Under the pieces are notes generated by a model. The model was not told the DNA's origin and did no database searches. It worked only from the letters and a program-made list of their open reading frames with translations. From Acholoe squamosa (taxonomy: Eukaryota > Annelida > Polychaeta > Phyllodocida > Polynoidae), in contig OX439040.1 in the NCBI GenBank assembly GCA_949317995.1, positions 56,268,089 through 56,332,088 of the forward strand: a stretch of DNA of 64,000 nt, in the 5' to 3' direction. The position numbers were made by a program, and so were the translations under genes. Below are positions 1 to 64,000 of the stretch, piece after piece; the first letter of the stretch is position 1, and each line of letters opens with the position of its first letter.

Positions 1-193
1 GCTGCGATCTCAGGTGGCTCTGTAGATCGTTCCACCGGTCAGCATTCACTTTAAAGGTGCACTCGTCGGCAGAGCACATCCAGTCTGGCCCTTCCATAGC
101 ATGTTTGGCTCTCACATGCCGCCTCAGACTATCCCCACACCAAAAGATAGCCCCACAAGTTTCGCAGGGAAGAGGTACCGGTGACTTCTTCAT
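1..193 (-). other. C2H2 zinc-finger pair at the Pol C-terminus
   Basis: On the minus strand the residues from 193 give PCETCGAIFWCGDSLRRHVR followed by AKH, a well-formed C2H2 finger with an HxxxxH ending, and then a second finger starting MCSADECTFKV. The second is incomplete because the window ends. Such fingers are typical of nucleic-acid binding domains and might steer target choice or bind element RNA; that role is inference. Confidence 0.82.
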
Positions 194-1684
194 CTCGCGG
201 TCCGACCACAACAACCCACGCTCACGTGCCTCGTGATCGGTGGCCTGAACTAGGTCATGGTGTAGTTCCCTGTTTCTCCACCAGGTAGCCTCTCCATCCG
301 GTGGCCCGGTGGCACTCCCTTTTCCCGCCTCTGCTCCGCCTCTGCCCACTGCCGGTTCTTCGCATCGAAGATGGCCTTCACTTGGGAGCTCATGGCTACT
401 GTGGGTACCCCTTCCTTCCTTTCCGTAGCTAACTTTACCCCCAATTTTTTTTTCAGAGGTGACCTGCCTTTCTCTATGGCAGAAAGGCCGTGGTAGGCCG
501 GTAGTCGTTTCCCGGCGGTCTTCTTCACCCCTCCCAGTAATTCTCTCCACTTCTATCCCAGGGCCGTCCCTAGCGGCCCCCAGTTCCGTCTCAACCCCTT
601 CCCCCAACTCTCCAAAGTGCAGGAAGGAGGCCACCCGAGCTTCCTCCCCTCTGCTGCTACCCGCCGGTGGTAGTGATCCAGTGTCTCTCTGTGAAAATAG
701 GTGAGTCGTTCCTACTCCTATCTCGCCCACACTTCCTTCTTTTGTTGATTTCCCAGCCACGTATAATGCCCTTAACTCTCTCCTTTCCTGTTTTTCAGAG
801 TCAGAGTCCATGGATCCTTCCCGGCGGTCGGCGGTTATCCCAACGGCGGCAGTTGCCATGGTTACCAACCCAGCACCCGGATGAGCGGTGGTTCCGGGCC
901 TCGACACCAGGTGGCCTCCCGGTGGCTCGCACTTTCCGGTGGCTCCCGGTGGCGCCACCAGAGTTCGGTCGCGCACCAAGCGGACCAGCCTTGCCTCCTC
1001 AGTAGGTAATCGCGGCTGGGGAGTCTTATTCAACAAGTCGTAATGGACGATTCTCCTCTTACGCCCCATTTTCACCTCCCATACGGGACCTCCTGAGGAG
1101 CGGGTGATTGTCCAGGGCCCGGACCATGGACGCATGAACTTGGGGCACTTTCCCATTTCCTTGCGGGGCACAAAGTAGTAGACAGTATCCCCTACAGCCA
1201 GCTCTTTTCCGCACACCCTGGTGGAGTAATTCTGCTCCTGTCTTCTGACGGCCTCCACCATATGCTTAAGGGCATAGAGATGGCCCTTCTCCATGCGGTA
1301 ACGGAGCTCCGCCGCAAAGTCTTCGCATGCCCCGGGTGTCGAGGCTGTCTCCCCTGCAGTCAGATACATGAGAAGCCCTGGTAGCAACGTCTCTTGTCCC
1401 AACATCAGAAAGTTGGGTGTCTGATTGGTAGAGGCTTGAACGGAGGACCAGTAGGCTATGACAAACGGGAGCTGGATGTCCCAGTCGCCCTGGTGTTCAT
1501 CCACGGTCATGGCCAACATGGCCTCCACTGTCCTGTTACACCTTTCCACCAACCCATCGGATTTCGGATTGTACGGGCACGTCCGTGTTTGTGCAACACC
1601 CAACAGCCGATGCACTTCCTGGAACAGGTGGGACTGAAAATTCCTCCCCTGATCTGTGTGTATAGTTCCAGCCGACACACCACT
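1..1684 (-). CDS. pol: Integrase catalytic core and C-terminus with C2H2 zinc-finger extension (partial)
   Basis: A 561-codon frame without a stop runs from just below a TGA at 1685-1687 to the window edge. It starts inside integrase with THTDQG-like residues (catalytic Asp about residue 11, codon at 1652-1654) and SDGLVER (catalytic Glu about residue 47, codon at 1544-1546); 35 residues separate them, the DD35E spacing. The integrase C-terminal domain follows (AVGDTVYYFVP about residues 144-154, MRPWSGPWTI about 166-175). About 300 low-complexity, Gly/Glu/Arg-rich residues come next. The frame ends in C2H2 fingers: C507-x2-C510-x12-H523-x4-H528, then C537-x4-C542-x14-H557 running off the edge. 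This is by far the best-preserved part of the element. The upstream frame is broken, so full-length Pol is not made. Confidence 0.85.
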
Positions 1685-1689
1685 TCAGT

Positions 1690-2385
1690 GACAAAGGCCC
1701 TCGCCACAGTCCCTGCCTCCTGGTCCGGAAGGCACACGGCATCAGCCCATTACTATGAGAATGTGGCGGTTCTTCCTCTGGGTCCGCGGCAGCGGCCCCA
1801 TGAGGTCCATAGCCATCCTCTCCATCGGGAGAGCTACTGGAACGTGCCGCATTCCTGCGCGCGCCGGGTGGGGTGCTGACTTCTGACTCAAGCACTGTGG
1901 ACACGCCGCCAGCCATCTTATCACATCTCTCCAGTAATTGGGCCATTAATAAGTCGGCTAGACCCGAAGTGGCAGCTCAGGGGAGCCCCGTGCACCTCCG
2001 CCAAGACCACCTCTACCTGGCTATCCGGGACTACCACCTGCCCGAAGGCCCGTCCGCCCGGCTACCACCACAAGCAGGTGAGTATGCCATTCTTCACTCG
2101 GAGTCGGGGAATCTGTTCCCCCAGGGACCTCACCGCGTACGCCTCCCCAGCCAGTTCGGTTGGAGAAGGCTCTGTTCCCCTCTCCACCCAGCCTCTGACC
2201 TTACTCACTGCGGGATCCTCCCTCTGTGCTAACTGCCATCTCGCCTGTGCCCGCACATAAGGAGCACCCTCCTCTACAGGTTCCTCCCTCTCCACCTCTA
2301 CGGCCCCGGCTGCCGTCCCTTCCTGCCCCTCCTGTGCCAACTCGCTCCACGTCACTACCCTGCAACTGGTGGGATCATCATACAA
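1690..2385 (-). pseudogene. pol: Integrase N-terminal part, Gypsy element 1
   Basis: The frame from 2385 carries the RNase H-integrase linker. The zinc-binding region follows in pieces: an HGAPLSCHFG stretch at about 2000-1970, then WLAACPQCLSQK (CPQC) at about 1900, giving an HHCC-type finger interrupted by in-frame stops. The catalytic core begins with MAMDLMGPLP near 1830, which supplies the first acidic residue, and breaks at a TGA near 1750. The usual aromatic segment after HILIVM is missing, so a short deletion is likely. The next frame resumes at DAVCLPDQEA and reaches about 1680, where another shift leads into the long frame below. Confidence 0.85.
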
Positions 2386-2391
2386 GGGCGA

Positions 2392-3088
2392 TCACCCCGG
2401 GTGCTCCATGCCACATTGACCACACGGCCACTGCGACAGCCCATCGGCGTTCCCATGATTCCGTCCGGGGCGGTGTTCAATCACATGGTCAAAGGTGTCC
2501 AACAGCTGAATCCATCTAGCCACCCGTCCCTCTGGCTCTTTGAAACTGGCCAACCACTTAAGAGCAGCGTGAACTGTGCGTATCCTCACCGGCCTCCCCA
2601 CCAAGTAATGGCGGAATTTCTTAACCGCGAACACCACAGCCAGCAATTCCTTCCGAGTGACACAATAATAGGCGCTTACAACGGCTAAGGGTTCTGCTGG
2701 TGTAGGCCGGTGGCCGCTCACGCCCCTCTTGAAGCTGGGACAGGACAGCTCCTAGCCCAAAGTCACTGGCATCCGTGTCCAGTGGGAGCCGGCCTTCTGG
2801 CAGCGGGTACGCCAGTACCCGTGCGGCCGTCAGCTTCTCCTTCAGGACCTCGAACGCCTCGGCACACGACCTGTCCCAATGAAAGCACTTATTCTTTTCT
2901 GTAAGTTCCGAAAGGGGCCGTGCCACAGCGGCAAATCTTGGAACAAAACTAAGGTAATGCCCACAGAGGCCAAGGAAAGACCGCACTTCGGCCACCGTCG
3001 TACGGACAGGCCACTCACAGATGGCTGCCACCTTATCGGGATCCGTCCGGATACCATCCCCGTCGATCCGGTGTCCCAGGAAACCCAC
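2392..3088 (-). pseudogene. pol: RT connection and RNase H, Gypsy element 1
   Basis: The frame from 3088 carries the RT thumb/connection (GFLGHRIDGDGIRTDPDKV, EVRSFLGLCGHY, FAAVARPLSELT) followed by the RNase H start (PLDTDASDFGLGAVLSQ). RNase H continues in another frame from 2721 (TRKELLAVVFAVKKFRHYL) and ends HRPGRNHGNADGLSQWPC. A frameshift separates the two parts near 2650-2690. Where Gypsy elements usually have TDH before the hydrophobic helix, this copy has TVH, so a likely catalytic Asp is lost. RNase H removes the RNA strand from the hybrid. Confidence 0.9.
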
Positions 3089-4288
3089 CTCCTAGCACCA
3101 GCTGGCACTTTGTGGTTTTTGATTTTCAACCCCGCCTGCCCCAAGCGGTTCAGCACCGCCTCTAAACGCACGGCATGCTCCTCCAGAGTACTCGCAAAGA
3201 CGATGATATCGGCCAAATATATACCAAGCAAGTGGACCACTGCAAGCCCCGCATGACCACCTCCATGAGCTGCTCGAATGTCCTGGGCGCATTACACAGC
3301 CTGAATGGCATCACTCGGAACTGGAATAGTCCCCTATGCTTGACGAATGCGGTTTTAGGCTGCGAGTCCCCGTCCATGGCCACTTGCCAATATCCTGAAG
3401 CCAGGTCCAGGGTACTGAACCACTTTGCCCCTGCCATCGAATCCAACGAGTCGTCTATGCGCGGGAGCGGGTACGCGTCCTTGAGAGTAAATGCATTCAA
3501 GCGCCTGTAATCGATGCAGAAACATACGCGCCCGACTTTCTTCTTAACCAGGACCACGGGACTGGCCATGGTCCCGAGGCCGGCTCAATCACCCCCTTCT
3601 GCAGCATGTCCTCTACCTCCTTATCCACCAATGCACGCCGGTGCGGGGCCAGCGGCCGCGCCATCTTAACTGGGGCTGCCGGTCCCGTGTCAACGCAGTG
3701 GGTCACCAAATCCATCTGGCCCAACTTCCCGTCCTCCGTCTGAAACACCCAATGGTTCCGCTCAATTAGGGCCCTCCAAACAGGGTCGGCCGCCACTTTC
3801 GTGCCACCCAACAGCGAGTCCACCAGTGAGTCTCCTGGCCTGCCGCCTCCCCCTCTGGTACTCTCCATCACCATCCTGCATGACTCCGAACTTCCGCCCA
3901 CTGCCTCCCCCGTGGCCAAGTGCATGCCTCGGTATAGCGTCACCGGGTTGGGGCCTGGGTTACACACCAGCAGGGGAACTCTACCATCCGCAGGATATAC
4001 CAAAGCCCGTCCCACCCATATGCCTCGTTCGGCCTCCACCCGATTTATCCCTTCCACCACCATCTCCAGCGCCCTGGCGTTCTCAGGGACACACGCCATG
4101 ATGACTCTCTCTGTGCGCCCTTCCACGACCTTAGTCTCCTCATTAACGAGCCGGCACAGCTCACCCACGTCCTCCTCCGGCCAGAGCAGCTTCTCTCTGT
4201 GTCGACCGTAGCCCTTGTCTGCCTCAGAAAGTCTGCCCCAAGCAAGCCTGGCGTCGAGATATCGGCTATAACAAAAGTAGCCACTCAT
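2842..4288 (-). pseudogene. pol: Protease C-end and reverse transcriptase, Gypsy element 1
   Basis: At 4284-4045 one frame reads FVIADISTPGLLGADFL, the ILG-type motif closing retroviral-like aspartic proteases. The overlapping frame 4288-3497 holds the stretch leading into RT (HRRALVDKEVEDMLQKGVIEPASGPW). The RT core follows in the frame starting at 3569: VGRVCFCIDYRRLNAFT, AYPLPRIDDSLD, FSTLDLASGYWQV and FVMPF-like motifs. At the active site there is a frameshift (extra dinucleotide in a TATATAT run) and the downstream frame reads YLADIIVFA, so the YxDD box has lost one catalytic Asp. RT copies element RNA into DNA; this copy cannot. Confidence 0.93.
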
Positions 4289-4303
4289 GTCCGGGAGCCA
4301 CAG

Positions 4304-5205
4304 CGTAACTCCTGATGAGGAGACGACAAGAATTATTGCTTAGCTTCATGTACAAATTATCAAGAAATCCAGATTGAGTCGATGAGGAAATTAGAAGGCC
4401 AGTCATGAGGTCCGAATCAAAGATCAAGATAGTCATTCCCAGAGCACGTAACATGGGATTCAACAACTCGCCGCTATATAGAGGAGTTGAGTTATGGAAC
4501 AATCTCCGAGCTGATGTCCAACACAGTGAAAGTAAACTTAAATTTAAAGCAAGAATTAGGCAGATACAAGACTTGTCCAAGATGATGTTAATGGGTGATG
4601 AGCTGAATGAGCTGGATGAGTAATATGAAAAAAGATACAGGTTAGGGAGCTGTTGAAAGACTACACCTTATCCTGATTGAGTAGAGGGAGCTGTTGTTTG
4701 CTGACTACACCCTCTACTAGAATTTATTCATGTGGAGCTGTTGAAAGACTACACTGCATGAATTTCATCCATGAGCTCACAGTGACTATACTCTCATACT
4801 GTATATCTGCTGATCATCTGTTTAAGATATGTTTTGTACCTACTGATCTGTCCATATATATCCTATTGGTATAGTGTAATACATGCTAGTATAAAACTTG
4901 TTGATAGTAACAAACTGGTGTACCATGCCTGCTGCCCTTCTTTTTGAAATTTTATTGTAAGATTATAGAGGTTGCTATTTGTGTACATAGTATATACTGT
5001 TTGTTATATAGATTTTATTTTTTCTGTTTATATTATTGTTCTCATTCTTCATTGTATAAATTTCCATCTTTATTCATTGAACTATGTGCAAACAACCACT
5101 TAATGTAATAACTGAACGAGGATTCACATTATTGTCTAATTTTACCACTTTCTGTATGAATAGTGACTTGACAATAAAACATTTTCAAACCTCAAAAAAA
5201 ATTCC
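4304..5205 (+). mobile_element. 5'-truncated LINE inserted in the Gypsy protease
   Basis: This AT-rich block interrupts the GC-rich Gypsy coding region. It begins inside the C-terminus of a LINE reverse-transcriptase protein and ends with an AATAAA signal near 5174 and a short A run before Gypsy sequence resumes at about 5206. Severe 5' truncation plus a 3' A tail is the usual product of target-primed reverse transcription. I see no clear target duplication; the sequences abutting on the two sides would join almost directly. Orientation is opposite to the Gypsy element, and the insertion must be younger than it. Confidence 0.8.
4330..4623 (+). pseudogene. C-terminus of LINE ORF2 (reverse transcriptase tail)
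   Basis: The translated frame begins ELLLSFMYKLSRNPD, has an in-frame TGA at 4375-4377, and continues to a TAA at 4621-4623. Later it carries PLYRGVELWNNL followed by LKFKARIRQIQ. These match the C-terminal pattern of CR1/Jockey-like non-LTR retrotransposons: a LMYK-type motif, a YRG..LWN.L motif, then a basic FK.xLR helix. The catalytic RT motifs and the endonuclease are absent because of the 5' truncation. The internal stop confirms it is dead. The exact clade is uncertain. Confidence 0.8.
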
Positions 5206-5434
5206 ATGACAACCCTTCCCTCGACCAGAGGCTTACCATCCGCCGTGTGGTAGGAGGATGTGGTAGGCTGCACTACTCCTGGCGATCCTTCCTGCTTCCA
5301 CCAGGCCCCTATGTTCCGGCCCCACAACTGCCCTTCTACCTCTAATCTGTTTCCTTTCATTTCCTTTCTACCCAGCCATTTCCTCTCCCTCTCAGGAGCA
5401 AGGGTCCCTTCCAGACTGGAGGGAGGGACCCCGA
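5206..5434 (-). pseudogene. Gag-protease linker and start of protease, Gypsy element 1
   Basis: An open minus-strand frame from 5498 reads through to the LINE junction at about 5206 and carries a basic, Arg/Glu/Lys-rich linker, then HTADGKPLVEGRVVME. A GKPLVEG-type stretch is consistent with the N-terminal part of a retroviral-type aspartic protease. I could not place the catalytic Asp-Thr/Ser-Gly with certainty. The frame overlaps the end of the gag frame (5435-5498), as expected for a gag-pol overlap. It is then cut by the LINE insertion. Confidence 0.5.
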
Positions 5435-6161
5435 TCAGTTTCCTGAGGCCTTCGCTGCGGCGTCCCGCCTCTTCACGGCTTCCACTCGCTTCAGCCATGC
5501 TGGGCAGTTCTTCTTAAAATGTTCCGTGGATCCACATTCGAAACATTTGAGGCCTCTTCCCGATCTAGCCTCGGTTGTACCCGTGGGCTTATCTTCCAGC
5601 CTCATCTTCATTTCTGAGATGACCTCCTGCATATGCGACATCTCCTCCGCCATGGACCGTGAAGAGGCATGCAGCGGCTTTTAAATACGTCTCAGCCCGC
5701 ACTTCCCTCTCTACCGCCTTCAACAAGGTGGGAGTCTTGCCCTGGTATATCCACTGCCTCAGCTCTGTGTCATCGAGGTATTCCACAAAGTGGTCCTTAG
5801 CCATCCCGTCCACCATCTGAGCATCCGCGTTGGGTTACGCCAAGTGCACCAGCCTCATTATCTCCTCCGATAAAGCCTGCAACTCCTCTCCTAGTTTCCT
5901 CACCCTAGTACGCAGCAGGGCCTTGTAAGATTCTACCTGGCTGCGTGGCTGAAACCTCTCTATCAGGGCCTCCCGTAGCAGCTTGTATCCTCCAGGGGAG
6001 GCCGGTCGCGCGTTCGCGAGCAGTCTGCGGGCCACCCCAGCTAAACTTATACCTAGGAAAGTGCCCGCCTCCACAGCCGTCCACCCATTCGCCATCATGC
6101 ATAGGTCAAAATGGGATAGGAACTCCTCAAGGTCACCCGACCAGTCATACTTTCCCGGCAT
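5435..6161 (-). pseudogene. gag: Gag capsid and zinc knuckle, Gypsy element 1
   Basis: The frame starting at 6161 encodes a retrotransposon gag capsid. It shares many positions with the gag at 10728-10185, such as the DLEEFLSHFDLC/NLRDYLNHFDLC stretch and the ARRLLANARPASP/ARQLLNGRKPATP stretch. A TAA at 5835-5837 interrupts it where the second element has Tyr, and the same frame resumes as far as about 5660. A frameshift then moves to the frame ending at 5435, which holds a CCHC knuckle (C-x2-C-x4-H-x4-C in CFECGSTEHFKKNC) for RNA packaging. Gag forms the particle in which reverse transcription takes place. The copy cannot make a full Gag because of the stop and the shift. Confidence 0.88.
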
Positions 6162-6163
6162 AA

Positions 6164-6980
6164 CTACCGCCTTCCGTGCCCGGCCATCCCCCTGTGGTCC
6201 CGTGGGAGCCTGAAGGCTACCTCACCCTGACGGGATGCTCCCTCCAACCGGGGTCGATGTGTCCAGCCAGAGTGTGTCCTCCCCATAGGGGCTGGCTCCC
6301 GATAGCTCCTCAGAAACCCTTGTGTTGGTAAGCGAATCACTTGTTGACTTCCTCGACTGAGGCCACCCCCCCCCCCCCCCGAACGTCTCCTGTCCCATAC
6401 CGGAATGCTGCTCTTCCACATCTACCGGCGCACCTCCTTCCTCGCCGATTCCCTGCCTGTCCGTTCTCTTTGGTAGGGTATGCTAAAAGCCACATGGGCT
6501 GGGTCGGGACCTGGTCCTCTGTCCATTTTTTAACTAGGCAGCTCCCCTTTCCCCATAAGCCTCAGATCCCGGTGGATCCTCGCACCACCACCCATTCCCG
6601 TGGCCCCACCGGAAGTACCACCGGAACCGCCACCGAATGCCCCGGGCTGCCCCTCCAGCATGCCAAGGCCTGGTGACTGCAAAGCGTGCCGGCCTTCCCG
6701 GTACCTGACTGCCTCCTCTTCCTCCGCAGACCTGTCGCCTGACTCCTTCCCTCCACTCATACTTAAGCCCGGCCACCAGATGTCGTCTGCCTCGGCGGTT
6801 CCGGCGGTGCGGCGGTATCGGCCGCCGGGTCCCCGTCTCTCTTCCTTCTTAAACTGACTTCCTCATCCACTATCTCGACTAGCTCCCCCTTTCTCCCTCT
6901 TCCGAGAGCCTCCCCCAACTGGTCCATCCCTTCCCTGTCGCTATAGCCGTTCTGGTTACGCGGGTTCGTTGGTAAGAAAG
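6164..6980 (-). pseudogene. N-terminal gag leader region of Gypsy element 1 (broken)
   Basis: Between the primer site and the recognisable capsid region the minus strand carries several short overlapping open frames rich in Gly, Arg, Glu and Pro. One of them (7050-6763) contains a stretch ending in DEEVSLRR that resembles the start of gag in the second element at 11385-10876 (DEEVVLRR). This suggests it is the gag N-terminus disrupted by indels. A run of C residues on the plus strand at about 6363-6380 is a likely indel hot spot. No domain can be named. Confidence 0.5.
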
Positions 6981-6983
6981 CAA

Positions 6984-6997
6984 CACTGCTGTCACCA
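6984..6997 (-). promoter_or_regulatory. Primer-binding site of Gypsy element 1
   Basis: One base inside the LTR the minus strand reads TGGTGACAGCAGTG. It begins with TGG, complementary to the CCA end of a tRNA. The second Gypsy element has the same site with one change (TGGTGACAGCGGTG), which supports its function. I could not name the primer tRNA with confidence. Confidence 0.7.
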
Positions 6998-6998
6998 A

Positions 6999-7375
6999 TG
7001 TAGTAACCAGGAACCAGCGGAACGACAGAATACAGGTTGATAACTGACAACTTCTTGTGTTCATTACTGTTCTGGCCTTATTACTAACACTTGTCTTCGA
7101 CTTGTATCACTTGTGCTGAATACTTGCTTAACTAGCTTATAATTAAGATGCCCATCCTCTTTAACCCCACTTGCTGCCAGCCATCGGACACCGGAAACTA
7201 GCTATGTGTCAGCCACCAATGAGTCTCTGCTTACGTCTGACTCTGAACCACCGGATCTGCTCTTTTATAGTCTGGACACCCGGATGTGACGTCATGTGAC
7301 ACTGATGTCACCACCTGCGCTCCCCCTGGTGGCTGCCACCAAGCCGCCGATAATGAACTATCTATGTTCATTACA
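6999..7375 (-). repeat. 5' LTR of Gypsy element 1
   Basis: On the minus strand the sequence begins TGTAATGAAC at 7375 and ends GGTTACTACA at 6999, so it has TG...CA ends and short TGTA/TACA inverted termini. It is 377 bp long. A TATA box lies about 107 bp inside the 5' end and a primer-binding site follows directly after one base. No second copy exists in the window to confirm the borders; they rest on termini and primer-site position. Confidence 0.72.
7262..7269 (-). promoter_or_regulatory. TATA box in the LTR of Gypsy element 1
   Basis: The minus strand reads TATAAAAG here, inside the LTR and upstream of the expected transcription start. A TATA box in the U3 part of an LTR is the normal Pol II promoter for these elements. 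No other promoter element was identified. Confidence 0.6.
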
Positions 7376-7532
7376 ATATTTTTGTGCAGAAATGTGCTAA
7401 ATTACGAGTTGGAAATGGCCATGGACACATATTTGTGGCCTCTTTTAACATATTTAGGTCTGTTTTGAATTCTATGTCTTAATTCCATTTATTTGAAAGT
7501 AGTGCCGATAAAAGGCTCCAAAATAGACCGAA
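7376..7532. other. AT-rich DNA flanking the Gypsy element
   Basis: No gene is seen. The word TGCCGATAA occurs at 7503, close to the inverted-repeat element that follows, so this may be part of the same repeat family. Confidence 0.5.
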
Positions 7533-8143
7533 GGACCCTATTATCGGCATCTGTGAATAAATATTCTTCCCAAAATCTTGAAATTATAAAAAGAGAGGCA
7601 CTAGTGCATGTAGAATGAAGGGAAACTCATTCCATATCTCTCCCAATGAAGGGCTTTTGTAATGAAACACCTAGTATAAAATATATTCTATTTCACATTT
7701 TTCTTTGTCAGAATCCCTTATTTTCCTATCTCATTATTTATAGAAGAATTGATTTTAATCATGTCTATTTTTGAAGTCATGTGTTTTAGTTAATACAGTG
7801 TGATTAGTCAATAAAAATCATGTGAGATTGTGAAATTACACATATATTTTGTGATATGTACACTGGAAAACATAAACAATAGCCTATTATTTTATTAATG
7901 AGCCGAATCTAAAGGAATGTAGGTCGATGTGCCGATAATAGGAGACAGGTGCTGATAATAGGTGTTCAGAATAAGTCAGGAAAAATAATAAATGCTGACT
8001 GAACAGTTGTGATATATCAAGGCCACAGAGTAGAAAAATTCCGAAAATTACAATTCTCCATGTTTGGCATCTATTACATTTCATATATCTAAAACCTAAC
8101 ATCTGCTTGAGGATTTACCTTTAAGGTGCCGATAATAGGGTCC
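7533..8143. mobile_element. Candidate 611 bp inverted-repeat element with CCGATAATAGG motifs
   Basis: GGACCCTATTATCGGCAT at 7533-7550 is matched in reverse complement by GGTGCCGATAATAGGGTCC at 8125-8143. Further GTGCCGATAATAGG and GTGCTGATAATAGG copies lie inside at about 7929 and 7949. The interior is AT-rich without a coding frame. This looks like a non-autonomous DNA element or a remnant, but no target duplication is evident and the terminal repeat is short. Confidence 0.45.
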
Positions 8144-9049
8144 ACTACTCTATTTACATGATTCCAAATGCTGAGATTGCCTACAACACCTATAGTTTTA
8201 GTATCAGGCTATAATTTTAGTAAAAACAAGTTATCAATGATATATATCAGAGGTTCAAAGAGAGTTTATGCTGAAAAATTTACAAAATTAATGATACTCC
8301 CTAACCACTATATAGGTGATGGAAAGTCATTATTTTTCTATATAAATCAGTGAAATGTTCATTGATTTGTGAATGGCAGTGTTTGTGGGAAAGTAAGGTT
8401 TCGATCAAGGTCGACCCCAAAATTTTGGCTATGTCCACTTTCCTGGTCTTCAAAATTATGAAAACATTACATAATTTCTAAAATGAATCAATGATGTAAT
8501 GATATAATATTTTTCCTACAAGGAAAACCTAACAGCATTAAAATCGATTGAGAATTGAATGTCTGAGTTCCTCGGTGGCCCCCGGACGTAAAACTAAACA
8601 AACAAACAATGATTTATGATCATTTCTATTGAAGATGTCAAGTGTGTTTTTTTATCATTTTCTGTGAAAATTCCCTCTGACAGCCTGTACACAATCACCT
8701 CTTGTACAAAAACTATTAACACTAGCATGATAAATCCAACTGATACATGGAGAGAAAATGTTACGCTTCCTTATAACTGATACCAGATAGCAGTAGGATC
8801 AATTTTTCATTTTCTTCAAATCTCACCAGGACCCCCTCCTTGGGCAGATTCAGGGCCATTCTCAGTCAAAAGCCTGTTCCTGGCAGCATTATAAATTGAT
8901 GGATTTGTCTATCAAAAGCATATCAAATCCTAATTAAGCACATTATTCACACTTCTAGCATCCTATAGTATTGATAAAGTTTTTGGAATTTTTGGGATTT
9001 TTTTTTGTTAAACCCCTGCCATGCCTACGTAAAGTCGACAAGAGACATA
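8144..9049. other. AT-rich non-coding DNA with one repeat tail
   Basis: No coding frame or RNA gene is recognisable. A 45 bp word shared with 34068-34122 lies at 8557-8610 and is listed separately. Confidence 0.5.
8557..8610 (+). repeat. 3' tail of a dispersed retroposon ending in (AAAC)n
   Basis: The stretch from GTCTGAGTTCCTCGGTGG through CCCCCGGACGTAAAACTAAA ends in a short AAAC repeat. It recurs at 34068-34122 with few changes. A conserved 3' end with a simple A-rich tail and no conserved 5' part is what 5'-truncated LINE or SINE copies leave. The parent family is not identified. Confidence 0.5.
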
Positions 9050-9059
9050 GAGCTGGGTG

Positions 9060-9236
9060 ACAAGGGACAAGATAACTTCTTAAAATCAACAAGGGGACAA
9101 GAGTCAAGACCACTTCTTAAAATCAACAAGGGGACAAGACCACTTCTTAAAATCAACAAGGGGACAAGACCACTTCTTAAAATCGACAAGGCCTGGCTCT
9201 GGGGACAAGAGCCATTTCTTAAAATCAACAAGTGAC
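9060..9236 (+). repeat. Short tandem array, about 30 bp unit
   Basis: Five units containing CTTCTTAAAATCAACAAGG and GGGACAAGACCA follow one another with small length changes between units. The apparent open frames on both strands are by-products of the repeat. Confidence 0.85.
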
Positions 9237-9329
9237 TTGAGAGCCCCCTGTCTAGGGCCCCATAGCCACTTTCGTATCTCTACTCTACTCCCATTCCCCT
9301 CCCGTATCGTCTGTGTCATGCATGGGGAC

Positions 9330-9715
9330 CATCCCGAAAACGTTTTTATTTGGTTTGGGTAAAAAACGTTATTTTGATGTTGAAAAAGAAAAACGTTGAA
9401 AACGTTTTCTCAACCAAATAAAAACGTTTGCTTTTTCAACCAAATAAAAACGTTTTTATTTACGTTTTTTTACGTTAAAAAACGTTGTTTTTTTTTTTGC
9501 TCTGGCCGATGGGATGTATTGATAACCAAAAAAGGGTTTGATCCAACTTTTTTTTTCTTCCTATGGCCGACCTAAAAGTTTAATGAAAAAGTCTGTAATC
9601 CAAGTAATAAGAATTTGTTGGCCGTATATGTAAAAACGTTATTTTGACGTTTAAAAAAAAGTTTTGCAAACTTAGGAACCAGAAAAAACGTTTTTTTAAC
9701 GTCAAAAAGGTTTTT
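9330..9715. repeat. AACGTT-rich low-complexity block
   Basis: The palindrome AACGTT, usually inside AAAAACGTTTTT, occurs about ten times, mixed with T and A runs and an ACCAAATAAAAACG word. It has no coding content. It may be a satellite-like remnant or the decayed interior of an inverted-repeat element. Confidence 0.6.
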
Positions 9716-9725
9716 CTGCCAAGTG

Positions 9726-10059
9726 GGATGGCTCGAGCTTGAGTGTACACTCTGAGGTGTACACTTCCAGGTGTACACTCTAAAGGCCGTGTACAAACGC
9801 AAGTCAGTGCAAACTCGCTAGCGTCCTTAAAAAGCAAACAGTCTCGATGCAATGACATTAGAGCTCGGAGTATGATTATTTGGTTCACTCTATTAATCCC
9901 AAATGCCAATGTTTTGTATGAGTAGTGTGAATGGGTCCCAGCTGTCATCCAAAAACGGATGCGTGAGAATGACCACTCCCTAACTATGGCTACGCTAACC
10001 CTGAAAGTGTACACTTCAGAGTGTACACCTCAGAGTGTACACTCGCTCTTGAGCCATGG
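9726..10059. mobile_element. MITE with GTGTACAC-rich inverted termini
   Basis: The left end reads GATGGCTCGAGCTTGAGTGTACACTC and continues with two more GTGTACAC words. The right end (about 9998-10059) is its reverse complement with a few changes, GAGTGTACACTCGCTCTTGAGCCAT. The inverted arms are about 60 bp, each with three GTGTACAC palindromes. The 210 bp interior has no transposase. The GTGTACAC words could be transposase-binding subterminal repeats; that is inference. No clear target duplication was found. Confidence 0.72.
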
Positions 10060-10184
10060 TGCATTCAATGCTGGAGGGGGGAGGGGGAGTCAGACCGGGC
10101 ATGACAGAATTGATTTTCCATGCATTGCAAAATGGGCAAAAAACATGACGAGACATGTAGATGTGGCTTATAAGGATGAGCTTA

Positions 10185-11385
10185 TAATGAGCTCCACCAT
10201 TCTATCCATCCTGTCGGTGTTAGGCTTCAAATGCTCGTTCACCGATGCATCAGCGGTTCTCACCTGCTGTTGCATGTCCTGCTCCACCTTAAGATACGCC
10301 TCCGCCCCCACGGCTGTCATGACAGCCGCCTGCAGGTCCTTCGGTTGGGATTGGTAGACCCACTGCCTCAGGGGGTTGTCTAAACACAACAGAAACCAGT
10401 CCAAGACTGGGGTGTCTGTAGTCCCTGCGTCCGCCTCGGGGTATGCTAGCCGGGTGTACTTCATCAGGTCCTCTCGGAGTTCCTGCAACCCCTCCCCTTG
10501 GTTAGTCTGCTTGAACCGTTCCACCAACGCCTTTCGGAGTTCGGTGTACCCCTCTGGGGTAGCTGGTTTCCGACCATTCAGCAGCTGCCTAGCAGCCCCT
10601 GATAAACTCAATCCCAGGAACATACCAGCCTCTGCCTTGTCCCACCCGTTCACCTTCACACAAAGGTCAAAGTGATTGAGATAGTCCCGCAAGTTGCCCG
10701 CCCCATCATATTTGGTGGGCTTAACCACTGGTTTACCCTTTGCGCCCAGTTACCCGTCGGCTCCCCCGACCATCGCTGGCCCCGCTAGTGGTCTACTCCT
10801 TTTCTGTGCGGGGTATCCCCCCTCCTCCTCCTCCCGTTTCCTTTTGGGCATATCTTCCCTCTTCATGAGCCCCTCCTACGTCCTTGCCAGTCCCCCTTCT
10901 CTATCTTCCTTTTCCACCACCGACTTCCCTAGCCTGAGGGTCTCGAGGGCTTCGACGAGCCGTTCCCACTCGTCCTCCGATCCTTCCCCCGGTCCCCCAT
11001 CCAGCTTCCTCCGAACCGGCCCATGACGGCCTTCTTTCCTGCCCTGTGCTCTATTTCTGCCCCGCCAAGGTCCCCGAGGTGCTTCCTCCTCAGTTTCCTC
11101 CTTCTCCCAAGGCCACCGAAAGTCGTTCTCTGGACTGCCTTGTCTCGTGTCTGCCCAAACTCTGCCCTCCTCCATGGGTAGTTCCCTTTCCATGGGCTCC
11201 ACCTGCCTCTTGTGGTGCTGTTCGTCAGCCCTGTCCCCTGCTGGCCTACGTAGCACCACCTCCTCGTCCACCACCTCCAGGAGTGTCCCTCTACCAACTC
11301 CCTCTCCTGCCAATTCCAATGAATCTGGTTCAGTTATCCTAGCTTCTGCCATCTCCAAATCCTGCGCAGCTCCGTAGAGAAACAA
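10185..11385 (-). pseudogene. gag: Gag of the second Gypsy element
   Basis: One frame runs from 11385 to about 10185 with only two stops, a TAG at 10876-10878 and a TAA near 10745. The first half is highly charged (Glu, Arg, Gly). The second half is a capsid domain beginning about PTKYDGAGNLRDYLNHFDLC and passing through RKPATPEGYTELRKALVERF and LDNPLRQWVYQSQPKDLQAA. The capsid aligns with element 1 gag at 6161-5660. The zinc knuckle is missing because the copy ends at ...RMVELI. Two nonsense codons make it non-functional. Confidence 0.85.
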
Positions 11386-11386
11386 A

Positions 11387-11400
11387 CACCGCTGTCACCA
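11387..11400 (-). promoter_or_regulatory. Primer-binding site, second Gypsy element
   Basis: TGGTGACAGCGGTG, one base after the LTR, differs by a single base from the site in element 1. The shared site is good evidence that both use the same tRNA primer. Confidence 0.72.
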
Positions 11401-11474
11401 ATGTAGCGTCTTCGGTCTCCTCCGGATTAGAAATGACCACTCGTGACTCCGACAAGTATAATTAACAAGAATCC

Positions 11475-11480
11475 TTTATT
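11475..11480 (-). terminator. Polyadenylation signal, second Gypsy LTR
   Basis: AATAAA on the minus strand (in GGAAATAAAGGATTC), about 75 bp before the LTR's 3' end. The position fits the R-region poly(A) signal. Confidence 0.6.
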
Positions 11481-11585
11481 TCCTTGCCACACCATCTAAG
11501 TCTGTCACCTTCTTACGGAGACAAGTGCTCGTGCCTTCTGCTGCCACCCCAAACCCAGACTGCCTGCCAGTGGGACACCTCCAGT

Positions 11586-11593
11586 TATTTATA
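11586..11593 (-). promoter_or_regulatory. TATA box, second Gypsy LTR
   Basis: TATAAATA on the minus strand, about 175 bp from the LTR start and 110 bp before the AATAAA. It is the likely Pol II core promoter of the element. Confidence 0.6.
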
Positions 11594-11760
11594 CACTTGT
11601 AAGTCCACCGACGCTGGTGTATGTCATATACACCGACGCCGGCGACGCTCCTCCAGATAACAATGATTACGCAACGCTGACGTGACTCCGCCTCTGCCGG
11701 CTTCCCCCGCCCCCATACCAGGATGGTTTCGGGATCCACCGGCGTCCGCTCGGTCTACGC

Positions 11761-11762
<2 letters not shown>

Positions 11763-11814
<52 letters not shown>
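11763..11814. repeat. (TA)n microsatellite
   Basis: About 25 TA units directly abut the LTR end. Confidence 0.95.
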
Positions 11815-12382
11815 TAAAGTTAAGCGTCATACCAACACCCTTCTTTTCAGGTGCATGCCGCCGAGTGTACATAGGTCGAAATACAGATACCCAGCATTAT
11901 TGTTTTAATGTACATTATATGTCTAGCGGACTAGCTAGTGTGTGGATATATTGCTTGTACAAAGGTTCAAAAGTTCACTAAGAACTGGATCTTTTTTTTT
12001 TGCTGGTTATGGATGGTCATACTATGCCATTGTTGACACAGTACCATATATGTACATTGATGAGTATAGTGATGTGTATGTAAAAGGGAGTCTGCTTAAA
12101 ATAGAGGAACAATACTACACCCACCATATTGAATATTCAAGATGACCTTCATATACCACCCAGACATCTTATATCCTCTCTAACCTTTAGGCCTTCTTAC
12201 ATAGGGCACTATTAAAAAAAATGAAAGCCAGGATCTAGGCATAAAGCTATTAGCCGTAATCAATCTACAAAGCAACAGTTTCATCGTGATTGATATTTAG
12301 GGCTAGCTGGTATCAGGAGTGGCTATAATCTGTCGTCTGTAGGGCCAAAGGAGAGTAGAAGACGTTCATTTATGGCCTCTTA
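11815..12382. other. Non-coding DNA
   Basis: No gene, structured RNA or repeat was recognised in this stretch. Confidence 0.5.
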
Positions 12383-13042
12383 GGGAGCGTTCATTATTTA
12401 TGGCTGGGAGGGGGGTGAGCAAATGGAGGGGGTGGGGCAGATTTCTTTTGGGGTATTCTGATGGGGGGACACTTTTTTTAACCTATTCTGAGGGGGGGGG
12501 GGCAATCTTTTATGGGGGTATTATCTCTGGCGCAAAACACTCTGTAGTCTAACTATGGATCAACAAGTGGGTCAAAAAATTTTCAATGCCTTCAGCGCTG
12601 GGGGAAACACAAACTTCCCTACAGTGATACACTCTCAACAGTTAGAACGAAAAGCTCTCAACATGTGCCACTCCCTTGCCCAGAGCTGTTGACTGTCACA
12701 CATTTGGTGTGAGTCTCGCAAATTTGGGGAAGTCCAGATGTAGCAAGAGTTGGCAGTGAGCTTATCCTAATTCGGGGGTCATCTCACGCTCTCACACATA
12801 ATGATCGGCTCTGAGACCAGTGCATGAATTTAAGCCAAAATAACCATGGCCAAAGTAGGCATCAGACCATATAGTGTTAAGTGTGCAACTTGACCCTAAA
12901 GGTTACCTTTTTTTCAACCTATTCCAAGAGGGGGGGGGCACAATTTTTTCAACCTATTCCGAGGGGGAGGGCACATTTCTTTGGGGGTATTCATTTCACC
13001 AAATGCACGCCCCCCTCCCAGCCATAAATAATGAACGCTCCC
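12383..13042. mobile_element. 660 bp MITE, GGGAGCGTTCATTATTTATGG termini
   Basis: The left end GGGAGCGTTCATTATTTATGG continues into CTGGGAGGGGGG. It is matched in reverse complement at 13005-13042, ending in CCATAAATAATGAACGCTCCC. The flanks are TTA on the left and TTG on the right, a decayed version of the 3 bp TWA duplication made by PIF/Harbinger transposases. The interior has repeated CCTATTC(T/C)GAGGGG words but no transposase frame. The GGGA(G/A)CGTTCA start is shared with the elements at 17671 and 25193. Confidence 0.8.
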
Positions 13043-13899
13043 TTGGCATGGCCAGCGTTCCTGATCAAAGCAGGGCCCCCTGGCGGCTCTTCCTGGCAGC
13101 AGTATCCCTCCCTCAGTTCAGGAGTGGAAATGAGGATTCGTTTGTGGGGTGGTGCACGCGAAGAGAGGATTGGGCGCACATTGACTCCTCAAAGATCAGA
13201 GAGTGATGGGCCGAGAGTGATCAGAAAATGGAGATCCCCTTTCACCTCAGTCATGACGATGTAGATCTGAGTGGGACGTGTTAGAGAGTCCGCAGTGTGA
13301 GTCTGCAACTTTGGCTGATTGATAGCTAAAACTTCACAGGGAATTCCAGGGAATATAATATTGTGTGCAGATTTAGACCAGTAGACAATAGCGGCATATA
13401 TCTGATAATAATGTAGATATTCAACATTTTTGGTCAGAAGATAGTGGTGTAAGTCAAAATGATATATGGCCCTTATTACACTATATATTCGCACTTACAT
13501 TAGATTACATTCACCAACCTTTATTCACCAACCTTATAAAGGTTGGGAGTAGCCCTCCCGCCGCCTTCACAACTTAAATTATTCCCTAAATAGGCTGTGT
13601 GTCCTTCCCTCTAAGCTCCAAAGGTTTGATCCTGTACAATGTATATGTTCGGGATATTATATTCTTAGTGAGGGCCTTAATTATAAGGAATCGAGTGCTA
13701 AACTAAAGGTGAAGTAAATTCATTTGTGGTCACCTCAGGTCAAGCGCACGGATCATTGGCATAGGTGCAAAAATGTAGACCTTCGGATATGTTAACTCGT
13801 CCCTTTTGTTCTGGGAACCCCCGGTGGGAACCACATGTTGAGAATTATCACAGCTCCCAGCAGAGTTGGGCCTACTGTAGTACCTTGCATATGAACTAT
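13043..13899. other. Non-coding DNA
   Basis: No gene was recognised. A short direct repeat (TTCACCAACCTTTA) lies near 13510-13540. Confidence 0.45.
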
Positions 13900-15460
13900 A
13901 AGAGACCCATCTCCAAAGTGTGCATACGTCATAATTATTGATGACCATCTCAATGGTGTGCACAGTTCATACTCATGACCTGCTGTTACAGAGACATAGG
14001 AAGCACGTCTTGATGGGGAAGGGAAGGGCGGCTCACCACTGGGGCCCTTGATGGGGGGGGGGTCCCCTCCTGCGTCTCATGTTGATTATAAGAAATGGTC
14101 ATGTCACCATGTCGATTTTAATAAATGGCATTGTCCCTGTGATGATTTTTAAGAAATGACCATGTCCTAACACTGTGTCGATTTTAAGGTATTGGCCATG
14201 TCTCATGTCGCTAAGCCAAAAAAGACTCATTTCGCCATGTTGATTTTAGGGGTCTAGAGCCATACTACTCCCACCATCAATCATCGGTTTAAGCTCAATT
14301 TCCATGGTGTGCATACATCATACACATGACCTTCCATTAGAGACCATCTCTATGGTGTGCATACATCATACACATGACCTTCCATGAGAGACCATCTCTA
14401 TGGTGTGCATACATCATATTGATGACCTTCCATTAGAGACCATTTCCATGGTGTGCATACATCATACACATGACCTTCCATGAGACACCATTTCCATGGT
14501 GTGCATAAATCATACACATGACCTTCCATGAGAGACCATCTCCATAGTGTGTGTCATATCTTGATGGTCTACGTTTAGTAGCAAGATAGCATATGGAAAA
14601 GGGCAAGACCTTGTATCAGTTGGTAGTAAGATGGTATCTATTGTAGCATGTTGTACAGAGTGTTATGTATGATGGTTCATGCTATGGCAGTGTATGTTGC
14701 TACTTGTACTCTGTTGTGGCTATGATGTTACTGCTACACTGCTCGTGGCAGGTAGGGCGCGGCCTCTATATATATATAGGCACAGCGACTGGAGTGACAC
14801 CTGGTAGCGGTGTAGGTAACCATAGTGTATTACAGGAAGCGATAGCTACAATGTATGGTATAGCATTGATATATATATGTGGTGATATTATACAATATAA
14901 AAAAGTTGAGGTTCGCAATATATAACATGTGCATACATCATACACATGACCTTCCATGAGAGACCATCTCCATGGTGTGCATACATCATACACATGACCT
15001 TCCATGAGAGACCATCTCCATGGTGTGCATACATCATACACATGACCTTCCATGAGAGACATTCTCTATGGTGTGCATACATCATACACATGACCCTCCA
15101 TGAGAGACCATCTCCATGGTGTGCATACATCATACACATGACCTTTCATGAGAGACCATTTCCATGGTGTGCATACATCATATTGATGACCTTCCATTAG
15201 AGACCATTTCCATGGTGTGGATACATCATACACATGGCCTTCCATGAGAGACCATCCCCATGGTGTGCATACATCATACACATGACCTTCCATTAGAGAC
15301 CATTTCCATGGTGTGCATACATCATACACATGACCTTCCATGAGAGACCATTTCCATGGTGTGCATACATCATATTGATGACCTGTTAGTGGCCACCCCC
15401 TGGTGTGCACATGTCATACTGATGACCTGCTCTTAGCAGTCATCTCCATTGTGTGCATGA
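13900..15460. repeat. Minisatellite, about 48 bp unit, in two blocks
   Basis: Units built on GAGACCATCTCCATGGTGTG, CATACATCATACACATGACC and TTCCATGA occur about five times at 14325-14560 and about ten times at 14929-15390. Degraded units lie at 13905-13990 and 15390-15455. The blocks are separated by 370 bp of unrelated sequence (14560-14928). The unit length is a multiple of 3, which creates long artefactual frames. Confidence 0.92.
14560..14928. other. Unique spacer splitting the 48 bp array
   Basis: This sequence has no similarity to the array on either side. It contains short TATATATA runs and no coding signal. It could be an insertion into the array, but no terminal repeats or duplication were found. 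Confidence 0.45.
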
Positions 15461-16360
15461 GTGATGCTAAAAGGGATGTGTGCATGGTAGTAGACTCATT
15501 GTAGATTTAACCAGAAACCAGTGCACATGGATGCAGGGAAGTGTGATGTATGTTAGTGTTGTAAACATGCAATGTCAATGTCAGTTGGTGTCATGTTGGT
15601 GAAGCTTCTAGTATCATTTTGGATGTGTTTTATGTGGGTTCAGGGTCCGTGGACAAGGGTGTCATATCTGCTACATAGATGTTTTATGTTACATCGTAGA
15701 TGTACTGAAAATTGAATAGTGGTATGGTCTGTATTTGTGCATATTTCTACAAGTTGATTAAGCTCCTCGTGCATATACATTAGTTCTATGTCATGTAATT
15801 GTAGCTAATTAGTAAAGGAAAGAGACTACCTGAATTTCAACCATCAATGCATTTGTTGGGCATTGCACAATTACTGTAGAATCGGAACACCCAAATCAAT
15901 TACGACAATTATTTCTACCTGGTAGTTTCTATATCAATACATTAGATCTATACTATACTTACAGTTTCTAATCACCCATACGAAGTTGTCTACCATATTT
16001 TGATCATTGCAGCAAATGAGTGCCAGCCAACCTAACACCCTATACATACATAAAGTGCACTTTGCCTGCGTATATTTAGGTGGTCTATTAGGATTCCCAG
16101 AGATGTGCCAATTGTGTGCACCCATAGTTGGCCCTAGACCACCCAGTCCCAGGCCAAGGGTGGCGATTGAGAAGGACGGGGGGTGTACCCAGGTATTGAT
16201 TATCATCGCCCTCACTTTCTACACACGTGTTTCCTTCTTAACCTTTCCATGTATCACCAGAATCTCTATCCCACTAGGAGCATATCTCTTTGCATTATTT
16301 TAGGGAACGGTGGCCCGATTTTTTAAAAGGGATGCATAGAGAAGGGATGCATACTTGACC
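15461..16360. other. Non-coding DNA between minisatellites
   Basis: No gene or repeat was recognised. Confidence 0.5.
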
Positions 16361-17532
16361 CTATAAAAGGAGTATGACATCATGCATCAGCAACCCTCTA
16401 TAGGGACATAGCAGATTATAAAAGGAGTATGACGTCATGCCTCAGCAACCCCCCTGTAGGGACATAGCAGATTATAAAAGGAGTGTGACATCATGCATCA
16501 GCAACCCCCCTGTAGGGACATAGCAGATTATAAAAGGAGTATGACATCATGCCTCAGCAACCCCCCTGTAGGGACATAGCAGATTATAAAAGGAGTATGA
16601 CATCATGCCTCAGCAACCCCCCTGTAGGGACATAGCAGATTATAAAAGGAGTGTGACATCATGCATCAGCAACCCCCCTGTAGGGACATAGCAAATTATA
16701 AAAGGAGTATGACATCATGCCTCAGCAACCCCCTATAGGGACATATCAGATTATAAAAGGAGTATGACATCATGCCTCAGCAACCCCCTATAGGGACATA
16801 GCAGATAATAAAAGGAGTATGACATCATGCCTCAGCAACCCCCTATAGGGACATAGCAGATTATAAAAGGGGTGTGACATCATGCATCAGCAACCCCCCT
16901 GTAGGGACATAGCAGATTATAAAAGGAGTATGACATCATGCCTCAGCAACCCCCCCTGTAGGGACATAGCAGATTATAAAAGGAGTATGACATCATGCAT
17001 CAGCAACCCCCCTGTAGGGACATAGCAGATTATAAAAGGAGTATGACATTATGCCTCAGCAACCCCCTATAGGGACATAGCAGATTATAAAAGGAGTATG
17101 ACATCATGCATCAGCAACCCCCCTATAGGGACATAGCAGATTATAAAAGGAGTATGACGTCATGCATCAGCAACCCCCCTGTAGGGACATAGCAGATTAT
17201 AAAAGGAGTATGACATCATGCCTCAGCAACCCCCCTGTAGGGGCATAGCAGATTATAAAAGGAGTATGACATCATGCCTCAGCAACCCCCCTGTAGGGAC
17301 ATAGCAGATTATAAAAGGTGTATGACATCATGCCTCAGCAACCCCCCTGTAGGAACATAGCAGATTATAAAAGGAGTATGACATCATGCCTCAGCAACCC
17401 CCTATAGGGACATAGCAGATTATAAAAGGAGTATGACATCATGCATCAGCATCCCCCCTATAGGGACATAGCAGATTATAAAAGGAGTATGACATCATGC
17501 ATCAGCAACCCCCCTGTAGGGACATAGCAGAT
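16361..17532 (+). repeat. Minisatellite, 56 bp unit, about 21 copies
   Basis: The unit starts TATAAAAGGAGTATGACATC, then ATGCATCAGCAACCCCCCTG, then TAGGGACATAGCAGAT. Units are highly alike, with variants at a few fixed places (GCATCAG/GCCTCAG, CCTATAGGG/CCTGTAGGG, TGACATCA/TGACGTCA). Homogeneity suggests recent expansion or frequent unequal exchange. Each unit contains a TATAAAAGG word and a TGACATCA or TGACGTCA word. Confidence 0.96.
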
Positions 17533-17670
17533 TGATGAGTAGCTCATGCCCGGGAGCTCATGATCCAATTTTGGCTACATTAGGCTGGAAAAGTCCCTCG
17601 CTGTGAGAATGTTTGTAATTAATTCATATGTTCTAAGCGCACAATTCATGCCAGAGACGTATAGAGGTAA

Positions 17671-17952
17671 TGGAGCATTCAACCGGTCACCGGTATTAAG
17701 GCATTTTTCAGGCATAGATGCCACTTTTCCTAGTTTACCAGGAATTCCTAGTTTTGATTCCAAGATTTCTGTATTGAATTATGTTAAATTCCTGGGAAAA
17801 TGTGTCCAAAGTCCAGTTTTCCTCGTATTTGTTGGCCAGAGAGTGGCATCTCTGTTCAGGACCCCCCCCCCCCGTCACTGTTTTTGTATGGAACATATAG
17901 AGGAACCCAAAGACCCCCCTCCTAAGCAGTGACGTAATTGTTGAACGCTCCC
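17671..17952. mobile_element. PIF/Harbinger-like MITE with TAA duplication
   Basis: The right end CAGTGACGTAATTGTTGAACGCTCCC matches the terminal repeat of the element at 25193-25337. The left end TGGAGCATTCAAC is its diverged partner. The flanks are TAA on both sides (17668-17670 and 17953-17955). Interior words GGCATTTTTCAGGCA and GTCACTGTTTTTGTATGGAACATA are also shared with the 25193 copy. No transposase is encoded. Confidence 0.78.
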
Positions 17953-18015
17953 TAAGGTAAGGGAGCTAGGCCTCTGCTTGGAGATAGGATTACCCTACCT
18001 GGGCAGCAGAATGTA

Positions 18016-18306
18016 CCGTAATCTCCCGCATATAAGGCACGTCTTATACGGGGGGTTTTAGTTCTCATTGGATCCACAAGGGGGACACCAAGACCTTTCT
18101 TTTGATATCTTACATGCTCCCTTAGTCATAATAGGACATAAGGGGCCAGGAGGGTCCAGGGTGGCCCAAGCTACACATAGGTTTTGAATTTTGAAAATTC
18201 ATTCAGTAGAACCAAAGTTATGAATTTTTCTTTTTTTTTTGAGAATTTTCCAAAACTCTAGGTGCGCCTTATATGCGGGCTGCGCCTAATACACAGGAGA
18301 TTATGG
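18016..18306. mobile_element. TA-flanked MITE, CCGTAATCTCCCGC termini (copy A)
   Basis: The left end is CCGTAATCTCCCGCATATAA and the right end is its reverse complement with changes (…GGAGATTATGG). TA flanks lie at 18014-18015 and 18307-18308. The interior matches copy B at 19570-19854 in reverse orientation. The TA duplication and the lack of a transposase fit a non-autonomous Tc1/mariner-type element, but only the TA is direct evidence. Confidence 0.8.
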
Positions 18307-18629
18307 TAGTTCAATCACAGATCAATACGCAGAGTGGCGGGAGACTTCATCAACACGAGAAAAAAATCTCAGGGAGGCCTTTGACGTCATAGCCTGATTG
18401 ATTGAAGAATGGAGCCAGAACAAGTTTAGTGAGTATTTGATTGAGGTCACTGAGTGCTCATTTAGCCAACATCTTTAAGATTCTTCTTTGATATGTGTTA
18501 GTGGTCTTAAGACCTAGGAACACATTTTGCTGTCGGCTAAGAGCCTTTAATCAGTGTTTACTTTCAAATTTGTTTTGATTGATACAAGCAAGAATGATAT
18601 ATAAACACGATCCTTTTCTAAGTACGTGT

Positions 18630-18745
18630 TTAGAGACAGACAGTCTGACAGACAAAGATTGACAGAGGGCTTAGAGACGGAGACAGACAAACAGACGGAT
18701 AGGTAGAGACAGACAGATATATAGGCAGTGGGAGAGACAGAGGTA
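18630..18745. repeat. Imperfect GACA/GAGA-rich microsatellite
   Basis: Purine-rich repeats of GACAGACA and GAGACAGA with many interruptions. Confidence 0.8.
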
Positions 18746-19329
18746 GAATAGGATGAAAAGACACAGGAGCTGGAAAGAAGAAATATTTTCCATTTTCTCC
18801 AAACTGTGTTGGTAACATCTCATTCTATTTTGTGAGCTTTATCCATGCTAATTTCAAGGATCCAGATGTGCAGAAATAGAAGGCTATTTATCCATGATGA
18901 CAAACAATAGTACTAATTAGACCATCTCAGTGCTCTACCTGTCATCAATAGTCAGATTGGTATGCAATAGTAAGACTAACTCTGCATTGGAGGCCTGACT
19001 ACTTCCCTGCCTCTTGGAGGAATTAGTCAATACTCTTTAGCTGAGTGATGGCCCTTCCCTTCAGAGATGGAGAGAGCAGCTGGGACTCAGTGCATTACAG
19101 CCTACCTCTCATCAGATTGAATGGCATCTGAATAAAGTAAAATATATATACAATCATCTATTAAAGATAGACATGTAAAAGGGTCGGGTTCTATTCTAAC
19201 TGCTGTAGCAGCTTTAACTAGCGGTATAAAAGAGCTCTTCTAGTATGCTAAGGTTATGATGATATTGCATGGAAGGATAATTGTTTGTAATATCTATATT
19301 CATATTGACCTCTTTAGATGGCAAGCTTG

Positions 19330-19955
19330 TATGTAGTAGGAAAACTATGGGTTAACCAGGTTACGTGAATTTATACCCAGTGCGAAGCACCGGGTATATA
19401 TTACGTAACCTGGTTAACCCATAGTTTATCTGACTTAAACTATGGTCCAAGTTTGTCACACCTTGTGTATATGGGAGGCTTTCCTATACACCAGGTTACT
19501 TGATATATTCACAGTGAGATTCTTTTGTTCTAAGGTATGGCCATAGTTTAAATATATCAATGCACCCTACTGTAATCTCCCGCATATAAGGCGCACCCCG
19601 CCTATAAGGCGCACCTAGAGTTGTAGGATTTGGTCAGAAAAATTAAAAATTCATAACTTCTTTTCTACTGAATGAATTTTCAAAATTTAAAAAGCTGTGT
19701 GTTTCTTGGACCCCCTGGACCCCTCTGGACCCCATATGCTCCTGATTGGGTTACATGGAAGTGTCACATATCAAGGTCTTGGTGTCCCCCTTGTGGATCC
19801 AGGCAGAACTGAAACCCCCCGTATAAGATGCGCCTTATACGCGGGAGATTACGGTATTAATCCATATTCCCATTCATGTTCATCCAAAACCTATGTCGCC
19901 GAAAGGGACAGTCAACATTCTGAAGGAATGGAAGGCATACAATTTTGTACAGACA
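19330..19955 (+). repeat. Left arm of a large inverted repeat, split by a MITE
   Basis: Without the inserted MITE (19570-19854) this arm matches the reverse complement of 21702-22025 over about 320 bp, from ACTATGGGTTAACCAGGTTA through CAATGCACCCTA to AATTTTGTACAGACAG. Each arm itself begins with a palindrome of GGTTAACC...GGTTAACC type (19345-19425). It is probably two copies of one dispersed repeat in opposite orientation. Confidence 0.85.
19570..19854. mobile_element. TA-flanked MITE (copy B) nested in the inverted-repeat arm
   Basis: The termini are CTGTAATCTCCCGCATATAA and the reverse complement of CCGTAATCTCCCGCGTATAA. TA lies on both sides (19568-19569, 19855-19856). The matching arm at 21702-22025 lacks the element and has a single TA (21802-21803) at exactly this point, so the empty site is visible. 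This establishes 285 bp as the inserted unit and TA as the duplicated target. Confidence 0.93.
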
Positions 19956-20166
19956 GGTGTGACCATGGTTTAAATGTACTACTACCTGAAAATCCCAGAC
20001 TAATTAAAGTAGTCCGTGTGAGGGCTGGCAAGTTGAACTTGTTCCTTTACCTTATTTATTTTGGACTGCTCACCCTGAAAATCTGGTCTTTTTTGTGATG
20101 GAACCCCTGCTGCTCTGCTATATGGCGCTCAAAAGATGTAGATCTATAGATCGCAAGGGAACGAGT

Positions 20167-20348
20167 GAGTAAGTGAGTAATAGATGTTTAACGCCATTTC
20201 GACAGCTAAGGTCATATTCCTGGCGAGAATTACATTACACTATTTCACAGGGGAATGTGTCAGTGCCCGCGCATATGTGCACCACACACATCCAGAGGAG
20301 ATAGGAAAGAGAAGAAATAGACCCTTTTAAGTGGGCTAGGGATGCCCG
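20167..20348 (-). mobile_element. SINE-like element, copy 1, 15 bp target duplication
   Basis: A 182 bp unit is flanked by CGCAAGGGAACGAGT at 20152-20166 and 20349-20363. On the minus strand it starts GGGCATCCCTAGCCCACTTA and ends GGCGTTAAACATCTATTACT followed by a CACT-rich tail. Copy 2 is at 40218-40400. Equal 5' ends in two independent insertions argue against random LINE truncation. I see no tRNA A and B boxes, so the 5' head type is unknown. Confidence 0.88.
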
Positions 20349-20363
20349 CGCAAGGGAACGAGT

Positions 20364-21300
20364 CTTCCATACATGAGTAATAGACAAACCCCACCCTTGT
20401 AACCCAGTTCTATTTATGTCATCTATGTTCTTCCCTCCTTTATCATATCACCACATTTTCTTTGTTAGATGCTATAAAAATTCTGGTATGCCTAAGTTTA
20501 TGTCTGGTTGCTCGTTAGATGCTATAAATATTCTGGTACGCCTAATTATAGAGCAAGGGGTTGAAAATAGTTTGTGGAACTGGGAAAGCCAATCAATAGC
20601 ACCAACTTTCACACGAAGATCAACTATATACGATGCTATTTTTAGATAGGACTAGTTTCCACTGCTTCAGTACATCCTTTTATCCAAGTCATCTTGGTTC
20701 TTTTATTCCTTTTTCGTGTTTGTGCCTAAAAAACAACATTCATCTTTTACAAACAGATTAAATGAGAAGGCATTGAATAAAACCAACGGACCATGCAGTA
20801 GATTCTCAACCCCTTTTACGTTTGGGCATCTAGCAGCAAAGGCATATACACACTTTTTTCTCATGAATAAATAAGTGACGAATTCCCCTTTAAAAGTCAC
20901 CCATTATCCCTATGGGGTAGTCAGGTGACAGATCTAGCTCACCTCATTCATTGGATGCGGCGGGGGAATGCAGCCAGTAGAGGTTGTAATTGGGCATTTC
21001 ATGGATCTGCATGACTTTGTATGCCTTGATGCTGCTGTTACTAATCACACTGCCTTACAAATCTCTCACACATTCCACACACGGACACATCGGGCTTCTG
21101 TTAGAGCCTTTCTGACAAATTGGGATCCAATTTGCACCTGGGGAACACCTGTGGGATATGACTGCGTTTCATAAGGATACCAACGCCAGAGGTACGTTTG
21201 TATACATTGAAGCTGTGCATATATAATAATGTGCATATATCTGATAGTGTTAAACAAATTTTACCACTCTGAAAGAGAAAACCCCAACTGGGCATGATAG
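20364..21300. other. Non-coding DNA between the inverted arms
   Basis: No gene was recognised. A short direct repeat (TTAGATGCTATAAA, then ATTCTGGTA) occurs twice at about 20466 and 20515. Confidence 0.5.
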
Positions 21301-21315
21301 CTTCAGGGGTTTTTA

Positions 21316-21500
21316 GCCATTGAGAATGAGATCATTGGCCATTGAGATTGTTGGACATTGGGGTTATTGGCCATTGGGATTATTGGCTTTCAGGTTTATT
21401 GGTCTTGGTATGATTGGCATTTGGTAAAATGATTGGTCTTTTGGAGGATTGGCCTTTGGGGGGATTGGCCTAGGGATGATTGATCTTTGGGATGATTGCT
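21316..21500 (+). repeat. ATTGG-rich degenerate repeat (CCAAT on the minus strand)
   Basis: Ten ATTGG pentamers occur within about 185 bp, in a loose GATTGGCCTTTGG-type repeat of 14-20 bp. It is probably a simple degenerate repeat. CCAAT boxes are also NF-Y sites, so a regulatory reading is possible but unsupported. Confidence 0.7.
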
Positions 21501-21701
21501 GAAACTTTTCTTTTCAAAGATTTATGGAATAAGACGTTTTCGTTTCATTGGAAAACGAGACTCTTAGGTTAGCGTTTCTCCTTGATTATTTCAAAACAAA
21601 ATGATAGACTACCATCATAAGTAAATGATGAAATTCTATTATTTTAATTTTCCAAGCAATATCTATTTTATCTGCCTTCCTATGACTATGTGTAATGATT
21701 A

Positions 21702-22025
21702 CTGTCTCTACAAAATTGTATGCCTTCCATTCCTTCAGAATGTTGACTGTCCCTTTTGGCGACATAGGTTTTGGATGAACATGAATGGGAATATGGATTA
21801 ATAGGGTGCATTGATATATTTAAACTATGGCCATACCTTAGAATAAAAGAATCTCACTGTGAATATATCATGTAACCTGGTGTATAGAAATGCCTTCCGT
21901 ATACACAAAGTTTGACAAACTTGGACCATAATTTAAGTCAGATAAACAACGGGTTAACCAGGTTACGTAATATATAATAAATAAATTCATGTAACCTGGT
22001 TAACCCATAGTTTATCTACTACGTA
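21702..22025 (-). repeat. Right arm of the large inverted repeat (empty site)
   Basis: Reverse complement of 19330-19955 without the MITE. It has a single TA at 21802-21803 where the other arm is filled. Confidence 0.85.
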
Positions 22026-22790
22026 TTCAATACACTGCTTTAAATAGAGTAGAAGGATTTGATTTGGTGTGGTATAGAGATGTTAACATGTACACCCTGC
22101 TGTTGACATAGAGAACCTTGTCAACAACATTGAGGCTGGCATGTGGTGTCTACCTTAATTCCAAGTAGCCTAACAATAGAGAAATACAAGATCCCACCCT
22201 AAACATGAACCTGTTATTTTGTTCCACTTCCTAGAGGCCAAAGTACCACCATACGGCTATGTTGTTACTTTAGAGAATACTTCACTCCAAAAACAGATTT
22301 TAGAACACATAGACCCTTGATACATCCCGGGTAGGAGATGATTGGGACTAATCGAATGTGATACTTTGTTTGTGCCTGTAAATATCAAACAATATGCTGA
22401 TAAGTTCTTGCCACTTTATTGACTGACTGTTTAAGTAAAGCTTGGTCAGGAGCAAACACTTGAGGGGGAAATCATTGCTATAGATAGTGAATATTACATA
22501 AAGATTTCAAACTCTTCTACAGTTTGCACTGTATTACCATGTCCTAACACATAGAAAAGTCTGAAATTCTGACATACAACTTTTAAGTTTAGAATGAACA
22601 TGATTCTGAGGAGAATAAAAATTCGGCCCTAATCAGCTACTAACTACTCTTCAAATGTGTTAAGCAGTCTTATTTCATATCGGCAATATTCAGGTACATA
22701 AAAATCCAAAAAGGCCTTTGCACACAAAGGCATATACAGAGTGCGCAACCTTTTCCATGATAAGACAATAGCCCCCTCTACCAACCCTAA
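22026..22790. other. AT-rich non-coding DNA
   Basis: No gene was recognised. Confidence 0.5.
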
Positions 22791-23087
22791 GGCCACACCA
22801 AAAAAATCAGTTGGTCTACGGAATTTGGTTTTGAAAAAATGGTGTGAGCGGGCAATTTTTTTTTTTTCAAGAATTTTTCAGCGTCCAATGGATTCCTTGC
22901 TGGGAAATTGAGGCAAGTGAACAAATTTTATTTTTTTAAAGATTTTGCCAAACATCACAAAGAGAAAACTTGTTGAAACTGGAGCGAGCGAACTCCGTAG
23001 ACAAGATTTTTTTCAAAGAAAAAAATTTGTATTTCCGAAAATGTGGAGAGGGCAATCCGTAAACCAACTTATTTTTTTGGTGTGGCC
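22791..23087. mobile_element. MITE with GGCCACACCAAAAAAAT termini, TAA duplication
   Basis: The left end GGCCACACCAAAAAAATCAG, then TTGGTCTACGGA, is matched by the reverse complement of the right end (TCCGTAAACCAACTTATTTT, then TTTGGTGTGGCC). The inverted repeat is about 32 bp. TAA lies directly outside both ends (22788-22790, 23088-23090). There is no transposase. The TWA duplication suggests PIF/Harbinger mobilisation. Confidence 0.85.
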
Positions 23088-24307
23088 TAAGGTGTGTTTA
23101 AATTTTGGGACACCCTTCTATAGAATAAAATCATACACATGAAAAGTGAGAAGAGTGTCATTCAAGGACAGTAATCAGTATTGATTACAACAAAAGACTC
23201 ATTTTCCCCTGTTATGTCAGTAGACTATATATATTCGGGTCCATCCCTGTTCACCGGGATAGAGAGAGCAGACAGTCAGACCTACAGACTTTCATGTTAG
23301 CTTAGTGTGGAGCAGAATGGCAGAGGTCCAACACCGTTATTGATCACCTGTAAAGGGGATGTCTACATTTCTACAGTAATCCTCAGCCTTCCCTTCACTA
23401 AACCTCAAACCACATCTGACACTTCTGAGCTGAGACCCTTAGCGAATATTTATTTTTTAACAAAAATCGGGCTTCCTAGTTGGGAGGGAAACGTTTGTTT
23501 TCCGTTAATGGATCTAGCTGATAGAGTGTTGAAGCAAGCTAATTACAATAGGGCTCTTCATCTTCATTGTCACAGTGTTTACATTGTGTGTACTCATAAA
23601 TGTGTGTCTTGAGGGGTTGTGAATGAATTCACCCCAATGTGCAATTCATCCCTGACCATAAATCATTTATCATATATATGTGACCCATGCCTACTGCATT
23701 AAAGTACTTTCTTTTGAAAGATCCCTGAAGGCATTGTGACTCGGATTTAGACTTCACTATAGCAAAATTAATCATTTAACGATTTTCCTTTATCACAAAA
23801 TTTATCTGCATGCTCACTTAGTAATAAGAACAGGTCGCCCTCAAATTGATGTAATTGAGTTATTGTACGACCACAGAAACTATACAAATCCAGGAGGGCG
23901 AAAACAAATGTTCATTTAAAATGAGAACATTTTCACATTCCCCTTTATTTTGACCATGCATTTACAGATAAATGTATTTGATTTAGTCTGTACAAGGGGC
24001 GAAAACAAACATTATTTTTGTTACATGTGCATGGAGAGTTATGATTGTCCCAGCATATGCGCTGCTAGAATTAAGAGTAGAATAACCCGAAACACATTCC
24101 TGCCTTAAACCCATGCATTCTTTCTGTACCAAGCTAACCCTGCAGCTGCATAGGAGGAGTTTTAATAATAAATATCTCCAGGTATTGCGCTCAATCCTGG
24201 TGCCTCTCCTGTTGCCCTCCTCCGGTGTCAGGTACATACTGTAGCTCCAGCGGGTTTAGGAACGAGTCATTTAATACCAGGTGGCATTGTAGAGGGCTGA
24301 AAAGTAC
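23088..24307. other. Non-coding DNA
   Basis: No gene was recognised. A TATATATA run at about 23228 followed by a non-repetitive stretch could be a promoter, but nothing downstream supports a gene. Confidence 0.45.
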
Positions 24308-25136
24308 GGAGCCCCTAATAGGACATACTAAAAAGATTTTTTTTCATGGAAAATATATTCCTGCGGGTACAGGAACATTCCTGCGGAAACAGGGACATTC
24401 CTGCGGAAACAGGAACGTTCCTGCGGAAACAGGAACATTCTTGCGGAAACAGGAACATTCCTGCGGAAACAGGAACATAATAAAAAGATTTTTTTCATGC
24501 AAAATATATTCCTGCGGGTACATGAACATTCCTGTGGGAACAGGGACATTCCTGCAGGTACAGGAACATTCCTGCAGAAACAGGAATATTCCTGCGGGTA
24601 CAGGAACATTCCTGCAGAAACAGGAACATTCCTGCGGAAACAGGAACATTCCTGTGGAAACAGGAACATAATAAAAAGATTTTTTTTCATGCAAAATATA
24701 TTCCTGCATGTACTGGAATATTCCTGCGGGTACTGGAATATTCCTGTGGCTACAGGAAGATCTTTTTGGATACAAGAATGTTCCTGCGGACACAGTAGCA
24801 TTCTTAAATTTTGAGAGATTAAAACATGTAAAAAATATTTCTTTCTCAGTATCCGCAAGAATTGTTCAGTATCCGCAAGAATTGTTCAGTATCCGCAAGA
24901 ATTGTTCAGTTTCCGCAAGAATTGTTTCTGTACCTGCAAGAATTGTTCAGTACCCGCAAGAATTGTTTCTGTACCCACAAGAATTGTTCAGTACCTGCAA
25001 GAATTGTTTCTGTACCCGCAAGAATTGTTCAGTACCCGCAAGAATTGTTTCTGTACCCGCAAGAATTGTTCAGTACCCGCAAGAATATTTTTTCTGGTGA
25101 AAAAATTATTTTTGGTATGTCCTATTAGGGGCTCCG
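24308..25136. mobile_element. TA-flanked element made of mirrored repeat arrays
   Basis: The ends CGGAGCCCCTAATAGGACAT...ATGTCCTATTAGGGGCTCCG are perfect inverted repeats of about 22 bp, with weaker matching beyond. TA lies on each side. The interior is two arrays: TTCCTGCGG(G/A)(T/A)ACAGGAACA-type units on the left (24358-24800) and TTGCGGGTACTGAACAA-type units in reverse orientation on the right (24848-25085). A longer segment, AAAAAGATTTTTTTTCATG, recurs three times in the left half. The element is therefore a long imperfect palindrome. No transposase is present; all long frames are repeat artefacts. Confidence 0.85.
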
Positions 25137-25192
25137 TAGTACGGAGACTCATGGTGGGGAGGGGATCATAATTCATACACAGTGTTCAATTA

Positions 25193-25337
25193 GGGAACGT
25201 TCAACAATTATGTCACTGCTTATGAGGGAGGGGGGGGGGTCTTTGGGTCCCTATGTTCCATACAAAACAGTGACAAAGGGGGTGGGTGGGTGCTGAAAAA
25301 TGCCTAAACAACAGTGACATAATTGTTGAACGTTCCC
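25193..25337. mobile_element. 145 bp PIF/Harbinger-like MITE, TTA duplication
   Basis: The ends GGGAACGTTCAACAATTATG, then TCACTG, are perfect inverted repeats of 26 bp. TTA lies on both sides (25190-25192 and 25338-25340). The interior GTCTTTGGGTCCCTATGTTC is shared with the 17671 element. TTA is the classic Harbinger target. Confidence 0.9.
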
Positions 25338-25818
25338 TTACGGATGATACCGTGCTAAAGGTTGATTTTGTGGTCTGGCTTCACTTTGTTGATAACTAGG
25401 CCTACATTAGCCACTTTCGTACCCCTACTATGACTCCCGTTCCTCTCCCGTCAGTAGGAACGGCAGACCCGTGACACAGACGATGTTCAGTCTAGGCCTA
25501 CATGTACACATCGTGGCTGAGAATCATTTTTTAAACATTATCTTTAAAAGGAGAGGAGGTATTTTATAAACAAGACGAGACGTACATATGAGGAAGTACA
25601 CCATATCTCACCTCTTAATCATAGGCCTCCTTCACTCCAAACAAGAAATGGCTTGTCCCTATATGACCCCATCCCCTCATACCCGCCAATATTAACCCCA
25701 TTTACAGAATCCCCTTGGAGGTGCCTCCAGTGGTGCCAATGGATGTCGGGCGGCTTGTATTATATCACACACTGTTGGCAGGCAGTGTGAGAGCATGTAG
25801 CCATATCTGAACGCTATT
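25338..25818. other. Non-coding DNA
   Basis: No gene was recognised. Confidence 0.5.
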
Positions 25819-26475
25819 GCATATGGCATTGTAGTGATGGGGCGATACTGATAAAAGGGGTCTATAGAGTCGGGGGGAGGGGGTAAATTATTGCATATGG
25901 CATTGTAGTGATGGGGCGATACTGATAGAAGGGGTCTATAGAGTCGGGGGAGGGGGTAAATTATTGCATATGGCATTGTAGTGATGGGACGATACTGATA
26001 GAAGGGGTCTATAGAGTCGGGGGGAGGGGGTAAATTATTGCATATGGCATTGTAGTGATGGGACGATACTGATAGAAGGGGTCTATAGAGTCGGGGGGAG
26101 GGGGTAAATTATTGCATATGGCATTGTAGTGATAGGGCGATACTGATAGAACGGGTCTATAGAGTCGGGGGAGGGGGTAAATTATTGCATATGGCATTGT
26201 AGTGATGGGGCGATACTGATAGAAGGTGTCTATAGAGTCGGGGGAGGGGGTAATTTATTGCATATGGCATTGTAGTGATAGGGCAATACTGATAGAACGG
26301 GTCTATAGAGTCGGGGGAGGGGGTAAATTATTGCATATGGCATTGTAGTGATGGGGCGATACTGATAGAAGGTGTCTATAGAGTCGGGGGAGGGGGTAAA
26401 TTATTGCATATGGCATTGTAGTGATGGGGTGATACTGATAGAAGGGATCTATAGAGTCGGGGGAGGGGGTAAATT
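25819..26475. repeat. Minisatellite, 73-74 bp unit, about 9 copies
   Basis: The unit begins GCATATGGCATTGTAGTGAT, continues GGGGCGATACTGATAGAAGG and ends GTCTATAGAGTCGGGGGAGG with GGGTAAATTATT. Copies differ by few bases and by G-run length. The G-rich stretch recurs every unit. Confidence 0.95.
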
Positions 26476-27849
26476 GCTTCATCTGATTTAGTATATTTCC
26501 TTACCTGCACATTCCGGTCAAGGAAGTGGATTGTTACGTCCAAGACATCAGCTTCTGTTGGGGGGGGGGAAACTTCACCTTTTTTGGTGCGGCTTCAGTC
26601 TACAGCGGACAAATATTCCTGAACATAATGAAAAAAAGAAAAAAAAAACGAATATGGCCCATCTTCGCTTTTGGGTATTAACTGGTGGCAGAGCAAATAC
26701 ACAACCCCTTATTCCAACTGTACAAAGCATACATGTATACATGTACAATCAAAAATACAGAACACATGTATCAATATAGGCCTACCTAAAGTTGGGAAGC
26801 ACCTCCCACTGCATATTGACACATTATCAATGATCGCCAAATACAGGGTAGACTGTTTTAAACTTTGATGCTATTGAGTCCCTCATACACCTCATTGATT
26901 GTCATTATCATTGATTATTCACTGTTAAACAGTGGCACACTCACCACAGCGGCCTGTAACATGTGATCCTTATCTGCCCGGCATGCTAAATTCCTATTTA
27001 AATGCTACCAGTAGTTTGGTCTCATCGTGCATCATAAATGACCTCTTTGTTAACAGCTAATTGACGGGGAGCAACACATTGGTGAAAGCTCATTTCACAT
27101 GATTCGGCCAACTCCCCTTTTGGGAAGCACCATTTCATCGATACAAACAGTGGTCCGCGCATTGGAACACGTACAGCTAACCCAGTTTTACATGAGACCC
27201 ATGCAGGATGAATCCTGAAAACCTCGAAGCCTAGATTATTCGCAGCAAGAAAATTAAGATGCATTGAGTATTTCACATGGAAGGCTTTTCTGCCTCCTCA
27301 TTGCTGTCGTTATTTTAAGAGGAATGTCTGAAGCAGGTTCACTTTGTGGGGGGGGGGGGGGTTAGAGCGTGGAATTTATGGTGTTGGTGATTTGATCTCA
27401 CTGAATGTCATTTTCATAATCATGATAGTGATACCGAAGGTCCGTTATGGTACCGCTCTAAATGAACAGCCAACAGTCCAGAAATCAAGTATGGCATTGC
27501 TTTCATTGCACTTTAGTTCATCCCCATGTCAGATGTGCAGGTGATTTTGTATGAGGATCAGGTCAGAGTGGTATGCTCTGCATGCTTACTGACCGTTACA
27601 GTTTCTACTGAAAATAAACTATGTTAAAGTACCCTATGGCCAATAGGAGTTATATATGTCTGGATATTGGTGTTTCTTTAAACATGTATGGTATATATAG
27701 TCTGTAACTGTAAAATCTGAAAATGAATAGAGAAAGTGTACCAATTGTAACAGTTTCACTTTTGAACATCGATTAAAGACAGCAAATAGAAACAATACTC
27801 CATGGAGGTTGAAATTTCCCATGATTCTTACACAGAGCAGAAGGCCCCC
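26476..27849. other. Non-coding DNA
   Basis: No gene was recognised. There is a G homopolymer of about 13 at 27347-27361. Confidence 0.5.
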
Positions 27850-28258
27850 AAAAGCTCTGCGGATTTGGTTTGTTGTGTTCTATGGCTTTGCTAGGGCCAT
27901 AGAACAAGAATGGTTGAACTTCCTATGGATCTCACAGTATTTATAAGTTAAAGCCCACTATGCTGTAATCCTTGCGTTCTATGACCTCAGCAGGGCCATA
28001 AGTGGGGGATCCACTGCCACGTTTTTGTTGCAAATTGGACTCGTGCATGTGTTCTTGTAGAAAACATTCCAGCAGTGGATCAGCTGCTGCGACAACGTTC
28101 ATGCAACGTCTGAGTGGCGTGTGAGAACTCCCACAGAAATCAAAATACTTGATATTTGCGACTGCTCTGCGAGACCACACGCACGGGTGCAACTCGCAAC
28201 AAATTCGCGGCAGTGGATCCCCCACTATAGAATGCAACAGACCAAATCGCAGAGATTT
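27850..28258. repeat. Outer imperfect palindrome carrying a nested MITE
   Basis: CTCTGCGGATTTGGTTTGTT at about 27855 is matched in reverse complement by AACAGACCAAATCGCAGAG near 28240-28258. A local hairpin GTTCTATGGC...GCCATAGAAC is at about 27878-27906. It is probably an older inverted-repeat element into which the 28001-28226 element inserted. Confidence 0.65.
28001..28226. mobile_element. 226 bp MITE with AGTGGGGGATCCACTGCC termini
   Basis: AGTGGGGGATCCACTGCCAC at the left and the reverse complement at the right extend into arms of about 55 bp (TTTGTTGC, GTGTG words shared). The flanks are ATA on both sides (27998-28000 and 28227-28229). The joined flanks, GGGCC-ATA-GAA, resemble GGGCCATAGAA in the palindrome at about 27894-27904, which supports the borders. 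The duplication could be TA or ATA. Confidence 0.85.
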
Positions 28259-31200
28259 TAGAGACATAGAACACCGAGTGGGAACATCGGAACATCAATT
28301 AGATGACAAAGGATCTTTAGCGACAACCATTTTCATCTTATTTCGGGGGTGTTACTTCACATGATTATTACCAGTAACCTATCATTATTCATATTTCATC
28401 AAATGGTGATAATAAATCAGATACACCTCTTTAATGTTGATTCACAACAGTAGACACACATTTCACAAGGTATTGTGTCAATAGTCTATGAAATTGTATG
28501 CTCATAATCTAATAGATATCTGGAGTAACCCTCTCCCTTTTGACACAGGTCAGTTGGAATGTAAATTGCAGAATCTTTTCAGTTAAGCTAGGAAAAAATA
28601 TCTAATCATCTGGGTCATTATTTGTCACCCAATTGCCTTTATACCTCCGTGTAGCTGTTATATATCTTGCAATATACAAACAGAACAGCAAATTGCAACA
28701 GGTTGCTACACTGCAGAAACTTTTCTGTGAAAATTGCATCGTGGGATTCGACCTTATTTGAATAAGATTCCAGAATTATGCATCACAATACAATAACAGC
28801 ATTATGTGATCGGCTTAATAGGTTCATGACACATTTAGGAGATGGGAATATTGCCTTTATTTCGGAAGAAGGAAAAATGGAGATTTTCTCACATTTGCAA
28901 TACGTGTCCAAACTATTTCATTATCATAATGTCTTGAACCGATTTTCTTCCATGTTACTAATAACACTTGATTGCTGAAACAATAATTTTTATAGACTGA
29001 TGTAATCTTAATGATATTCAGTCCTCCACGTACCACATTGATCATCATTATAATTGAGTATTCACTAATAAACAGCAGTGAGTTGACCCTTTGTGTGTTT
29101 TGCTATTTATGGACTGTTAACAGCTTCGGTAAATCCTAGAAAGTCCAACATCGAATTTTGATTGACACATATCTAGTGTATTAGGGGAATAAATGATTAT
29201 GATAAAGACTTGATGTAGATCCCATTTCAGTATACCACATAGTTATTTATAAGGTATCACCGGGGTAGCTGTTTGATAATAATCATTTTTAACTGGATCC
29301 ATCCAGGAGAAGGTTATCTTTCCTTGAATGATTAATTATCAACATCTGTAGCTTGTTTCAACAGACAGATAAGTGAGTGACTATGGTTCTAGTTAGCAAG
29401 TATTAGTTATAGTTGGCATAGCTGCTAACTAGTGTGACTAGCATTGTATTGGCACCCTCGGTACTTAAATATTGGTTCTCCTACACACCGGCAGCAGAAT
29501 ACTATATTGCCATAAGATCTTGATGTTTGATGCTTCAATTACCTGATTACAGCAAAATGCAAACCTCTGACATGAAACATCTAGGGTACGATTAAGTCTG
29601 GTCAGCTAGCTGAACAGTACCGACACCTATTGGTGTGTATGGATAGAAATGGAGATACTTTATGCTTTCAACTTTATGCTGTTTATGCTACTATTCATTG
29701 TGTCTTTTGAACAATAGGAGTGATACAAAGGGGGATTGTAGTGGCTATCTTTTGAAGTCTTTAAAAAGAATGGCATTTTTTTTACAATCCTAACATGTTA
29801 CCTTTCCAGGCCTTCAGGGCAAAAAACCTACCGCAAACACATACATGTGCCACATACATGGTTGAGGGAACACCTGTCTTCTAACCATTACTCTGGGAAT
29901 AAACTACACGTACCAGAAATTTCGAAGATGTATTGTTAAGGGACTCAATTATAATATGTAGCTCATTATGGTCATGTAGGAAAGCAGTCTTATTTTCCAA
30001 TTGGTATGAGGAGGTCCATGTAGTTAGGTACGTGTGTGGGGGGAGGGGGTCCTGGCGATACAGGCCATCTCCCACTGCTGTTGTGTGGACATAAAGCAGC
30101 TTTGTCAAGTCGTAGTTATAGTTTCTATTATTACGCAGATACATGTATCACATGTGGTGCAGGGTCAGACTATGATATCATATTATGATATCCAAACATT
30201 CGCCATGTAGAAGTGAAATACGGAATGGGAGACCAATTTGTTAGCTTTTGCGATGGTAAAAATATATAAGTACAAATGGCAAATTCAAATTACATTATAC
30301 ATGTTTGTACAAGTACTACTAGTCCACAGACCAGACCCACGACAAAGGTGTAGACACTTCTTCGTTGTCTAAATTATGAACAAGCAATGCTCTGCCTATA
30401 AAAGAAAGACATACAACAAAGCCAATAAGGAGTTCTCCTTAAAATAGCACTCCTGTTCTTGAGAAGGAAAGGATTGCTCTCCAGAACTCAAGAATCTATG
30501 TTAACTTAACCTCAGTCTCACCCAGGCGGCCTCTGTATCCATAGGCGGTGCTTCAAGCCATTTAATGCTTGTTTTGGTGCCAAAAAAAGAACTCCCAATT
30601 ATTAAGGTACCAGGAACTGCCAACTGAGTTGTGTTGTATTTGTCATGGGATCATGAGGATAGGGCACGGTGCCGGAGGCGGGGTACCATGGGAATGGCCA
30701 AGGTATGCAGCCAACTCAGAGGGGAGTTAAATGGTATTCTGTGGTAGGGGGCTCTTGTCTTGGAGGCATTATGTGGCACCCTATGGAGAATGGAAACCAA
30801 AGAACACAAACTATTTTTCTATCTGTCTGCCAAGTGCATAGTCCGCCCCCACTGCTGGCATAAGAATATAAAGGGAAGGCATAATCAAAAGTTGCTTCAC
30901 TAAGACACACACTCATACAAAGACATAACCTATCTGCAAGCAGGGACAGGGAATCATTGGACATACACCACAAAAAACGGTGGTCTGTGTTTTTGGGGAC
31001 ATTTTCAACATTACAAGGTAAATTATGTTTACCTCTTACTGAAGGTACATTTGTTTTATCGCCTTCATCTTTTAGACTCCAGTGAGTGTGCCTGAATACG
31101 TCATTATGGTATTTGATTAATTAATATACAGACGTTATCACCTGTATAGCGTTCATAATAATTATTGTACTAGGCCATGGATCCACATGGAATATCAAAA

Positions 31201-31574
31201 GGTAGAACCGCCATCCTCAGAGGTATATATATTATTGGGGACACAGGCTTAACATGTTATTATCCTATCTTATCCTACTTACTTTAACAGTTGGGTTATT
31301 TGTTATTATTTTCTGTTGGTGCTATTTGAAATGGTAAGATCATCTATTATTAGGGGTAACAGATGGAGGGGATTATTTGACATAATCCCTTGATATCTGT
31401 GTTCCTTTTTTGTGCCCTATTCTGAATGGAGCAGAACTCAGTATGTGAATATCATTGAACTTTAGTATTTCTATAACCACATTCATATTTTAAGATAATA
31501 AGTTGATTACTAACGGCTTATGCTCTCCTGCTGAACGGAATAAAAGCACCGATGCTTCATTTTTACCAGTATGA
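28259..31574. other. AT-rich non-coding DNA
   Basis: About 3.3 kb in which I recognise no gene, RNA gene or clear repeat. Small open frames have no recognisable content. Confidence 0.5.
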
Positions 31575-32302
31575 CTAGGGTAAAGTGACCATGAGTCGTC
31601 CACTTGGACCTCTATACAACCTCTGGTTTTTTCTAGAAGCTGTGCTTTAGTAAGCTAACCTGTATGGAGCAACAGAAAATGGTTATGAAAATTATCCTGA
31701 AGTGTTTATTTTTCCAGTAAATCAGGTTACAACTCTTATACTCATGTCTATCAGGCCCTCCGAGCCTTCATTACCCAAGTGATGTGTATTTCTCTCCATC
31801 AGTACCATGAGTCGGCCACCAGTACCTTGAGTCGGCCACATCATATCATGAATCAGCTTCTGTATAGGGGGCTGTCTATTATGCAATTGATGCAAGGAAA
31901 GGGCAGATTTCCAGTTTACTGATAATTTACACAGTATAAATATAATCCATATACAATGTTTTGTCAATGTTACCTCTGTTCCTTGACTACTGGGACATTA
32001 TTTTAGGTTTATGCTCATTTACTAGTTGCACTTCAATATAAGTGGGTAACAAATCATCAGAAACCTATCCTTTTTTGCATGAATGTAATCCCAAACATGC
32101 TGTCATTGACAGCCTGTTGAAGGTAATAAACCACGAAAAGGCAGAGATGGAAGGATAGCAGGTGCTGCATCTTCCCATCTTCTATAAATGTAAATAGCTT
32201 AAAATCCTCTAAGGTGGTCATTGATAATTACAATTTAGCACTAAACACATGCAAAGTGGCCGACTCAAGGTACATGGACGACTCAAGGTCACCCTACCCT
32301 AG
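31575..32302. mobile_element. MITE-like element with GAGTCGTCCA/GAGTCGGCCAC repeats
   Basis: The left end CTAGGGTAAAGTGACCATGA, then GTCGTCCA, is matched by the reverse complement of the right end, TGGACGACTCAAGGTCACCC ending TACCCTAG. GAGTCGGCCAC occurs inside twice near 31811-31840 and in reverse near 32258. Length is 728 bp and no transposase is present. No clean target duplication is visible. Confidence 0.68.
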
Positions 32303-32356
32303 GTATGTTTAAACACATGTTTCTATATATGGACATGCAGGTAATAAACGCATGTA

Positions 32357-32510
32357 CAGTGGCGGATCCAGGTTTTGGAAAAGGAGGGGGCGCGGCCCAA
32401 AAGGAGGGGGCGCACCCCCTATTTTTGGACACATTTCGGGGTCCAATATATGTATACTCTTAAGTACTGGGAAAAAGGGGGCCCCCACGCCCCCTCTAAA
32501 TCCGCCATTG
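32357..32510. mobile_element. hAT-like MITE, CAGTGGCGGATCCAGG terminus
   Basis: The element starts CAGTGGCGGATCCAGG and ends TCCGCCATTG, imperfect inverted repeats of the kind seen in widespread animal hAT-type MITEs. The interior is G/C-rich with two GGAGGGGGCGC words. ATGTA lies on both sides (32352-32356 and 32511-32515); hAT normally makes 8 bp, so the assignment rests on the termini. Confidence 0.7.
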
Positions 32511-32797
32511 ATGTAGACCAAAGATATGAGCATAAATCTGGCCTGATCGCCCCACTGTGCTTAGCAATGTATGGCCGACCTGACTTTGTGGGGACAATAT
32601 CAAGGACGTCTATGGTTTGTGTGAGTCCACAGATTGTGTTTGGATGCTTCAAAATGCATAACCCACATTGTCTGATTTTAGAAAATATACATGCAGTTCT
32701 TCCATCTACTCAGTAGGGTTAAACGGATATATACATCCGGTAGACTTTATCATTATTATAGGGGACCGTGCCCTGCTGTGGAGCTATGTCGTCATAA

Positions 32798-32925
32798 GGG
32801 GTGCATCCACTGCGACGGATGGACCATCCACCTCCTTTCATCCGTATTTTTCTCCATAGAAATCAATGATAAATGATACGGATGAAACCGACGCATGGTC
32901 CATCCGTCGGCAGTGGATGCACCCC
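32798..32925. mobile_element. 128 bp near-palindromic MITE
   Basis: GGGGTGCATCCACTGCGACG through GATGGACCATCC pairs with the reverse complement GGTCCATCCGTCGGCAGTGG ending ATGCACCCC. The inner CATCCGTAT/ATACGGATG pair extends the hairpin almost to the centre. The flanks are TAA and TTT. Most of the element could fold into one long stem. Confidence 0.78.
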
Positions 32926-34067
32926 TTTAGAGAACGGCCCCACATTCTTTAGATTGGGGTTTTGGCGAAAAATTAAGTTTGAGCTGAATAGCGAAGGCAG
33001 TGGTTGAAATGAATCTAATCTGAGAGTACTGTGAGAAAGTTAAACATTTTTTAATGTGCAACTTTCAGGAATTGTTAAAATTTGATGATTAAAGTATAGA
33101 AAAGTAGAGGTTTGTTAAAGGTGTCCAATTTGTCCATAGAGCTCTATAGTAAATCAACTTTTTTGTTACTGCATGTAGGAAAGTCATTTTAGGTCTAATG
33201 TTAGCATATGCCATCAGCAGTTTGTCTATGAAATTTCATGGGTTTTTTTTATGAATAGTTTCAGAGATATTCACATTTTTTGTATTTGATTTTATGCCCT
33301 TACCATAAAATTGTTGCAGGGACCAGTAATTGTACTTGCCTTGTAAGATATGTTGTAGGTTGAAGAAGGAGCAGGGGATTTTTGTGTGACTTTTTTCAAA
33401 TGTGTTTGTAGAAATGATAAGAAAAGCAAGAGGAAAAGGTTAGGTTTTGATGTTCAAAGTTGATGTGAATTGAAACATGATTTCTGATAGATTCATATGC
33501 ATGAATGGTGATGTCAATGTATGTTTCAAGTTGTTGATTGTTACCTTATATGGTAAGGCAGGTTGGGAGGGGGAGTAGGCGTCTTGTTTTTAGCATACAT
33601 TAACATGTTTACCTCTGGGAATATCCATATATGGTCACAGATTAGGTTGTTGATAGATTCATACGTCTGAATGGTGGTCTGAATGAATCTTTTATGTCTA
33701 CTTTTTGATACAGCAAAACGTCATCTATATGATAGTGAATGTGATAGAATAGTAGAAATATGTATGGTTTTGATAGAAATGAATGGACTTACATTTAAAG
33801 TGTTTGTGATCAAAGCAGAAGATAACAGTTTAGAAAACTATTTTCTGTGAAGTAATAATACTGGCTGGTTTGGCCTTGTAAGACAAGGGAAAGCAATGAC
33901 TGATGTTTGATTGGTCTAGACACAACTATAATTTCCTACCTGTCACCACACAAATTAAGGCAGTTGGGTGTGAAGGCACCACTTTCAGACCTCACAAAGG
34001 ATGTATTGCATCATGCTACAGGAGTATATGATGCAATACACCCTTAGTATAATACAGGAGTGGATTT
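32926..34067. other. Non-coding DNA
   Basis: No gene was recognised. Confidence 0.5.
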
Positions 34068-34122
34068 GAACGTCTGAGTTCCTTGATGGCCCCCGGACGT
34101 AAAACTAAACAATCAAAAAGGA
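34068..34122 (+). repeat. 3' tail of a dispersed retroposon (second copy)
   Basis: GAACGTCTGAGTTCCTTGAT, then GGCCCCCGGACGTAAAACTA and AACAATC, matches 8557-8610. Confidence 0.5.
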
Positions 34123-34382
34123 GTAGATTGATGTTAAGATATCAGTTAGGCTGTATTTATAACTCCATAGGGTGAGACTGATGCAATCCTTTTTTTCCTC
34201 CCACTTTCTATCCTCTCTTGTTCCACTGTCTAGTTGTGTTCAGAAATGCACTTTCATTTCTGGTTGCATAGTTTATTGTTCTATAATTATCATGATTGTG
34301 AAACGAATTCGTCCACTCATATTTTTTGCCTTCCCTTTTTTTCTAACTTGTACATGTAGCTAAGGGACACCATGGTCTAATT

Positions 34383-35270
34383 ATCACAGTGGGGACACCT
34401 ATGAGCGTAATTCGAATTATGTACGTAGATCTTAACTGCTATACTAAGGGAAGGGGTCTGAGTTAAGGTGTCACCACCCTAAATCGGACCACTTCCGGGT
34501 TTACTGGCCAAATAGTCCCTTCTGAACTTAGTTATTTTGAGGAATTTGGCCCCAAGGGAAGGGAAAGAGGGGCCAAACCCATTTTTATTTGGTATCAGAA
34601 TGATGAGTAGGAGTGTTTCAATAGGCCCAGAATATTTTTTGTTCAAAACATAAATTCAGTGGAAGTTTATGGGGTGAAGGGGTCCTGATGTGTATTCATG
34701 CGCTGATCAGGCCTCACCATGCAAAAATCACTACCTGGTTACCATGGCAATTTGCGCAAAATCTAGCCTGACTATGTTTATGTGGACCTATCTTATTTTT
34801 TTCTCCATTTCATAAGCTAAAATATGGTGTAGGTTGCTAAGCACTGTGAGAATTTTAAGTATATTTAATAGCAGGTCAAGGGTGGAAGACCTGTGATTTT
34901 TCGGATGGTCACAAGGCATTTGGGGTGGTAACACCTTAACATACTTAGAAGGCATTTTAGGAGTTGCCATAACATCCACATATGCATAAAGTTTAGACCC
35001 ATCAATTGGTCTGTCATTTAAGGTGTCAAATGCTAAGGATTTTATCTGAGAAGGTGGAGAAGTTTCTGAAGTATGAGTGTAATTCAGTTTGCACTCAAGT
35101 CATGCTATGTGCGTAGTCTCTGATATTAATCTCATAGCCTGTCCAGATTACAGGCTTTAACTCCCTATGGTTCTCATGCAATTCAGTGAAACAAATATGC
35201 ACCAATTTCACCTGTTGACAGGATCTATGTACGTAATTCGAATTACGCTCATAGGTGTCCCCACTGTGAT
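34383..35270. mobile_element. Candidate 888 bp element with 48 bp inverted termini
   Basis: ATCACAGTGGGGACACCTAT, then GAGCGTAATTCGAATTATGT, at the left is matched in reverse complement at 35222-35270 with two or three differences. A second inner pair, TTAAGGTGT-CACCACCC near 34463 and its reverse complement near 34917, gives a nested structure. No transposase frame is present. No target duplication is clear. Confidence 0.75.
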
Positions 35271-35857
35271 TATGAATCAGTAATATACATGCAACGCACA
35301 TCTCTCCCGAACCAAGCATTAGGCTACTGTTAAGGTTTTAAAAAAAATAAACAGACTGTCATTATGGGAGTTTTATTACCTACCCCGCTATTTGTTGTTT
35401 CTCAGACAGGGATAATGAAGACACAGGAAGTTTTACTTTATTTTGACACAAAAAGAGGCCTTCGGCCGCATTTACTGTCGCCAATCACGTGCACTGGTCC
35501 AGTGAGATAACTGCTAGAGAAAGGGTCAGGCAACTGCATTCCCTTAAACACAGTGCATAATGGGTAAACACCTGCACAATATTTTACCCGAGACAACATA
35601 ATGGTTCTCATAAATTCATCGATCGTTTTGGTAACTCGTCATGAGGTCTGTTTTCATTGGGTGGGGCTTCTAGTTTGCCCGATAAACTGCTCTTTCCAAA
35701 GAGGAACAACGGTTCTTGTATTTAAAACCTTTTTTTCTATTGACCCACTAAGGTCACAGGAGATTGTCCATATCTTAAGTAGGCCCAATAGTAGGCTGAT
35801 CTGGGCGTGCTCTAAGTGATTGGAGGCCTGAAGGTTGAACAGGGCAAAATGAATCTG
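35271..35857. other. Non-coding DNA
   Basis: No gene was recognised. Confidence 0.5.
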
Positions 35858-36096
35858 CACTGAGAAAAAATGTTACTCATGTGAGTCATCTTTTGCAATG
35901 TCGCCAAAATGAGTATGATTTGGGACTCAGCCTGAACCTTGGGTGATAGTCTGACAGATCCTGATCCTGGGGTGATACTCTGGCTTTGCCTGAGTATCAT
36001 CCAAGGCTCAGGCTGAGTCTAAAATCATATTCATTTTGGTGACATTGCCTGAGTCTGGATCTAGACTCAAGTGAGTAACATTTTTTTTTCTCAGTG
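35858..36096. mobile_element. 239 bp foldback element, CACTGAGAAAAA termini
   Basis: CACTGAGAAAAAATGTTACT at the left and its reverse complement at the right continue into long arms (GCAATGTC(G/A)CCAAAATGA, GACTCAGCCTGA(A/G)CCTTGG), leaving little unpaired centre. No coding capacity. The CACTG start is shared by CACTA-type elements, but no 3 bp duplication was found, so the superfamily is open. Confidence 0.78.
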
Positions 36097-36135
36097 TGAT
36101 AGGCAATGACAGCATAAGAATATATGCGTAGGTCT

Positions 36136-36395
36136 ACACTGTAAAAGAACAGTGTTTATGGATTAAACACTAGTGTCTCGAACTTAGACACTTGGTTAAA
36201 CACTTTTTGTCCCACTTTCCTAAAAACTTCTTTTGAGCTAAATGCATTCAATTTTAAACATGTTTAACAATGAAGTGTTCAACCAAGTGTTTAAATGCTA
36301 GACACATTAACACTTCAAACATTAAGGTTTTTGAATGGCGGTGTTAAGAGAGTTTGTGTTTATCTTTAAACACCTTGTTTTGCAGTTTACAGGTT
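36136..36395. mobile_element. Foldback element with GTGTTTAAAC-like repeats
   Basis: ACACTGTAAAAGAACAGTGT, then TTA, at the left is loosely mirrored at the right (AAACACCTTGTTTTGCAGTTTACAG). Multiple internal words (AAACACT, TGTTTAA, CTAGTGTC, CTAGACAC) pair across the centre. It is a decayed inverted-repeat element; the borders are approximate. Confidence 0.55.
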
Positions 36396-39300
36396 GTCTC
36401 TGGAGTCCAGTGTACCCTTCACCTCCTACGCACCACACAAGATTCATTAAGTCTTTCATGGCGATGAAGAAGTAGTTAGGAGGTGTGTTGGCATGTTAAG
36501 GTCGTTAGGGGAGGCTGGTGGGCGGCTAAAGCCACACATAGAGTATATAAATGTTGGTCTGAATACTAATAGGCTGATTCCTCATTGTGGAATAGATAGG
36601 CCTACTGAACAATTGAGAGATCATATAATGATCCATATGTATGTAATGGTAAATTGAAGGTTTGATGGTCGTAGGTGTTTAAGCCTTAAAGAACTGCATG
36701 GTGCTTTGATGTTCCTCACTGCAATGTCCAGATGCAGTATTAGTAGCTCTTCAGAACGACATTATGGCAACAATCCTTACATGATCTTCAAACCGATGGG
36801 TGTCAAAGTAGAAACAATCTGCACAGAAAATAAAATCCAGGTTTGCCAGTCTTAACATTATAGGGGTCTTCTTACTGACAACTGTATGGGCTGTTACTAA
36901 GGGTCGTCAGTTAGAATACCTATAGCATCTACACACGATCCTTAAGTTAAGACTTTCCGAAATGATTCCAACGCTGCCTGTAGATGGCGTTGCCGTTTAT
37001 GGAATACTGTAGCATAAAGTATGTACCCTGGAGAATGAATTGATGGGTCTGTATATTGTTGATTTTTGCAGTACTCATTAAAAATAGGGAATCGTCAGAA
37101 ATATCTATTGGAAAAATGAAAAAATATGGAATATGCAATATTTTTACAGCATTAAATAAGAAACAAACAATTTGTACGGTGCAGACACATCTCTAGCGCT
37201 TTGTATATAATACAGTGCTGCATTCTCCGTGTGTATTTCTAAGATTCTAATCGACAAATTAAAAATTTAATCTAAAAGCTCACTACATCAACATTTGACA
37301 ACCCTAGACTTGTTAGGGCTAATCACATTTCACCCAAATGTTAATATCACTGATGTCTTCTTGTGGGAGGCTACCATGTCATGTAATCATTATGGCAAGT
37401 CTGAACTTGTTTATTATGATTATCAAATAGAATACACTCAAATGGTAGGACTATAACCTTAGGCCTGGATGTGTGTGACATTCAGTGACATTAGTTTATG
37501 ACAACCTGTCACAAAATATTTCAATTGCTGAGAAACTGAAATCATTTTCCCACAAGAAATTAAACGCTGAATTAACCTTACCAATCTCTAATTACCATAG
37601 TTACAATGAAACCCTATCTGCCACGCTAGTCTCCTCCTAGAGAGAGTTGGCAGGGGACGTACCAGGCTCGGCTGCACCTGTGCCAGTGGTGGAATAAGAC
37701 ACCTGTAAGTACTGAAAAGTGGTACTAAATCTTAGTTGTAAAGTGTGTGTATGAGGGAGGGGGTGCTACAGGGGTACTACATGGACTCCTTGGCCACATG
37801 AACCTGGAGCAGTACCCATAATTATACAGGCCTTTACAGCAAGCAAATCAACTTTCTATGAAAAGATTACTGCTTACAATTGGGAAGTATAGCATTGTCG
37901 TTTAAAATTTAATTTGTGATGGTATGAGTTGAAAGAACCTGAAACGTCAGTAAGGTTGGAAATCGTTGTCAGTGATTGATGTGAGAAGTGACCTCTTCAT
38001 GCTGCCTGTGGATGTAACTGTACCTATAAATTTGCACCTGTGTGGTTGTGCCTCTGTCCTCAGGTGGAATCCCTCAGGTGAGTTGTGCTCCTCCAGGGGT
38101 GTAAACCCAATATCATTGAGCAGCTCACATTTCTGCACCAGACCTCCCAGATGTTGGCAAAGCTATCCAAACTTTCGTTTTAAATAGGCCCAGAGTAGAG
38201 ATCCAGATAGACCTTCTCCTCTCATTTTCCGTGTAATCTCAGTGCAAAGTAATATGTTTAAACATGAATTATGATTTAATCTCACGGAAGAGTGTCGGAC
38301 GGTGTATGTGACTGTCTCAAGGGTATCTCTCAAAAAGGGTCCTCCCCATGTTCTCAGATAGAAACAGTAGCTCCCATCCCTACTACAAAACAACTAGGAT
38401 TAAGGCTATCCCAAACATCTAAAGACGCAGAAGAGTGCATCAAAGATATGTAGACATATGCTGGGGGTGTTAGAGAACAGCTTGTATTTATAGATCAATC
38501 CACAAGCTTCACTCCACACCTTGAGTTGTCTACTATATTAATTGCAATGTGTAGACAGATGGTAGAAGGATCTGCACATTTTAAAAGCTGCACATCAGAA
38601 CGTCTTCCTTCTACTATGAGCATTCCAATTCCTCTAATGACTGCTTACACTTAATTTGCTTCAGATGATTCATGCCTTATTTTCTAGATTCCGAGACTTG
38701 CGTGTCTAATCAACATAATTAGTGCGATGAAATACTAGAAACCCAGTAATTATCAGACGCGTGCTTAAACTTTACATTGAAATTGTAATCATTAGACCAC
38801 CATGGAGACTTTGGAGCTTGTACTAATTAACGTGTTAGAACTACAACTTGGTTATGGGCAGGAACGAGAGGTTCATATGACATTTATACTACATACATTG
38901 TATATTGAGGGCGCCACGGTTTTGCCCCAAGGCTTAGTTTATTCTCTTGCACTCACATACAGTTTTGTGTTCAGTTCAGATATGTCCTTGGGGTCACCTA
39001 TTTCAATTTTCTCCAAATGTGGTGTGTACAATTGCATATGGTAAAAACCTAGAACGTGCTTTAATATAACCGATTGAAAGATCTAGCACTCCCATGGCAT
39101 AACCTATGTCCAATTCCCTTTCTAAAGAATACATAGTTTTAGGCACATTCAGTCACCACATGTCCTTCATACATGTATTATTCTGATAAAATAACTGAAT
39201 TATTGAGTAGGTATGTGAAAACGCTGCTATAGAAGAACATGTACATGTCAATATATGAAGCCCATTGGTGGGGCCTGGTGCATGTATGTATTGTAACAGC

Positions 39301-39460
39301 CAGCCTACTCCACAGGTGGAGTAAAGGTACAGATATGGGTCTGAGCACTAATTCAATAGGGCGATATAGGTATTTTATTCACTGATGTAAGACATTGGCC
39401 CTAGCGATATGGCACATAGGCTTTTCATCCCCCCTCCCATCGAGGACTCGTAAATACCAC
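36396..39460. other. AT-rich non-coding DNA
   Basis: About 3 kb without a recognisable gene, RNA or repeat. Confidence 0.5.
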
Positions 39461-40217
39461 GTGCCGCAGCCTGTGTGTTATACAGTTCTGCGTACTCATG
39501 TACTGTGCCGCAGCCTGTGTGTTATACAGTTCTGCGTACTCATGTACTGTGCCGCAGCCTGTGTGTTATACAGTTCTGCGTACTCATGTACTGTGCCGCA
39601 GCCTGTGTGTTATACAGTTCTGCGTACTCATGTACTGTGCCGCAGCCTGTGAGTTATACAGTTCTGCGTACTCATGTACTGTGCTGCAGCGTGTGTGTTA
39701 TACAGTTCTGCGTACTCATGTACTGTGCCGCAGCCTGTGTGTTATACAGTTCTGCATACACATGTACTGTGCTGCAGCGTGTGTGTTATACAGTTCTGCG
39801 TACACATGTACTGTGTCTCAGCCTGTGTGTTATACAGTTCTGCGTACTCATGTACTGTGCTGCAGCCTGTGTGTTATACAGTTCTGCATACACATGTACT
39901 GTGCTGCAGCCTGTGTGTTATACAGTTCTGCATACACATGTACTGTGCTGCAGCCTGTGTGTTATACAGTTCTGCGTACTCATGTACTGTGCTGCAGCCT
40001 GTGTGTTATACAGTTCTGCGTACTCATGTACTGTGCTGCAGCCTGTGTGTTATACAGTTCTGCGTACACATGTACTGTCCCGCAGCCTGTGTGTTATACA
40101 GTTCTGCGTACTCATGTACTGTCCCGCAGCCTGTGTGTTATACAGTTCTGCGTACACATGTACTGTCCCGCAGCCTGTGTGTTATACAGTTCTGCGTACT
40201 CAGGTACTGTGCCGCAG
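39461..40217 (+). repeat. Minisatellite, 44 bp unit, about 17 copies
   Basis: The unit starts GTGCCGCAGCCTGTGTGTTA, then TACAGTTCTGCGTACTCATG, and ends TACT. Variants (GCCGCAG/GCTGCAG/CCCGCAG; TACTCATG/TACACATG) are spread in blocks. One more unit continues at 40401-40433 after the inserted SINE-like element. Because 44 is not divisible by 3 and the unit lacks stops, all three plus frames stay open (285, 244 and 255 codons); these are artefacts. Confidence 0.97.
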
Positions 40218-40400
40218 AGGGCTTCCCTATAGCCCAGTTAAAAGGGTCTATATCTCATCTTTCCTATCCCCTCGGATGTGTGTGGTGCACATATGCACGG
40301 GCACCGACACATTCCTCTGTGAAATTGTGTAATGTCGTTCTTGCCATGAATATGACCTTAGCTGTCGAAATGGCATTAAACACCTATTACTCACTCACTC
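40218..40400 (+). mobile_element. SINE-like element, copy 2, inserted in the minisatellite
   Basis: This 183 bp unit is homologous to 20167-20348 (reverse strand). ACTGTGCCGCAG lies at both ends (40206-40217 and 40401-40412), a 12 bp duplication of array sequence. It starts AGGGCTTCCCTATAGCCCAG and ends GGCATTAAACACCTATTACT with a CACT-rich tail. Confidence 0.87.
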
Positions 40401-40433
40401 ACTGTGCCGCAGCCTGTGTGTTATACAGTTCTG

Positions 40434-43400
40434 TCAATTAATTCCCATAGAGCTTATTTCACTTGCAAGGTGCACTGTGAGCTAGGCCTTATTTTTCATC
40501 CACCTTCGATCTCACTAGAAGATCAAAGTTCCTTTTCCCCCGAGAGTGACGTGAAAGTGACATGATCCTTAAATAGGACTGGTACATGTGGGAACCCTTA
40601 TCACTTTTAGAAAATTGCCTGTAACTGCCATACCATTTACCTTTACATAGTTACCTATGTATGCCATTAACACTGCAATGTGGGTACAGATAACCTAAAA
40701 CCTGTCAAGGAATGATGACAAAATACTACCTTTCTTTTATACAATTTGACAGTTGACTGACAGCTATGGCATGCTTGTATATTCCAGGTCTGATGGGTTG
40801 GTTGCAGTCATGCTCACATGCAGGTCTGTTGAAGATATGTAACAAGACCCATCCAGAGCCAACTTATACCTAAAGGAGTTAGAAGTGCACTACAAAGACA
40901 GTTATCATGTGGAACATAGACCTACATCATATGTTGGGCTCATGGCTCTTAGATAACAGCCGCTGAGCTACGTTGGAGGTCTGATGCCTGAACATTCTAA
41001 TGTATGAAAATGGTAAGTAAGAATTTTAATAAATACTTTTCCCGTGAATGTGTGTTTTTTGCTTGTGTGTTTTTAAGAGCCGACTGTCATTAGTATGGCC
41101 TTGAGGATCGAGTTGGTAGATCAGAAAAGTTCCCTATCTATATAGGAGATGGGAGAAGCGTAGTACATCTATATTGGAAGATGGTGAATTGTCCAAGTCG
41201 TGATTACCCTAGTACACATTGTTAGATCAGATGTCCCTAACAGACTATGCCTGCCAGTGCCAGGATCTATCTCCTTTGAAGAGGCATAGAGCCGTCTATG
41301 TGGTGAGCTTCCCTTCTTGTCCTGGCCTGGCAGATCAATAGAAGGAAATTCATCCTGTGATTACCTCTAATGATTACCTTTAATCAGAAGTACAACGGTA
41401 TGTACCCCTTAAGTAATTTACGAAGGTCGCACAGAGTTCATTTACTTCTGCTCTGAGGTAAATAGCCTACCCAATGATTCCTTAATCAATTTAAGAGACA
41501 AAGTACGTCCCTCTGGAAAACAACTTCATAAATGAAGATTCTCCATAAGGTGATCATTCCCAATACCTGACGTAAAGTAAGGATTGAGAAGTTCATTCAT
41601 GGGTTAGGAGATTATGGCCTTACCCCCCCTAATATAAGGTTATCACAACCTTGACACAGGTTTATCAATAATGGCTACCGTGTCCATGTACAGTTTCTTT
41701 CTGTTTCCACTTTTTACATTAAGTATCTAGGAAGCTTGATATGTAAACGTGTCACAAGAACCTTTTTTACAAAAGCATCATGGAGAAAGAAATGGAGTAA
41801 AATGTGCCCCAGTCAATGCACTTAGTACGTAGAAGGGATGCCAGCTGCGTTCTGATACAGGGAGAAAGCGTCTCTTTTCTCAGACTTCTAATATCCCATG
41901 ATTTCAAAAGGGGCCCGCCCCTTTCATTACTCCTTGGATTTTAATGCAGGGACTGTGACTGAAACAGGTGTTGGTGACTTCGAATAGACTTTGTGAGCCT
42001 TGTCCAAAATTGAAATGTCAAAAAATTCACACAGTCTGGATATGACTGCGATCAATCAGTCATTTATAATGATCAAGTTTAGTCAGCTACAGAGGTGTAC
42101 AAGATTTATCCCACTTTGACCATTGAGAAAATTAGGAAAATCTAGGACGTGACCCACTCCAAGTATTAAGCAATTTTATCAACCACTGTTTGATCAATAC
42201 CAGTACTTAGCAAACTCAGGTACTTGTTATTTTAGTAATGCATAGTTTAAGCAATATTAAACCTATTGTAGGCACGACCTTGTGCATTCTCAATTGCACG
42301 AAATCTAAGGTTTGTCCGCACAATGACAATAAATAATATCTCAATGGAGTCGTAACATTTTGGCGGAGGGTTGTTCCCAGCATTGGTTTGAACACCAAAT
42401 GGATGCTTAATGCATTTACGTGTGTTCCAAAAACCCTCAACTCTGTCAGAAAAATGTTGGTATGAGTATAAAAGGGATATCTAGCTTACAAGGCACTGGA
42501 ACAAAGAACTGTGAAAACCCTATACATGTGACCAGGCAAGCAAAACCCCCCCTCTGCTGGGAAATTCATTATTAAAGTTCATCTCAAGATCTTTAAAATA
42601 AGACATCATTGAGGTAAAAGTTCCTAGTAGTTATGTCAGAACCCCTCCTTGAACATAGATCGCTATTCATATCTGAAATCGATGATTAAGCTCTAAATAT
42701 ATTATAAACTATAATAATGTCTAAAAACACAATAAATCAGCCTTTTTCATAAAAAAAATATATAAAAATATGGTGATTTTTATCATAGATTTTGATCAAG
42801 AAGGAATTTTCCATTTCTGTTTTCAGTTTTGGGTTTTTGGTGAGTATCCCCAATAATTGGCATAAAAATCTGGATTATTGGAATGGTTTCCATGGCAACA
42901 AGGGAGAGGCATATAGGTTGATTTCTCATGAAAATGTTCATTTTAACATCCAAATATGGGCCATTTCAACCGAAAATGGTGCATTTTAAACAAAACCATT
43001 GAATTTTGCATAAAAAATTAGCTAATGTATTTTTATAAGGATTTTAGAGTAATTTTGCCCTCCAATGCCCCCTGGTTGCCAAATGGGGAATAAAAAATCC
43101 CCCGTGGAGGGATGTTCTCCCTTGATGTGTGACACATGTATAGGTATATATCTCACATATATTTGTGATCCGATGTCCTTTGCAATGGTGATCACAATGA
43201 CCCTTATTTCGAAGCCATTTGTTATCTCTCACACTAAGTCTTTTGCATAAGTCGGGTCACTTCCAATCCACTCTAAAATGTGGGTTAGGAACAATTTACC
43301 AGAGAGGTTTAAGACCCATATATGTGGCAAAGATCCTTATGAGATATGGGCATTTTTTAGATATGTGCCATACAGAAGACCACCTTGGCAGGGTCGACGG

Positions 43401-43961
43401 CAGGCTTGTGTTTTGTCCAACCCCTAGTCTTTGATACAGGTCCGTCTTAGAGACATCTGACACCCTGGAAGAGTGTGGGGGTACATAGCCTAGAAATGCT
43501 ATCAACTGTAAAGCATAAGGAACCTCAGCACATGTACAATTAACTACTATTCAGTGAATGTCCCGACAAGCAGATTTATTTTATATCTGTCTGCGGTTTG
43601 TGGTGAAGAAAACAACTTTTCTGGCTACCGAGCCTTGGTTGCAGCAACCAGATGATAAGAGAAAAAGAAAACGAAGAAAAGGCAAAAGAAAATACCAGCA
43701 GGACAATTTGTTCCATTAATTTATATCAGTCCAAGCTGGCCCCGGCACATCCATAGGCATATTTTAGGGAAATGAAGCTGTAGAGGCTTATTCCAAAAGT
43801 GGAATGTCTACCAAGTACATTTTATGTAGAAGGCTAGAAACTAGTCTTTCTCTAACAGTTCTTAGAGAATTCACGTTCCACAGTTACCTACGCCTCTCTA
43901 TGTATGGTAACAAAAACAATAGAAGGAAACTGTGTTTCATGTTACCTAGCAACGTTCTAAG
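40434..43961. other. AT-rich non-coding DNA
   Basis: About 3.5 kb with no recognisable gene or repeat. Confidence 0.5.
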
Positions 43962-44183
43962 TGTAGTGGTCAGCGGAAAATGTCATGGAGAAACCGGAAC
44001 TCGAACCCGGGACCCTCCAACTTCGAAGCGGCTGCTCTTCCTCTGAGCTATTTCCCCTGGCCTGACATTTCCACCTTCCATCCACACCTGGATCGGTATG
44101 ATACACACTAGGGGGGGCAGTGATTACCCGGAGACCCGCCCCTGGGGGTCTGCCACCGAGTACAGGGAATTACTGCCCCTACA
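43962..44183 (-). repeat. 3' LTR of the TRIM
   Basis: Same length and near-identical sequence to 44281-44502, preceded on the minus strand by the polypurine tract. Confidence 0.9.
43987..44057 (-). other. tRNA-like sequence in the 3' LTR of the TRIM
   Basis: Same 71 nt structure as 44306-44376, with the D arm GCTC/GAGC intact and the T stem CCGGG/TCCGG. Confidence 0.8.
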
Positions 44184-44196
44184 CTCCTCCCCATCA
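44184..44196 (-). promoter_or_regulatory. Polypurine tract of the TRIM
   Basis: Minus-strand GATGGGGAGGAG abuts the 3' LTR. Such tracts prime plus-strand DNA synthesis in LTR elements. Confidence 0.75.
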
Positions 44197-44265
44197 GCTT
44201 CAACCAACCCTGCTCCTCCAACCCGGGGTTCCCGTACCTTCAATCCGTGAATGCGTTAGGATGCT

Positions 44266-44279
44266 CGGTTTCTCCACCA
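44266..44279 (-). promoter_or_regulatory. Primer-binding site of the TRIM
   Basis: Minus-strand TGGTGGAGAAACCG begins one base inside the LTR. Its complement is CGGTTTCTCCACCA, which equals the 3' end of the tRNA-like sequence in the element's own LTR (…CGGTTTCTCCA) with CCA added. Confidence 0.88.
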
Positions 44280-44280
44280 A

Positions 44281-44502
44281 TGTAGTGGTCAGCGGAAAAT
44301 GTCATGGAGAAACCGGGACTCGAACCTAGGACCCTCCAACTTCGAAGCGGCTGCTCTTCCTCTGAGCTATTTCCCCTGGCCTGACATTTCCACCTTCCAT
44401 CCACACCTGGATCGGTATGATACACACTAGGGGGGGCAGTTATTACCCGGAGACCCGCCCCTGGGGGTCTGCCCCCGAGTACAGGGAATTACTGCCCCTA
44501 CA
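44281..44502 (-). repeat. 5' LTR of the TRIM
   Basis: On the minus strand this is the upstream LTR, running from 44502 (TGTAGGGGCAGTAATTCCC) to 44281 (GCTGACCACTACA). It is followed by the primer site. Confidence 0.9.
44306..44376 (-). other. tRNA-like sequence in the 5' LTR of the TRIM
   Basis: The 71 nt read as a cloverleaf: acceptor GGGGAAA/TTTCTCC (one G-U), D arm GCTC/GAGC, T arm with a TTCGAGT loop and a 5 bp stem, and a 5 nt variable loop. The A-box-like TAGCTCAGAGG and B-box-like GGTTCGAGTCC match Pol III promoter consensus well. The anticodon arm is poor: the self-complementary CTTCGAAG makes the anticodon ambiguous and the stem has only two Watson-Crick pairs. It is unlikely to be a translating tRNA, but could be transcribed by Pol III. 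Confidence 0.8.
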
Positions 44503-44519
44503 TAAGTAGCAAGAGAGAG

Positions 44520-44523
<4 letters not shown>

Positions 44524-44582
<59 letters not shown>
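44524..44582. repeat. (GA)n microsatellite
   Basis: About 29 GA units lie 20 bp from the TRIM. Confidence 0.97.
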
Positions 44583-44583
<1 letters not shown>

Positions 44584-44711
44584 GCCAAGATATTCATTGT
44601 TGGCTATTTTTGGGCTATTATATGATTCTTCCAACTTATAATTGTCCATATGTTTCTAACCTAAACATAGAGTCTATGATGGAACTGCCCTCAAAGAATT
44701 TGTTTTACTTA

Positions 44712-45179
44712 GGGACCATCCATTAATTACGTATGCAGAAAGGGGGGGTGGGGGGGTCAAGCCAAAATGCGTACATATGCGCACAGGGAAAGGCGGGGTC
44801 ATTTTGGCATACGCATTGTGTATGCAGAGGGGTACTTAGAGACCAAATTTAGGTTAATTTTGGGCCATTTTAGGGTCTTTGAATAGCCGAAATGAATATC
44901 TTCTGAACTCAGTAAATCATACTTTTGTATCACATGTAATTCTTTTTGATAAAAAAGGAATATATTCATATACAATACACCTTCAAATACAGATCAAAAT
45001 ATGCGGATTCAACCCCCTCCCCCAAAGTCCTACTTTAAGGGACCAAGTGGGGGGGGGGAGTCAGTGACCTGAGTATGTACGCAGGTGCGGGGGGTAGCCC
45101 CAATGCGTACATGGTGCAACAGGGGGGTGGGGGGTCAAATTTCTGCCAAAAAGTGCATATGTAATTTATGGATGGTCCC
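44712..45179. mobile_element. 468 bp MITE with GGGACCATCCATTAATTACG termini
   Basis: GGGACCATCCATTAATTACG, then TATGCA, at the left is matched by the reverse complement of TGCATATGTAATTTATGGAT ending GGTCCC at the right. The interior has several G-rich runs and CCAAAATGCGTACAT-type words repeated in both orientations. The flanks are TTA and TTT. A shorter relative is at 54867-54984. Probably PIF/Harbinger-type. Confidence 0.78.
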
Positions 45180-45315
45180 TTTTGTATTTATTGTGCCAGC
45201 AGTTAAATGTCTTTAAGAATGTGTCCATCAGCAGACCATATTAACGCCCCCACAGGACCTTGAATACCCTATTCATTTATCCACAGCAGACGCTTGAAGT
45301 TTCAGTCGCTTTGTA

Positions 45316-45617
45316 CAGGGTTCCCAATGTTCAGTTAAAAGTCATTTAAACCCATTTTTCTTTAAAGGTCAGTTAAAAGGCAGTTAAGAAGATATTTTGG
45401 GGAAAATTCAGTTAAAAGTCGGTTAAAAATGGTACTTTGACTATTTTAAGGGGGTGATTGTCAAGATTTCACGTGAATTTGTAAAATATCCTCGCTTGAG
45501 GGCCGATGAATTTTTTTGTGAACCTCATGAATTATCCAATATTTGGTCAGGTAAAAGCCGCGAAATGTCAGGTAAAAGTCAGTTAAAACCATGACCCCTT
45601 CAATGATGGGAACCCTG
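45316..45617. mobile_element. hAT-like MITE with CAGGGTTCCCA termini
   Basis: CAGGGTTCCCA at the left pairs with TGGGAACCCTG at the right, and CAGTTAAAAGTC words recur inside in direct copies. TTTGTA lies at both ends (45310-45315 and 45618-45623). hAT normally makes 8 bp duplications; here 6 bp match. Confidence 0.72.
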
Positions 45618-48600
45618 TTTGTAAAGTGTGATTACTGCCTACTGATTACTGAAAAGACTCTGGTTTGAAAGGCCAGGGATCTCGGTATTGGTCTTATACG
45701 GATTTTATACGTCGGCTAACTGGGATATTCTGTTTGAGATCATGACCGCCATCAGACAGTCAAACAACAAAGAACTACTACTGGCACTACCTCGCAAAAC
45801 ACCACTGTCCTGACAGACCACTGTCTTGACAGAACCTTTTGCTACTCCTGGACCTTTGTGGTGGCTATGGGGGCCTTTGTGCTACATCTAGTGTGGCCAT
45901 TGTACATACAATTGGTTTCATATAGCGATTATTAAAAACTTCAAGGAGACGGATGAACTTGACTTTGGTGTGTGGGGGCCTGAAATATTGTCTCTCAATG
46001 GACCTTAGCAAAGAGTCAAAGCGATATCATTTGCTGTAAACAAAACTAGTCCCCAGTCTTTAGAAATATGCCTTCAACTGTCACTGTACAAATTTTCTAA
46101 TTAGGACAGAATTTAACACATTCACATTTGATTGACACCATTTACTAAATAACCAGTTTCAGGATGGCCGTGGGGCTAGAATTAAAACCCGTTATAACAA
46201 TAGGCAGAAAATATCTGAGTCATGCTCCACCTTTTCAACCATTCAACAAACCGTATGATTTAACAGTTGAAAAAACGACATTTTTCAAATGTTAAAGGCA
46301 ATTGATAGATGAGACTCATGTGTCACCTGCATGGAGAATATAAAACACTACGGAGAAACTATTCCTTCATCTTCAGTCCGATTCCTACATGGGTTAAAAT
46401 GCCTAAACACTACCAGATCTAATTAATATGTTAGCTGTCTAGGCACTCATAGAGATCTAGAGATAAGGCAACAGGATCTACTCTGTGTAAAGAGATATTG
46501 TACAACTAGAAATAGGAAGCTCTACTTCTTTGTGCTCTCATCCATAGAAATGTAAGATTCTTTTGTTTTGTAGACTTATTTTACGCTCACACGGTAATAT
46601 GTAGGGCGTCATCCATACAGGTCATTTTTAGGGTGTTTAGATCGTGTCAATACAATGAGAATAGGACTTAACTTAATAAGTGCTTGGGACTTCTCTTGTG
46701 TGAAGTTAATCATGCAGCTGTCCCTTCTTGTGCATATCAATCACCTGCTAATCTTACAAGTGAAATATGGTGAAATCACCTCGATTAGAGGGGAGACAAT
46801 GAGTAATTGACTGAAAATATCCATGTAGTAATCCCTCAATTGGATCAACACAATAGATTTGTCCAACGTCTGTCACTTTCCTCACACCACCCCTGATACA
46901 TTCTCAGCAGAGCCAGTAATGATGAACAGGGGTGAACAGAAGGTAAACATGGCAGAACTGGCATAGCACTGGCCAATGCAATGCCAATAACACATTAATT
47001 CCAATGGAAAGAGTAGACAGTCAGTAAGCTAGGCAGCCTTACTGTACAGATATGAATGGTCTTGCTGATGAAAGGTGCGGGTGTTGTTGCCCTTTGTTTT
47101 GAAAGATTAGATTTGTTAAATGGTCAATAATTTTTGCAACAATGCAATGTGGGATATAGATCTGCACTACTTTTTCCCTCTGAGCAAACTTGTGCTGTTG
47201 AAAATTCGTTTCGATGAAAAATAACTAAAAAAATAATTTTGACTGGGAATTTCTTTTTATTTAACCACCAAACACGTTCATTGTGAACAGACACCACACG
47301 AACAGGCACACACCATGTATCGTCTAACTGCCCAGTGGCTTCAGCAGTTTGTATGTATTTTACTGCAACGAGATCGTGGTTAGGACTTGCATTGTTACAG
47401 TGTCTGCCAACTGGCAACCTAGAGCTATATAACACATAAACAGTATCACAATGCATGTGTTCATGTGTTGACAATTGCTATCTTTGTAATAATACTAGGA
47501 GTATGAGACAAAGTAATACATCATTTTAACACAGTGTGTGATGGAGATCAACATAAGATCATCATATTTCAGCTTTAAATACGATTAAGAAAATTAGTGT
47601 ACAGATAGATTGAAAAAGGGCTTATACAGTGGATTATCATCTTGTTTGTTCAAGATGACGACCTTGCTATGTTGAATAATTATTGAATAGAAATATAAGA
47701 GTTTTGACTTATAAGTGTGAGTAGTTCAACTGAGGTTTCTACTTATGAAATGCAATCTTTCTTACTTATATCCCTCACCCTTCTTTTTCAATTACTCTCC
47801 TCTTCATGTCACTTTGTTTTCTGCTACTTCACACCTAAATAGCCCCTGAGTCACTTGTGACCACTGTCACATGTACACTCGTTACAGTAGGGTGTATAGA
47901 ACACAAGGAAACTGTTGCGTTTATTCATCTCTTCCTTCAGGTATTTTGCCTTTGTTCATGTTTATATCTCTGTGCATTACATATTCCCTGGCCTAAAATC
48001 GCAAAAGAGTGTTTGTGTCATTATGAATTTTGGGTAGGTCCCAAAATCGCAAGAAATGCAAAATCGCAGAAATGTTTGAGCCATATTTCGCCTTGTGGGA
48101 TTCGACCTTTAAAATTACTTTAACAGCAGTCTGTAGGGACTCTGGTAAAAAGCAATATACCCTAATTAGTAACTCTCCACCTATTTAATTGAACACGAGC
48201 TCAGTGATGTCCTTCTTTAAATTTGAAATTATTTCTATGTGCAACAGATGATGTGCATACCAAATCGAAAGGCGCATAATCGTCAGTATAGGCGGGATGT
48301 AATTCCTATAATTATTATAGCTCAGGGAGTCCCTGGGTCATGGGCAAAGTGTAAACGGTGTTCGTTTCAAGTGGCAAGAAGTTAAATTTTGAATCTCCAA
48401 TTACAGTTATAAATCTATTCTGTTATCTTATTCACATCTAACAATAATAGATACCGGTACTTTAGACCTGATAATGAACCAACTTCCAGGAGAAAAAAAA
48501 TGACTGCTTCACTAATAAAGCCTCGAAAACACAGTCAGTCGTCAGTCGTTTCTGAAACCTCCCCTGCCGGGAGGGTGTTGTGGGCATGGGCAGTGGGGCT

Positions 48601-49517
48601 CTAAACATATGGGTCATAGAAGAAAAGAGAGAAATTTATCAAAATCACAAAATCATTAAAAGATTAGATGGAAAATGAACAGAAAAAAAATCGAAAATAA
48701 ATCAGGAATTTTTAAACATTAGGATATGTAGAAAAAATACAGCCAATTGAGTAAAAGAAATAACTACTTTATGAAAAATAGAGAGATTTGTAAACCAGGG
48801 GTCAGAAGTAGGGGACCTCAATTGGACCCTTATCTTATCTCTTATCCCTGATCTTCTCAAAACTTCTCCCGACTGACCACTGACTGAACAGCTCATTTGC
48901 AAAGTTTCCGCTCCCCCATAAAGACATATGTCTAAGTCAATTGCTGCTTGCTATTAAATTTCCCCATAGAAACCCATATTACAGAGTAGATAACAATCGG
49001 AAAAACGTTTGAAATTAAGATGCTTTGACACACTGTCACTACGGAAAACTAAAACTGTGGACAGGTGGCATACAGGGTGTAAAGCCCCCACCTCATTTAC
49101 AACACCAAGGGCAGTCCTTATCCACTCCTGAGAACCACAGCCCCCTCTAGTGTTTCACCCATACCAACAGGGACTACTTTCCTGTCCCTTCCCATCAGAC
49201 ATAGGGCAGAAGACCAGAGTCTAGGACGCTAGTACTTAACTCTGGGACCAGTATGACTTACCATACTGTTATTAGATTTAAGATAATTATGGGTTTCCTG
49301 ACAAATCAAAACGTGGCATTAACTACAACTTGATCTTATTCTTAACAACAAACTTACCAGTACAATCTACCCTTATGGATAACCCACCCTGAGCCAGGTG
49401 TGCTCAATGGCACACCAACCATTCATTTTATTAAATGATCAGTGCTGATGCTTGCAAGAAAATGGCGAACTTGTAGTTTTTAAGGCTATTGATTCCTCAG
49501 AAAAGGTCCTACATGTT
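45618..49517. other. AT-rich non-coding DNA
   Basis: About 3.9 kb with no recognisable gene, RNA gene or repeat. A 116-codon minus frame at 47474-47124 has no recognisable content. Confidence 0.5.
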
Positions 49518-50335
49518 TTGGCACTGTCTATCTGTAGGCCTAGCTAGATTTCCATTAGTATTACATGCAGTGATTACCTCTAGACTTAGAGTGAACTATA
49601 TACTCTGAAGGCACACTGCCCATCCATGCACTTTCTTGGAGTCATTGAAGGCTATACATTTCTTACAAAAATCATAGTATTTGGTACCGGACGTTACACA
49701 AAACAAGCAATAAAAATGGAACCGGATGTCAGTATTTTTTGGTTTTCTGAGCTGAGGGGATGTCCCTTCACAAATATGTTAGGGTTATATAAAGTAGTTA
49801 GAAAATTAATTTTTAAGGGCCTTCAAGGGCAAAATCTTACACTTTCTGATGACCTGACCCATATGGTACTGTCTATCTGTAGTCCTAGCTAGATTTCCAG
49901 TAGGATTACATGCAGTGATTACCTCTAGACTTAGAGTGAACTATATATGGTACTGTCAATCTGTAGGCCTAGCTAGATTTCCATTAGGATTACATGCAGT
50001 GATTACCTCTAGACTTAGAGTGAACTATATATGGTACTGTCAATCTGTAGGCCTAGCTAGATTTCCATTAGGATTACATGCAGTGATTACCTCTAGACTT
50101 AGAGTGAACTATATATGGTACTATCTATCTGTAGGCCTAGCTAGATTTCCATTAGGATTACATGCAGTGATTACCTCTAGACTAGAGTGAACTATATATG
50201 GTACTGTCTATCTGTAGTCCTAGCCAGATTCCCATTAGTATTACATGCAGTGATTACCTTTAGACTTAGAGTGAACTATATACTCTGAAGGCACACTGCC
50301 CATCCATGCACTTTCTTGGAGTCATTGAAGGCATG
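49518..50335 (+). repeat. 84 bp tandem repeat with duplicated flank
   Basis: Units begin GTACTGTCTATCTGTAGGCC, continue TAGCTAGATTTCCATTAGGA and end with CTTAGAGTGAACTATATATG. Four to five units lie at 49865-50290 and one at 49524-49605. The latter and the last unit are both followed by the same CTCTGAAGGCACACTGCCCA segment to GAAGGC, so a larger segment was duplicated around the 49640-49860 spacer. Confidence 0.9.
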
Positions 50336-53300
50336 AGTGATTGTTCTGCTCGTATCCATGATTTCCCACCCAGCGTCCACAAAGAAAGCATAACTGGCCA
50401 ATTAAGGAATAATGCCCAATGCGAAACGTGGTTGAAAATGTCTTATAGTTTTTGGAATTAGTTTTTTTTTTCTTTTTCTTTTTCTTTAAAGAAGAGGAAA
50501 AATATGTTTACCAAAAGTCGAGAAAGGCCTCTCTGTTGTTGATTAAGTTCCTTATTGCTCCACAGAAGATTATAAGAAATGTTACTGCATACACATTTGC
50601 TAATATTCTAAATAGCAATCGTGCCTTCGCATAGGCGTCTTTCTCTACGAAGCCTGTTCTTTAAACGTTATCACGTTCTTAAAGGAAAGATCATGTTACA
50701 GGAATCTCTCGCCCAGAGGGAGAAAGCTGTAGTTGAATCCGCCCCGGGAATTCAAATGTCGAGTTTCTACTTAAATAACCTCTAGTCATAATACGATGTG
50801 TTTAATTAGTGCTAAGTCTAGATCGGTCGGTTAGTCACTGAGGTATGCATACCCGATCTACATTTTGATTTGGCGATGTGAAATGTGGTGTTTCATGCGG
50901 GCTTCAAGTCAATGGAAGTCGCCCAAGAACACGATGCCTAGGTCATAAATTGAAGATTACCCTAGCAACAAAGGGATAGCCTTGTGTCATGTTTCAGTCC
51001 AGGGTGGAACCATAGAGTGTAAAGAATCGCTGGGATGCATTTGGCCCAATTGTGACATCATACAATGCATTAGATAAACCTGTCCTTCCTCTCTATGTGT
51101 AATATCACAAACTGGGTGATCTCCTATGGTTTACCACATCTGGTAATAACGACAAAAAAAAAATGACGATAGCATTGATGGGCCAAAGTACATGCCGATG
51201 GAGAGTCGCACCACGGGGAGAGGGGCTCATACCCTGGTGGAACCACACAGTAAAGCACCTTGCCAGGTTCCAGGTTAGGGTTGGACCCTGGCCAAGGCAT
51301 GTCCTTTGATGTAAAGCCTCCTGTAGGCAGAGGCACCCTGGAAGAGTGGAGAAGGAAGAGGATACAGCCCTAAAGACCTTGACCTTAGGGAACCTCAGTA
51401 TTCTGAATAAACAACTCTGCAGGTATTTGTTGATGGAACTGAATAATTCCTGTTTTTAATCCGCCATCAACTTCAAATTCGCTGCTCTTATGACACCGAA
51501 TACAAGGTATTAAACGGTTCTAGGCAAGTAGAAAAAAAACAAAGACACGGGAGGATTAGACCTGTCTAGCGGGCGATGTTCTCTAGAGCAGTGGTCATCG
51601 TTTGTGCTTCTTCGTCTATGTCTTTGCTCCTCAGTGCACGAAACTGTATTGTGGAAACGACCCGTAAACGACCCATTCCACAGTCATAATACATGTAATT
51701 GTGTGGTGACACCTATTGAATGAAGATATAACCAAGGACAAAGTCTGTATGACATGGCATTGTATTTTACTTCGGTTTCCTTCAAACACTTTTCATAATG
51801 GATTGTGGATTGAGTAACTGCCCAATGGGTTAGAGACTGCAGTATTAAAGGGTATCAGTATTCCCAGGCCACTCCGTGGCTATCTATTTCCCATATGTTC
51901 CTACATGCCAGGTAAGGACATGCCCCCCATAGCCCATTTGAGAGTTAATTCTATAAATACCTATGATGGTATACAGGTACCCACAGGTAGATGAAAAGCG
52001 TCTGCTTTTAAAGGACAGAGGTATTTGTGTCCTGCTGGATCTAGACCTATCTAGAGCGGTACTAGCAGTCTTGGTCAAATATAATAGATTCATGTCAAAG
52101 ACGTATCAGCTTTGTTTAACGGAGGGGGTGGGGCTGAAGAGGAATCTGTGTATTGTCTCTCCTTCGTCATGGTTGCCATCAGCAATTCACAAAACATAAA
52201 GCACCACTTTGTTCAGAAGCCATATAGTCTTTATTTTAGATATTGTGCGGGGCCAGGTACAATGTGGTTGACGACAAAGGGGTATTACAGTGTTAAGGAC
52301 TGCTTGGAGATGAATGACCTCGTCTTTGGGGACAATGTTTTGAGAGACCTCAGCAGACCCCAACCCATAAAGGCAGGAATATTGCCCCATATATATATGG
52401 AACTATATACACTCGTGTATATTTATATAATTAGCCGTGGACGGTTAGGGACTACTTGCAGCGCGCATTGGTATCTATGATGTTTTGATGGAATTTTAAA
52501 TTTTACTATTGTTATTACTATTGTTATTACTGTTTCTATTACTATACTATTGTTGTGATATGCGTTTTACTGGCTATGCTTATTGTCAACTAATTATTAT
52601 AGTTAAGATACTTTTGGATATATGTTCTACACCTGAACAATGATAACATATCGCAATTATCCCAACATATGCGTTCAAACAAAATGGGCAAGAACATAAA
52701 TAGCTCTCATGTTATCAATATGCTTTCCTATTTCTAACCAAGAAGCTGTCTTGGACGCATACTTATACTCTATAGTGGAGTACATTTACATCATTCATTC
52801 CGTCATTCCTGGTCGTTTTGTCTGTTGTTCTCTTCTTTTCTGTTCTGTTTATTCTCAATTAGCCCTCACTATATTTTAGATGGCCCTAACAGTGATCATC
52901 AACCAAGGCTTTAAAAGCACTGAGGAATGAACAGAGGTTGCACGGTACAGCGCATTTCTAGAATGAATAATGAACTCTTATTATGTAGAAACAATGGCAT
53001 GGCTTGTGGTACAAGGGTGAACACCATAAACTGTATTCTTTATCCCGGGCCTTTATCTATCAGAGTAAATGGAGACGGATGTACAACAACTAGCTATCCG
53101 CTGAGATGCCTTGTGAAAAGTAGAGTACCAGAGGTGACTAAAGGATGCCACCAACAAGTTCGACAGTAAACTACTCTTTCTGATGCCGATACTGCTATTT
53201 CTATACAACACAGACATCAGCAACAGACCAAGGGGACTGCAAGGGGGTGGGGTTGGAGGGAGGGGGGGGGTGGTGTACTGGTAATAGGGGCACCCCATGG

Positions 53301-54866
53301 TTTGATGATGATAGAGTGGTAGGTCAATACACATGCATGTACACTGTCTGGGGGGTAGGCATCATGCCTGGCTCACCACCCCCGTGAACTGTATAAATAA
53401 GCATTTGCTATCCAGTAGACTGGACTCTGTTCAAAGCTTAACATTCTACGAGCCTGGAGATTAAACATTTATCAGAGGGATTGTCCAGCATGCAAGGGTG
53501 AAAAGTAAAGCTTTTAAAACTTTTTTGTGCTCATTGGGCTTTATGAATTTCCCTCCCACTTATTCCATTTCCCAAAGTTATTTTAATAGGACAGGCTAGC
53601 CAAGGATAAGGAAGGGTTGGTCTAAAGGTGTGCACACAATTGCTTTATATCTCTCCCATAGGCCCTGGGTGGCGGGGGTAGGGGGTGTATACAAGATCTG
53701 TCACCTACCGATTTTTCCGTATCATATATAATGTAGTATATATTGGGAAAGGGGGATCTATTGCACCCCGCACTAAGACCCGTTTTCACAGATTGTGTCA
53801 CATGCTGTAAGGATCACCTAAAACATTATATTCCAAAATCCCTCTTTTGACTGCAATTTGTTTCGATAACATACAGACCAATATAGTAAATATACGTAAT
53901 ATAAGAATGTTTTCAGTCAACAACTTTCTGACATAAGCTGCCTTACCATCAGATCCAATTCTGTCAAATACCTCACTCAAAATGGAGAAGGCAGGATGCC
54001 ATATCCAAGTTATGAAAGGGAAAAAGGACCGCTCGGGCTTTACTACCTTGGTGTGGCCTGGTGCAAAGGTCACTTATACCATACTACTAGACCTACTACC
54101 GAGTTTATGACTCATAGGCCGAGAGGCAACCCCCCTCCCTTGCCGACTCACCTAACCGTGTGAAAAACACTCATCCCACAGGTGATTCATAAGACGTCAT
54201 CAAGACAAGGAAATATATATGTTTCACGTCACTTAATATATGCTCAGTAAAACAGTGCTGGAGGAAGAGGGCAGTTTGAATACACCGACATTTTTCCCTG
54301 TGCTTAGGAGTTTATTTACATTTTTTACTTGAATTTAGCAACAAAAATAGTGTCTAAATAAGGGGCGCACTTAGTTAGTACTTATGTGATGGTAATAGGG
54401 ATGAGTGGTTACCTGGGGTGCCTTTGATGAGGATGTACAGGATAAGGGTGAGGTATGTGAGGGGTGATTTACCTGGAGGCATCATCACCACACGCCATAC
54501 ATCAGTTTACCACTAATGAGCACGGACCTCTAGTAGTCTACAGTTCTGCCCCCATCCGCAATATGTGTGTACAAACACCTGTGCCTGTCGTCAGTGTAAT
54601 CAGTAAGATACATAAATCTTCACGACATGCTTATCTTCTACTAATGGAAGTGATATATTAAAGGTCCATAACGTAGGCTCTGATTTAGATCCATTATTTC
54701 CTTGCGTTATTTCTTTGTGCCGATATGAAACTTCCCCTTTACCTCTATGCAGAGCCCGGGATGCAGGGATAGTCCTTCAATAATCCTGCAGTCTTAAGTT
54801 GCAATCATATAGCCCGGGCCAAGAAGACTCAGTCAAAACGGTGAAAAAACGTAGGTTTTAATCTGA
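50336..54866. other. Non-coding DNA
   Basis: About 4.5 kb with no recognisable gene. A G-rich run at 53240-53278 has G-quadruplex potential. The word CACCCTGGAAGAGTG is shared between about 51333 and 43459. Confidence 0.45.
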
Positions 54867-54984
54867 GGGACCGTCCAAAAATTCTGTAATGCGGCAGGGG
54901 AAGGGGGTCCATGCATTTTGAACTTTCAACTGTGACTGTATGATGAATGATGGTAAAAATCATGACGCTATTTATGGACGACCC
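54867..54984. mobile_element. 118 bp degenerate MITE, GGGACCGTCCA terminus
   Basis: GGGACCGTCCAAAAATTCTG is loosely mirrored by CTATTTATGGACGACCC. It resembles the ends of the 44712 element. The duplication has been lost. Confidence 0.55.
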
Positions 54985-55451
54985 GAAGACTATACTACTT
55001 CATTCCTAGCGATGGGTCTTGATTTGAAGCAATCTCTGCGATCAGCACCTTGTATAAATATGTTTCAACCCATAGCATCGTAATATTGCTATATATAGTT
55101 GACTATATACCAGGTCCCTCTGTACAAGCAATACAGTGTCCAACACTTGAAGGCTGACGTGAAATGAGAGGTAACGGTTTCCCCCTCGATAGCTGCACCG
55201 AGTGCTCCCCATTACTTCCACCTGATGATGCATATACATGGATGGTGAGGGCTCTGTTATTCCATTTTATTGTCTTTGAAGTATCAAGCATGCAACCTTG
55301 ATTTGCATAAAACCTACATTTCCACATTTACGACGTCATAAATATCTCGAACTGTGGTATAGCATGTGCAAAGCAGGCACTGATTCTGTGATATACACAC
55401 AGCAAGGGTTATTAATATATTATCATTATATGATAATCTGTCTCTCTACAT
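54985..55451. other. Non-coding DNA
   Basis: No gene was recognised. Confidence 0.5.
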
Positions 55452-55652
55452 CAGTCAGATGTGTGTTGAGCCCATTTTTCATGATCAGATTGCACCTTCA
55501 GGTCACCCAGCGACCTTACCTCAACCTTAAAGACCCATTGAACCTAGATCAGCTTTTCCACACCCAGTCAAGTGCAATACTAAAATCATGATACTATTCT
55601 TAAAGCCTAGACAGCACAGAATGGCCCATGCTAAAGAATTGAATATTTCTGG
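55452..55652 (+). repeat. Left arm of a 4.7 kb inverted-repeat block
   Basis: This sequence (CATCAGTCAG...TTTTTCATGATCAGATTGCA...TTCTTAAAGCCTAGACAGCA) is matched in reverse complement at 59948-60163 with about 80-85% identity by eye. Confidence 0.82.
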
Positions 55653-56728
55653 AGTCTCAGCTTGTTTTGATAGAACTCACCTGGATTGGCTCGCCCTTAA
55701 TGACCTAGACTTGCTAAAGTCTATGCTATAAAAATAGAGAATAATCTGATCTATACAACCCTAGTTAATTGATGGATTATTTCCAGTTTAGGACAATGTG
55801 CACATCTACTTCCCTTGGTATGATTGGTCATGTGACCAAGGGAGGACTCTGGTGGACTTCTTAAGGGTAGACTCCATGAGAGCCATTTTTGAGAAATTTG
55901 TATTTCAGATTTCCATCATAATAGAATGAAATATTCATAAAGATTTCATCAGGTTGAATGGTCCATTTTATGTTGTTATTGGTTTTTGACAATATTTTTA
56001 ATATATGTATAATAATACACTTAGAAATGATATGTCATGATAGAGCACCGCTTGGATGGAAGTAGGCCTCTAGAGTTATGTAACACAGAGACCCCTATCA
56101 CGCGAACACTCTGTCCTCCACTCAGCTGCTCCAATAACCATTTAAGGGCTACATCATATGCCCCCCTTTGATTCTAGTAGCTTCTCTATAGTGTATATCC
56201 TGTAATTATAAGTATGCCCTATACTGCCCTTAAAGGGTTAGCGCTAATACCAATGTTTTCAAACCTCTTCCTGGCCCCTGATGACCTCAGCCATAGCCAA
56301 GTGGCACAGCCCTCATGTACTTATTAGGAGTTCAAACTGACGTGCCATTGTCATATTAGAAGACCAGGTACCTAAAACAAGTGTGCCATTCCCATATTAG
56401 GAGCCCAATCACATAGCTTTGTTATATTTGGAGGCGCTAATGCGTCCAGTAGAAGGTGAAGGAGGGAGGGGGTGGGTGGTGGTGTGTTGAATTTTTTTTG
56501 TCCCAGGTTGTCTCTGAGCTTACAATTTCGTCATGATACTGCTGCACCTTGCTATAGTATTGCATTGATGCTAGGAACTCAGTTAGACTGTATAATAATC
56601 TCTGGTTACTCACCAGGGCTGCATTTATGCATCATAATGATGAAAGAGCAAAGTACACTAAACATAAGTTTGATACACCCTACAACATTGTATTTGGCCA
56701 TGAAATAATTAATAGTGACATCATAAGG
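55653..56728. other. Non-coding DNA inside the inverted block
   Basis: No gene was recognised. Confidence 0.5.
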
Positions 56729-57169
56729 TCAGCATGATGTTCCGATGTATTTATTTGTCCTTAAAAGATCGCTAAGTTGGTGTAATAGACTAAAATTATC
56801 GATAACTTGAAAATAAACGTCACCACGATGATCGCCTGCTCGAAAAACCCTTAAGTCATAGGTCACACTATGGGACAACTCATATATGTGACACGATCCG
56901 CAAAAAAGGGACTTAGTGCAGAGGGTTCTAAGACCCCTTCTTCCAGTACATGTCACATATGAGGTTTTCGACTCCCCCAACACCCCCACCCTCTTTTTGC
57001 CAGTCCTGCACTGGCATATACCACCCCTCCTCAAAAACCCTTTTTCCACCTCTTCCTGCCTTAAACATAGCCTTTTTTCGCCGGTTGAGCGCAAAACAGA
57101 TAGCTTTTGGCAGAAGGTAGTGCGCGTCCATACCATGGTAAGGGCACAGGTGGACCGGCTATGTTCCAT
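56729..57169 (-). CDS. Unrecognised 146-codon open frame
   Basis: An uninterrupted minus-strand frame, rich in Arg, Cys, Leu and Ser, begins with an ATG at 57169 and ends at 56729. I recognise no domain, signal peptide or membrane segment, and there is no promoter or neighbouring exon to support it. The stretch is less AT-rich than its surroundings, which favours chance open frames. It lies inside the 55452-60163 block. It may well be spurious and is kept only because it is the longest frame here not explained by a repeat. Confidence 0.15.
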   Translation of the reverse strand: MEHSRSTCALTMVWTRTTFCQKLSVLRSTGEKRLCLRQEEVEKGFLRRGGICQCRTGKKRVGVLGESKTSYVTCTGRRGLRTLCTKSLFCGSCHIYELSHSVTYDLRVFRAGDHRGDVYFQVIDNFSLLHQLSDLLRTNKYIGTSC

Positions 57170-57224
57170 TGCTCCCTTATAGAATTCATGCTTGCAAGTG
57201 TAGGGGTTTGAGCCTCCAGAGGCC

Positions 57225-57427
57225 AGCTCACTTGGTGGTCACTCCCCCTATGTATACCATACCGATCCAGAGGTAGGTGGAAGGTGGAAATGTCAGTGGG
57301 GCCGTGTTGGTGACAGGGTATGTCAGGCCAGGGGAAATACCTCAGAGGAAGAGCTTCCGCTTCGAAGTTAGAGGGTCCCAGGTTCGAGTCCCGGTTTCTC
57401 CAAGAGACGTTTTCGCCGACCTCTACA
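57225..57427 (+). repeat. Diverged solo LTR of the TRIM family
   Basis: The stretch runs from the ACCATACCGATCCAG region through GGTGGAAATGTCAG, the tRNA-like segment and CGCCGACCTCTACA. It matches the TRIM LTR read on the plus strand. The first part of the LTR is poorly conserved, and a short duplication (TGTCAG...TGTCAGG) interrupts it. No partner LTR or interior is nearby, so it is a solo LTR or a fragment. Confidence 0.75.
57331..57401 (+). other. tRNA-like sequence in the solo LTR
   Basis: 71 nt with acceptor GGGGAAA/TTTCTCC and a T arm CCAGG-TTCGAGT-CCCGG region. The D stem is damaged (CCTC against GAGC). The same CTTCGAAG lies at the anticodon loop, and an A follows the acceptor stem, as in the TRIM copies. 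Confidence 0.7.
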
Positions 57428-57479
57428 CAAATATAAACTACTGACTTATGGTGACTAAGTATTGATATTAAAAAAGATT

Positions 57480-57985
57480 AATAGCCTTTAATTCATTGAT
57501 GTATCATGCCTTAGCTTGCATGATGCACTCTATCTCAGAAACCATCAGGAATATGGAATCGGCATGGTGGAAAACCTTAAAATTGATATATTACACTTTG
57601 AAATCTGTTGATAAACAGCAGAGAAAAGTGTATTGATTCATTGGTGCATCATGCCCAGATTGGCATGATGCACTCTATCTCTGAATCGGAATATGGATCT
57701 AAAAGTTTGAAAAATTGAATCAGCATAGTGTAAAACCTTAAAATTGATATATTACACTTTGGAATCTGTTGATAAACAGCAGAGAAAAGTGTGTAGATTC
57801 ATTGGTGCATCATGCCCAGATTGGCATGATGCACTCTATCTCTGAATCCATCAGGAATATGGGTCTGAAAGTTTAAAAAATAGAATTGGCATACTGGAAA
57901 ATCTTAAAATTAATATATTACATGTTGAAACCCGTTGATAAACAGCAGAGAAAGAGCCATTGATTCATTTGTGCATCATGCCTTT
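57480..57985 (+). repeat. Tandem repeat, about 155 bp unit, with a 30 nt hairpin
   Basis: Three to four units contain TTGATTCATTGGTGCATCAT, GCACTCTATCTCTGAATCC, AAAATTGATATATTACACTT and TGTTGATAAACAGCAGAGAA. Further units lie at 58490-58550 and 59595-59925. Most units hold the hairpin GTGCATCATGCC-6 nt-GGCATGATGCAC. Confidence 0.88.
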
Positions 57986-57989
57986 ACCG

Positions 57990-58850
57990 ATATTCGTCAA
58001 ATTTGTCAGTATCTGTGCACTATTTTTCAGCACTTAGTCGATATAATTATGTTAGTAATTATTCAATGTTTGTCAGCAATTAGTCAATATATGTCAGTAC
58101 TTAGTCACCATATATCAGCAATTAGTCAATACATGTAAGTATTTACTCACAATTCGTCAGCAATTAGTCAATATATGTCAGTACTTTGTCACAATTAGTC
58201 AAAATGTGCCAGTAATTATGCACTATTTGTCAGCTCTTAGTCTATATATGTCAGTAATTACTCACTATTTGTCAGCACTTAGTCAATATGTATATGTCAG
58301 TGCTCACTCACTATTTGTCAGTGATTAGTCAAATATATGTCAGTACTTAGTCACTATTTTTTCAGCAATTAGTCAATTAATCAGCGATTAATCACTACTT
58401 GGCAGCAACCATTAGCAAAATGGGTCTGAAAGTTTAACAAATAGAATTGGCATAGTGGAAAATCTTGAAATTTATATATTACAATCTGTAGATAAACAGT
58501 AGAGAAATAGCCATTGATTCATTAGTGCATCATGCCTTGGCTGGAGTAGTCTAAATATGTCAGTAGCTATGAACAATTTGTCAGCAATTAGTCAATATAT
58601 GCTAGTACTTAGTCACTATGTGTCAGCAATTAGTTAAAATAGGTCAGTATTTACTTTCATTTGGTCACCAATAAGTCAATATATGTTAGTACTTTGTCAC
58701 TATTTGTCAGCAATTAGTCAAAATATGTCAGTAATTATGCACAATTTGTCAGCAATTAGTCAAAATATGTCAGTAATTATGCACTATTTGTCAGCAATTA
58801 GTCAAAATATGTCAGCACTTACTCACTTTTTGTCAGCAATTAGAATATGA
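57990..58850 (+). repeat. Degenerate tandem repeat of GTCAGCAATTAGTCAATATATGTCAGTA type
   Basis: Around twenty short units of 30-40 bp alternate TTAGTCA and TGTCAG words, split near 58400-58560 by a unit of the 155 bp family. The array is old, with many substitutions. Confidence 0.88.
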
Positions 58851-59094
58851 ATCATAATGATAAGATGGCACTGCAGCTATGCCGTGCTGCTTCATTGAAA
58901 ATGATTATCCAAATGAAAGATGCCACTACACCTCCTAATATAAAATCATAACATAATCTGACTGGCATTGCATTGTGCATTCTTAAAAAATCTTTTAATC
59001 TTTTAATCCTTTCCTATTGTCCAAAAGAAAGATGGCACTGCGGCTCTGTCACATTACTTCCTTGAAAATGATCATATAAAAATCATAACCTTTT

Positions 59095-59590
59095 GTCCCC
59101 TCGTATTGTTTTCCATGTGTGTCAGCCATCTTGGTTTTCGGAAACACAGGGGTCCAGGTCATATATGGTCAATTTTGATCTTAAAAAGTTATCATTTGGA
59201 TCTGAGTGACCTTTGGGACAACTCAACTACCTAATTTTATTGTTTTCCATGTGTGTCGGCCATATTGGTTTTAGGAAACACAGGGATCCAGGCCATATAT
59301 GGTCAATTTTGATCTTCAAAAGTTATCAGATGGATGTTAGTGACCATTGGGACACCTCAACTACCTAATTCTATTGTTTTCCGTGTGTGTCGGCCATCTT
59401 GGTTTTAGGAAACACAGGGATCCAGGCCATATATGGTCAATTTTGATCTTCAAAAGTTATCAGATGGATGTTAGTGACCATTGGGACACCTCAACTACCT
59501 AATTCTATTGTTTTCCGTGTGTGTCGGCCATCTTGGTTTTAGGAAACACAGGGATCCAGGTCATATATCGTCAAATTTGATCTTCAAAAG
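59095..59590 (+). repeat. Tandem repeat, about 135 bp unit, four copies
   Basis: Units begin ATTGTTTTCCGTGTGTGTCG, then GCCATCTTGGTTTTAGGAAA, and include GGTCAATTTTGATCTTCAAA. The last two full copies are nearly identical. Confidence 0.92.
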
Positions 59591-59594
59591 TTAT

Positions 59595-59925
59595 CAGATT
59601 GGCATGATGCACTCTATCTCTAAATCCATCAGGAATATGGATCTAAAAATTTTAAAAAAATGGAATCTGCATGGTTGAAAACCTTGAAATTGATATATTA
59701 CATGTCCAAATATTCCAATAAACTATAGAGTAATGGGCAATGATTCATTAATGCATCATCCTTTGCCTGGCATGATGCACTCTATCTCAGAAAGTATTGA
59801 TATATTACACTTTGAAATCTGTCAATAAACAGCTAAGAAGTAGGCATTGATTCATTGGTGCATCATGCCCTGATTGGCATGATGCAATCTATCTCTGAAT
59901 CCATCAGGAATATGGATTTGAAGTG
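59595..59925 (+). repeat. Further units of the 155 bp hairpin repeat
   Basis: GGCATGATGCACTCTATCTC and TTGATATATTACA words continue the family at 57480. A hairpin GTGCATCATGCCCTGATTGG, then CATGATGCA, is at 59859-59888. Confidence 0.85.
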
Positions 59926-59947
59926 TGAAAAATGGAATCAGCATGGT

Positions 59948-60163
59948 GGAAATAGTCAATTCTTGAGCATGGGTCATTCTGTGCTGTCTAGGCTTTAAGA
60001 ATAGTATAATGATTTTAGTGTTGCACTTTACTGGGTGTGGAAAAACTGTTCTAGGTTCAATGAGTCTCCAAGTTTGAGGGTACCTAGAGCAGATCGTTAG
60101 GTTACCTGAAGGTGCAATCTGATCATGAAAAAGGGACTCGCCCTGACTGATGCATCATATTGA
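59948..60163 (-). repeat. Right arm of the 4.7 kb inverted-repeat block
   Basis: Reverse complement of 55452-55652. TGTGCTGTCTAGGCTTTAAG and GTGCAATCTGATCATGAAAA are diagnostic. Confidence 0.82.
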
Positions 60164-60369
60164 CTAATTGCTGACAAATAGTAAATTTATTCGTCAATTG
60201 TCATTGTGCCATCTGCTACTACAGCAACTCAGTATGCAATAATTATTTGGTCATTGCCATGTACCAATGAATCCTAATCTTTCGTACTGAGTCCTTCACC
60301 AGTCTAATTTTTTCCTCATTATATTACAGTTATTTTGAAGACTCATTTTATCATTATATCTGTTTTTAA

Positions 60370-60610
60370 ATAAAATCCGTGATTACAGCTTTGCTGTACT
60401 CCATCAGAAAATCTCATTTAAGATCATGATATCTATTTCTGAAAAACAAATCTGTGATTACAGATTTGCTGTACTTCATCAGAAAATCTCATTTAAGATC
60501 ATAACTATTTCTGAAAAAAAAAAATCCATGATTACAGCTTTGCTGTACTCCATCAGAAAATCTCATTTAAGATCATGATATCTATTTCTAGAAAAATCCG
60601 TCATTACATC
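60370..60610 (+). repeat. Tandem repeat, about 75 bp unit, four copies
   Basis: Units contain ATCCGTGATTACAGCTTTGC, TGTACTCCATCAGAAAATCT and CATTTAAGATCATGATATCT. The last unit is degraded. Confidence 0.9.
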
Positions 60611-61507
60611 ATCACTTTACTCCATCAGAAATTTCTATTTCTGATATAATCATCCATCATAATACAAATATCAGAAAATTCACATTTAAAAATCATTACC
60701 TTTTACCCCTCGTATTCAAATGGAGGCTGGTATTTATAAGAATTAATGAATATAAGAATTTCCAAGAATAATGGCCATGAGATTATCATACAATCATGAA
60801 TATGTTGTTGGAAAAATTATAAGGCAAACCGTGTATTACAGACAGGGTTTTACAGTTGTATGTGGATTACGTTTTGGGTGAGTCATGAAACTATACGGCA
60901 CATGGCTATTGTATTATTGACCAATGGGAGGCATCCCTGGCATATACTGCGGAGTCGGGGGCTGAAGGTGTTAGTCATAGTGCCGTCGGGGTCTAATGGC
61001 GGCCCCCAGCTGATAATGGCTATGTGAGCTATACATGCATGCATGTGTCATTTCGTCCATCTACCCTCCTTCACCCCCACCCATCCCCAAATTTCACAAG
61101 AACCAATTACATTCAGTACCAGTATATACAGACTTAGCTGGTTTGATCATCAGCCAATGAAACAATCACAACTATTCACTGCGGCCGTCTTGGGGTGGGG
61201 GGGGCAGTTGGTACCCATTTGATAGGTGATCAGCTTCAGCAATGGCGGCGCCCATAGGACAATCCGCTACCTAGGTATACATCGAATACGTCCGGTAGGT
61301 TTAGCCCCGGTAACACAGGTTTGGCTAGACGTCGGCCCTGCCCCCATTCTGAGTCTATACAGGTTTAGGGCAGGGCCCCAAGAAGTAAAAGGACCTATCT
61401 CTGTTCACCTTTACTTAGAAGCAATTCTACAACACTATTGGCAACCTGATATTGAAATGCGGAGAAGGGAAGTGGGTGGGGAAGTAGGAAGTGGACCCTC
61501 CCAGTGT

Positions 61508-61548
61508 ATAGGATAGATGCCCGACGAAGGAGGGCATCTATCCTATAG
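61508..61548. other. Perfect hairpin
   Basis: TATAGGATAGATGCCC and GGGCATCTATCCTATA are separated by about nine bases, giving a 16 bp stem. No T run follows on the plus strand and no gene end is nearby. Confidence 0.7.
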
Positions 61549-61889
61549 GAACACTATATAAAAGTTTCTATCCGACTTTAGGGACTGGCCCAGGTGTCTA
61601 TAACATAGACATAAAAGTCCTCCTAATTAGACTATTCTACCATGGTCACCATACATTATAGACTATAGCTACATGTATACATGTGTCTCTACTTGGGTAC
61701 CCACATTTTGGAGGTTGTCGATTTGTCCGTCAATATTTATAAAGTTCCCACCCCCGTTGATTTTATAACTTTTTCTCCATTTTACCCATGTATAGGCAAC
61801 AAGACCAACATTGTAAGTTTTCTTGACTACACATCATAATTCTTGACAGCTTCCAATACTGTGCCTCTACATGGGTGCTCAAAAATTTT

Positions 61890-62030
61890 AGGACGTCACA
61901 CTGTCACTTTTTAGGAAGGATGGCACGTCACTCCGTCACTTTTTATGTATATGCCAATGTACTGGGAACTTTTGATAGTATCACCGTCCGTCACTTTTTA
62001 AAACCCCTGCATCACAGCGTCACTTTTTAC
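61890..62030 (+). repeat. Short direct repeats CGTCACTTTTTA
   Basis: Four (C/T)GTCACTTTTTA words follow CACTG, CTCC, CCGTC and CAG variants. CCCATGTATAGGCA also repeats near 61787 and 62030. Confidence 0.65.
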
Positions 62031-62799
62031 CCATGTATAGGCACAATACATGAAGAATAGAGTGCATATTTACATAATCAATTACATATTAACTGAAAGT
62101 AGCTTGTTTAAGTACCTTAGCAGATAAATACGCGTGTGGGACATTATAATTTAACAACCACCCAAGGGCGACCTCATCATCAGTCTTTATCTTCATAAAA
62201 AAAACGGGCCTTAAAACGGGACTTAATTGAGAGTAAACAGAGTCAAATCAGAACTTCAGAACTCCATGTTCTGCGGAGCTGTCTGCTTCCGACAAAGTTA
62301 AAATTGCTGACGTCATAGAAGCGCAGACGAATACTTATTTTATTTCGTGCCTCATCATTGTGAAATAAAGATGATTTGTCTTTTATAAAGCCTTTTGTTT
62401 CATTTGATACTATTAATAGCCTTCGTCCCTTGGAAATTATTTCCACGTTGCTGGTGAATTCGGCCCCTTTCTTGTCAAGATTTGGCCCCGCCTCTTAATA
62501 TTTTTATAGCCCTCCTTTCCCCTTTCATTCTAAAAAAAAGTGAGGTGGGATACAAGAGTCAATCGCCAAGTTGAGGGGAATTGTAAATATTTTTGGTCCT
62601 GCTTCAAATCCCAGATTTCCCACGTTATCTTAGGGAGGCCTTAGGCCCCTCCCGTTGAATAAATTGCAGGCCTACATATTATGGCTTGTTTGGCACCAGT
62701 TCTCCATGGGCTTGCACAAGGACTATTTTAGTGTTCCCAACTCTCAAAATGTAGACGTATAATGTTCCCTTTTTCGTGGAGATGATACAGAAATGGGCA

Positions 62800-62911
<112 letters not shown>

Positions 62912-63025
62912 ACAGAGCCTCTTAGAGGAGGCTCTCAAAAAAGTCAATGAACAACAGAGAGATAAACTACCCGAGCCAAAACCTAAAATAAAAATAAAGG
63001 AAATTTAAACTGAAGAGGAAGATAG

Positions 63026-63361
63026 AAGGAGAGAATCTTCCTCATTACAGCGTTCAGACCAAATTACAACAATCTACATGGCATCATAAAGATAAATTGG
63101 GACAATCTAGCCCAATCAAAGAGCACAAGTGCCATACAAAGAAGTAGACCTGTTGCAGGCTACAGAAGGCCCAAAATCCTAAGGGATATATTAGTTAGGG
63201 CAAGAACAAACTTTGACTCAACATCATGGGAAAAAGAAAAAGACAATCCAAAGACTTGCATAGAAACAAATGCCTGCAAAGATGCAGACTGTGACATCTG
63301 CCACAGATTCGATAGAAGCGGCAAAATAACCATAAACAAAGGTCCTAAGAAAGGAAACTAA
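63026..63361 (+). pseudogene. Penelope RT C-terminal region and Cys-rich linker
   Basis: A 111-codon frame after a TAG at 63023-63025 carries FLITAFRPNYNNLHGIIKIN, then W, followed by RRPKILRDILVRARTNF. This corresponds to the conserved region after the RT catalytic domain in Penelope elements. It then has TCIETNACKDADCDICHRF, a Cys cluster probably binding zinc, and ends in a TAA. A one-base shift leads to the next frame. Confidence 0.85.
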
Positions 63362-63368
63362 AAAGAAC

Positions 63369-63566
63369 ATGACCTGCAACAGCTCAAACGTAGTATACTG
63401 CATAGAATGCAAATGCTGTGGCAAAATATATATAGGTGAAACATACAGAAAGGTAGGAGTCAGAATCTCAGAACACCTCAAAAAGTCGTTGAATTCAAAC
63501 GGTATAAAAAAAGTGAAGTGGCTTACTACTTCAACAGACCGGGTCACAATAGGATGGATGATGTAA
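63369..63566 (+). pseudogene. Penelope GIY-YIG endonuclease, N-terminal part
   Basis: The frame from 63369 reads NVVYCIECKCCGKIYIGETY, then RKVGVRISEH. V-V-Y stands in place of GIY, followed by YIG, the catalytic Arg and the EH pair, as in Penelope endonucleases. The enzyme nicks target DNA to prime reverse transcription. The frame is wrong after about 63520. Confidence 0.87.
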
Positions 63567-63685
63567 AGATATTCATTCTAGACTACATATATGAACATCC
63601 TGAATCAAAAAGAGGTGAAAAATTGAGGAATGCAATAGAAGCATCATGGATCCAAGACTGTGCACAATTGTGCCTATGGGTATGA
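63521..63685 (+). pseudogene. Penelope GIY-YIG endonuclease, C-terminal part
   Basis: After a frameshift the plus strand reads YYFNRPGHNRMDDVKIFILD and, further on, RGEKLRNAIEASWIQ, ending in TGA at 63683-63685. The HFN.PGH and downstream R..E..WI motifs are typical of the C-terminal part of the Penelope endonuclease. Confidence 0.82.
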
Positions 63686-64000
63686 ATATCCTTGAGAGTC
63701 GCTATGGTTAAAGGTGAACTTAAGAGCCTCGTCATTTTTTTCCCACGCTTAACCAAAGCATAAAAACTGGTAGTAGATGGTATTGGTACTAACAACTTTG
63801 GTGAGAACCAAAAGAAGGGAGAATATCTCTGATCTAAGTATCATACACTTTTTAACCAAAAATAGCTACTCACTTTCATTGATCCAGTCCCTAAGCACTC
63901 ACTGAATGTGACACCCCCACAATATACAGAGTCAGTGTCACCCCTGAAAATTATAGGTCAACCTACAGTGAAAATCCTGACAGGCACACATACCAACAGG
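63686..64000. other. Sequence downstream of the Penelope-like element
   Basis: No coding frame. It may include the element's 3' untranslated region; the 3' border cannot be placed. Confidence 0.4.

Follow-up and report, generated by a model that had tools for sequence, protein, structure and literature searches.

LTR retroelements are primed mostly by host tRNAs. The closest described relatives of the element studied here are the Helenus elements, TRIMs with a tRNA in the LTR that occur in fungi, plants and six animal phyla (Kojima 2024, PMC10886601). In the available parts of that paper, complementarity between the LTR tRNA and the primer binding site (PBS) is stated not to be found in Helenus, from which Kojima concludes that the tRNA plays no part in starting reverse transcription. 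The same text assigns the PBSs of bivalve Helenus to host tRNAs, reports tandem arrays for a zebrafish Helenus, and describes animal Helenus as mobilised by Gypsy-type elements, with 4-bp target duplications (PMC10886601). Where Helenus is named in a meeting report of 2026, only its transcription is mentioned in the accessible portion (PMC12859917), and no report of an LTR tRNA matching the PBS of its own element was found in the openly accessible literature searched.

By its sequence, the element described here belongs to the Helenus kind, which is already known. It lies in the window, the whole stretch of 64,000 nucleotides of Acholoe squamosa DNA that was analysed. Like Helenus in the published text available, it has the size of a TRIM and an LTR tRNA in which boxes A and B can be read, and it also occurs as solo LTRs and in tandem; it is short and, judged by the length of its interior, non-coding, with a PBS and a polypurine tract just inside the LTRs. 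The 4-bp duplications (TAAG in the window, and perfect in 23 of 33 rows of the genome set described below) resemble those of animal Helenus. Unlike Helenus as published in that text, its PBS fits the LTR tRNA itself over 14 nt, and the two co-vary between subfamilies.

Other systems share single traits with it, as far as the accessible descriptions go. The plant TRIM Cassandra also has a small RNA gene of Pol III type inside its LTRs, Pol III use being probable in our element; the LTRs of Cassandra, however, hold 5S rRNA, which is no primer, while here they hold a tRNA that matches the element's own PBS, and Rfam at its gathering threshold finds no 5S rRNA in the LTR of the window element. Independence from a host tRNA primer would be shared with the self-priming Tf1; the difference is that our element implies a 3' end of tRNA type that bears CCA (PMC6934838, PMC5371799, both in part). 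Ty3 differs in being autonomous, in its bipartite PBS and in its primer, the host initiator tRNA-Met, which is not borne by the element (PMC5371799, in part).

The TRIM occupies 43962-44502 of the window, 541 bp with the minus strand as sense; its parts are listed in Table 1. A preliminary description of this DNA had reported two 222 bp LTRs, a TAAG duplication and a 97 bp interior with PBS and purine tract, all of which we recovered at the positions in the table, the two LTRs differing at five positions. It had also called the TRIM complete, which does not hold. The interiors read elsewhere are 198-199 bp long (21 of 21), and of the 33 rows of the genome set with two or more full LTRs 27 have a length of 640-647 bp, so the window copy has lost about 102 bp and derives by deletion from a longer family form.

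Table 1. Features of the TRIM and of a related solo LTR, in positions of the window.
Feature	Position	Strand	Basis
5' LTR, 222 bp, ends TGTA...TACA	44281..44502	-	LTR comparison
3' LTR, 222 bp, 5 differences from 5' LTR	43962..44183	-	LTR comparison
Interior, 97 bp, without about 102 bp seen in the other copies read	44184..44280	-	
Polypurine tract GATGGGGAGGAG, adjoins 3' LTR	44184..44195	-	sequence
Target duplication TAAG, left	43958..43961	.	sequence
Target duplication TAAG, right	44503..44506	.	sequence
PBS TGGTGGAGAAACCG, 14/14 to LTR tRNA 3' end plus CCA	44266..44279	-	sequence
tRNA-derived sequence in 5' LTR	44305..44376	-	ARAGORN; Rfam RF00005 42.1 bits
tRNA-derived sequence in 3' LTR	43986..44057	-	ARAGORN; Rfam RF00005 44.6 bits
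Box A TAGCTCAGAGG, 5' LTR	44359..44369	-	sequence; motif partly in PMC10886601 (available parts)
Box B GGTTCGAGTCC, 5' LTR	44316..44326	-	sequence; motif partly in PMC10886601 (available parts)
TTTT, candidate Pol III terminator, 5' LTR, 5 nt past tRNA	44296..44299	-	
TTTT, candidate Pol III terminator, 3' LTR	43977..43980	-	
Solo LTR, related subfamily, flanks CAAG/CAAA (3/4)	57199..57427	+	sequence comparison
tRNA in related solo LTR	57331..57402		ARAGORN; Rfam RF00005 32.6 bits

Each LTR contains one tRNA on the minus strand, which ARAGORN reads as Ser-CGA from its anticodon position. A cloverleaf of 71 nt per LTR had been proposed earlier; the tRNA is confirmed in both LTRs, with a length of 72 nt by ARAGORN. 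At the gathering threshold Rfam finds three tRNAs only in the window, those of the two LTRs and of the solo LTR (cut-off for RF00005: 29 bits). The combination of an acceptor pair G3:U70 with A73 is the identity rule of tRNA-Ala. Both are present in the window LTR tRNA, which we therefore take to be of alanine type, despite the CGA at the anticodon position. Two pairs of its anticodon stem are broken in the Rfam model alignment, and the lowest-energy fold is not the cloverleaf, with 15 and 22 of 200 shuffles folding at least as well. For the tRNA of the solo LTR the corresponding number is 151 of 200. Leader and trailer on either side of this tRNA, for example at 44293-44389 (minus), are inverted repeats of each other (AAATGTCA / TGACATTT), and in the predicted fold they lengthen the acceptor stem. 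Boxes A and B together with a TTTT, which on the sense strand of the whole element occurs only 5 nt beyond the tRNA of each LTR, are consistent with the Pol III promoter of tRNA type suggested before.

Elsewhere in the window there are Gypsy-type remnants at 2062-4339 and at 10168-10749 (minus), the latter gag-like with a weak SCAN match; for this reading frame six related proteins were found, three of them with a SCAN domain. Tandem arrays lie at 14200-15507, 16362-17533, 25815-26475 and 39461-40217, their units being spaced at about 48, 56, 73 and 88 bp. The observed/expected ratio of CpG in the DNA studied is 0.48.

One base separates the 5' LTR from the PBS, which is exactly complementary to the tRNA end CGGTTTCTCCA plus CCA, as first described (14 of 14), with mismatches to the LTR tRNA at positions 15, 17 and 18. 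The 11 nt of the match that belong to the tRNA stop precisely at its last base, and an 11-nt match anywhere in the LTR was obtained for 2 of 3000 shuffled 24-mers. A second PBS, TGGTGGAGAAACAG at 283-270 (minus), was rejected, as it lies within a reading frame and has no LTR end before it. In a comparison with metazoan tRNA ends, the contiguous match of the PBS is 14 for the LTR tRNA versus 10 for tRNA-Ala. Over 18 nt, the metazoan tRNA-Ala end agrees at 15 positions, a tie with the LTR tRNA. This tie would fit the reading that a host tRNA, probably tRNA-Ala, is the primer and the LTR tRNA only a Pol III promoter, the two being alike through common descent from tRNA-Ala. Such a reading is also in line with the Ala-like character of the LTR tRNAs (ARAGORN calls tRNA-Ala(TGC) in four of the six type 2/3 loci given to it, L061, L068, L073 and L083, the cloverleaf being complete in L068 and with one mismatch in L061) and with the host tRNAs that Kojima gives the PBSs of bivalve Helenus (PMC10886601, available parts). 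The copies in the genome make us regard it as unlikely.

We searched the host genome (1.48 Gb in 63 contigs) with the element, which gave 89 matches from 40 scored among 2342 candidates, and fetched 39 loci around them. In all 78 LTR matches that span at least 200 columns, shorter pieces being excluded, the alignment covers the tRNA, so the tRNA-like segment is indeed present in all LTR copies of this length. The LTRs of the 33 rows differ from each other by 0.5 to 4.1%. Target duplications are perfect in 23 rows, agree at three of four positions in nine and at one of four in one (L011), these rows being not wholly independent since L028 and L040, as well as L009 and L020, have common flanks. 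In eight of the nine rows with three agreeing positions (L038, L033, L016, L041, L023, L022, L028/L040) the mismatch is at the last base, a G on the 5' side (CTAG/CTAA, ATAG/ATAC etc.), as if one G of the polypurine tract had been retained at the end of the element. Variation among the copies is 1.26% in the tRNA columns and 1.45% in U3; in the box B columns, which are shifted by one, it is 2.56%, above both. The TTTT after the tRNA has no mismatch in 311 cells among the LTR copies. Tandem arrays of the order LTR-interior-LTR-interior-LTR are seen in L083/L084 and in L009 (G000:C18:41218700-41220000), the latter with three LTRs.

To study how tRNA and PBS change together, we used a genome-wide pattern of an LTR end followed by a PBS with a letter other than A at position 10. 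The tRNA is not part of this pattern, so the test of co-variation is fair. It is present at 221 places, 30 of which were fetched. In the window family the tRNA end CGGTTTCTCCA goes with the PBS TGGTGGAGAAACCG. In 26 of the 30 loci the tRNA has G67, its end being CGGTGTCTCCA or close to this, and the PBS is TGGTGGAGACACCG with C10 (L083 and L084 are one array). In one further locus, L062, the tRNA TATCTCCA with A67 stands with the PBS TGGTGGAGATACCG with T10. The exceptions are L071, a misfit of A67 with C10, L082, which lacks the 3' half of the tRNA there, and L081, a foldback.

A pooled set, after removal of 27 repeat readings, holds 92 readings of tRNA and PBS from 85 loci. The loci were chosen by likeness to the window element (L001-L047), by a self-matching PBS (L048-L058), by the PBS (L061-L090) and by the tRNA end (L091-L120). 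At PBS positions 4 to 14 the number of complementary readings out of 92 is 92, 88, 88, 90, 88, 90, 87, 89, 89, 77 and 80, while at positions 15 to 18 it is 8, 89, 10 and 12; the full match of 14 of 14 is found in 64 readings. For tRNA position 67 and PBS position 10 the pairs are T/A in 59, G/C in 27, A/T in one and non-complementary in five. A recount with a cleaner test of the T-loop, in which the foldbacks L031 and L081 were dropped and chance TGGs in flanks (L081 on the plus strand, L088, and L119 on the minus strand) were kept, gives 86 complementary readings of 91 at 67/10, from 84 loci and 77 distinct 100-nt cores. In this genome complementarity of tRNA and PBS at positions 4-14 is the rule, and it drops at position 15.

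Since the copies share a common ancestry, the paired changes may go back to as few as two independent events. Beyond position 14 the tails vary by subfamily (AGCA, AGTG, AGTT, AGTA, AGCT). In L127 the LTR tRNA has T62 and the PBS matches it over 16 of 16, so that the frequent A15 could be left over from an earlier LTR tRNA; in L128, the only other readable pair beside it, the PBS does not match its own tRNA.

If a host tRNA were the primer, the co-variation at 67/10 would require several host tRNAs, each with a matching LTR. Further, a host tRNA with the end TGCTCGGTTTCTCCA, which would fit the PBS of the window family over 18 nt, was considered as its primer and rejected, since whole-genome patterns for such a gene, which required C56 and a purine at 57, have no match. 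Further ends of the type GGTTTCTCCA, outside the trailer of the window family itself, are found at 947 places. All 30 that were read have LTR-tRNA surroundings, and no stand-alone tRNA gene was seen among them; a recognisable LTR tail follows the tRNA in 28, while L095 and L109 break off there. The combination C61 T62, which gives a 16-nt match, is present at 35 places. The 11 read, all of type CGACT, are ten LTR tRNAs, of which five have one common flank and two another, and one sequence that is no tRNA. In the material examined, therefore, it is neither the case that most copies lack the tRNA nor that an unrelated tRNA fits the PBS better. The tRNA and hairpin patterns had no matches in the viral and genome contig collections scanned.

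Three insertions (L028/L040, L049 and L054) carry 16-20 nt copied from the LTR tRNA, close to the length that remains from a tRNA primer, and the 19-mer TTGGTGGAGAAACCGGGAC has seven exact occurrences in the genome. L028 and L040 are a single insertion in duplicated flanks, with the target duplication CAAG/CAAC. In this insertion and in L049, which belongs to another LTR subfamily but has the identical 18 nt, the PBS is the exact 18-nt complement TGGTGGAGAAACCGGGAC, after which the family interior resumes; in L028/L040 the tract could be 18-20 nt long since positions 19-20 are identical in the tRNA complement and the interior. Both LTRs of L028/L040 carry C63G, and the PBS fits the tRNA of the family and not its own, as if the primer had come in trans, from a different copy or source. 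In L054 the LTR is followed by a T, then by 16-20 nt complementary to the primer, and directly after them by the flanking DNA. L054/L055 (G000:C17) is a chimera of a type 2 LTR piece with PBS, interior, type 1 LTR and primer complement; it sits within a long reading frame, and about 100 bp of its target are duplicated. The number of self-matching 18-nt sites, seven, is inflated because loci were partly chosen for such a PBS; in the set not selected by PBS they are found in three of 41 readings, which are two insertions. According to the accessible part of one study, plus-strand copying of the primer tRNA halts at m1A58, giving 18 nt (PMC13191261).

In L047, L050 and L051 the PBS continues unbroken into the tRNA, complete and in antisense, and on into U3, in L047 also into the interior. 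L081 starts in the same way (26 letters read), L031 is the reverse join, and L120, where an LTR end directly adjoins an inverted piece of LTR tail, is probably another foldback. The perfect CTAT duplication of L047 indicates that its join was formed before integration. The joins in L047, L050 and L051 may have arisen when a long primer RNA was copied through, or when the strand was switched at the 11 nt that PBS and tRNA share. Copying of the first kind would fit a variant of the self-supplied primer favoured below, in which the primer is no free tRNA but the 3' end of the element's own RNA after processing, with the tRNA plus CCA at the end of the 3' LTR, acting in cis or between two RNAs. 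We consider this variant quite unlikely, as the 18-nt tracts in L028/L040 and L049 are in keeping with a free tRNA that is modified, and the joins are explained equally well by strand switching. Strand switching between PBS and LTR tRNA could in turn homogenise the two and create complementarity that has no role in priming, and the foldbacks together with the reverse join show that such joins do occur. Those read in L047, L050 and L051 bring in the whole antisense tRNA rather than 14 nt, however, while the typical PBS keeps letters foreign to the tRNA at 15, 17 and 18, with an identical edge in several subfamilies, and the process needs homology that exists beforehand; we hold homogenisation to be quite unlikely. 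The preliminary description had offered, as an alternative, that the element captured its tRNA when the primer was read through. Read-through places the tRNA behind the LTR and in antisense orientation (L047, L050, L051 and, by its first 26 letters, L081), while the LTR tRNA sits in sense within the LTR, and capture by this route is not supported.

We consider it probable that the family supplies its own primer, derived from tRNA(Ala), and that the gene in the LTR is both a Pol III promoter and the source of the primer. This idea, raised when the element was first described, is strengthened by the co-variation between subfamilies and by the insertions with an 18-nt PBS templated by the tRNA. 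Pol III would start at the LTR tRNA, with transcripts that stop at TTTT giving short pre-tRNAs and those that read through giving the RNA of the element. The 3' end would then be cut after A73 and CCA added, as suggested by a PBS that starts with TGG, the complement of CCA. The tRNA end, from the same or another copy of the family, would pair with the PBS over the approximately 14 nt of observed complementarity, and the Gypsy-type enzymes of another element would copy and integrate the TRIM, a helper to which the observed 4-bp duplications point. Selection for pairing would keep tRNA and PBS complementary while both change.

The mismatches at PBS positions 15, 17 and 18 indicate that copying of 18 nt from the LTR tRNA is not the rule. 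They are not fatal to a primer supplied by the element, since in Ty3, according to the text available, the primer tRNA does not pass its letters on to the PBS, and 12 nt of it are copied into the plus strand (PMC5371799). With a Gypsy-like helper, the letters of the PBS would likewise be set by the template and selection would act on pairing alone, so that mismatches at positions 15-18 could persist. Other points that weigh against a self-supplied primer are the broken anticodon-stem pairs and unremarkable fold of the window tRNA, a variation of the tRNA columns as high as that of U3, the five readings non-complementary at 67/10, the misfit in L128, the tie with tRNA-Ala over 18 nt and Kojima's failure to find such a match in Helenus. 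On balance we lean towards an element that carries its own primer gene, in which tRNA and PBS are a private pair that evolves together, free of the tRNA set of the host.

With the anatomy, the complementarity, the co-variation and the 18-nt tracts as direct observations, the feature breaks the published generalisation on Helenus; a self-supplied primer is the best reading of it, short of proof. If this is true, the negative conclusion printed on Helenus would be reversed for this lineage, and there would be a second reason, besides the role as promoter, for tRNA genes in LTRs. Self-priming would be testable by swapping letters in the 14-nt pair. In such genomes, LTR parts could account for many of the predicted tRNA genes, and an element that brings its own primer would have a possible escape from dependence on host tRNAs.
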